Positions 1 to 36,363 of a stretch of 36,363 nucleotides of DNA are shown here, piece by piece. The stretch comes from Kiritimatiellia bacterium (GTDB lineage: Bacteria > Verrucomicrobiota > Kiritimatiellia > JAAZAB01), in the NCBI GenBank assembly GCA_028715905.1, contig JAQUQV010000001.1, forward strand, positions 78,241 through 114,603, given 5' to 3'. The notes beneath the pieces are model-generated. The model had not been told where the DNA came from. It did not search any database and saw nothing but the letters and a program-made list of their open reading frames with translations. The position numbers and the translations under genes were made by a program. Within the stretch, counting starts at the first letter, position 1. The number at the start of each line of letters is the position of its first letter.

Positions 1-254
1 CCACGATCGGCACGCTGCTTGTGATGGGAGCGGAAACAACCACCCTCAACGGAAAAACCGTCGGATTTGTGGCCCTTCTTCTCGCCGTCACGTGTGTGGC
101 GGCAATCTTGCTTGCCGGCTCGGTTCTTCAACGCATTCTGGGGGTGCGAGGCATTTCAATCCTCAGCAAACTGACCGGCTTAATCCTGGCGGCACTCGCC
201 GCCCAAATGATCATGACAGGCGTCCAGCATTTCCTTGGAATTCACATGCAATGA
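1..254 (+). CDS. MarC-family integral membrane protein, C-terminal part
   Basis: The 5' end lies outside the window; the reading frame is open from base 3 to the stop at 252-254. The visible 83 or so residues begin with a TIGTLLVMGAE-like segment. Two hydrophobic helices follow, the second containing ILSKLTGLILAALAAQMI, and the end is a short GVQHFLG-type tail. This order and the terminal helix match the C-terminus of the MarC/UPF0056 family of six-helix inner-membrane proteins. Their transport role is not established; the old link to multiple antibiotic resistance is not supported. Nothing in the fragment looks damaged. A different small multispanning family is possible because only a third of the protein is visible. 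Confidence 0.7.
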   Translation, partial: TIGTLLVMGAETTTLNGKTVGFVALLLAVTCVAAILLAGSVLQRILGVRGISILSKLTGLILAALAAQMIMTGVQHFLGIHMQ

Positions 255-335
255 CCGGATCAAACCAACTCCTGCAGGCAACGTCCTAAAGGCCGCGTAT
301 GAGAAGTTGGAATTAAAATCCAAAAGAGTTGTTAA

Positions 336-1043
336 ATGTCCACCGTTCCAAAATGGCAATACAACGAGCTGAAGTTTCCCGGAGTGGATTATTCCCGGAA
401 AGACGCGGCGGCCGCATACGACCGCATGCACAAAAAGTTTCGGAATTACGCCAAGTCAGCGGATGAGATTATTCGGCGCCTGGCGCTCGGATCCAACAGC
501 ACGGTGATTGATCTCGGAGCGGGCACTGGCGCCTTTGCCCTGCATGCCTCCAAAAAATGCCGCACTGTTTACGCCGTGGATATATCCGCCGCCATGCTTG
601 CTTGCTGCCGCCGGCAGGCCGCCAAGGAAGGATTGTCAAATATTGTGTTCTGCCGGGGCGGCCTGCTTTCCTACGAACATCGCGCCGAACCGGCCGACGC
701 GGCCGTGTGCGTCGCCGCGCTTCACCATCTCCCCGATTTCTGGAAGGCGGCGGCGCTCACCCGCTGCCGCGGGATGCTCAAGCCCGGCGGCAGGTTATTC
801 CTGTTTGACATCGTTTTCCCTTCAAAAGGAACAAATCTGAACCGGAAGATAGACGCATGGATCAGGAACACCGCGGCCGCGGCCGGGCCGCGCCTGGCGA
901 AAGAAGCGGTTGTTCATGCCCGGGAAGAGTTCAGCACTTACGACTGGATTATGGAAGGGATCATCACGCGCAGCGGATTCCATATTGACGCGGCAAGATA
1001 CGGGAAGGGATTTCAGACGTCATACGTGTGCACAAAAAGATGA
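336..1043 (+). CDS. class I SAM-dependent methyltransferase
   Basis: A 235-residue soluble protein with the Rossmann methyltransferase signature. Motif I is VIDLGAGTGAF (57-67), followed by the acidic end of strand 2, VDIS (81-84). Motif IV is in the AALHHLPD stretch (127-134), and the post-motif LKPGGRLFLFD is at 148-158. The layout is that of the Methyltransf_11/25 group (UbiE/small-molecule type). The substrate cannot be read from the sequence. The N-terminal 50 residues (YDRMHKKFRNYAKSADEI) resemble the cap helix of this group. The ribosome site is weak (AAGAG about 8 bases before ATG). It is convergent with the sigma operon that follows and stands alone after marC, so context gives no clue to the substrate. 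Confidence 0.8.
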   Translation: MSTVPKWQYNELKFPGVDYSRKDAAAAYDRMHKKFRNYAKSADEIIRRLALGSNSTVIDLGAGTGAFALHASKKCRTVYAVDISAAMLACCRRQAAKEGLSNIVFCRGGLLSYEHRAEPADAAVCVAALHHLPDFWKAAALTRCRGMLKPGGRLFLFDIVFPSKGTNLNRKIDAWIRNTAAAAGPRLAKEAVVHAREEFSTYDWIMEGIITRSGFHIDAARYGKGFQTSYVCTKR

Positions 1044-1118
1044 ACAGCTTCCGGCCATGCCTTCATGGCAATATCGGCGCCGGGACGACGAGCGCTCCAC
1101 CCCCGCGTAAATCCCAGG

Positions 1119-1712
1119 TCAGTTGTTTCCCTTTGCCTTTTCCCGTTCTGCCTGGCGCTCGGCCTTCTGCTCCTGGATGTGCGTTTTGGTTTCCGCCTTT
1201 TGCGCGGCAAAATATTCCTTGAGCTTGGTTTTTTTCTGCGCAAGGCTCAGGGAAGCATCATTGGCTACCGATGTGAAATAAGCCACGTTTTCGCCGTGCT
1301 GCGTGTCGCGGAAAGACACGTTTTCGTTATATTGCGATTCAAAGAAGGAGGCTATTTCCGATTTCTGGGCGTCGCTCATTTTGGTGTTTTTCACCAGCCT
1401 TTCCTGCAGAAACGCCATGTTTTCATCGTGCTGTTTCTGGACAAACGCCCTGTTTTCCTGATACTGGGTTTCCCGGTGCGCGACAACGGCATCGGTTTTT
1501 TCAGTTCCCTTCACGTCCTTAATACTCTGCCTGAATTCCTTGTTTTCCTGTTTCTGCTGTTGAAAATGAGCCTTGCGCTCCTGCTTCTGCTGGGCGTGGT
1601 GTGATTTGACGGCCGACTTGGCGGCGTCATTCCCCGCCAATGCCTCGCCGGCAAAGAACGCCATGACGCTTATGGCCGCGCCAAGTATCATTATGGTTTT
1701 CATTGTTTTCAT
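1119..1712 (-). CDS. secreted repeat protein with Spy-like LTxxQ motifs
   Basis: I do not recognise a named family over the full 197 residues. A signal peptide is clear (MKTMKTIMILG, hydrophobic core, EALA cleavage near 26). The mature part is rich in Gln, Lys, Glu and His and almost all helical. It is built of about four units of 41-44 residues. Each opens with two 11-residue-spaced copies of Q-x-x-E-N-x-x-F, at 42/53, 83/94, 127/138 and 171/182. Units 2 and 3 end in MSDAQKSEI (112-120) and LSLAQKKTKL (155-164), which resemble the LTxxQ motif of Spy/CpxP. An AAGGAGG site sits 9 bases before ATG, inside the end of the upstream Spy-like gene (4-base gap), so the two are co-translated. A periplasmic chaperone or metal-binding role is inference. 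Confidence 0.75.
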   Translation of the reverse strand: MKTMKTIMILGAAISVMAFFAGEALAGNDAAKSAVKSHHAQQKQERKAHFQQQKQENKEFRQSIKDVKGTEKTDAVVAHRETQYQENRAFVQKQHDENMAFLQERLVKNTKMSDAQKSEIASFFESQYNENVSFRDTQHGENVAYFTSVANDASLSLAQKKTKLKEYFAAQKAETKTHIQEQKAERQAEREKAKGNN

Positions 1713-1716
1713 CGCG

Positions 1717-2220
1717 TTAATCCTCCTTTATGTCATTTTCCCTGTTCCCGCGCTTTTTTCCGCCCCAGAACGGACGGCAAGCGCCTTCCGGTCCGTTTCT
1801 TTGCCGTTTGAATTCCTGCAGTTTGCGAATCTGTTCGGCGTTGAGTATTTCCTTGATGGCGAAAATATTATTGATCCGCAGATCCACCATTTTGGAGTGA
1901 ATTTCCTTGATTTCCGCGGCGAGCGGGGCAATGGTCTCGCGGGTTACGGCAGGATCGTTCAATTTGTCCCGGATCTGCCGGTTTTTTTCCCGCAACGCCT
2001 GCATGAGGGCCTGCATCTGCCCGCGCTGGCTCTGGCGCAGGGCATCTATTTTTTCCTTTTGCCCGGCGCTTAATTCCAGCCGGGCCATGGCCGCATCACG
2101 GCGCTCGTCATCGTTCCCCGCCGGCCTGGCAACCTCGCCTTGATCCCCCGCAAAAACGGGCATAAGCATAATGGCCGAGAGCAAAAACATGCACGGAATT
2201 GTTTGCGCTGTTTTTTTCAT
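1717..2220 (-). CDS. Spy/CpxP-like periplasmic LTxxQ protein
   Basis: 167 residues from an ATG preceded by AGGAG. A longer frame runs back to 2298, but it lacks a ribosome site and would overlap the anti-sigma gene. A signal peptide spans 1-24 (MKKTAQTIPC ... VFA). The mature protein is one long amphipathic helical region with two LTxxQ-type motifs, LSAGQ (50-54) and LNAEQ (126-130). They flank a charged helix pair, the architecture of Spy/CpxP and the CnrX/ZraP metal sensors. The C-terminus is basic. It follows the sigma/anti-sigma pair in the same direction, so it is either a target of that regulon (chaperone) or its sensor (CnrX-like). No His/Cys metal cluster is obvious, which favours the chaperone reading. 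Confidence 0.75.
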   Translation of the reverse strand: MKKTAQTIPCMFLLSAIMLMPVFAGDQGEVARPAGNDDERRDAAMARLELSAGQKEKIDALRQSQRGQMQALMQALREKNRQIRDKLNDPAVTRETIAPLAAEIKEIHSKMVDLRINNIFAIKEILNAEQIRKLQEFKRQRNGPEGACRPFWGGKKRGNRENDIKED

Positions 2221-2294
2221 GGCGCTTTCTCCTCTCACATCCTCTGACGCCGTTCCGCCGGCAAAAGTTCCCGCGGAAATCCGCCGCGGCCGCG

Positions 2295-2789
2295 TCAAAG
2301 AAAATATTTTTCAATATCGCTCCCGAAATCAACATCCGGCGCGCGCAGTTCGCCGTTGCCGGCCAGCGAGGTCAGCGACGGTGCAGGTCCGCCGTTATCC
2401 AGGCACGGGCTGTGGAAATAAAAACCGACGGCGGCGATAACCAGCGCCGCGGCCGCCGCCGCAAAAGCAAACGCGCTTTTGCGGGGCGAGAAAAACCTGA
2501 AACGCGCCGCGGAAAAATTTCCGGACGGATTCAGGCATGGAACGCTCGCCGGCCGGATATTTTCTCGAATGCGCAGCCACAGGCTTTCCGGCGGATTAAC
2601 CCGGGGCGCGTTGCGCAAAGCGCATGAAATCGCCGCAAGAGTTTCCCCGGCTTGCCGGCAGGCGGGACATTCTGCCATATGCTGCCGGACCTGTTGCCGC
2701 GTCGCTTCGTCAAGTCCGTCGTCCGGATAAGAGTTTTTGAGCAGCGCTGAAATCCGTTTGCAGTCAATTCCGTCCTTTTGCGCGTTCAT
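2295..2789 (-). CDS. anti-sigma factor with zf-HC2 domain
   Basis: 164 residues. The N-terminal cytoplasmic zinc-finger domain carries the H-x3-C-x2-C signature (H37, C41, C44) of anti-sigma factors such as RsrA, ChrR and the zf-HC2 group. A single membrane helix lies at about 106-125 (Ala-rich). A short periplasmic tail of about 40 residues follows. Its start overlaps the sigma factor stop as ATGA (2786-2789), a sign of translational coupling and the usual arrangement for an ECF sigma/anti-sigma pair. Known biology of the family: the N-domain holds the sigma factor at the membrane until a signal releases it, by proteolysis or redox. The short periplasmic tail leaves little room for a sensor, so the downstream Spy-like protein may do the sensing. 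Confidence 0.85.
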   Translation of the reverse strand: MNAQKDGIDCKRISALLKNSYPDDGLDEATRQQVRQHMAECPACRQAGETLAAISCALRNAPRVNPPESLWLRIRENIRPASVPCLNPSGNFSAARFRFFSPRKSAFAFAAAAAALVIAAVGFYFHSPCLDNGGPAPSLTSLAGNGELRAPDVDFGSDIEKYFL

Positions 2790-3343
2790 ACCAACGGCTC
2801 CTTTTTTGCCAGTTCCAGCAACGTTTCCCGCGCGCGAAACAGACGCGAACGCACGGTGTTGATCGGGATGCCGAGAATTTCGGCAATTTCGTTGTAAGCC
2901 AGCCCCTCCATCTCGCGCAAAACGACACAGGCTCTCTGTTCCGGGTCCAGTTTGGAAAGGAAATAGGCCGCCAGGGTTTCGTTGTCCTTTTTAGCGACCG
3001 GATCGGGGAACGGCGCGGAAGCCGGCTCGGCCGCAAGATGATTCCTGTACCCGGCGAAGGCGTGCGCCTCGCCGGAGCTTTTCCGGCAGCGGCTGATGGC
3101 GGCATTGACCGTGATGCGGTAAAGCCAGGTTTTCAATGAGGATTGAAACGCAAATTGGCCCAGGTTCTTATGCATTTTCACGAACGCTTCCTGGGCTATT
3201 TCTTCGGCATCGGCATAATGGCGCACAATCCTCAAAGCCGTGTTAAAGACAAATCCGCTTGTCAGGCGGTATATTTCCTCAAAGGCCGCCATATCGCCCT
3301 CTTTCGCCTTTATGATCATTTCCCGCGAAATGTCGTTTTCCAT
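2786..3343 (-). CDS. ECF-type RNA polymerase sigma factor
   Basis: 185 residues, the normal length for an extracytoplasmic-function sigma factor. Region 2 covers about 20-90 (AFEEIYRLTSGF, then DAEEIAQEAFVKMH, then LKTWLYRITVNAA). Region 4 covers about 128-178 (LDPEQRACVVLREMEGL, then the helix-turn-helix with IPINTVRSRLFRAR). There is no sigma region 1 or 3. It is the first gene of a four-gene minus-strand operon and overlaps the anti-sigma gene by four bases. No ribosome site is visible before the ATG, and the predicted leader is only about a dozen bases. A promoter resembling the RpoE consensus lies just upstream, so autoregulation is likely. The closest known group is RpoE/SigW-like. Confidence 0.92.
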   Translation of the reverse strand: MENDISREMIIKAKEGDMAAFEEIYRLTSGFVFNTALRIVRHYADAEEIAQEAFVKMHKNLGQFAFQSSLKTWLYRITVNAAISRCRKSSGEAHAFAGYRNHLAAEPASAPFPDPVAKKDNETLAAYFLSKLDPEQRACVVLREMEGLAYNEIAEILGIPINTVRSRLFRARETLLELAKKEPLV

Positions 3344-3360
3344 AATCGCATTCTATTTGG

Positions 3361-3389
3361 TTAGACGCGGGATAGCCAAGATTTGTTCC
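3361..3389 (-). promoter_or_regulatory. predicted ECF-type autoregulated promoter
   Basis: On the minus strand, GGAAC (3389-3385) is followed after 18 bases by GTCTAA (3366-3361). This closely fits the RpoE-type consensus GGAACTT, a spacer of about 16, and GTCTAA/TCTGA. Transcription would start near 3354, giving a leader of roughly 10 bases before the sigma-factor ATG at 3343. The match is read directly from the sequence; use by the adjacent sigma factor is inferred from the usual autoregulation of such operons. Confidence 0.6.
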
Positions 3390-3597
3390 GGGAGACGGAA
3401 AGGATAAAACAAGAAATGAAGAAGGCTTTGCACAGAAATTACGCGGGGCCCGCGCGCTCTAACCCAAGGCAAACCCAGGCCGCCACGGTCAGTTTTGCGC
3501 TTTGCAAGCGTCCCCGCCGGCGATCCAAACGGCGCCCGTCCCGTGTGTGCGGCGCATCAGCAAGACCATATATGGCTACAAACCCGCCCTGGCGTTT

Positions 3598-4263
3598 TTA
3601 TTGACAGGCATTCCAGTTCGTGCAGGGATTGACTTTGCGATCGCCATACAGATTGAAAGCGTTGGTGAGCGAGGGCACCAGCATGTTATTGGTGGTCATA
3701 TCGGGATTGTTGGTTGAATCCACCCACATGCCCGAACCGGAACAACGCACGAAATTGCCGCCCATGCTGTCATGATTTCCGCCCCAGTTATTCTTGATAT
3801 CGGGAAATACGGGACGGTCGCCGTTAATATCGCACAGTAACACATAATTGCCATCCACATCCTTGCGGCCGGATATATAATGGTAACTGGTGTTGTTGGT
3901 GGTCATGGCTTCCAGATTGTCAGCCACCCTATGCATTTCCCCCTTGCTGGCTCCCGCGGCCGAAGGACAGATAAAAATTCCCGGGGAAAGACTTTTGTCT
4001 TTTACCAGGGCGCCGTTTGTTCCGACTATATAGCCGGCGGGGAAAGCGGGCCGGAACGAATCGCGGGGATCAAGCCCCCAGGCCGCACAGGCCTTATAAA
4101 TGCCGTTCATGTTAGAAAGACAATTGACGCGCCGCGCGTTTTCACGGACTTTTCCGAGGTTGGGCAGGAGCAACGCCGCCAGGAGCGCGATAATCGCGAC
4201 CACGACAAGTAGTTCCACAAGGGTAAAAGCTTTCCCGTGAATTCTGCGCCAGACTTGTTTCAT
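3598..4263 (-). CDS. pseudopilin with type II prepilin N-terminus
   Basis: 221 residues. It starts with a short basic leader and the prepilin peptidase site KA|FTLVE (cleavage after A12, glutamate at mature position 5). A 20-residue hydrophobic helix follows to about residue 34. Position -1 is Ala instead of the common Gly, which prepilin peptidases tolerate. The C-terminal globular part has the [12 protein letters not shown] ... GSGMWVDS element. It resembles the NH-x-GGxNxxFxDGxVxW end of the many pseudopilin-like proteins of Planctomycetes, Lentisphaerae and Verrucomicrobia, but the usual DG pair is replaced by SGSG. An AGGAGG site precedes ATG. Upstream, 4297-4318 is very AT-rich and may hold the promoter. 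No secretion or pilus genes are nearby; an envelope or secretion role is inferred. Confidence 0.8.
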
Positions 4264-4389
4264 TGCTGCCTCCTGTTATGGTTGCTAAAAATCCAGACTT
4301 AATTAATTTAAATTTAAACGATCCGGAGGAAAAGTCAACATGTTTTCACCATAATTTATAAGGCCTCCAGGGCCGCGGGTGCAAATAAT

Positions 4390-4416
4390 GAAAGCGCGCC
4401 ACCGCCTGGCGCTTTC
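4390..4416 (-). terminator. stem-loop downstream of folD
   Basis: GAAAGCGC pairs with GCGCTTTC (outer 8 base pairs, with an alternative register that extends to CCA/TGG). It lies 55 bases beyond the folD stop on the minus strand. Only a mixed AT stretch (CATTATTTG) follows on that strand, not a clean U-run, so termination is plausible but weakly supported. Confidence 0.35.
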
Positions 4417-4471
4417 CGCCCGCATGCCATGCCTGCAAATAAATATCCACCCGCATAAGCGAGGTGTTGCT

Positions 4472-5371
4472 TTAATTTGCTTCGGAATGTTCCGCCTGAA
4501 ACCGGCGGGCTGACTCCACCGTGTTGTAAAGCAGCATGGTAATTGTCATCGGCCCCACCCCGCCCGGCACCGGGGTGATCATGGCGGCCTTGTCCCTGAC
4601 GCCCTCAAAATCAACGTCGCCAGCCAGCCGAAAGCCTGATTTTTTGTCCGCGTCCTTCACGCGGTTGACGCCCACGTCAATCACCACCGCGCCCTCCCGG
4701 ACCATGCCGGCCGTGATGGTGTTCGGCCGCCCGGCCGCGGCCACGACCACATCCGCCTGGCGGGTAAAATATCCGATGTCCTTTGTGCCCGTGTGGCAGA
4801 TTGTTACCGTGGCGTTCGCCGTCTCGTTTTTCTGAATGAGCATGTTGGCGAGCGGTTTGCCGACAATGTTACTGCGGCCGACGATGACGACGTGGGCGCC
4901 TTTCAGGGGCACGCCCGAGCGCGTCAGCATTTGCACGACGCCGTGGGGCGTGCAAGGCAAGAAGGTCTTCTGCCCGAGCATCATCCGCCCGACATTCATG
5001 GGATGAAACCCGTCAACGTCCTTCTCCGGATTGATTGCCAGAAGAACTTCCTTTTCGTCCAAATGGTCCGGCAGGGGCAGTTGGACAAGAATCCCGTGGA
5101 TTTTGGGATCGGCATTCATGCGTCTTATCAGGTCCAGGAGCGCGCACCGGGTGACGGAGGCGGGCAGGCGGTTGTCGTCGGAATAAATGCCGGTTTCCGC
5201 GCAGGCCTTTTCTTTGGCGGTAACATAGGATTTGGAAGCGGGATTGTCGCCCACGAGGATAACGCCGAGCCCCGGCGCGATGCCCCCGGCTTTCAGCGTT
5301 GAAATCTCGCGCTTCAACTCGGCGCGGATATCGTCCGCCATCCGGCGGCCGTCTATTATTTTCGCAGACAT
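4472..5371 (-). CDS. folD: bifunctional methylenetetrahydrofolate dehydrogenase/cyclohydrolase FolD
   Basis: 299 residues, the standard FolD length. The cytosolic enzyme oxidises 5,10-methylene-THF to methenyl-THF with NADP and hydrolyses it to 10-formyl-THF. The catalytic Tyr and Lys of the YVxxK motif are Y49 and K53. The substrate-site segment KDVDGFHP is at 117-124, PCTPHGV at 139-145, the dinucleotide-site GRSNIVGKPLA at 165-175, and PVPGGVGPMT near the C-terminus. The start is chosen at the ATG preceded by GGAGGA. An in-frame extension to 5434 has no ribosome site and no family similarity. It stands alone on the minus strand, divergent from the AraC gene, with about 200 bases between the two starts. 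Confidence 0.96.
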   Translation of the reverse strand: MSAKIIDGRRMADDIRAELKREISTLKAGGIAPGLGVILVGDNPASKSYVTAKEKACAETGIYSDDNRLPASVTRCALLDLIRRMNADPKIHGILVQLPLPDHLDEKEVLLAINPEKDVDGFHPMNVGRMMLGQKTFLPCTPHGVVQMLTRSGVPLKGAHVVIVGRSNIVGKPLANMLIQKNETANATVTICHTGTKDIGYFTRQADVVVAAAGRPNTITAGMVREGAVVIDVGVNRVKDADKKSGFRLAGDVDFEGVRDKAAMITPVPGGVGPMTITMLLYNTVESARRFQAEHSEAN

Positions 5372-5504
5372 GATTTTTTCCTCCGTGAAAAACCCAAGGT
5401 TAAAACACAGTCGCCATGCCGCAGATAAAAGCAAATCAATTAAAAGGAAGCAAGCAATTTCCCCGCATCATGCCGGCCGCCGAGCGCCGGGCCCGCTTTT
5501 CACA

Positions 5505-5546
5505 TGCGCGGATTGTCCAATTATTTGCGCGGATTATCCATTTACT
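5505..5546. promoter_or_regulatory. tandem 21-bp direct repeat, likely AraC-type operator
   Basis: Two head-to-tail copies lie at 5505-5525 and 5526-5546, agreeing at 18 of 21 positions. They share TGCGCGGATT, then TCCA, then TTA. The repeat period is exactly 21 bases, two helical turns, which is the geometry of araI1/araI2-type half-sites bound by AraC-family proteins. The array ends about 30 bases before the AraC-type gene at 5577 and lies upstream of the amidohydrolase genes behind it. The repeat is seen directly; binding by this regulator is inferred. Confidence 0.55.
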
Positions 5547-5576
5547 TTTCCGCGCAATATGCGACTATTGACACAA

Positions 5577-6374
5577 ATGAATTTTGAAATCCTGGCCGGC
5601 CATGCGTTTCAGTTCGTTGCCTTCTGCCCGGTATTTCACGCCGAGGCAAAGGGCATCGGGCGCATTCAGGCCAACGACGATTGCCACCTGATGCACATTG
5701 CGCGCGGGAGCGGAACGGTTTTTATTGAAGACAAAAAATACCGCCTGCGGCCCGGCACGGTGATCGCCGTGCCGCCTTTCGTGCGCTTTTATTTCAAGAT
5801 CAACGCGCCCTTTGAAATGCTCAACATCCATTACCGGGTCAAACTCGCCGGCGGCGAGGCGCTGGAGGAGCGCGCCGTTTTGCCCCTCGTTTTCCGGCCG
5901 GAATATTTTAAAGACGTCCTTAAAATCCTGCGCCGCATGGAAAATCTCCGCGAAAAAAATACGCCGGGGCGCCTGCCGCTGGCAGCATCGGCGCATGAAA
6001 TCGTTTTGCGTCATTTAACCGGCGCGCCCTTGCGCGAAAAAGAGCGCGCCGTGATTGACGCGCGGCTGACGAACGCCTGCCGCCGCCTGAGCGCGCCGGA
6101 CTGCGCGACTTTCCGGGCAACGGAAACAGCGCGCCTCTGCGGGCTGAGCGTGAGCCAGATGAACCGGCTTTTTAAAAAATGTTTCCACATGCCGCCCCAT
6201 AAATTCTGGGAGCGCAAACGTTTTGGAGAGTTATGCCGGCAATTGCGCTTTGCGGACGATTCCCTCGCCCAAATCGCCACCCGCGCCGGTTTTGAGGACA
6301 ACGCCTATTTTTCGCGCTGGTTTCACAAAATGGCCGGCTGCTCGCCCTCGGAATTCCGCCGGCGGCGGATTTGA
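5577..6374 (+). CDS. AraC-family transcriptional regulator
   Basis: 265 residues from the ATG at 5577; an in-frame ATG at 5559 is an alternative and neither has a clear ribosome site. The open frame runs back to 5232, but that part overlaps folD in antisense and has no family similarity. Residues 30-95 form a cupin-like ligand domain (HLMHIARGSGTVFI, then YRLRPGTVIAVPP). The C-terminal 90 residues are the double helix-turn-helix of the AraC/XylS family: first helix pair about 181-202, second about 229-252 with AQIATRAGFEDNAYFSRWFHKM. It sits 45 bases before two amidohydrolase genes and a UroD-like gene on the same strand, so it is likely their regulator. The effector is unknown. Confidence 0.9.
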   Translation: MNFEILAGHAFQFVAFCPVFHAEAKGIGRIQANDDCHLMHIARGSGTVFIEDKKYRLRPGTVIAVPPFVRFYFKINAPFEMLNIHYRVKLAGGEALEERAVLPLVFRPEYFKDVLKILRRMENLREKNTPGRLPLAASAHEIVLRHLTGAPLREKERAVIDARLTNACRRLSAPDCATFRATETARLCGLSVSQMNRLFKKCFHMPPHKFWERKRFGELCRQLRFADDSLAQIATRAGFEDNAYFSRWFHKMAGCSPSEFRRRRI

Positions 6375-6419
6375 GGCGGCCGGCCGCCATCAAGACATAA
6401 CAAGAAGGAGGAATAAAAC

Positions 6420-7304
6420 ATGTTCATTGACTGCCATCTGCACGCCAGAATCAAGGACGGACTGCCGCGCAATGCCGCGGGCGACAACTACACCACCCCG
6501 GAAGAGCTGATCGCCATGATGGATAGAACCGGCGTGGACAAGGGAGTTTTACTGCCCGGCGTAAGCCCCGAATGCCGGCATCAAATAACCACGCCCGAAG
6601 ACATACTGGAAATTGCGGCAAAATATCCCGACCGCTTCATTCCGTTCTGCAATCTTGATCCGCGTTCGGAAACCAACTCCCCGGAAGCGGATTTTTCACG
6701 GCCGTTGCTTTACTACAAGGAGCGCGGCTGCAAGGGAGTGGGAGAACTCTGCGCCAACATCCCTTTTGACGATCCTTTGGCGCTCAATCTCTTTAAATAT
6801 TGTGAAGCATGCGAAATGCCGGTTTTATTCCATATTGGCCCGAAGGCCGGCGGCTGTTACGGACTGATAGACGACCTCGGCCTGCCCCGGCTGGAAAAAT
6901 GCCTGCAATTGTTCCCGAAACTTGTTTTCATCGGCCATTCCCAGCCCTTCTGGGCCGAAATCAGCGCGGATGTGACGGAAAAGAACCGGAACACTTATCC
7001 GCCCGGCAAAATCATTCCGGGCGGCGCCGTGCCGCGTCTGCTGGACAATTACCCGAACCTTTACGGCGACATTTCCGCCGGGAGCAGATACAACGCCCTG
7101 ACGCGCGACCCGGAGTCCGGATTTCAATTCATGGAAAAATACCAGGACCGGCTCCTGTTCGGCACCGATATCTGCTCGCCGAAAAACAATCACCGCCACG
7201 CCGAATTCCTGCGGAATTCACTGAAGGAAGGCAAAATTTCGGGGAAAACGTTTGAAAAAATAACCTGGCAGAACATCAACAGAACATTGAGTCTGGGATT
7301 ATAA
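6420..7304 (+). CDS. amidohydrolase-2 family metal-dependent hydrolase
   Basis: 294 residues with an AGGAGG site before ATG. The TIM-barrel amidohydrolase-2 (PF04909-like) pattern is clear. The N-terminal HxH metal ligands are in FIDCHLHAR (H6, H8), a barrel histidine is in VLFHIGPKAGG, another in FIGHSQPFW, and the late-strand aspartate is in LLFGTDICSP. Family members include decarboxylases and lactonases acting on carboxylated or aromatic substrates; the reaction here is not readable. It is the first gene after the AraC regulator, and the remnant of a UroD-like gene begins one base after its stop. That suggests an original operon of regulator, hydrolase and UroD-like protein. Confidence 0.85.
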   Translation: MFIDCHLHARIKDGLPRNAAGDNYTTPEELIAMMDRTGVDKGVLLPGVSPECRHQITTPEDILEIAAKYPDRFIPFCNLDPRSETNSPEADFSRPLLYYKERGCKGVGELCANIPFDDPLALNLFKYCEACEMPVLFHIGPKAGGCYGLIDDLGLPRLEKCLQLFPKLVFIGHSQPFWAEISADVTEKNRNTYPPGKIIPGGAVPRLLDNYPNLYGDISAGSRYNALTRDPESGFQFMEKYQDRLLFGTDICSPKNNHRHAEFLRNSLKEGKISGKTFEKITWQNINRTLSLGL

Positions 7305-7419
7305 ATGAATTCAAAAACAAGAATGCTGAAAGCCTGGGATTTCCAGGAGCCCGACCGCGTGCCGCTGGAGATGTGATCTGGCGCTCATTGACGCCTGGCG
7401 GGAATTTGCAAAATATTAA
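7305..7419 (+). pseudogene. remnant of a UroD-like gene with its middle deleted
   Basis: An ATG directly after the amidohydrolase stop opens a frame reading MNSKTRMLKAW, then EPDRVPLEM, and ends at TGA 7374-7376. This is the characteristic start of UroD/MtaA-family proteins (ERV..AL..EPDRVPL). Overlapping it in another frame, codons 7378-7419 read LALIDAWREFAKY and a stop, which resembles the end of the same family (a terminal helix ending in a Tyr). The roughly 300 residues between are gone. I read this as an internal deletion with a frameshift that left only the two ends. The family match of the start is good; the end is short, so that half is less certain. Confidence 0.6.
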
Positions 7420-7422
7420 CTC

Positions 7423-8598
7423 ATGAAAAAAACAGCCCTGATAAACGGAATGATTATTGACGGCACGGGACGGCCTCCGATTGAGCAAGGCGCGCTGATC
7501 ACGGCCGATTCAACCATCGCGGCCGTGGGGACAACGGCGGAAATACAAATTCCGGAAAACTGTGAAATAATAGACTTACTGGGCGGCGTTTTGCTCCCGC
7601 TGTTTATTGACGGCCACATGCACGTCAGCAGGGAGCCAGGACAACTTGACCACCTCGGCCATCTCAAGGCCAATCTACAGGCGGCGGGCAGACTGCAGCA
7701 ATGCCTTCAATGGGGCACCGGAACCGTGGGGCACGCGGCCGGATCGCTTGAGAGCATTATTTTAAGGGACATAATTCAATCCGACGGCATTGAAGGCTGC
7801 GCCGATCTGCTGGTAGGCGCCGCTATCACCCCCGCCGGCGGCCATGTGCGAGGCCGCAGCGCCGACGGTCCCTGGGAAATCCGCAAGGCCGTAAGAGAAA
7901 TGATCGCCGCCGGCGCCGACTGGATCAAGACCTGCGCCTCCGGCGGCTTCCAGCATGAACATGAAAAACTGACCCATGAGGACTACACGCCGGAGGAACT
8001 GCGGGCGCTCGTTGAGCAGGCTCATTCCAGGGAGAAACGCGTCCACGTCCACGCCCACGCCCAGCCCGGACTGGGAAACGCCATCGCCGCCGGCTGCGAT
8101 GTGATCCTCCACGGCGCGTTGATTGACGAGGCCGCACTTGAAGGCATCGCGGAAAAAAAATTGTGGTATATGCCCACCCTCCACATCACGAGCAAACAGA
8201 TCTGGAGCAACAGGAACATGCCGTCCTACATGGCCGTACGCATGGAAAAGGCCTGCCCGATCCATCGCGCCGGTGTTGCCAAGGCCCATAAAATGGGCAT
8301 CCGCATTGCCGCCGGAACCGACGGCGGTCCCGGGGCAATCATGCACGAGATGTCCGAGTTGGTAAATTGCGGTCTTTCCCCCCTGGAAGCCATCACGGCA
8401 GCCACACGCAACACGGCGGATGCGCTCGGCATCCTGAACACGACCGGCACCCTGGAAACCGGCAAAAAAGCCTGTCTCCTGGCGGCGCGCGGCAATCCGC
8501 TCCGGGACATCACGCTCCTCTCCTCCCGGGAAAATATTTTTCTGGTGATGAAGAACGGTAAAATAATAAAAAACACTCCGGTAACTTCAAAAAAATAA
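7423..8598 (+). CDS. imidazolonepropionase-like amidohydrolase (possible Xaa-Pro dipeptidase type)
   Basis: 391 residues. It is an amidohydrolase-superfamily enzyme with the small beta-sandwich formed from both ends and a central TIM barrel. The metal ligands are visible: HxH at H65 and H67 (DGHMHV), the bridging lysine K169 (WIKTCASGG), H210 or H212 in HVHAHA, H230 in ILHGAL, and D300 in AAGTDGG. The Lys in WIKTCASGG and the overall order match the prolidase/imidazolonepropionase-like group (COG1228). These enzymes cleave Xaa-Pro peptides, N-acyl compounds or cyclic ureas. No signal peptide, so cytosolic. No ribosome site precedes ATG; its start lies 3 bases beyond the UroD remnant, which may have removed the original leader. 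Confidence 0.88.
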   Translation: MKKTALINGMIIDGTGRPPIEQGALITADSTIAAVGTTAEIQIPENCEIIDLLGGVLLPLFIDGHMHVSREPGQLDHLGHLKANLQAAGRLQQCLQWGTGTVGHAAGSLESIILRDIIQSDGIEGCADLLVGAAITPAGGHVRGRSADGPWEIRKAVREMIAAGADWIKTCASGGFQHEHEKLTHEDYTPEELRALVEQAHSREKRVHVHAHAQPGLGNAIAAGCDVILHGALIDEAALEGIAEKKLWYMPTLHITSKQIWSNRNMPSYMAVRMEKACPIHRAGVAKAHKMGIRIAAGTDGGPGAIMHEMSELVNCGLSPLEAITAATRNTADALGILNTTGTLETGKKACLLAARGNPLRDITLLSSRENIFLVMKNGKIIKNTPVTSKK

Positions 8599-8670
8599 AA
8601 TCGCCGGTTATGTTCGCGCAAAATTAAGGAAATTGGTTGCAAAATATTAACCTTGAGGAGGAATAAAATC

Positions 8671-9651
8671 ATGCCCCAGCCGTATGCATTCAGTTTCAGC
8701 GAGTCTTTCATGGCCGAAAACGCAGGCGTTCCGCTCAAAAGCACGCATTTTGACGTTGAGGCGATTCTGAAGGTCTATGACGCGATAAAGCCACTGGCGG
8801 AAGAACTCGGCGTGGCAGTCCCCAGGCCGCGCCTGGCCGGCTTTGGTTATCCGCACGTTGCCGCGCTTGGGGCGCCGATAGAATTTCCCGAAGACGGCGA
8901 ACCGAATGTTTTCCCGTTGATTCGCGCGCCGGAGGAAATTGACAAGCTGAAGGAGCCGGCAAATTATCTGGCCGCGCCCCTCATTCAACAGCGCTTGGAT
9001 ACCTGCGCAAAACTGATGCAACGACGCAGTGATGCCGTGCCGCATTTTATCGGCCACTCCCTGGAAGGTCCGGTCACCACCGCCGTCCTGCTGATGGGGC
9101 AGGATTTCCTGACCCTGCCCTATGACGATCCAGACCGCGCCCATCGCCTGTTAAAATTCTGCACGGAAAGCGCGCTCAATTACGTTGCGGCTTTGCACCG
9201 CCATTTCCACGGCAATACCCCGGCTGAACCGGGACCGCGCGGCATCCCCGACGATTTTGCCGGCATGCTGCCGCCGGCAATTTTCGGCGAATTCGTCGTT
9301 CCCTACTGGAACCGTGTTTATGAAGGATTAAACGCAACCGAAAGGAATCTGCACAGCGAACTGCTGCGCGAAAAACACCTGCCCTTCCTGCGCGAATTGA
9401 ACATCAGTCATTACGACCCCTCCGCCGACCAGTATCTGACTCCGGAACTGCTGAAGAAAAAATACCCCTGCCCGTTCATGAGCCGAATTCAGTCATGGGA
9501 AATGCGCGATTTGACGGCCGAAGAGCTTGAAAATTTATACCGCAAAATCGCTTCCTGCGGACCTTACCTCATCACATTCCACCTGGGCAGCGCGGACTGG
9601 CTACCCAAGGTGAAACGTCTGCTCAAACTGGCCCGGGAAATGGCCGGGTAA
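8671..9651 (+). CDS. uroporphyrinogen decarboxylase-family protein
   Basis: 326 residues, start at the ATG preceded by GAGGAGG. The fold signature of the UroD family (PF01208) is present: a PHFIGHSLEGPVTTA strand-loop, then LMGQDFLTLPYDDPDRAHRLLKF, a PPAIFGEFVVPYWNRV segment, and a C-terminal KVKRLLKLAREM helix. It lacks the N-terminal RQAGRYxPE motif of true HemE, so it belongs to the broad family of methyltransferase-like and unassigned UroD proteins common in anaerobes of the PVC group. Known relatives move methyl groups from methylated compounds to corrinoid proteins; whether this one does is inference. No corrinoid protein is in the window. It is the last gene of the AraC cluster and is convergent, by 15 bases, with the AbiE antitoxin. 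Confidence 0.8.
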   Translation: MPQPYAFSFSESFMAENAGVPLKSTHFDVEAILKVYDAIKPLAEELGVAVPRPRLAGFGYPHVAALGAPIEFPEDGEPNVFPLIRAPEEIDKLKEPANYLAAPLIQQRLDTCAKLMQRRSDAVPHFIGHSLEGPVTTAVLLMGQDFLTLPYDDPDRAHRLLKFCTESALNYVAALHRHFHGNTPAEPGPRGIPDDFAGMLPPAIFGEFVVPYWNRVYEGLNATERNLHSELLREKHLPFLRELNISHYDPSADQYLTPELLKKKYPCPFMSRIQSWEMRDLTAEELENLYRKIASCGPYLITFHLGSADWLPKVKRLLKLAREMAG

Positions 9652-9666
9652 AACTGGTTGGATCCC

Positions 9667-10317
9667 TTATTTTTGTTGATTTGCCGAAAGACGGATTTCT
9701 TCAAGAACTTTCCGCGCATGGATTCGCGCGGGCTTGCTGTTGATTTTATCGGCCCAGGACCGGGCACGTTTAAAGCTGAAAGAACGCGGGAAATAAATTT
9801 CCGGAAAATCCCGAAAACGTTTTTGCTTATAAGCCGAAAGATAAAGGCTGTCCGCCAACGCCTTCTCAGGTTCGGCAATCAGGAAACCCTGGCCGCTGCC
9901 GGACAGGTTGCTGTTCTTATACCACCCGAATCCGGCAAAAAAAGAGGGACTGATATGATAAGTCTGGAAAACTCCGAGCTTGGTGCGGATTATTTTTGAG
10001 TGCGAAGTTGAAGCGAGAGTTATTATTTGTGGAATTTGCTCGATCATGCCGTGCAAATGGAGCGCGCTGATGAATGAGACGTAAACCCGCTCCCAAGGAA
10101 ACAGATACGGCACAACTGCGCAGGCGCTCAACGGCTCGTCGTTTTCAAGCGCCCATACGCCCCGGTAAATTTTTATCGCCAGGCCTTCTCTGACCAGGTT
10201 ATTGAGCGCCTGGGTTACAGCCGATAACGACTTTCCCGAGCTCATGGAAATCTCGCGCGTGCAGAACACGCGCCGGCCGAGTTTCCGAATGGCTGCAAGA
10301 ACGGATATTCTACGCAT
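9667..10317 (-). CDS. AbiEi-like antitoxin of a type IV toxin-antitoxin pair
   Basis: 216 residues. The N-terminal winged helix-turn-helix (REISMSSGKSLSAVTQALNNLVREGLA, about 22-48) is followed by IYRGVWAL. The central part has YVSFISALHLHG and the conserved AEPEKALADSLYL element. This is the layout of AbiEi/COG5340 antitoxins: DNA-binding head plus a C-terminal domain that counters the toxin. It starts inside the end of the toxin gene (8-base overlap), so translation is coupled. Known family behaviour is negative autoregulation through inverted repeats; a candidate site is at 11110-11125. GC content looks lower than in neighbouring core genes. Confidence 0.82.
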   Translation of the reverse strand: MRRISVLAAIRKLGRRVFCTREISMSSGKSLSAVTQALNNLVREGLAIKIYRGVWALENDEPLSACAVVPYLFPWERVYVSFISALHLHGMIEQIPQIITLASTSHSKIIRTKLGVFQTYHISPSFFAGFGWYKNSNLSGSGQGFLIAEPEKALADSLYLSAYKQKRFRDFPEIYFPRSFSFKRARSWADKINSKPARIHARKVLEEIRLSANQQK

Positions 10318-11089
10318 GGCTTTTCCGAAGCTCCTCTATAAAATCGGCGGTTTTCAGACAGATTTCCTCCCACACTTGTGCCTGGCCGTAGGCGGCCTGG
10401 TCATCGGCGGAGAGATAGGCAACGACCGTGTCCCTGAATTTCCCGAATTCCACTTCAAAAATACGCTCGCAAGCCTTTGAATATACGGCGTCAGAATCCT
10501 GGATAGGCCTGCCGCCGGCGGAATATTGAGAACTCAGGAGATATAAATCAAAAATATCCCTGGCTTGGACTGCGGCTCTGCCGGCCAAGGCGCGTATTTT
10601 CTGTCTGACGGCGGCAGAAACGTCATAATGGGGGATCAAAACGGGCGCAAGTTTATATGTCCTGAGAACCGCGTTATCAATGGCTTCAACCAGTGTGTTC
10701 CCAGCGAATCCCCGGCGGGAAAATTCTATTTTGGTGAAGAGATCTTCGCCGGAATGCAGAATCAGATGGATTTTGAAACGCTGGGTTGTTTCGGTCTGTT
10801 TGGCTTTGGCGATGTCAGGCGGTGCTATGGCGGCTATGCCGAAAGGTTTAAGATTATCCCGAAAAGCACCGGTGGCGAGTATTTTCATCACGGTTGCCCG
10901 GAGATCCACGACCCCGATCCCGCGCGCGTCAATGTCCATATCTTCGGAATACCGGAAACTTTTAAAAAAAAACCGCAGGTTTGCGCCGCCCTTTAAGACG
11001 TAAGCTTCGGCCTTGAGCCTCCGGCCAAGCCAGCGCAGAAATTCAACATGAAACACCTCGCGCAGCTGCAAATACGTGTATGAATTCAT
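10310..11089 (-). CDS. AbiEii/AbiGii-type nucleotidyltransferase toxin
   Basis: 259 residues from ATG 11089; a TTG one codon earlier is possible. The nucleotidyltransferase motif I is clear: LKGGANLR (32-39) and FRYSEDMDID (45-54). A second-acid motif is in FTKIEFSRR. The family motif with a conserved lysine, then ARDIFDLYLLSS, is in the C-terminal half. These are the hallmarks of the DUF1814/AbiEii toxins (a GTP-using nucleotidyltransferase fold), which cause growth arrest, in some relatives by adding nucleotides to tRNA acceptor stems. Here the toxin is the first gene and the antitoxin the second, the reverse of the classical abiEi-abiEii order. All catalytic acids are present, so it is likely functional. 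Confidence 0.85.
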   Translation of the reverse strand: MNSYTYLQLREVFHVEFLRWLGRRLKAEAYVLKGGANLRFFFKSFRYSEDMDIDARGIGVVDLRATVMKILATGAFRDNLKPFGIAAIAPPDIAKAKQTETTQRFKIHLILHSGEDLFTKIEFSRRGFAGNTLVEAIDNAVLRTYKLAPVLIPHYDVSAAVRQKIRALAGRAAVQARDIFDLYLLSSQYSAGGRPIQDSDAVYSKACERIFEVEFGKFRDTVVAYLSADDQAAYGQAQVWEEICLKTADFIEELRKSHA

Positions 11090-11109
11090 CAATGCAATAA
11101 GTCAACCAG

Positions 11110-11125
11110 TTTAGTTATAACTAAA
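11110..11125. promoter_or_regulatory. 16-bp perfect palindrome upstream of the toxin gene
   Basis: TTTAGTTATAACTAAA is a perfect inverted repeat centred 28 bases upstream of the toxin ATG, in a locally AT-rich stretch. Its position suits an operator over the promoter of the toxin-antitoxin pair, to which AbiEi-type antitoxins bind in known systems. The palindrome is seen; the binding is inferred. Confidence 0.5.
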
Positions 11126-11259
11126 TAACCGTTCTTATTAAATTATTGCTTTATTCTTCCCTGACGCAAGAAAATAATATGTCCATAAATGAGAAATACT
11201 TGCCGCTGACGATTCGCCGTTAATATTGAAAACGCCCTGGCAAGCTTCTCAGCAAAAGT

Positions 11260-11297
11260 CTGCCCGCCGCAGTCCGGCACTGCCGGACGCAGGCAGG
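11260..11297 (-). repeat. dispersed hairpin repeat B, copy 1
   Basis: This 38-bp element begins one base beyond the guaA-like stop. Read along that gene's strand it contains GTCCGGC-AGT-GCCGGAC, a perfect 7-bp stem with a 3-base loop. It matches 33 of 38 positions of the element at 13974-14011, in the same orientation relative to the gene upstream. It has no T-run, so it looks like a REP-type repeat more than a simple terminator. Confidence 0.6.
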
Positions 11298-11298
11298 C

Positions 11299-12237
11299 CT
11301 ATACGTATTCAACCGTGGCGGGCGGTTTCGGGGTAAGGTCGTAAAGACAGCGGTTTACGCCGGGAATGGACGTGATCCGGCGGCAGATTTTTTCCAGTTT
11401 TTTCCAGGGCAGGGCGGTGGCGGCCGCCTCGCGCGCGTCCACGCTGTTGATACAGCGCACGACGATTATCCGCCCGAACTCGCGCTTGTTGTTGCGGATG
11501 CCGGTGGCACAATCGTTCAGCAGAACCGCCAGGTATTGAAAAGCGCCGCTTGTTTTCAGCTCCTCCTCAACGATCGCGGTCGCGGCGCGGATTAAGCGCA
11601 GTTTTTCCTCCGTCACTTCCCCGACAATGCGCGCGGCCAGGGCCGGGCCCGGGAACGGAATCCGTTTCGTGATTTCGGCGGGAAGCCCAAGGGCGGCGGC
11701 CACGGCGCGCACGCCGTCCTTGCGCAGGGTCTTGAGCGGCTCAAGAACCTGGTATCCGTATTCCTTTTCCGGGTTGATGCCGAGCTGGGCAAGGATGTTG
11801 TGCTGGCGCTTGATGCCGGCCACGGTTTCCTCAATGTCGGTTAAAATCGTGCCGTGGATGAGAAATTTCGCCCCGGTCCGGCGCACCAGGCGGCCGAATA
11901 CTTTTTTATAAAAAGTGGCGGTGATGGCATGGCGTTTCTCCTCCGGATCGCTCACGCCTTTCAGGGCGTTGAGAAATTCCTTCCGCGCGTCCACCAGTTC
12001 CACCGGGATACTCATCTTGCGGAAGATGGCCGCCACCCGTTCCGGCTCGCCCGCGCGCATCAGGGCGTTGTCAATGAAAACGGTTTTGAGCCGTTTGCCC
12101 AGCGCCCGGTGGCCGAGCGCGGTGCAGACGGAGCTGTCCACGCCGCCGCTCAAAGCGTTGATGGCCGTGCCCGAACCGACCGTTTCCCGGAGTTCCGCGG
12201 TTTGTTGTTCAATAAACTTTGCGCCGTTGAATTTCAT
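11299..12237 (-). CDS. guaA: GMP synthase, ATP-pyrophosphatase subunit (glutaminase-less)
   Basis: 312 residues, GGGGAGGA before ATG. The PP-loop motif SGGVDSS is at 30-36. The dimerisation domain has PFPGPALAARI, GEVTEEKL and a terminal KPPATVEYV (KPPATIEWE in most relatives). The enzyme aminates XMP to GMP in two steps via adenylyl-XMP. The N-terminal glutamine amidotransferase domain found in ordinary bacterial GuaA is absent, and the length equals the separate archaeal GuaAB subunit. It must use free ammonia or a glutaminase encoded elsewhere. Deviations: PGPALAAR where PGPGLAVR is usual. It is divergent from the DUF1846 gene. A diverged PP-loop paralogue is possible, but every major motif is recognisable. 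Confidence 0.85.
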   Translation of the reverse strand: MKFNGAKFIEQQTAELRETVGSGTAINALSGGVDSSVCTALGHRALGKRLKTVFIDNALMRAGEPERVAAIFRKMSIPVELVDARKEFLNALKGVSDPEEKRHAITATFYKKVFGRLVRRTGAKFLIHGTILTDIEETVAGIKRQHNILAQLGINPEKEYGYQVLEPLKTLRKDGVRAVAAALGLPAEITKRIPFPGPALAARIVGEVTEEKLRLIRAATAIVEEELKTSGAFQYLAVLLNDCATGIRNNKREFGRIIVVRCINSVDAREAAATALPWKKLEKICRRITSIPGVNRCLYDLTPKPPATVEYV

Positions 12238-12419
12238 GCTGTTCCTCCCCTCGTTTTTATGGCGGCCGCCTCTATGTCAAAGGCGCTATTCTATGGAATT
12301 CCGGGCAGCGCGCAATGCAAATCTGTTTTTTTTCAGGGCGGAGGGCGGCCGGCAACAGAAAAGTTGACAAGCCCGCGGATTTCTGCCAAAAACAAACGCA
12401 TGGGCACACACCAACAGCC

Positions 12420-13934
12420 ATGAAAACGGCCGGTTTTGACAACGAGAAATATCTCGCCGAACAGGCGCGGGAAATATTGGCCCGCGCCGAACGCTTCGGC
12501 CGCAAGCTTTACCTGGAGTTCGGCGGCAAACTGCTTTTTGACTATCACGCCGCCCGGGTTTTGCCCGGCTACGACCCGAACGTAAAAATCAAACTGCTCC
12601 AGCGCCTGAAGGAGCGCATTGACATCATCCTCTGCATTTATGCCGGCGATATTGAGCGCCGCAAACTGCGCGGAGATTTCGGCATAACCTACGACGCCGA
12701 CGCGCTCAAACTGATTGACGACCTTAAAGACTGGGGACTGGAGGTCGGCGCGGTGGTGATCACCCGTTTTGACAACCAGCCCTCGGTGCGCACTTTTCTA
12801 AACCGGCTGGAACGGCGGGGAGTGCGGGTTTACACCCACCGGCCATTGCCGGGTTACCCCGCGGCCGTGGATGAAATCGTCAGCGCAAGCGGCTACGGCG
12901 CGAACCATTACATTGAAACCGTGAAACCCGTGGTGGTGGTTACCGGCCCCGGCCCCGGCAGCGGTAAGCTGGCCACCTGTCTCTCCCAACTTTACCACGA
13001 GCACCAGCGGGGCATCCCGGCCGGCTACGCCAAGTTTGAGACTTTCCCCGTCTGGAACCTGCCGCTCTCCCATCCGCTCAACGCCGCCTATGAAGCCGCC
13101 ACAGTTGACATCGGCGATTTCAACCAGATTGATCCTTTTCACCTGAAAGCTTACGGCAAAAGCGCGGTCAACTACAACCGCGACGTGGAAAGCTTTTCGG
13201 TGGTGGAGCGCATTCTCCGCAAAATCACAGGCTCCGATTCCATCTACCGCTCGCCCACGGACATGGGCGTCAACCGCGCCGGACTGGCCATCACCGACGA
13301 CGCCGTCGTGCGGGAGGCGGCCCTCCAGGAAATCATCCGCCGTTACTTCCGCGTGCGCTGTGAATACGTCATGGGGCTGATTGAACAGGCGGTCGTGGAC
13401 CGCATGGCCCTGCTCCTGGAAAAACTCAACCTGCGGCCGGAAGCGAGAAAGACCGTCGCGCCGGCCCGGACGGCGGCCCGGGACGCCGAAGAACGCAGTC
13501 TGGGCAGTGGCGGCATCTGTTGCGGGGCGGCGATTGAACTTCCCGGGGGCGCGATAGTAACCGGCAAAAATTCGCCGCTTTTGCACGCCGCCGCCAGCAT
13601 GGTTTTGAACGCCATCAAGCAGTCGGCCGGACTGCCGGACAAACTGCACCTGCTGGCGCCGAACATCATCGCCTCCATCAACACGCTCAAGGGAACAATT
13701 CTGCGCCAGAAAAAAATGAGCCTCAACCTGGACGAAACTTTAATCGCCCTGAGCATCAGCGCCGCCAGCAGTCCGGCCGCGCAGATGGCGATGGAGCAGA
13801 TACCGAACCTGCGCGGATGCGAAGTGCACCTGACGCATATCCCGACGCCCGGCGACGAAGCCGGCCTTAAAAAACTGGGCGTCAACGCCACTTCCGACCC
13901 CAATTTTCCCAGTAAAGCTCTTTTTATTGATTGA
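12420..13934 (+). CDS. DUF1846 (UPF0371) family protein
   Basis: 504 residues, matching the family length. The start MKTAGFDNEKYL, then YLEFGGKLLFDYHAARVLPGYDP, is the conserved N-terminus of UPF0371 proteins. An upstream in-frame start at 12315 would add 35 unrelated residues. No good ribosome site precedes either start. Residues about 175-182 form a glycine-rich phosphate loop (GPGPGSGK), followed by a conserved YAKFETFPVWNLPL-type segment. The family is found across bacteria and structures exist, but the function is unknown; a nucleotide- or phosphate-binding enzyme is the cautious reading. A repeat lies just past its stop, as for the divergent GMP synthase gene. No frameshift or truncation seen. 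Confidence 0.88.
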   Translation: MKTAGFDNEKYLAEQAREILARAERFGRKLYLEFGGKLLFDYHAARVLPGYDPNVKIKLLQRLKERIDIILCIYAGDIERRKLRGDFGITYDADALKLIDDLKDWGLEVGAVVITRFDNQPSVRTFLNRLERRGVRVYTHRPLPGYPAAVDEIVSASGYGANHYIETVKPVVVVTGPGPGSGKLATCLSQLYHEHQRGIPAGYAKFETFPVWNLPLSHPLNAAYEAATVDIGDFNQIDPFHLKAYGKSAVNYNRDVESFSVVERILRKITGSDSIYRSPTDMGVNRAGLAITDDAVVREAALQEIIRRYFRVRCEYVMGLIEQAVVDRMALLLEKLNLRPEARKTVAPARTAARDAEERSLGSGGICCGAAIELPGGAIVTGKNSPLLHAAASMVLNAIKQSAGLPDKLHLLAPNIIASINTLKGTILRQKKMSLNLDETLIALSISAASSPAAQMAMEQIPNLRGCEVHLTHIPTPGDEAGLKKLGVNATSDPNFPSKALFID

Positions 13935-13973
13935 GGCGGCAGTCGTATCCGCAGAAGAATTTTGACAGGATAC

Positions 13974-14011
13974 CCCGCCTGCGTCCAGCAGCGCCGGACT
14001 ATGGCGGGCAG
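13974..14011 (+). repeat. dispersed hairpin repeat B, copy 2
   Basis: 38 bp, 39 bases after the DUF1846 stop, matching copy 1 (11260-11297, opposite strand) at 33 of 38 positions. The inner stem GTCCAGC/GCCGGAC has one mismatch, while an outer CCCGCC/GGCGGG stem forms, so pairing has been partly kept by compensation. Repeat A copy 1 begins 27 bases later. Confidence 0.6.
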
Positions 14012-14038
14012 GCAGGATGGTTTTTCTGCAAATTAGCG

Positions 14039-14093
14039 CCACATGGGGAAGGAAGCATTAATAACATTGGGTTGCGGGCAGAGCCCGCTTTGG
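14039..14093 (-). repeat. dispersed repeat A, copy 1
   Basis: A 55-bp element identical at 54 of 55 positions to 16680-16734 in the opposite orientation, about 2.6 kb away. On the minus strand it starts CCAAAGCGGGCT and ends CCCATGTGG, with an internal hairpin GCGGGC-tct-GCCCGC. It encodes no protein. The sharp ends suggest a mobile miniature element or REP-type unit. Confidence 0.75.
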
Positions 14094-14145
14094 TGTTTAT
14101 CGTCCGAGGACAAATACCGGATGTTGAGAGTCAACATTTTTGGCG

Positions 14146-15483
14146 TTACCTGGCCTGCGGCTTGATATATCCCCACTCCACCAGCCGCCGGTAGGCATGC
14201 TTTGCGTTATCGCCCTCACTTACCTGGCGCAAATAGGCCTGGTAATGCCGGGCGGCTTCGTCGCGCCGGCGCATGTTTTCCAGCGCATAGCCCATGTAAA
14301 AAAAAGTGTTCGGATTGCCGGGCAGAGCGTTTTCATACGCGCTGAAATCATTGTAAGCGGCCTCGTACCGGCGGAGCTGGATTTTCGCCATGCCCAGAAC
14401 GTGCAAGGCCTGCGGTTCCTGCGGATAAACGCTCCTGGCCTCGGCGGCGTATTTTTCGGCCTCGGCGGCGTCCTTTTTGGCCAGCAGACATTTGGCCGTC
14501 ATCAGCAGACCGGCGTAATCCGCGGGAAAGTCCTTGAGCGCCGTCTTGAATAAGGAAACCGCTTCGTCGTATTTGCCGGAGGAGGCGGCCTTTTCCCCGT
14601 TCTGCATCAGCTCCAGCGCGCCCTTCATGGCCCGCAGGGCCGATGTTTTTTCCTGGAATCTTTCCCGGTTGAGGGAATAACTCTTCTGCGCCTGGTATTT
14701 TTCAGAAACCTCCCGCACGGCCGTCTGGTAACGCTCCTCGCTCATGGGATGCGTGGCAAAAAGCATTTCCAGCGCTCCGGGTTTTTCCGCGGACATTTTC
14801 CGGAGCATATCCATGAGCAAAATGCATCCCTCCGGATTGTAGCCCCCCTTGGTCATGTATTCCAGGGCCAAAGCGTCGGCCTCGCGCTCGTTCGCCCGGC
14901 TGTAGCGCGCCAGAAGCGCGCCCGAGGCAATGGCGCCGAGCCCGGCAGTCAGACCGGCGTAATCTTCGTTCTGCTGTTGAACAACCAGGGCTGCGGCCAT
15001 GACCGCCGCCGAGCCAAGCATGCCGGTGGTGTATTGCTGGGCCGCGTGGCGCGAACAGACGTGCCCGATCTCATGTCCCAACAGAGCGGCCAACTCCGCT
15101 TCGCTCTCCATAGCGGCCAGGATACCGCGGCTGACAGCGATCGTTCCGCCGGGAAAAGCGTAGGCATTGACATAAACCGCGTTGACCGCCCGGAAAGTGT
15201 AAGGCATGCCGGGGCGGTGCGAAAGCGCGGCCAGCTGGTTGCCGACCGAGGCAACATAACGGTTGAGGCCGGCGTCCTGCGCCGCGCCGTAATCGGCCGA
15301 AATCTGGTGGGGCGAATTTTCCTGGTCAAGCCGGACTTCGCCCGACTCGCTCAGGAACATGAGCTGCTTGCGCCCGCTGACCGGGTTGGTGGCGCAGCCG
15401 GACAGAAAAACAACGGTCCCGGCGGCGGAAAGAGCCAGAAAATCCCGGCGGCTTATTGCATGAGGTTTACCGGTTAATTTCAT
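14146..15483 (-). CDS. M48-family metalloprotease lipoprotein with TPR repeats
   Basis: 445 residues from the ATG at 15483; an extension to 15525 overlaps the promoter region. The N-terminus combines a twin-arginine motif (SRRDFLAL) with a lipobox (FLSGC), so it is a Tat-exported, lipid-anchored envelope protein. The zinc site HEIGH is at 137-141 with SRHAAQ after it. A second-half acid helix (NEREADALALEYM) supplies the third ligand. From about residue 290 there are several TPR units (AVSLFKTALKDFP, AEKYAAEARSVYP, AAYNDFSAYENALP, AARHYQAYL). Domain order is that of BepA/YfgC, which checks outer-membrane protein assembly. It is divergent from the D-Ala-D-Ala dipeptidase gene (53-base gap), which has a similar envelope theme. 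Confidence 0.9.
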   Translation of the reverse strand: MKLTGKPHAISRRDFLALSAAGTVVFLSGCATNPVSGRKQLMFLSESGEVRLDQENSPHQISADYGAAQDAGLNRYVASVGNQLAALSHRPGMPYTFRAVNAVYVNAYAFPGGTIAVSRGILAAMESEAELAALLGHEIGHVCSRHAAQQYTTGMLGSAAVMAAALVVQQQNEDYAGLTAGLGAIASGALLARYSRANEREADALALEYMTKGGYNPEGCILLMDMLRKMSAEKPGALEMLFATHPMSEERYQTAVREVSEKYQAQKSYSLNRERFQEKTSALRAMKGALELMQNGEKAASSGKYDEAVSLFKTALKDFPADYAGLLMTAKCLLAKKDAAEAEKYAAEARSVYPQEPQALHVLGMAKIQLRRYEAAYNDFSAYENALPGNPNTFFYMGYALENMRRRDEAARHYQAYLRQVSEGDNAKHAYRRLVEWGYIKPQAR

Positions 15484-15536
15484 AAAACCGTTCCTATTCT
15501 TGACATTTCCCGGTAAAATAGTCAAGCTTGCGGAAA

Positions 15537-16163
15537 ATGAAAAAACAAACGCTGATCCTTGTTTTCACTGCGGCTTTGTCGGTCATTGCGCTTGCCGCGG
15601 AACACGCTCCGCATGACCTCGTAGCGGTAACATCAGTCAACCCCCGTATCCGGCTGGATATCCGTTACGCCACCACCAATAATTTTACCGGCCGGCAGGT
15701 TTATCCCTCCGCCAAGGCATATCTGCGCAAAACAACCGCCCTGAAACTGGATAACGTCCAGAAAAAACTGGAAAACCGGAAGCTCGGCCTGAAAGTCTAC
15801 GATGCCTACCGGCCGTTGAGCGTTCAGAAAATATTCTGGGAAATCGTGCCGGACGAAAGGTACGTGGCGGACCCGAAGAAGGGATCGCGCCATAACCGCG
15901 GCTCGGCGGTGGATGTAACGCTCGTTGAGCTTGATTCGGGCCGGGAGCTGGAAATGCCTTCCGGTTATGATGACTTCACCGAGCGCGCCGCTTACGCTTT
16001 TACCAACCTGCCGCCGGCGGCCGTTTCCAACCGCGCCCTGCTGCGCGCCCTGATGACGGAATGCGGGTTTATCCCGCTGGAAACCGAATGGTGGCATTTT
16101 GACGATGCCGGCTGGACCATCTGCCCGGTCATGGATATCCCGCTTGAAAACCTGCCCTATTAG
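15537..16163 (+). CDS. ddpX: D-alanyl-D-alanine dipeptidase, VanX/DdpX family
   Basis: 208 residues with a signal peptide (1-20, MKKQTLILVFTAALSV), so the enzyme is exported to the periplasm. The VanX zinc ligands and catalytic residues are all present with standard spacing: R92 in AYRP, H119 and D126 in SRHNRGSAVD, E184 and H187 in EWWHF. The enzyme cleaves free D-Ala-D-Ala, which in a periplasmic form serves peptidoglycan recycling or use of D-alanine as nutrient. No vanH/vanA neighbours exist, so this is not a glycopeptide resistance cluster. A TTG three codons earlier is in frame but gives no better ribosome site. Good intrinsic terminator follows at 16247. Confidence 0.92.
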   Translation: MKKQTLILVFTAALSVIALAAEHAPHDLVAVTSVNPRIRLDIRYATTNNFTGRQVYPSAKAYLRKTTALKLDNVQKKLENRKLGLKVYDAYRPLSVQKIFWEIVPDERYVADPKKGSRHNRGSAVDVTLVELDSGRELEMPSGYDDFTERAAYAFTNLPPAAVSNRALLRALMTECGFIPLETEWWHFDDAGWTICPVMDIPLENLPY

Positions 16164-16246
16164 CGCCGTTCCATTTAAACATGATACACTTTTGCGTAGA
16201 AGTTTAAATAAGACCGGCGGATCGCCAGCCGGGAAAGTTTTGGATG

Positions 16247-16267
16247 GCGGCACTGCCGCAATTTTTT
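16247..16267 (+). terminator. intrinsic terminator after the dipeptidase gene
   Basis: GCGGC-ACT-GCCGC (16247-16259) is followed by AATTTTTT. It has a short strong stem and a clean T-run on the plus strand, 84 bases past the stop. On the minus strand there is no T-run, so it serves only the plus strand. Confidence 0.55.
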
Positions 16268-16299
16268 CCTCCGCAGGCGTATAACCGGGTAAAATGCGC

Positions 16300-16632
16300 T
16301 TATTTCCCCCGGATCATTGTCAGGAGCATCTTGAAGCGGCGCTCCGCCTTGAGCGCGTGGGGCACATTGGCGGGCATGATGACTATCCCGCCCCGTCCGA
16401 CCTTGAGCGGCCGGCCGCCGATGGTGATCAGGGCTTCGCCCTCCAGGATTTGCGCCACGGCGTCATAAGGCGCGACATGCTCGCTCAAGCCCTGCCCGCG
16501 CGCAAACGCAAAAAGGGTCAGCGTGCCGCTTTTGCGGTCAACGAGCGTCCGGCTGACAATGGCGCCGGAAGCATAATCAACCATTTTTGCCGGGGCGAGA
16601 ATTTTTCCCTTGATTTGGCCGGTTTTATTCAT
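16300..16632 (-). CDS. small cupin-domain protein
   Basis: 110 residues, a single RmlC-like cupin barrel. Motif 1 reads GLSEHVAPYDAVAQILEGEALI: its His and Glu are present, but the usual second His of HxH is Ala-Pro-Tyr. Motif 2 is GGIVIMPANVPHAL with the ligand histidine. Such stand-alone cupins bind a metal and act as small isomerases, dioxygenases or sensors; the ligand cannot be told. It is a single gene on the minus strand between the dipeptidase terminator and repeat A copy 2. No signal peptide. Confidence 0.8.
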   Translation of the reverse strand: MNKTGQIKGKILAPAKMVDYASGAIVSRTLVDRKSGTLTLFAFARGQGLSEHVAPYDAVAQILEGEALITIGGRPLKVGRGGIVIMPANVPHALKAERRFKMLLTMIRGK

Positions 16633-16679
16633 CTCTCATTGATTATCAACGAGTTATACATAAAAGCGCGAAACTTGGG

Positions 16680-16734
16680 CCAAAGCGGGCTATGCCCGCA
16701 ACCCAATGTTATTAATGCTTCCTTCCCCATGTGG
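16680..16734 (+). repeat. dispersed repeat A, copy 2
   Basis: Matches the reverse complement of 14039-14093 at 54 of 55 positions; the one difference lies in the hairpin loop (GCGGGC-tat-GCCCGC), so the stem is preserved. It lies between the cupin gene and an orphan membrane protein gene. The flanks share no sequence with those of copy 1. Confidence 0.75.
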
Positions 16735-16808
16735 TGCGAATATATTTCATACCCCCATCATCCTTACCCAGCATTATTTTCTTGCTTTTCATCACGGCTT
16801 TTGACATT

Positions 16809-17474
16809 TCAGGTGCTATTATCAACCGATTCCACTCTCTGCCGGGCCATCATCCACATGCCGGAAAGCCCTTGAACGACGAGTACCACCCATGCAAGGA
16901 CGAAGACGGTCGTTATAGTATCCCAGTGGCGCCATGCGGACGGATGCAATATGAAGCGCAAGTAGTAGGTGGGGGCAACAAGGGAGCACACCGACGCCCA
17001 GAAAGGAAGGCTACCCCAGGGCGTCCGAGTTGAAGCTGCCCTCCAGGTCCAGAATACGACGGACGGGAGCAGAACCCAAAATCCACAGCACAAACAGAGG
17101 CCCAAGACACGACGGATTGTCATACCCATGGAGATCACATATTGCATAAGAATAAAGGTAGGAGCGAGGAGTTCAATCAGCACAAGCGCAAGGAGGACCG
17201 TCGTGCCCATGTTCACCCAGCGCCGCGCCGCCTGGCGATGGGCATCCACGACAACGCGCAACAGGAGTACGATCGTGCAGGCAAGGCAGGACATGACGGA
17301 GGGCCAGAGGAAAAACTTCCCTATAGACGGCTGATCCAAGGTAAGCCCCGCAGAGCCGATATGGAATCCCTCCTTAAACCATGCGCCGCTGAATACGAAT
17401 TTTACAGCAGCGATAGGTGGGCAGTAAGCGAGCCAGTTGCAGGCAATGAAGATAAACTCTGCGAACACCAGCAC
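16809..17474 (-). CDS. hypothetical multispanning membrane protein
   Basis: I do not recognise this family. 221 residues from the GTG at 17474, with about five hydrophobic helices (for example VLLALVLIELLAPTFIL and TVFVLAWVVLVVQGLSGMW) and basic inter-helix loops. The frame continues upstream without a stop through KTKHRICSWVLLVLVF, which completes the first helix. A strong GGAGGAG site and an ATG at 17521 lie there, but that ATG is out of frame and meets a stop after three codons. One inserted base would give a good start, so the gene is either frameshifted at its start or uses a CTG/GTG start. Codon use and base composition look less GC-biased than neighbours. It stands between repeat A and a VapBC pair, which suggests acquired DNA. 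Confidence 0.5.
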   Translation of the reverse strand: MLVFAEFIFIACNWLAYCPPIAAVKFVFSGAWFKEGFHIGSAGLTLDQPSIGKFFLWPSVMSCLACTIVLLLRVVVDAHRQAARRWVNMGTTVLLALVLIELLAPTFILMQYVISMGMTIRRVLGLCLCCGFWVLLPSVVFWTWRAASTRTPWGSLPFWASVCSLVAPTYYLRFILHPSAWRHWDTITTVFVLAWVVLVVQGLSGMWMMARQRVESVDNST

Positions 17475-17550
17475 CAGCAGTACCCACGAGCAAATCCTGT
17501 GTTTAGTCTTCAGACCCTCATCTCTCCTCCGATCACCGAACGCGCCGGCC

Positions 17551-18039
17551 TCAGGATTTTCCGCGACTTCGCGGCAATATCCTGGATGCCGTTGTTCGGC
17601 GGCGGTCCGTAATCGGATCTACCGTGTCAAGAAACGGAAACCGATTGAAGTCCGAGTCTTTCGTATAGATCGTTTTGATTCCGTTTTCCCTCATTAGAAT
17701 CGCCGTGTGGGCATCAAAGACCAGATTGCCGGAAATGTCGGCGACATCGGCAAAGACTTCAGCCGCCACATGACGATGCCGGTCGGTCTCCACCAATATC
17801 CGCAGGCTCGGGGAGGCAAACAGGGCATCAAGAAAAAGCCATGCATGGGATGCCGAAAAAGGACGATTAAGAACGCGCGAATGGGTCACCACGCGGAGAA
17901 ACTCATACACGATACCCCACGTCACATACCAAGGCGTTGTCTGCGAACGCCACCGTTCGAGTGATTCGCGGCATCGCGCGTGGTCTGGTGAGTCCATGTC
18001 CGCGCCGTAGATCAGGATGTTGGTGTCCACAACGAACAT
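17551..18039 (-). CDS. VapC-type PIN-domain toxin
   Basis: 162 residues. The PIN ribonuclease signature is intact: D5 in VVDTNILIYGAD, E46 in VYEFLRV, D109 in VFDAHTAILM, and D128/D130 in YTKDSDFNRF. These acids bind the catalytic magnesium. VapC toxins cut specific RNAs, often tRNA or rRNA; the target is not predictable here. The gene starts 2 bases after the antitoxin stop with GGAGG in the antitoxin's last codons, so it is translated with it. The tail after residue 145 is basic and longer than usual. Confidence 0.88.
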   Translation of the reverse strand: MFVVDTNILIYGADMDSPDHARCRESLERWRSQTTPWYVTWGIVYEFLRVVTHSRVLNRPFSASHAWLFLDALFASPSLRILVETDRHRHVAAEVFADVADISGNLVFDAHTAILMRENGIKTIYTKDSDFNRFPFLDTVDPITDRRRTTASRILPRSRGKS

Positions 18040-18041
18040 GG

Positions 18042-18266
18042 TTAACCTCCCATCACGTTGTGCAGGGCATCGCGGTTGGCAACATTGACCCTCAGTCCGC
18101 CGCTGCGGAATTCCGGCAACGGCGGCAATTTGGCCTTTCGTTGTTCCGGTTCGACAATCGTTCGCAATGCCGCCTCGACCATCTCGGACATGGTCTGTTG
18201 GCGGCGTGCGGCTTCACGCTTAACCTCACGCATCGTTACGTCGCTGATATTGAGTGTTGTTTTCAT
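18042..18266 (-). CDS. ribbon-helix-helix antitoxin, VapB-like
   Basis: 74 residues from ATG 18266; the open frame to 18389 has no family similarity and would run across the predicted promoter. The N-terminal 45 residues (MKTTLNISDVTMREVKREAA, then RQQTMSEMVEAALRTI) form a ribbon-helix-helix of the CopG/VapB kind. The Pro-rich tail (KLPPLPEF, then GGLRVNVANRDAL) is the toxin-binding part. It is first in the operon, directly before VapC, in the usual antitoxin-first order. Known biology: it neutralises the toxin and represses the operon. Confidence 0.8.
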   Translation of the reverse strand: MKTTLNISDVTMREVKREAARRQQTMSEMVEAALRTIVEPEQRKAKLPPLPEFRSGGLRVNVANRDALHNVMGG

Positions 18267-18273
18267 ATGGAAA

Positions 18274-18302
18274 AACATATTCCAGATATGGTATGCCGTC
18301 AA
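18274..18302 (-). promoter_or_regulatory. predicted vapBC promoter, possibly leaderless
   Basis: On the minus strand TTGACG (18302-18297) and TATGTT (18279-18274) are separated by exactly 17 bases. Transcription would begin at about 18267-18266, at the antitoxin ATG itself. The same stretch carries an imperfect GGAA/TTCC inverted repeat that could be an operator. Confidence 0.45.
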
Positions 18303-18730
18303 CTGTTTTCTTTTCTTTCTCGCCAACGTCGAGCGTGACCGGATGGCGAGCCCGCTGCGGGTGAGTCGTACGGTCCACGCTCTTGACAACCCCGCCTGAG
18401 CGGCGCAGACCGCAACGCGGCTGCAAGCCGTTTGGCCCCGATAAAATCGAGGACATCAATGCCTTCCGGGCAAATTTTGCGGTAACTATTAAATCATTTG
18501 TGGAAAGAAATTGTGAACGCCGGTTTGGAATGTATCTTCTTCCGCCGGTCTGAAAGTTCTCTGTTTTTCTTCGCCCCGGATTAACCGAACCGTTACACGC
18601 CGCAACACGTCGGCGTCCGCATACCGCTTCCAACCGCAACTGTTTGTTTTCATGCCGGCAAGCAATAGCAGACAGATTCCGGGTTGTTCAGTTTTATTTT
18701 CTATCTTCTTGGCCGGCGCGGGCAAATCTA
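18303..18730. other. intergenic stretch without recognised gene
   Basis: Between the vapBC promoter and the leuS promoter I see no convincing coding frame, tRNA, repeat or terminator. Short open frames on the minus strand lack ribosome sites and family similarity. Composition changes near 18400 may mark the edge of the acquired vapBC segment. Confidence 0.5.
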
Positions 18731-18758
18731 TTGACATTGCCGCCGCGTGTATTATGAT
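18731..18758 (+). promoter_or_regulatory. predicted sigma-70 promoter of leuS
   Basis: TTGACA (18731-18736), a 16-base spacer and TATGAT (18753-18758) form a near-consensus housekeeping promoter. The predicted start near 18765 gives a leader of about 36 bases before the leuS ATG. I see no T-box or leader peptide in it. Confidence 0.65.
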
Positions 18759-18800
18759 TTGGCCAATTCTACGGTCAGCTGAAAAAAATACAAGAAAATC

Positions 18801-21329
18801 ATGAAGGAAAAATATCCATTCGCGGAAATTGAGCCGAAGTGGCAGAAGTTCTGGAAGGAAATGGGGTTTTTCAAGGCCGACCAGAACCGGACCGATCAAA
18901 AATACTATTGCCTGATGATGTTCCCCTACCCCTCGGCCGCCCTGCACGTCGGCCACGGCCGCAATTACATCATCGGCGACGCGGTTGCGCGCTACAAGAA
19001 AATGCTGGGCCGCAACGTGCTCGCCCCCATGGGCTGGGACGCCTTCGGCCTGCCCGCCGAAAACGCCGCCATAAAAACCGGCACGCATCCCCGCGTTTGC
19101 ACTTTCAACAACATCGCCACCATGAAACGCCAGTTTGATTCATGGGGCGTGGTCTACGACTGGGACCGCGAAGTAACCGCCTGTTCGCCCGATTATTACA
19201 AGTGGTCCCAATGGTTCTTCCTCAAATTTTACGAGCGCGGCCTGGCTTACAAGGCAAAGGCGCCGGTCAACTGGTGTCCCTCCTGCGCCGCAGTGCTGGC
19301 CAATGAACAGGTCATTGACGGCAAATGCTGGCGCTGCGAATCGCCGGTGCAGGAAAAACTGCTGGAACAGTGGTTTTTCAAAATCACGGACTACGCCCAG
19401 CGCCTGCTGGACGATTTGAACAAGCTCCCGGGCTGGCCGGAACGGGTGAAAACCATGCAGGCCAACTGGATCGGACGCAGCGAAGGCGCGCGGATTGATT
19501 TCACGCTCGTCCCGCGCGGCGACAACCGCCCCGACCCAGTTCGCTGTATTTCCTGCTTCACCACCCGCATTGACACAATTTACGGCTGCACTTACATGGT
19601 GCTGGCGCCGGAATATCCCGGGCTGGCCGAACTGGTCAAAGGCCTGCCGGAAGAGGAAAATGCGAAACAGTTCGCCGCCCGCGCGGCGCGGCTGACATCC
19701 ATGGAGCGCGCCGGCAACGCCCTTGAAAAAAACGGCGTCTTTACCGGGCGTTTCGTTGTCAACCCCTTCACCGGCGAAAAAATCCCGCTCTGGGTGGGCG
19801 ATTACGTTCTTACAAGCTACGGCACCGGCGCGGTCATGGCCGTGCCCGCCCACGACAGCCGCGACTGGGTTTTCGCTCGCAAATACAATTTACCCGTGAA
19901 ACTTTCCATCCGGAATGCGGAAGGCAGTCCGGATTTGAAAACTTTGCAGGAAGCTTTTTGCGATGACGGCGTTACCTTTAATTCCGGAGAATTTTCAGGC
20001 CTGTCTTCCCCGAAAGCGCGGATCAAAATGACCGCTTACGCCCGCGAAAAAGGATTCGGCCGGGCCGCCGTCCATTTCCGCCTGCGCGACTGGCTGATCA
20101 GCCGCCAGCGCTACTGGGGCGCGCCCATCCCGATTGTCTACTGCCCGAAATGCGGCATTGTGCCGGTGCCGGAACAACAATTGCCGGTGCTTTTGCCTGA
20201 TAATATTGAGTTCCGGCCGACCGGCGAATCGCCGCTGGCGCGTCAGACGGAATTCATGAGCGCCGTCTGCCCGAAATGCGGCTCCGGCGCCCGGCGGGAA
20301 AGCGACACGATGGACACTTTTGTTGACTCCAGCTGGTATTTTTTAAGATACCTTTCCCCGCAGGATGACAAACGCGCCATTGACCCGGAAGCCTGCAACC
20401 GCTGGCTGCCGGTTGACCAGTATATCGGCGGAATTGAGCACGCCATCCTCCACCTTTTATACGCGCGGTTTTTCACCAAGGTCTTGCGCGACATCGGCTT
20501 GATCGCTTTTGACGAGCCTTTTGCCAACCTCTTCACCCAGGGCATGATCTGCAAACGCAGTGAAAAGGACGGCCAGCTCCACAAAATGTCAAAATCAAAG
20601 GGCAACGTCGTCAGTCCCGACGATTTAATCCGCGATTACGGGGCCGACACCGTCCGGCTTTACACGCTTTTCATCGGCCCGCCTGAAAAGGACGCCGAAT
20701 GGAGCGATTCCGGCATTGAAGGCGCCTCCCGTTTCCTGAAACGACTCTGGCGGCAGGTTTACGACAACCACGAACTGCTCAGGGATTTTTCCATCAGACC
20801 GGACCGGGCCGCCATGACCGCCGGGGAAAAGAAACTTTACCGCAAGACCCATGAAACAATCGTAAAGGTTACCCGGGATTTGGAGGGCGCGTTTCATTTC
20901 AATACCGCCATCGCGCAGATCATGGAGTTGATGAACATGCTGGAAGAATTCATGATCGCGCCCGATTCCTCCCCCCAGCTGAAGGCGGTCGGACGCCGCG
21001 CGCTGGAAACCATTATCCTGCTCATTTCGCCGCTCGCCCCGCATATCGCCGAGGAATGCTGGATCGCCATGGGACACGAGGCCGGAATCATGTCGGCCGG
21101 CTGGCCCGCCGCCGACCAGAACGCCCTGGAAAAACAGGAAGTTGAAATTGCCATCCAGGTCAACGGCAAGTTCCGCGGAACGATGCTTGTCGCCCCCGGT
21201 TTGGACAAGGAAACGGCTCAAGCCGCCGCCCTCAAACAGCCGGCGGCGGCCAAGGCCGTGGCCGAAGGTCAAATCATCAAGGTCGTTTTTGTCCCGGACA
21301 GGCTAATCAACCTGGTGGTAAAATGCTGA
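18801..21329 (+). CDS. leuS: leucyl-tRNA synthetase
   Basis: 842 residues, the usual bacterial length. The class I signature HVGH is at about 49-52 ([14 protein letters not shown]) and KMSKS at about 595-599 ([13 protein letters not shown]). The CP1 editing domain is present, with [15 protein letters not shown] and the [16 protein letters not shown] segment carrying the Asp used in clearing mischarged tRNA. Zinc-ribbon cysteine pairs are at CPSC ... CWRC and CPKCG. The C-terminal domain ends in [10 protein letters not shown]. Here TTRIDTIYG replaces the common TTRPDTLFG. The ribosome site is weak (AAGAAAA). It leads a small membrane-protein gene 7 bases later. Confidence 0.97.
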
Positions 21330-21336
21330 ACATTTT

Positions 21337-21531
21337 ATGACGCGCTTCAGGGAAATTATTGCCGGCCCACGGTCCTGTTTCACGCTCACGCCCCATGAAC
21401 GCCTGGTCATAATTTTGGTCATGGCGATCTTTCTGTTCGGTCTTTTCCTCCGCTGGCGGCACTTGAGCAAGGAACGCGCCGAAACATGCGCTCCGGCCGG
21501 CCGGGCAACGAACGAACTGCCAACGCCTTAA
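21337..21531 (+). CDS. small single-pass membrane protein
   Basis: 64 residues starting 7 bases after the leuS stop. A basic, soluble N-terminus (RFREIIAG) leads into LTPHERLVIILVMAIFLFGLFLRW, one clear membrane helix, then a charged, Pro-rich tail. The LTPxER-helix-RW pattern resembles the N-terminal anchor seen in some ComEA-like proteins, but no helix-hairpin-helix domain follows. It could therefore be a truncated relative or an independent small protein. No strong ribosome site; translation may be coupled to leuS. Function unknown. Confidence 0.5.
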   Translation: MTRFREIIAGPRSCFTLTPHERLVIILVMAIFLFGLFLRWRHLSKERAETCAPAGRATNELPTP

Positions 21532-21584
21532 ACTGACAGGCCGTTGTTGCTTTGGGCGCCGAGGATAACTTCCGCAACCTGCGC

Positions 21585-21606
21585 CGCGCCGCATCAAGGC
21601 GGCGCG
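21585..21606. terminator. strong hairpin between convergent genes
   Basis: CGCGCCGC-ATCAAG-GCGGCGCG is a perfect 8-bp stem with a 6-base loop. It overlaps the stop codon of the acyltransferase gene and lies 53 bases past the small membrane protein gene. There is no T-run on either strand, so it may stall or terminate weakly for both directions. Confidence 0.4.
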
Positions 21607-22484
21607 CCGGCGGCATTCTGCTTTTCTTCCAGCGGCCGCGTGCGCCAGCGGCGGTGCAGCCATATCCATTGGTCGGGATAACGGCGGATATAATCCTCTA
21701 TGACGCGGTTATACCGGCGGGTTGCTTCCCGGATGGATTCCGGACTATTATCGGAGGGCGGCTCCAAGGCCGGCATAATTTCCACGCGATGGCCGCCGCG
21801 CGCGGTGCGCGTGATGAAAACGGGCGCCACGGGACTGCCGCAATAAACGCTCAATTGCGCCAGCCCCGGCGAGGTGCAGGCGGGTTGTCCGAAAAAATCC
21901 ACAAAAATCCCGCGGTTGCGCTTCATGTTCTGGTCAAGAAGGAAACCCAGCACCCCGTTGTTTTTCAAGCTGGTAACGGCGCTGCGGAACGAATGTTTGG
22001 TGGGGATAATCTTAAAGCCGAATTTCGTGCGCGTCCCTATCCAGTAATCATCCAGCGATTTCGGATGGAGCTTTTTAGAAATGGAGGTCAGGGGAATGCC
22101 CGAAAGACAGGAGATTATTCCGAGCAGGTCAAAATTGCCAATATGGGCCGTGAGCGCGATGACGCCCTTCCCCCGGGCAAGCAGTGCCGCCATGATTTCG
22201 CGGCCGACAACCTCAACGTTTTCGCGCAAGAAACGCGCGTCAATACTTTCGGCCCCGGCCGATTCAATCACAAAACGCCCCAGGTGCCGATACATGCCGC
22301 TTGCAATCTTCCTGACCTCGTCTTCGCTTTTTTCCGGCAGGCAGCGGCGAATCGTCCGCAAAACTTCCGCGCGGCGGTAACGGAAAAGGGAGCCCATGAT
22401 CCAGCCGATTCCGGCGCCCAGGACCATTTTATGTTTCAGGCTGAGGCGGGAACAGAAGGAAGTTATGAGGCGGATGATCGGCAT
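21594..22484 (-). CDS. lipid A biosynthesis acyltransferase (LpxL/HtrB family)
   Basis: 296 residues. The H-x4-D acyltransferase motif is TAHIGNFDLL (H114, D119), preceded by GVIALTAHIG as in LpxL/LpxM. Later blocks KKLHPKSLDDYWIGTRTKFG, LGFLLDQNMKRNRGIFVDFFGQPA and the closing YPDQWIWLHRRWRTRP are typical of the family. The N-terminus has the usual hydrophobic membrane-anchoring helix. The enzyme adds a secondary acyl chain to lipid A on the inner face of the inner membrane, which implies an LPS-bearing outer membrane. The acyl donor and position cannot be told. No clear ribosome site before ATG. Confidence 0.9.
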   Translation of the reverse strand: MPIIRLITSFCSRLSLKHKMVLGAGIGWIMGSLFRYRRAEVLRTIRRCLPEKSEDEVRKIASGMYRHLGRFVIESAGAESIDARFLRENVEVVGREIMAALLARGKGVIALTAHIGNFDLLGIISCLSGIPLTSISKKLHPKSLDDYWIGTRTKFGFKIIPTKHSFRSAVTSLKNNGVLGFLLDQNMKRNRGIFVDFFGQPACTSPGLAQLSVYCGSPVAPVFITRTARGGHRVEIMPALEPPSDNSPESIREATRRYNRVIEDYIRRYPDQWIWLHRRWRTRPLEEKQNAAGAPP

Positions 22485-22541
22485 GAAGTGTTGACGCGTT
22501 TCATTAAGTCATATGACAATTATCATGCAAACATCCGGTTT

Positions 22542-25073
22542 TCAGTCCATGCTTTTAACGCTGCCCGCTCTGCGCCGTCCCGGCGCCGTTTCCAGCTTCA
22601 CATTCCGCGCTTCAACCGGTCCGGCGGCCGGCTCAAATTTCAGCTTGCCCCCGTCCACCTTGACTTTAACATCCGCCGGGGTGTTGATACGGCCGGCCAG
22701 AATTTCTTCGGCCAGGGGGTCCTGGAGATATTTTTCAACGGCCCGGCGCAGGCGGCGCGCGCCGTCCTTTTCACTGAATCCCTTGTCAATCAAAAATTTC
22801 TTCGCCTCCGCCCCAATCTCCGCCGCAACCCCGCGCGCGGAAATGCGCGCGCGGACCTTGGCCAGCTCAAGTTCCAGAATTCCGGCCGCGTCCGCGCGCG
22901 CCAACTGCCGGAAAACGATGACTTCGTCCAGCCGGTTGAACAGTTCCGGACGAAAAGCGCGTCTGGCTTCGTCAAGCATTCCGGCTTTCATCCGCTCAAA
23001 ATCGGCCTCTTGTCCGCCCGGCGAAAAACCCAACCCGCCCGCGTCTTTCGCGGCCGAGGTTCCGACATTGGAAGTCATGATCACGATGGTATTGCGGAAA
23101 TTGACCTTCCGCCCCAGACTGTCGGTCAGCATTCCTTCCTCAAGAATCTGGAGTAAAATATTGATGACCTCGGGATGCGCCTTTTCAATCTCGTCAAAAA
23201 GCACAACCGAGTATGGCCGGCGGCGCACTTTCTCAGTCAACTGGCCGCCCTCTTCGTAGCCGACATATCCGGGCGGAGAACCGATCAGGCGCGAAACCAT
23301 GAACTTATCCATGTATTCGGACATATCCATCTGGATGAGGGCATCCTGGTCGGCGAACATGTATTCAGCCAGCGCCTTGGCTGTCAACGTTTTTCCGACG
23401 CCGGTCGGCCCCAGAAAGACAAACGATCCGATCGGGCGGCGCGGGTCCTTGAGGTCCGCCCGCGAACGCCGGAGCGCCTTCGCGATGACGGCCACGGCCT
23501 CGGCCTGTCCAAGAACAACCTTTGACATTTCCTCTTCCATGCGCAAAAGCCGGGCGGTTCCGTTCTCATCAAGCTTGGCCAGCGGCACGCCGGTCCATTT
23601 TGACACGACGGACACGATATCCTCTTCCTGAACCGGCTTCAGTTTCTTTTCCTGCCGTTTGCGCCATTTATCAGCCTTTTTTTCCATCTCTTCGCGCAGA
23701 ATACGTTCCTTGTCGCGCCACTCCGCCGCTTCCTCAAAACGCTGGGAACGGATGGCTTCCTCCTTGTGGCGGCGCAATTCAGCCGCTTTCTTATCCATTG
23801 TCCTTATGGCGGACGGGCGGGTCATCAGGTTGAGCCGCGCATGGGCGCCGGCCTCATCCAGGACGTCAATCGCTTTATCCGGGAGGTAACGGCCGGTGAT
23901 GTAACGATGCGAGAGGCGCGCGGCGGCGGACAAGGCCTCGTCGGAAAAATGCACCTTGTGGTGGGCTTCATAACGGGATTTCAGTCCCTTCAAAACCGAA
24001 ATTGTCTCCTCAACCGTAGGCTCATCAACCAGGATGGTCTGGAAACGGCGCTCCAGGGCCGAATCTTTTTCAATGTATTTGCGGTATTCGTTCATGGTGG
24101 TGGCGCCGATGCACTGCAATTCGCCGCGGGCCAGGGCCGGCTTGAAGATATTGGAGGCATCCATGGCGCCCTCCGCGGAACCGGCGCCGACGATCATGTG
24201 CAGTTCGTCCATGAAGAGAATCACGTTTTTCGTCCGCTTGATTTCGTCCATGACCGCCTTGATCCGTTCTTCAAACTGGCCGCGATATTTGGTGCCGGCC
24301 ACGAGGAGCGTCATATCCAGGGCAATTACTTCCTTGCCGGCCAACAGTTCCGGCGCGTCGTGATCGGCAATCATCTGGGCCAGCCCCTCTACAATGGCGG
24401 TTTTGCCGACCCCTGCCTCGCCAAGCAGAACGGGGTTGTTCTTTGTCCGCCGGCAAAGGATCTGAAGCACGCGCTTGATTTCATCGGTGCGGCCGATAAC
24501 CGGATCAAGCTGGCCCTTGCGCGCCAGCTCGGTCAGGTTGCGCCCAAAGGCGTTCAAGGCCGGGGTCTTTGCCGCCGATGGTTTCTGGCCATGGGCCGCG
24601 GGCGCGGCCGCTGGCATTTCATTGCCCTCGCCATCGTAATCAGGATCCAGCAGTTTAATCACTTCCAGCCGGGTCCGCTCCAAATCAATATTGAGATTTT
24701 TAAGGACGCTGGCGGCCACGCCCTCGTCCTCGCGCAAAAGCCCGAGGAGTATATGCTCGGTGCCGACATACTGGTGATTCAGCTCCCTGGCCTCGGCCGC
24801 GGCCAGGGCCAGCACTTTTTTGGCGCGCGGCGTCATTGGCAGGGCGCCCATGGTCTGGGTATCCTGTCCCTGGCCGACGGCCTTTTCCACCTCCAGACGG
24901 AGCGTTTCAAGGTCCACTCCCATTTGCTGGAGAACATTAACGGCCTCGCCCTCGCCGAGCGCAAGCAGGCCCAGAAGAAGATGCTCGGTGCCGACATACT
25001 GATGGTTAAAATGTTCGGCCTCCTTGCGGGCCAACTGCAGGACTTGCTGCACTCTGGGGGTAAAATTACTCAT
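22542..25073 (-). CDS. clpC: ClpC-type AAA+ unfoldase
   Basis: 843 residues from the ATG at 25073, giving the canonical start [18 protein letters not shown]; an extension to 25130 would overlap mcsB. Domains in order: two Clp_N repeats (1-145, both with [16 protein letters not shown]-type cores), AAA-1 with Walker A GEAGVGKT at about 218, and a UVR-containing middle segment at about 433-460 ([16 protein letters not shown]). AAA-2 follows with Walker A GPTGVGKT at about 554 and [12 protein letters not shown] as pore loop. The UVR middle distinguishes ClpC from ClpA and ClpB. It unfolds proteins, including McsB-phosphorylated ones, for ClpP, which is not in the window. It is last in the mcsA-mcsB-clpC operon, 43 bases behind mcsB. 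Confidence 0.95.
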
Positions 25074-25116
25074 TTTATTAATAATGCTTTTGGATCGTTT
25101 CGTTAAATATAACAAA

Positions 25117-26214
25117 TCAACGGCGCGCAAGCAATCTTGAGCGCACCAGCCTGGCCCGCGCCAGATCGCGTTTTTCCGCTCCGATGAATTTGCCCTCCAG
25201 TTTCTGCAAGTGCCCCGGCTGAGTCAACACAAAAAGCTCGTCAATCATGGCGCGGGACCAGCCGCCGACCAGGCCGGTCTCCAAACCGAGCCGCAGCGCC
25301 GAAAGCATATCCAGGGTTTCCTTTGAATTAAGCAGATGGGCATTGGTTAAAATTCCGATGGCGCGGCCGATATGATCGCGGAGCTGGTTTTTTTTCTGCT
25401 CCATAAGCCGTTCGCGGCTGTTTTTTTCGTGGCCGGCGATTTCCAGCACGATTTTTTCAAGCCTTCCGATAATGGTCTGTTCGGTTTCGCCGAGCGTCAT
25501 CTGGTTTGAAATCTGGAACATGTTGCCGGCGGCGGCGCTGCCTTCCCCCCACAATCCGCGCACCGCCAGGCCGATTTTATTGACCGCCTTAAGGATGGAA
25601 TTGATTTCATTCATCAGCACCAGGCCGGGCAGATGGAGCATGACGCTGGCCCTCATCCCGGTGCCGACGTTCGTCGGGCAGGCGGTCAGGTAGCCCAACT
25701 GCGGAGAAAAGGCATAGCCCGCCGGAGCGCGGCGGTCCTCGCCGGGGGACTCAGGCGGATTAAAACCGGATTCCATTTCCGAATCCACGGCGTCAATCTG
25801 CCGCCAGAGTTCCCGGAGATTAAGACCGGGCGACATGGCCTGCATGCGGATATGGTCCTCCTCGTTGACCATGATCGCTATGGATTCGTCCTGCTTCAAG
25901 GCCAGGGCGCTGCCCTTGCCCTTCGCGGCCAGGTCGCGGCTCATCAAATGCCTTTCAATAAGAATTTCACGCTCCATGCGGTTCAAGGCGCTTATCTCCA
26001 GGATAACCGGACTGGTCCATACGGAAAGCCCGCGCAGAACAGGCTCCAGGTCGCGCAACAGGCGCAGGGACTCCTCTTCACCGGCCCGCCCCGGAAAGAG
26101 GCGGCCGCTGATATTGCGCGCCAGGCGAACGCGGCTGCTGACGACAATGCCCGCATTTCCGCCGACTTTGAGCCACGCGCCCGGCTGTTTTACGAGTTCA
26201 TCAACCGTTTTCAT
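25117..26214 (-). CDS. mcsB: protein arginine kinase McsB
   Basis: 365 residues, the ATP:guanido phosphotransferase fold. The catalytic cysteine loop CPTNVGTGMRASVM is at about 177. The nucleotide-binding arginines are in VVSSRVRLARN near the N-terminus and in RGLWGEGS. In the C-terminal tail, RDLARA (349-354) fits the RDxxRA phospho-arginine-binding motif that allosterically activates B. subtilis McsB. McsB phosphorylates arginines of damaged proteins, marking them for ClpC-ClpP. Its start lies 6 bases after mcsA. No CtsR repressor gene or CtsR operator is visible around the operon. Confidence 0.94.
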   Translation of the reverse strand: MKTVDELVKQPGAWLKVGGNAGIVVSSRVRLARNISGRLFPGRAGEEESLRLLRDLEPVLRGLSVWTSPVILEISALNRMEREILIERHLMSRDLAAKGKGSALALKQDESIAIMVNEEDHIRMQAMSPGLNLRELWRQIDAVDSEMESGFNPPESPGEDRRAPAGYAFSPQLGYLTACPTNVGTGMRASVMLHLPGLVLMNEINSILKAVNKIGLAVRGLWGEGSAAAGNMFQISNQMTLGETEQTIIGRLEKIVLEIAGHEKNSRERLMEQKKNQLRDHIGRAIGILTNAHLLNSKETLDMLSALRLGLETGLVGGWSRAMIDELFVLTQPGHLQKLEGKFIGAEKRDLARARLVRSRLLARR

Positions 26215-26220
26215 GAAAAA

Positions 26221-26748
26221 TCAGGAAGGGACCCGCGTCTCGCCGCGGCCGTTTTGCGGTGAATTCCGGTTCTGTTCCGCCCCGCGAATCTGATCGCGAA
26301 TGCGCGCCGCTTCCTCATAATTTTCGGAAGCTATTGCTTCATCCAGCGTTTTTTTCAAAGAGGCCAGCGGCGGAAAGACATTGACGGCGCCGGGACAATA
26401 AGCAGGTTTTTTACCGACATGCCGCGCACCTTTCTGCATGCCCTGCAAAAGCGGATTCAATTCCTCGGCAAATTCCGCATAACAGTTCTGGCATCCGAGG
26501 CGGGATAGTTTCTTAAAGTCCCGGAAATGCGTCCGGCACCGCGAGCACAGGCGGCCGGCGGCGGCCGAACTTGACTTCTTGGGCGGCCCCAGTCCAAGCA
26601 GAAAATCAGCGACCGAGTCCGGAGCATTGATGTTAATGCCGTTTGCGCCAGCGCACTGTTCGCAAAGATGCATTTTGCGCACTTCATCGTTCAGCATTTG
26701 CGTCAGATGAACTGTCGCCTGTTTTTTACCGCAAATCTGGCAAAGCAT
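26221..26748 (-). CDS. mcsA: McsA-type zinc-finger activator of McsB
   Basis: 175 residues from ATG 26748, chosen because GAGGAG lies 9 bases upstream; a GTG at 26757 abuts that site. Four CxxC pairs (C3/C6, C29/C32, C68/C71, C86/C89) form the zinc-binding heads, and a C-terminal UVR motif (about 131-160, LKKTLDEAIASENYEEAARIRD) binds partners. This is the McsA layout; McsA activates McsB and links it to ClpC. It is the first gene of the operon, 94 bases after ilvE on the same strand. Confidence 0.92.
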   Translation of the reverse strand: MLCQICGKKQATVHLTQMLNDEVRKMHLCEQCAGANGININAPDSVADFLLGLGPPKKSSSAAAGRLCSRCRTHFRDFKKLSRLGCQNCYAEFAEELNPLLQGMQKGARHVGKKPAYCPGAVNVFPPLASLKKTLDEAIASENYEEAARIRDQIRGAEQNRNSPQNGRGETRVPS

Positions 26749-26842
26749 TGAATTCACTCCTCGCTTTGAATGAGCTCGGCGCGGACCGCGTTTTTAAGAG
26801 GCGCCTGTTTTCGCGCCCCCCCCATCCTCTGTTCGCAAAACA

Positions 26843-27712
26843 CTACATAACGGGCGTTCCGTTTTCAGATGCGAATTTCCGGAACTGTTCGGTCAGTTTG
26901 AGCGTTTTTCGGCCCGGCCGGCCAGAACCGATCCGGCGCCGGTCCATCTCCACCACGCTGATGATCTCGGCCGCCGTTCCGGTCAGGAACATTTCGTCGG
27001 CGTTATAAAGATCGTAACGGGTAAGCGTTGTTTCGCGCGTTTCATAACCGTCCCGGGCGGCGAGCATCACGACGACGTCGCGGGTAATGCCCTCCAGCGC
27101 CCCGGCGCTGACCGGCGGGGTGAGAAGGGAATTTCCCTTGAAGACAAAGACGTTATCGCCGGAGGCCTCGGCCACATAACCCTGGGCATTGAGCATGATG
27201 ACTTCCTCAACGCCGGAATTAACCGCCTCAATTTTCGCCATGATGTTATTCAGATAATTCAGGCTTTTGATGGCCGGATTCAGGGAATCGGGATGATTGC
27301 GGATGGTTCCGGCCGTGATAATTTTCAACCCGTTCCGATAAACGGCCGGCGAATAAAGCTGGATATTGCCGGCGATAATGATGACTTCCGGTTTTTTGCA
27401 GGAATACGGATTCAGCCCCAGGGTGCCCCTTCCGCGGGTCACCACCAGGCGGACATAGCCGTTCATCGTATGGTTGGCCCGGCAGGTCAGGGCCACGGCC
27501 TTCATCATCTCTTTTTTAGACATGGGAATCTTCAGGGCAATGGCCTGGGCCGACCGGTAAAGGCGGTCAATGTGCTCCGCGAGCATGAATATCAGTCCGT
27601 TGTAGGTCCGGATGCCCTCAAAGACGCCGTCGCCGTACAGCAAACCGTGGTCAAACACCGACACGCGCGCGTCTTTTTCCGGCACCAGCCGGCCGCTGAA
27701 ATAAACTCTCAT
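26843..27712 (-). CDS. ilvE: branched-chain amino acid aminotransferase (class IV PLP enzyme)
   Basis: 289 residues from ATG 27712, which has GGAGGAAAA before it; an open extension to 27817 has no similarity. Fold-type IV features: VSVFDHGLLYGDGVFEGIR (18-35), the PLP-binding lysine K149 in NPAIKSLNYLNNI, EASGDNVF, and the phosphate-binding TGTAAEI near the C-terminus. It fits IlvE, which makes valine, leucine and isoleucine from their 2-oxo acids; D-amino acid or aminodeoxychorismate lyase relatives are alternatives because the short form is shared. It lies upstream of mcsA on the same strand; a functional link is unlikely. Confidence 0.88.
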   Translation of the reverse strand: MRVYFSGRLVPEKDARVSVFDHGLLYGDGVFEGIRTYNGLIFMLAEHIDRLYRSAQAIALKIPMSKKEMMKAVALTCRANHTMNGYVRLVVTRGRGTLGLNPYSCKKPEVIIIAGNIQLYSPAVYRNGLKIITAGTIRNHPDSLNPAIKSLNYLNNIMAKIEAVNSGVEEVIMLNAQGYVAEASGDNVFVFKGNSLLTPPVSAGALEGITRDVVVMLAARDGYETRETTLTRYDLYNADEMFLTGTAAEIISVVEMDRRRIGSGRPGRKTLKLTEQFRKFASENGTPVM

Positions 27713-27952
27713 TTTTCCTCCATTAAACGCATTGCCGCCCGATATTTCAAAATTGCGCCGCAAAGCCGGCAAGGCAACCGCCGGCCGGACAGTTTTTAGG
27801 TCTTTGCGGGCAATCATAAACGTTCCGCCGGGAAATGCAAGTATTTCATCGGATCATGCAACTTGTCTTTCGGGCCTTATTCATGTAACCTCTTCGGCAT
27901 CTTTCCCGCGCCGGCCGGCGCTAAAAAAAACACAATATAAAAAGAGAAAAAA

Positions 27953-28779
27953 ATGAAGGAAGAAACAGTGGACGCCAGACTCCATCCCGCGATTCACCGC
28001 GCACTCAACAATATCGCGCCGGATTTGCGCCGGCTTGCGACCAACATCCATTCCTTTCCCGAACTTGGATTCAAGGAAAACCGGGCCTGCCGCCAGCAGG
28101 CCGGGCTTCTGCGCAAATGGCGCTTCAAAGTGGAAACGCCTTTCGCCGGAATTGCAACCGCTTACAAGGCGGCGGCCGGAAAAGACAAGCCGGCGCTTTG
28201 TTTCATGGCGGAATACGAAACGCCTGGCGCCAGCAACTGCCCGAGAACTGCCGGATTCACGGCATTATCCAGGAAGGCGGCGCGGCACCGAACATCATTC
28301 CGGACAAAGCCTCCTGTTTCTTTTACCTCCGGGCCGGCCACGACGCTGTCCTGGACAAAATGGTTGCCCGTTTCAAACGCATAGTGAAAGGCGCGGAGCT
28401 GATGACGGATACCCGGGCCGAGTTAAAACTTTCAGACGTGCGCTACCAGGCGCGCCGGCCGAATCCTTTTTTCAACGAAGCCTACATTGATTTTGCCGGC
28501 AAGCTCGGCCTGAATCCGGTAATTCCGGAACGCTCCGGACGCGCTTCATCTGATTTCGGCAATGTTTCCCAGCGCGTGCCGGGCGCGCACGTCTATTTCG
28601 GAATCGCGCGGCGTGAAATCGCCGCGCATTCCATCGCATTCCGCGAGGCCGCGGGCGGCGCGTACGCCCTGCGGCAGATGCTGGCCGCCGCCGAAGCCCT
28701 GGCCAACACCGGCTATCGCTTCTTTACCGACGCGGAGTTCAGGAAAAACGTCATGCGCTCCTTCCAATCCGGACGGTAA
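27953..28779 (+). pseudogene. M20 amidohydrolase (AbgB-like) broken by an out-of-frame internal deletion
   Basis: The first 89 codons (27953-28219) encode a normal M20 start: RRLATNIHSFPELGFKE, then RKWRFKVETPFAGIATAYKA and ALCFMAEYE. From about 28219 the reading continues in another frame as NAWRQQLPENCRIHGIIQEGG and APNIIPDKASCFFYLRA. It runs to a normal C-terminus (SDFGNVSQRVPGAHVYF, then FREAAGGAYALRQMLAAAEALA) at 28779. The intervening part of about 150-200 residues, including the metal-binding HACGHN and EE motifs, is missing. The product cannot be active. Relatives cleave p-aminobenzoyl-glutamate or N-acyl amino acids. The remaining halves look otherwise well preserved, so the lesion may be recent. 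Confidence 0.85.
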
Positions 28780-28822
28780 AACCGGCGGTGTTGAAAAAAA
28801 TTTGACGGGAAAAAGCTTCGGT

Positions 28823-29548
28823 TCAGGCGGCGTCCAGGCGGCCGTCCTTCAGTTTGAGGACGCGGCTGCAGCGGGCGGCGACTTCCGCATTATGGGTTAC
28901 CAGAAGGAGCGTCCGCCTTTTATCCCCGACCAGACCGAAAAGGACATTCAGGACCTGCGCGCCCGTCACTGAATCCAAGTTGCCGGTGGGCTCATCGGCC
29001 AGGACCAGTTCGGGCTCATTGACCAGGGCGCGCGCCACCGCCACCCGCTGCTGTTCGCCGCCGGAAAGCTCCGCCGGCAAATGACCGGACCGTTCCGCCA
29101 GCCCGACCGACCGCAGGAGTTTCAAGGCCATGCTCCCGGGTTTGTCCAGGGAAGCCGGCCGGCCGGCGAAGCCGAACAATCCGAGGCTGGAATTCATCGC
29201 CGGCAACATGACATTTTCAAGCACATCCAGTTCCGGCAGCAAATGGTAAAACTGAAACACAAACCCGATACTGCGCGCGCGAAGAACTGTCCTCTGGCGG
29301 CCGGACATGGCATAGATATCCCGGCCATGCAGGCGGACCGCCCCGCCCGTCGGCTGGTCCAGGCCGCCGATAATATGCAACAACGTGCTTTTCCCCGCGC
29401 CGCTTGCCCCGATAATCGCCACTGTTTCACCCGCAAACACTTGAAGCGATACATTTCCAAGCACGGTGAGCGCCGTTGCGCCCATCTGATAGGACCGGTT
29501 AAGATTTTTCACTTCCAAAATGGGCGTTGTTGTTTGCGCGTCAATCAT
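28823..29548 (-). CDS. lolD: LolD, lipoprotein export ABC transporter ATPase
   Basis: 241 residues from ATG 29548; a TTG at 29566 would add six residues. Walker A is at 47-55 (GASGAGKST), the signature [15 protein letters not shown] follows in the second half, then Walker [10 protein letters not shown]. The segment [19 protein letters not shown] is typical of the LolD/MacB group of energisers. It pairs with the LolC-like permease directly upstream. Together they release lipoproteins from the inner membrane for transport to the outer membrane. A 91-base gap with a nested inverted repeat separates the two. It is convergent with the M20 pseudogene. Confidence 0.93.
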
Positions 29549-29639
29549 AAATACTGTCCGGTTCAAAATTAACAGTTCACAATTCCGGGTTAAAAATCTT
29601 TAACTTTGAACCGTGAACTCTGAACCTCTTCTACATTCA
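29549..29639 (-). promoter_or_regulatory. intercistronic region with nested inverted repeats
   Basis: Between lolC and lolD, GGTTCA (29560-29565) and GTTCAC (29575-29580) mirror GTGAAC (29613-29618) and TGAACC (29621-29626). An inner hairpin GTTAAAAATCTTTAAC (29589-29604) lies between them. The region could fold into one long structure in the mRNA. Function unknown; control of lolD translation or transcript processing is a guess. Confidence 0.4.
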
Positions 29640-30878
29640 TCACTCATACCTCAAGGCGCGCGCCGGATCAAGCCGGGCGGCCCGCCAGGCCGGCAGCAAG
29701 CCGGCGAGGGTACAGATTATTACTGAAAGCAGGGCGACCCAGGCCACGTCCGCAAACGATGTATGGGCCGGGATTTCGCTCAACTGATAAATCTCCTTTG
29801 GGAACAAGTCCATGTGCAAAGAAAAAGACAACGCGCGCATGATGGCATTGCGATAATGAAGCATGATCAATCCAAGAACAATTCCGAAAGCCGTGCCGAT
29901 CACCCCCTGGATCCAGCCCTGCCATAGGAAAACGCGCATGACACTTCCGGAAGAAAACCCGACCGCCTTAAGCAGGCCGATTTCCTTTGTTTTCTGGACA
30001 ACGACAATGATAAGGCTGTTCGTAATACCGAAGGCCGCCACGAGCACAATAAAAATGAGCAGGAAGAACATCATGTTTTTTTCCACCCGCAGGGCGTCAA
30101 AAAGCTGGCGATTAAGCTCCATCCAGGTCTGGACATTGACATCATAATATTCGTTCTGAAGAGAAGCGGAAAGCTGCCGGGCGACTTTACCCGCCTGATA
30201 GGGATCGGAAGTCATGACCCGCAAGGCATGCGCTCCGTTTTCCATGCCGTAAAGTTCGCGGGCGGCATCGAGCGGGACGAGGATAAAATTCATATCATAG
30301 TCCGACATACCGATTTCAAAAACGCCGCTGACGGTCATTTCCAGGGGCAAGGTTATTTCATCACGCTTGGCAACAAATGTCTGCGGCGAAAAAACAAGTA
30401 ATTTCTGGCCGACCTTGAGGCGCAGGCGGCGCGCCAGCTCGCGCCCGACAATCACCTCGTTTTCGCCCAATTCAAACGCGCCGCTGACCATGTGTCCCGG
30501 CAGCTTGCTCATGCGCCTTTCGGCTTCAACGTCAATCCCCCGCATCAAGGGCGTGTAGACCAGGTCGTCATGCTGAATAAAAACCAGTCCCTGCACGCAG
30601 GGCGCCACGGCCGTAACGCCGGGAAACCGGTTGATTTGTTCGGCCATTTTTTCAGGCTCGTCAATTGTCCCGGGCAAAGTAACGAGGATATGAGCGTCAA
30701 AGCCGAGAATTTTCTCGCGCCACATGTCGTCAAAACCGCTCATGACCGAAAGCACGATAATAAGCACCGCCACCCCCAGCATGACGCCGACGGCGGAAAT
30801 GACGGAAATGATAGAGAGGAAGGTCCGCTTCGGCTTCAGGTATTTGCAGGCGAGGAATAATGAGAATGGGAGCGACAT
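29640..30878 (-). CDS. lolC: LolC/LolE-family lipoprotein-releasing permease
   Basis: 412 residues with four membrane helices. The first is at about 24-46 (ISVISAVGVMLGVAVLIIVLSVM), followed by a periplasmic MacB-type domain of about 200 residues (with GENEVIVGRELARRL). Three C-terminal helices follow, with FGITNSLIIVVVQKTKEIGLLKAVGFSS, the coupling motif that contacts the ATPase, and the ending PAWRAARLDPARALRYE. This is the classical LolC/LolE plan. Only one permease gene is present, so the complex may be a homodimer as in species with a single LolF-like protein. It follows lysS on the same strand, an order common in Gram-negative bacteria. Confidence 0.92.
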   Translation of the reverse strand: MSLPFSLFLACKYLKPKRTFLSIISVISAVGVMLGVAVLIIVLSVMSGFDDMWREKILGFDAHILVTLPGTIDEPEKMAEQINRFPGVTAVAPCVQGLVFIQHDDLVYTPLMRGIDVEAERRMSKLPGHMVSGAFELGENEVIVGRELARRLRLKVGQKLLVFSPQTFVAKRDEITLPLEMTVSGVFEIGMSDYDMNFILVPLDAARELYGMENGAHALRVMTSDPYQAGKVARQLSASLQNEYYDVNVQTWMELNRQLFDALRVEKNMMFFLLIFIVLVAAFGITNSLIIVVVQKTKEIGLLKAVGFSSGSVMRVFLWQGWIQGVIGTAFGIVLGLIMLHYRNAIMRALSFSLHMDLFPKEIYQLSEIPAHTSFADVAWVALLSVIICTLAGLLPAWRAARLDPARALRYE

Positions 30879-31007
30879 ATCGGTTTTTGCCGCAGAGACG
30901 CAGAGTTCGCGGAGGTAATAAAGATTATTTTTATTTTTTCAGAATATTCCCGAGACAAAACTGTTTTTTTTATCTCTGCGTGCTTCCATGAGAAGCGGGC
31001 GGTGAGA

Positions 31008-32510
31008 TCAATGCAATCCGTTATCAGAAGCAGTATCGGACGGTTCGCTTTTCTGCCGCAGTTGCGGGAAAAGGATGACGTCCCGGATGGTCTCGGCCCC
31101 GGTCAAAACCATAACCAGCCGGTCCACGCCCAGCCCCAGGCCGCCGGCCGGCGGCATGCCGTGCTCCAGAGACAGCAGAAAATCATCATCGGTTTTGGGC
31201 GCATCTTCGCCGGCCTGATCGCTGAATCTTTCGCGCTGTTCGCGGGGATCGTTCAACTCCGAGTAACCCGGGGCTATCTCCCTGCCGCCGATCACCAGCT
31301 CAAAAACATCCACTTCGTCGGGGTTGTCTTCACAAACTTTGGCCAGAGGCACCAGCGCGCGCGGCAAGTTTGTGACAAAAACGGGATTAACCAGAGTGCG
31401 CTCAATTATTTTTTCATACACTTCATGGGTGATCTGCGCGTGGCTCCAGGCCGGGGCTATGGCCAACCCCTCCTTTTCCGCGCGCGGCGCGGCCTCGGCC
31501 GCGGACAAGGCATACCAATCCGCCCCCATTTTTTCGGCGATTAACTCACGGTATTTCTTTTCCGGCCATTTCCCGGAGGGCAAGGGCTCCAGGTTGACGG
31601 GTTGCTCTTCGGAACCGACCCGCAGGGTGCCGACGACTTTGGCGGCCACGGAACAAATGAGGTCCTGAACGAGCGCTTGCATGCCCTTCCGGTCAGAATA
31701 GGCCTGATAAGCCTCCAGCATGGTGAATTCGGGATTGTGATTTCTGGAAAGCCCCTCGTTGCGAAAATTACGGTTCAGCTCAAAAATCTTCTCATACCCG
31801 CCCACGAGCAGTCGTTTCAGGTACAACTCCGGGGCGATCCGCAGGTACATATCGGCGGCCAGCGCCGCATAATGAGTTTTAAACGGCCGGGCGAGGGCGC
31901 CGCCGGGCTGGGGCTGCATCATCGGCGTTTCCACCTCGGTAAATCCGCGTTCCCAGAAAAAACTGCGTATTTCCCGGATGATCCGGAAACGGAGATCAAA
32001 CAACTTGCGCGACCGGGCGTTGGCGATCAGGTCCAGGTAACGCTGGCGGTACCTGGTTTCAACATCCTTCAGGCCGTGCCATTTTTCCGGCATCGGCTTC
32101 AGCGATTTGGCAAGCAGACTCCAGGCATGCACGCGGACGGTCTGTTCGCCGGCGCGGGTGGTGAACAATTCCCCCTCAATGCCGACATGGTCGCCGGTGT
32201 CCAGCATTTTAAAGAGATCATAATCCCGAGTCTGCGATTTGCCGGCAAAAATCTGGAAGCGTTCGCCGTCCGCGCGCAAATCCGCAAACAGGCTTTTTCC
32301 CATATGGCGGACGGCCATCAGTCGCCCGGCCGCGCGCACGGCCAATCCCTCCTGGAAACGGCCGCGGATTTCCCCGAGCGTGCCGCTGGCCGCGAAAGCG
32401 CCGCCGAAAGGCCGATAACCGGCCGCCTGCAGGGCTTTCAGATTGATCTGCCGCTGGGTCTCGTCATGCGGGGAAGACGGAGGCGCGGGATTGGGGTCGG
32501 AGGTGGACAT
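31008..32510 (-). CDS. lysS: lysyl-tRNA synthetase, class II
   Basis: 500 residues. The N-terminal OB-fold anticodon domain covers about 55-150. The class II catalytic core has motif 1 around FFWERGFTEVETPMMQP, motif 2 in FRNEGLSRNHNPEFTMLEAYQAY, and motif 3 GLGLGVDRLVMVLTGAETIRDVILFP. The enzyme charges tRNA-Lys. The N-terminus (TSDPNPAPPSSPHD) is a short disordered extension. No obvious anomaly. It lies between a ferredoxin gene and lolC. Confidence 0.96.
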   Translation of the reverse strand: MSTSDPNPAPPSSPHDETQRQINLKALQAAGYRPFGGAFAASGTLGEIRGRFQEGLAVRAAGRLMAVRHMGKSLFADLRADGERFQIFAGKSQTRDYDLFKMLDTGDHVGIEGELFTTRAGEQTVRVHAWSLLAKSLKPMPEKWHGLKDVETRYRQRYLDLIANARSRKLFDLRFRIIREIRSFFWERGFTEVETPMMQPQPGGALARPFKTHYAALAADMYLRIAPELYLKRLLVGGYEKIFELNRNFRNEGLSRNHNPEFTMLEAYQAYSDRKGMQALVQDLICSVAAKVVGTLRVGSEEQPVNLEPLPSGKWPEKKYRELIAEKMGADWYALSAAEAAPRAEKEGLAIAPAWSHAQITHEVYEKIIERTLVNPVFVTNLPRALVPLAKVCEDNPDEVDVFELVIGGREIAPGYSELNDPREQRERFSDQAGEDAPKTDDDFLLSLEHGMPPAGGLGLGVDRLVMVLTGAETIRDVILFPQLRQKSEPSDTASDNGLH

Positions 32511-32603
32511 TTGGTGATTTTCAATTTGCGCTTCGCGCTTGCCGGTTGTTTCGCCGCGGGGCCGCCGGATTTGCGGCAGACGACAGGAACGGCCAGCCGG
32601 GCT

Positions 32604-32774
32604 TCACTCTTCCGCGATGGCGCCGGCCTCACACGCATCAACGCACTGGCCGCAGCTTACGCAGGTTTCCGCATCAATCATATAATGTTTGCCGCCCTTG
32701 GAAATAGCTTCCACCGGGCAGACGTCCTTGCATTTTCCGCAGACAGTGCATTTATCCGAGATAACATAGGCCAT
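32604..32774 (-). CDS. 56-residue 2[4Fe-4S] ferredoxin
   Basis: A very short gene with AAGGAAAAC before ATG. It carries two complete cluster motifs: C9-x2-C12-x2-C15-x3-C19-P and C38-x2-C41-x2-C44-x3-C48. The second motif ends C-E instead of the usual C-P. This is the clostridial-type bacterial ferredoxin, a cytosolic low-potential electron carrier, which points to anaerobic metabolism. It starts 16 bases after the metallophosphoesterase gene and is probably in its operon. The partner enzyme is not evident. Confidence 0.93.
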   Translation of the reverse strand: MAYVISDKCTVCGKCKDVCPVEAISKGGKHYMIDAETCVSCGQCVDACEAGAIAEE

Positions 32775-32790
32775 GATGTTTTCCTTTCTT

Positions 32791-33522
32791 TTATCTTCCT
32801 ATCGCCAGCCGGGCGGCCAGGCGTTCCGGCAGGCCGGCCTTGCGGATTTCGGCCTGCGCGGCGGCGATATCATATTCAACGCGTCTTAGTTCAATTTCCC
32901 GGGTTTCCAGATTATAAATTCCGTATGAGGCCCGCGGATCGCCGTCGCGCGGCTGGCCGATGCTGCCGACATTGATAAAATATTTTTTCTCCAGATTAAT
33001 TTTCAGGCGGGAATAGCTCCCCCCCGTGATGTCCCCGCCTTTGACAAAGGCCAGGGGAACATGGGTATGGCCGAAAAAACAGACCGTGGTCATCTGATAG
33101 TTAAAACTGGCTTCGGCCTCCAGGCTTTCAAAAACATACCCCCACATTTCCGGCATGTCCAGCGTGCTGTGCACGATGGTAAAATTTTCAACCCTTTCCA
33201 CCAGCCGCAGATTGGCCAGGATAACCTGATGTTCAGATGAGAGCTGTTTCCGCGTCCAGTCAACGGCATCCGCGGCGATCGGGTGAAACCCCGTCAGGTC
33301 ATCGTCAAAGGAGCAGTAATGGTCGTGGTTGCCGCTGACGATCACGCAACCCAGTTCGCGGACCTTTTCCAGGCATTCCACGGGATTGGCGTTATAACCG
33401 ACCACGTCGCCGAGACACACGTAATGGGTCGCGCCCCGCGCGGAAGCGTCCTTGAGCACCGCCTGCAGGGCCTGCCAGTTGCTGTGGATATCGCTGATAA
33501 CGGCGTAGATCGGGGCGCTCAT
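32791..33522 (-). CDS. metallophosphoesterase of the YfcE/MJ0936 type
   Basis: 243 residues. All calcineurin-like motifs are present: SDIHSN near residue 10, GDVVGYN at about 38-44, GNHDHY, HSTLD (with the active-site His) and GHTHVP, then the C-terminal NVGSIGQPRDGD of this subgroup. These bind two metals and hydrolyse phosphodiesters or phosphomonoesters; the natural substrate is unknown for most members. It begins directly at the ispD stop with no gap, so the two are co-translated. Confidence 0.9.
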   Translation of the reverse strand: MSAPIYAVISDIHSNWQALQAVLKDASARGATHYVCLGDVVGYNANPVECLEKVRELGCVIVSGNHDHYCSFDDDLTGFHPIAADAVDWTRKQLSSEHQVILANLRLVERVENFTIVHSTLDMPEMWGYVFESLEAEASFNYQMTTVCFFGHTHVPLAFVKGGDITGGSYSRLKINLEKKYFINVGSIGQPRDGDPRASYGIYNLETREIELRRVEYDIAAAQAEIRKAGLPERLAARLAIGR

Positions 33523-34203
33523 TTAAAAAAGTCTCATTAAAGCGGCGGCAAGGGTCAGGTCGTCGGGAGTTGTAATTTTAATATTTGAAGAACTGGAAAC
33601 AACCAGCCTCACTCCTTTTGCCACAAGCTCCACGGCTGAGGACTCGTCGGTTATCCTGATTTTTTTCTTTTCAACGTGGGCAAACGCTTTGCGCAGCAAA
33701 TCGGCTTTGAACGCCTGCGGCGTCTGAACCAGCCATAGTTTTGTGCGGTCAACCGTCTCGGAAATGATTACCCCCTTTTCAACGCTCTTGACCGTATCGG
33801 TGATCTTGACGGCGGCCACGCCGGAACCGTGCTGTTTCGCGGAATTAATTGTCTGCGTTATGAGATCGGAGGTAACGCACGGACGCGCGCCGTCGTGCAC
33901 CACGGCGATATCAATATCTTCGGCGGCCGCCTGCAGACCTTTGCTGACCGACTGCTGCCGCTGGGCGCCGCCGGCCACGATTTTTTTCACCTTGTTGCAC
34001 CCGAACATCCGCGCGGCCTGCCGGGCCGCGTCAATCCGGTCCCGCCGCACCACCAGCACGACTTCATCAATATCCCTGCATTTTTCAAAAGCCAGAAGCG
34101 AATAGACGACAACCGGTTTCGTTCCCAGGCTGAGGAAGGCCTTGTCAATATCCGCCCCCATCCGCTCGCTCTTTCCGCCGGCAACAATAATACCACAATT
34201 CAT
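33523..34203 (-). CDS. ispD: 2-C-methyl-D-erythritol 4-phosphate cytidylyltransferase IspD
   Basis: 226 residues. The nucleotide-binding loop is IIVAGGKSERMGADIDKAF (5-23), with Lys at the normal place after the loop although the family's usual PK is IDK. VHDGARP and TDTVK follow, then the QTPQAFK motif and the end motif NIKITTPDDLTLAAAL. The enzyme joins CTP to MEP in the non-mevalonate isoprenoid pathway. A predicted promoter lies at 34252-34279. Confidence 0.93.
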   Translation of the reverse strand: MNCGIIVAGGKSERMGADIDKAFLSLGTKPVVVYSLLAFEKCRDIDEVVLVVRRDRIDAARQAARMFGCNKVKKIVAGGAQRQQSVSKGLQAAAEDIDIAVVHDGARPCVTSDLITQTINSAKQHGSGVAAVKITDTVKSVEKGVIISETVDRTKLWLVQTPQAFKADLLRKAFAHVEKKKIRITDESSAVELVAKGVRLVVSSSSNIKITTPDDLTLAAALMRLF

Positions 34204-34251
34204 AACAGTTGAAACAAAAGACGCGGTTTACACAGGTATGCGTTCACGTTC

Positions 34252-34285
34252 AAAATAACCGATTAAAAAATATTGTCAATATTTT
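34252..34285 (-). promoter_or_regulatory. predicted ispD promoter overlapping a 19-bp palindrome
   Basis: On the minus strand TTGACA (34279-34274), a 16-base spacer and TATTTT (34257-34252) form a promoter with a leader of about 42 bases. The -35 box lies inside AAAATATTG-T-CAATATTTT (34267-34285), a perfect 9-bp inverted repeat that could be an operator. Both are read from the sequence; use is inferred. Confidence 0.45.
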
Positions 34286-34330
34286 AATTTTTCGGGGATT
34301 CCTTGCGAAACCCGCGGCAAACAACGTCCT

Positions 34331-36358
34331 TCACCAGCCGAGGATGGCGCGGCCCTTTTCAAGCTGGGCGGAAGTTCCGAGCAGATAAAGACGGTCGCCG
34401 GGGCGCAGGATTTCACCGGCGGAAGGGTTGACGTGCATGTCGCCGCCGCGCTCCAGGGCGATAATGGCCGCGCCGGTAACGGCGCGCAAATTGATCTCGC
34501 GGATGATTTTGTTGGCCGCCGGACTCTGCGGCGTGATGAGAATATCCGCCATGTGCGCTTCATTCAGAACCGACTGGGCCTTATGGAAAGAAAGCAGATT
34601 TAACAAAGACTGGCCGTCGGCAAAAACTTCCCGGAGCGCGACTTGCGCCTTGCTGTAAATGCGGATATTGAATTTCCAGGAAACGGCCAGAATGGCGACA
34701 ACCGCCACGGCCATAACCACGAGCATTCTCTGCGGCGGCAGAATAGCCGAGCCGAGCACAAGAATAAACAGCGCCAGCCCCAGCAGACCGGAAACTGTTA
34801 TGACCCATTCCGTGATAAGCCGCGGCGTGGAATTGCCCGGCCGGGCCGCATCCTGCGGGAAGCGCATCTCGGCCAGAATCATCGCCAGCGCGCGCAGTTT
34901 GCGCAGGCTTGCCACCACGAAAGGAACGGAAAAAAGGGCCGCCCCGAACCAGAAAACGGCGCCGGTGCCGCCCAGGAAATCCGGCGCCGGTGTGAAAAAT
35001 CCGGCCAGACGCCGGCCGGCATAAGCCGCGGCCAGGAAAATACCGACAATCCAGGCAAGGTTGATCAGAATAACGGCCAGACAGCGCCGGATGGTCTTGC
35101 GGATGACATTGTCGCTTTCCCAGCGCTCGTCCTTTTTGGCGGCCCGCACCGTGTAGCGTTCCAGGGCCCGCCGGAATCCCGGCGGCAAGAGCCGCTCAAA
35201 CGCGCGGTCAACCGCGCCGGCATGCTGGATCAGGTAAGGGCTGATAAAGGTCGTCAACAGCGACACGCCAACCGCCAGCGCATAGACAAAATCGCGGGTA
35301 ACAGCCAGTTTGGCGCCCAGCGCGGCGATGATCAGCGCAAACTCGTTCACCTGCGCCATGCCGCAGCCGACGCGCACCGCCGTGGCGCGGTCGCTGCCGC
35401 TCACAAAAGCGCCGGCGGAACAGGCGCAGAATTTGCCGAGAATCACCGCCGCCACCAGCAGGAGCAGCACCCCGGAATGTTCAAAGGCCGCCGCCGGATG
35501 CGCCATGAGGCCGATGGCCACAAAGAAAACGGCGCCGAACACGTCGCGCATCGGGGTGGCAAACATTTCAATGCGCGCGCGCGCGCGGGCCTCGGCCATG
35601 ATGCTGCCGATAATAAAGGCCCCGAGCGCCAACGAAAAATCAAGCGTGATTGACAAAAGCGACACGGCGAAACAAATGCCGATCACGGCGATCGCCAGGA
35701 GTTCGTCGTCCCGGAAACGGCTCAATCTGTTCAGGAGGCGCGGGACCGCCAGCAACCCGACGATCAGGAGCATAACGAGGAAAACCAGCAGGGCCCCGAT
35801 CCGGCCGAACAGCAGGTTGGTTTCAAGGCTTCCGGTAAGGCCGATACCCGTCAGCAGGGCAATCAGGACAATGGCCAGCAGGTCCTCCACAATGGTCGCG
35901 CCCAGAATAATCTGCGCGAACGATTCCCGCTTAAGCTCCAGGTCGCCGAGCACCTTGGTGATAATGGTGGTGGAGGAGTCGCAGATAATCGCGCCGAGAA
36001 AAATACTCTCAATGATGTTCCACCCCAGCAGGCGGCCGATGCCGAAACCGAGCGAGAGCATAACGGTAACGTCAATCAGGGCGGTAACAATGGCCGAAAC
36101 GCCGACATTCCTGATCTTACGCAGGTTGAAATCAATCCCCATGGAAAACATGAGAAAGATCAGCCCCAGGTCGGCAATCGTGTTGATTGAATCCTGGTTT
36201 GAAATGAGCGGACGGAAAAAGCCGAAACCGCCGAGGGCCAGGCCGGCCAGAATGTAGCCGACCGCCTTGGGCTGCTTCAAAATCTGGCACAGAACAGCGG
36301 CAACCGCGGCCGCGGTCATCACCAGCGCCAGATCTCCTAAAAAGGTAAGATCGCTCAT
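34331..36358 (-). CDS. CPA2-family cation:proton antiporter with RCK_C/TrkA-C domain
   Basis: 675 residues with an ATG 5 bases from the window edge. Residues 1-390 are the Na+/H+ exchanger fold with about 12 helices. They include AVGYILAGLALGGFG, GLIFLMFSMGIDFNLR and CDSSTTIITKVL, and an Asp pair in the exchanger core (TIVEDLLAIVLIALL). A second, extra membrane part with about four helices spans about 430-560, and a C-terminal TrkA-C domain (about 600-675, AVTGAAIIALERGGDM, then LRPGDRLYLLGT) likely senses a ligand. It resembles KefB/GerN-like relatives, but the nucleotide-binding TrkA-N domain is absent. It probably exchanges K+ or Na+ for H+. Confidence 0.88.
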   Translation of the reverse strand: MSDLTFLGDLALVMTAAAVAAVLCQILKQPKAVGYILAGLALGGFGFFRPLISNQDSINTIADLGLIFLMFSMGIDFNLRKIRNVGVSAIVTALIDVTVMLSLGFGIGRLLGWNIIESIFLGAIICDSSTTIITKVLGDLELKRESFAQIILGATIVEDLLAIVLIALLTGIGLTGSLETNLLFGRIGALLVFLVMLLIVGLLAVPRLLNRLSRFRDDELLAIAVIGICFAVSLLSITLDFSLALGAFIIGSIMAEARARARIEMFATPMRDVFGAVFFVAIGLMAHPAAAFEHSGVLLLLVAAVILGKFCACSAGAFVSGSDRATAVRVGCGMAQVNEFALIIAALGAKLAVTRDFVYALAVGVSLLTTFISPYLIQHAGAVDRAFERLLPPGFRRALERYTVRAAKKDERWESDNVIRKTIRRCLAVILINLAWIVGIFLAAAYAGRRLAGFFTPAPDFLGGTGAVFWFGAALFSVPFVVASLRKLRALAMILAEMRFPQDAARPGNSTPRLITEWVITVSGLLGLALFILVLGSAILPPQRMLVVMAVAVVAILAVSWKFNIRIYSKAQVALREVFADGQSLLNLLSFHKAQSVLNEAHMADILITPQSPAANKIIREINLRAVTGAAIIALERGGDMHVNPSAGEILRPGDRLYLLGTSAQLEKGRAILGW

Positions 36359-36363
36359 AACTG

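Follow-up and report, generated by a model that had tools for sequence, protein, structure and literature searches.

RpoE-RseA and AlgU-MucA of the Gammaproteobacteria are sigma/anti-sigma partners with autoregulation and envelope targets. The CirYZ-Spy system of Phocaeicola vulgatus, reported in 2026, joins a sigma factor and its anti-sigma factor to a Spy that is transcribed together with them; it shows autoinduction, and its regulon takes in further envelope genes, adding a carbohydrate-binding hydrolase and a LysM/glucosaminidase protein (PMC13114119). CnrYXH of Cupriavidus metallidurans combines an ECF sigma factor, a single-TM anti-sigma factor and a protein of the CnrX/Spy fold with an efflux target (PMC7689651).

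Here, we analyzed a 36,363-nucleotide stretch of DNA, referred to as the window, from an uncultured member of the Lentisphaerae/Verrucomicrobia group, which appears to carry a self-switching envelope-damage alarm. Four co-directional minus-strand ORFs at 1119-3389 encode a sigma factor, an anti-sigma factor, a protein of predicted Spy/CnrX fold (ORF3) and ORF4. As in CirY/CirZ-Spy, an ECF sigma factor, an anti-sigma factor and a Spy-type chaperone just downstream follow one another in that order; autoinduction and further envelope targets are predicted to be shared, and the likeness, which spans two phyla, is one of layout and not of compared sequence homology (PMC13114119). ORF4, a second promoter before the Spy gene and a TolC-HlyD-ABC target set the locus apart from CirYZ-Spy as described (PMC13114119). 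The features listed above for CnrYXH have counterparts here as well, the fold and the efflux target as predicted ones, but the anti-sigma factor is zinc-type whereas CnrY is assigned to class II (PMC7406223), ORF3 lacks a His-rich site, and an ABC-type tripartite exporter takes the place of the RND pump. With RpoE-RseA and AlgU-MucA the locus shares sigma sequence relatives, a GGAAC -35 element and, as predictions, autoregulation and envelope targets; its anti-sigma factor, unlike theirs, is a zf-HC2 protein, and its sigma factor lies below the RpoE equivalog cut-off. Overall, we favor, with a probability of about 0.63, an autoregulated envelope-stress sigma switch with a three-promoter regulon that includes an exporter and with Spy acting mainly as output.

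The sigma factor and its zinc-type partner

The four-gene minus-strand operon is real, and its genes and layout were read directly from the DNA. The sigma and anti-sigma genes overlap by 4 nt, 74 nt separate the anti-sigma gene from the Spy gene, and only 4 nt lie between the Spy gene and ORF4. The first gene (2786..3343, minus strand) encodes a protein of 185 aa with sigma2 and sigma4 domains only, as is characteristic of ECF sigma factors (Pfam Sigma70_r2, PF04542, 4.6e-14; Sigma70_r4_2, PF08281, 4.2e-17; both over cut-off), and it also exceeds the cut-off of the NCBIfam sigma70-ECF superfamily. For two further ECF hallmarks, an adjoining anti-sigma gene and an autoregulatory promoter, the candidates are the zf-HC2 membrane protein next door and an ECF-type site ahead of the sigma gene. 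The protein reached the equivalog cut-off in none of the 25 NCBIfam families listed (best PRK11922, 117.6 bits vs 204) and fell short of the RpoE equivalog TIGR02939 (101 bits vs a cut-off of 236.15). Its relatives in the PDB include a sigma-H factor (6in7, 7.5e-23), SigW (1e-21) and RpoE (1.9e-19). When plasmids were searched by tblastn, the sigma factor gave 35-39% identity among the matches listed, with 1 of 1323 records in the 60-80% band, and the Spy protein gave no match.

The anti-sigma factor (2295..2789, minus strand; 164 aa) matches PF13490 zf-HC2 (8.2e-08, 32.6 bits vs a cut-off of 22.2) and carries the zinc-type signature Hx3Cx2C as H37-x3-C41-x2-C44, with predicted zinc binding. 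Its match to the NCBIfam antisigma family (8.6e-14) is below the family cut-off. Hydropathy revealed one strongly hydrophobic TM segment at about residues 105-125 followed by a tail of 38-40 residues, which bears out the view in the earlier note that almost no periplasmic domain is present. Under our preferred reading, the cytoplasmic zinc-type domain would keep the ECF sigma factor at the inner membrane. Envelope damage would then cause removal of the anti-sigma factor, most probably by regulated intramembrane proteolysis in which the short outer tail is cut first and the membrane segment second, and the freed sigma factor would move to promoters of the GGAAC-N16-GCGTC type.

Alternatively, oxidation of the Hx3Cx2C cysteines could free the sigma factor, making the switch a redox or zinc sensor in which the membrane anchor and Spy play a subordinate part. 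The motif itself, the additional cysteines C10, C56 and C85, and a weak, sub-cut-off match to RsrA, the anti-sigma factor of the mycothiol system (1.4e-05), are compatible with such a design. However, the zinc motif does not predict redox function, as about 48% of membrane-bound class I anti-sigma factors carry it (PMC7406223), and the putative targets concern periplasmic protein care and efflux rather than thiol repair. We regard redox sensing as improbable.

Promoter sites and the putative regulon

The element GGAAC-N18-GTCTAA that the earlier note had placed directly before the sigma gene is present at 3389-3361, 17 nt ahead of the sigma ATG (putative promoter P1, GGAAC-N16-GCGTC-TAA, 3361..3389, minus strand); a sigma70-like match (9/12) overlaps it. 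A genome search for this exact motif, which had been proposed as a check, returned P1 itself as the single match (four matches for the reversed control) and thus no recurrence. The core of P1, GGAAC-N16-GCGTC, does recur. One copy, absent from the earlier note, precedes the Spy gene by 25 nt, counted to its ATG, in the gap behind the anti-sigma gene (putative promoter P2, GGAACTTTTGC-N9-GGCGTC, 2246..2271, minus strand; G000:C1:80486-80511, -). Another lies on contig C79, 36 nt ahead of a TolC-HlyD-ABC operon with the Pfam domains OEP (1.8e-55), HlyD_3 (2.2e-17) and ABC_tran (3.3e-15). The -10 at these sites is presumably the general ECF CGTC and not specifically that of E. coli RpoE. Given the three core sites, the likely regulon comprises sigma/anti-sigma, Spy with ORF4, and the exporter, so that the module is not the self-contained operon described previously. 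The idea that motif copies precede envelope genes fails for the exact motif; with the corrected core, the three intergenic sites just ahead of a same-strand gene fit it. Taken together, the sites before the module, the Spy gene and the exporter support the prediction of an autoregulated ECF sigma/anti-sigma/Spy envelope module.

The positions of the three sites and their rarity were likewise read from the DNA. Exact GGAAC-N16-GCGTC has 10 matches in the genome, among them P1, P2 and the tolC site; with P1 left out, two of nine lie between genes with a gene start 0-60 nt downstream, a setting that applies to 1.48% of oriented positions in the background (P=0.007, a significance that depends on tighter motif forms picked after the sites were seen and is partly post hoc). 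A further strict match 37 nt ahead of a SIS-domain gene falls inside the preceding gene. With one mismatch allowed, the core gave 274 matches vs 340 reversed, and this form, whose matches were listed in part, was left out of the regulon call. The loose motif GGAAC-N16-18-CGTC showed no genome-wide enrichment (87 matches vs 81 reversed). Only 4/87 matches were intergenic according to a simple gene caller, and the three of these with a same-strand gene within 200 nt downstream were P1, P2 and the tolC site. Such a count, 3/87, is unremarkable (1.29 expected, P=0.14; 2/86 and P=0.36 with P1 left out), and among 30 located places of the 81 reversed matches one was intergenic-upstream. One loose match stands 119 nt ahead of a gene with no Pfam family.

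P2 and the tolC site share a TTTT that is missing from P1, and they are the two perfect copies of GGAACTTTT-N13-CGTC in this genome. Within two mismatches, 90 matches by the search tool and 91 by our own scan were found here, of which P2 and the tolC site alone were intergenic-upstream, and seven of the eight perfect copies in 96 other genomes lie inside genes. However, the reversed extended pattern is commoner in this genome (271 vs 90 within two mismatches) and has 18 perfect copies in the 96 others, two each in four genomes; therefore, two copies alone prove little.

These figures bear on the possibility that the locus is an ordinary ECF pair with Spy and ORF4 as incidental neighbors, P2 and the tolC site being due to chance or belonging to another sigma factor. 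The motif could indeed be shared with other ECF sigma factors of this genome, and the lack of loose-motif enrichment upstream of genes would agree, as would a gene order without conservation and the absence of the GGAAC motif upstream of all four ORF4 relatives found (0/4). Against this stand the tight Spy-ORF4 spacing, the rare and upstream-placed extended motif, and the finding that at 6 of 10 family loci a sigma gene adjoins the Spy-like gene or stands one gene away. We consider incidental association the least probable of the explanations discussed here. In the switch that we favor, P1 would yield more sigma and anti-sigma factor, a positive feedback that carries its own brake; P2 would supply extra Spy-fold chaperone and ORF4 independently of the sigma/anti-sigma dose, and the distant promoter would drive the TolC-HlyD-ABC exporter.

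The Spy-like protein and ORF4

ORF3 (1717..2220, minus strand; 167 aa) scored over cut-off for both Metal_resist (PF13801, 3.1e-10, 40.7 bits vs 29.2) and LTXXQ (PF07813, 1.5e-06, 29.3 bits vs 24.3). A PDB search by sequence found no relative. Foldseek with a single-sequence structure model (pLDDT 71.6) pointed to ZraP (3lay, probability 1.00) and CnrX (2y3b/4wwf, 0.97-0.98), with no hit at E <= 0.001 and a probability of only 0.3-0.5 for CpxP. In VIA-align, with a best Z of 10.2, ZraP (Z 9.9, rmsd 2.8, 79 aligned) was tied with unrelated helical hairpins. The hydrophobic N-terminal segment at 7-25 looks by eye like a signal peptide, although an anchor is possible.

Could the chaperone also be the sensor, as in CnrYXH? 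A CnrYXH/CpxP-like arrangement would have the Spy-fold protein, perhaps with ORF4, sit on the anti-sigma tail and keep the anti-sigma factor closed until unfolded protein draws it off or a ligand alters it, freeing the sigma factor. CnrX-CnrY-CnrH is an established case (PMC7689651), and four sister-genus genomes (G005-G008) have a CnrYXH-like layout. The anti-sigma tail looks too short for a sensor domain of its own, CnrX is among the best named fold matches of ORF3, and the N-terminal segment of ORF3 might be an uncleaved anchor. In CnrX, the metal site includes His ligands. Its residues also include Met123 (PMC7689651). No CnrX-type His/Met site was recognized in ORF3, where H108 is the sole His of the whole protein, which makes such a site unlikely. 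Moreover, P2 as a sigma-type promoter of its own would allow ORF3 to outnumber the anti-sigma factor, and in P. vulgatus anti-sigma loss alone raises cirY and spy, as expected for an output (PMC13114119). The sensor claim of the earlier note is thus weakened: the CnrX/ZraP-like fold speaks for it, the single His and P2 against it, and we think it unlikely.

ORF4 (1119..1712, minus strand; 197 aa; predicted to be secreted) has an N-terminal hydrophobic segment followed by four helical repeats of about 43-44 aa. Internal repeats at offsets 44, 88, 129 and 41 scored 44, 34, 54 and 33 (maximum of 29 in 300 shuffles), and an AlphaFold2 model (pLDDT 86.2) has four helices of 37-40 residues each. No Pfam family matched, PF13801 and PF07813 included (best E 0.41), the NCBIfam search gave only a sub-cut-off match to SaoC (E 0.0012, 18.7 bits vs 80), and no PDB relative was found by profile or sequence. 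LTxxQ-like turns occur, and the structural matches listed are other helical proteins; the best VIA-align match was of the eisosome/BAR type (Z 9.0, rmsd 4.5, 147 aligned), in a range common for helical bundles. Relatives occur in four of nine other family genomes, standing alone there, and a second search returned the same four. Judging from its sequence, ORF4 seems to represent a new, small family of helical-repeat proteins specific to this lineage and not a Spy protein; of the two Spy-like effectors proposed earlier, only ORF3 is supported. In our favored scheme, Spy would mainly bind unfolded periplasmic protein as an output, and ORF4, whose relatives are free-standing, would have joined the operon, probably with a related protective or scaffolding job.

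Relatives in the family and meaning of the locus

None of the nine other family genomes searched showed these four genes in this order, and with no relative of the same arrangement the promoters have no phylogenetic footprint. The refuting outcome that the earlier note had named, absence of other motif copies and of a conserved gene order, applies by about half: the exact motif occurs once in the genome, and the relatives searched do not share the gene order. A same-strand sigma gene near the Spy-like gene was absent at 4/10 family loci (G001, G002, G003 and G004), two of which, G002 and G004, lie near a contig end and are partly blind; at G001, an opposite-strand neighbor has a weak sigma match (6.8e-06). 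Across the phylum, Spy relatives at E <= 1e-5, all weak, turned up in 3 of 386 other genomes. Among eight Spy-like neighborhoods examined, that of G007 has an adjoining sigma gene and that of L281 a weak sigma-like one. An LTxxQ protein right behind the anti-sigma gene was found in 0/19 sigma neighborhoods drawn from 72 non-own matches listed; in two of these 19 (L204, L210), the gene caller missed the sigma gene itself.

In the sister genus (g6; G005-G008), the order is Spy, ECF sigma factor, small TM protein and LTxxQ protein. This operon shares with ours the family and an ECF sigma gene beside a Spy-like gene, but Spy comes first, the small TM protein as anti-sigma candidate lacks the zinc motif, and an extra LTxxQ protein with an N-terminal hydrophobic segment is present. 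The common stretch of the g6 Spy promoters is G-AACC, not GGAAC. The window sigma factor is 24-26% identical to the g6 sigma factors (3 of 4 aligned). In a tree of 23 sequences, all four fall in a clade separate from it, and it belongs to a deep, weakly supported group of five that includes a second G008 sigma factor. Since support at these nodes is 0.07-0.54, independent pairing of sigma factors with Spy is suggested, not proved. In a further variant, which we find slightly less likely than the CnrYXH-like one, Spy and ORF4 would form a sensor on the anti-sigma tail that unfolded envelope proteins titrate off, letting a chaperone gauge damage directly, and Spy folds would have been plugged onto different ECF sigma and anti-sigma types within the family on at least two occasions, perhaps three.

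Alarms of this type are known, whereas ORF4 as partner protein and the wiring look new, and none of the papers found describes a system in this lineage. The locus adds a concrete, predicted regulon of three promoters that would tie periplasmic chaperoning to an ABC-type exporter. One family couples Spy/CnrX folds to different ECF sigma factors; therefore, whether Spy is output or sensor becomes testable by comparing this operon with that of g6.

A sigma factor operon and its four products

Four closely spaced minus-strand genes occupy positions 3343 to 1119. The first encodes an ECF sigma factor of 185 aa (2786-3343) and is followed by an anti-sigma gene that overlaps it by 4 nt (2295-2789), a Spy-fold gene after a gap of 74 nt (1717-2220) and ORF4, which starts 4 nt after the Spy gene (1119-1712). 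Pfam assignments were clear for the first three products. The sigma factor reached no equivalog cut-off, that of RpoE included, among the 25 NCBIfam matches listed, and its closest solved structures are a sigma-H factor (6in7, AlgU), SigW and RpoE. The anti-sigma factor combines an Hx3Cx2C motif with a single TM segment and a tail of 38-40 residues. Upstream, on the same strand, lies a gene for a pseudopilin-like protein (3598-4263) with an N-terminal methylation motif (PF07963, 7.4e-06); such proteins are common in this lineage.

ORF4 contains internal repeats at offsets of about 43, and its model is confident (pLDDT 86.2), with four helices of 37-40 residues each; together, these show ORF4 as a predicted helical protein of four repeats. 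An LTxxQ-like turn comes before each of helices 3 and 4 in all five aligned sequences, and before helix 2 in two of them. The structural matches of ORF4 are generic helical proteins. The earlier note had counted two Spy-like effectors, but by sequence ORF4, which has no Pfam family, is not a Spy family member.

Motif sites and their statistical weight

The proposed RpoE-like element, GGAAC-N18-GTCTAA, is present before the sigma gene (3389-3361), but the exact string has no second copy in the genome (141 contigs, 2.67 Mb). The looser ECF core, GGAAC-N16-18-CGTC, matched 87 times compared with 81 for its reversed control; therefore, most of these matches are due to chance. With genes called by a simple codon-usage gene caller, 83 matches fell within genes and four were intergenic, three of them followed within 200 nt by a same-strand gene: P1 (3389-3361, minus strand) before the sigma gene, P2 (2271-2246, minus strand) 25 nt before the Spy gene, and a site on contig C79 36 nt before a TolC-like gene. 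Two intragenic matches also lay less than 200 nt before the next gene, in one case a SIS-domain gene 37 nt away. P1, P2 and the tolC site share the same 17-nt spacing to CGTC, and the exact form GGAAC-N16-GCGTC occurs ten times in the genome, including these three sites and the SIS-gene site. A sigma70-like promoter match (9/12) at 3379-3350 (minus strand) overlaps P1 and could provide basal transcription; four such matches were found in 900-3700, compared with 1.2 in shuffles.

In the fetched stretches, intergenic sequence 0-60 nt upstream of a gene makes up 1.48% of oriented positions. Against this background, the loose motif was unremarkable (3/87 upstream, P=0.14; 2/86 without P1, P=0.36). 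The tight form without P1 gave 2/9 (P=0.007), although this form was chosen after the sites had been seen. By arithmetic from the genome counts, about 0.0008 loose matches would be expected within the 74-nt gap between the anti-sigma and Spy genes. P2 and the tolC site have GGAACTTTTGC and GGCGTC in common, and they are the only perfect matches in their genome to an extended core, GGAACTTTT-N13-CGTC, likewise defined post hoc. Allowing up to two mismatches, the search tool returned 90 matches (our own scan, 91) compared with 271 for the reversed control; only the two perfect ones were intergenic and upstream, and five others were intragenic and less than 200 nt before the next gene. Across 96 other genomes, the perfect form occurred eight times, never twice per genome, and seven occurrences were intragenic; the eighth, in G131 (L311:1501-1526), lies 31 nt before a gene whose product has a hydrophobic start and may be an ECF promoter there. 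Because the reversed pattern was commoner in the same genomes (18 occurrences, with two copies in four genomes), the case rests on site position and not on copy number.

The genes described around the third site lie on the same strand as the motif. Before it are an AcrB-type pump gene (L191:5122-7644; ACR_tran, 2.3e-270), an outer-membrane-factor-like gene, judged by eye, and an enoyl-CoA hydratase-like gene (8.7e-14). After it come the TolC-like OEP gene (1.8e-55), an HlyD-type membrane fusion protein gene and an ABC ATPase gene cut off by the contig end after its start; this trio resembles an exporter operon of the MacAB-TolC type. The pump gene contains an internal run of N, masked or an assembly gap. 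On another contig, C89 (6206 bases; L160, L161), the first 40 bases recur 209 bases before the contig end, the ends carry no exact terminal repeat, and one end has phage-protein-like coding, judged by eye; C89 may be a 6-kb element in circular or tandem form.

Relatives of the operon and the possible origin of ORF4

Relatives were searched across 58 genomes, the window's own included. ORF4 has relatives in 4/9 other family genomes; outside the family, a single match was weak and partial. A short-peptide-pattern scan of 84,980 species genomes recovered the same four genomes only. These are MAGs, one labelled Verrucomicrobia and three Lentisphaerae (two with "groundwater" in the name). In all four, no sigma gene was among the ORFs listed around ORF4, and the motif was absent. 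The sigma, anti-sigma and Spy proteins had no close relatives in the family; the best sigma identity was 31-33% in the family and 38% in the class (matches with E <= 1e-15 only). Several of the genomes searched are incomplete. Since its relatives stand without sigma gene or motif and the triad lacks close relatives, ORF4 appears to be an older gene of the family, with the sigma-anti-sigma-Spy triad added to it in the window's lineage, unless the triad was lost elsewhere.

Spy as output or sensor

Single-TM anti-sigma factors with a short tail are the usual substrate of regulated proteolysis, as established for RseA and RsiW. We argue from the sequence that Spy is an output first, because its gene has its own predicted sigma promoter and because the protein, unlike CnrX of CnrYXH, has no CnrX-like His cluster. 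A sensor role is also possible, since the anti-sigma tail seems too short for sensing by itself, Spy may be membrane-anchored and a CnrX-like layout is present in the sister genus. There is experimental precedent in the CirYZ-Spy system of Phocaeicola vulgatus, where losing the anti-sigma factor increased cirY, spy and two neighbouring genes (PMC13114119).

PF13801 genes occur in 9/10 family genomes, at ten loci, and at six of these, the window included, a same-strand sigma gene adjoins the Spy-like gene or is one gene off. Four sister-genus genomes share the order Spy, ECF sigma, small TM protein and an LTxxQ protein whose N-terminal segment is hydrophobic (G005, L303:2471-4419; G006, L304:1-2182; G007, L284:2967-4959; G008, L302:157-2297), a layout similar to that of CnrYXH; a trxB-like gene lies nearby. 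A second G008 locus (L306:4143-5857) encodes a sigma factor, a 146-aa protein and a Spy-like protein below the Pfam cut-off (26.4 compared with 29.2 bits), in an order like the window's but with a divergent sigma. The sister-genus sigmas are 24-26% identical to that of the window (three aligned) and form a separate clade of four in a tree whose deeper nodes are poorly supported. The operon of these four genomes is possibly a better test bed than the window for Spy/CnrX sensing.
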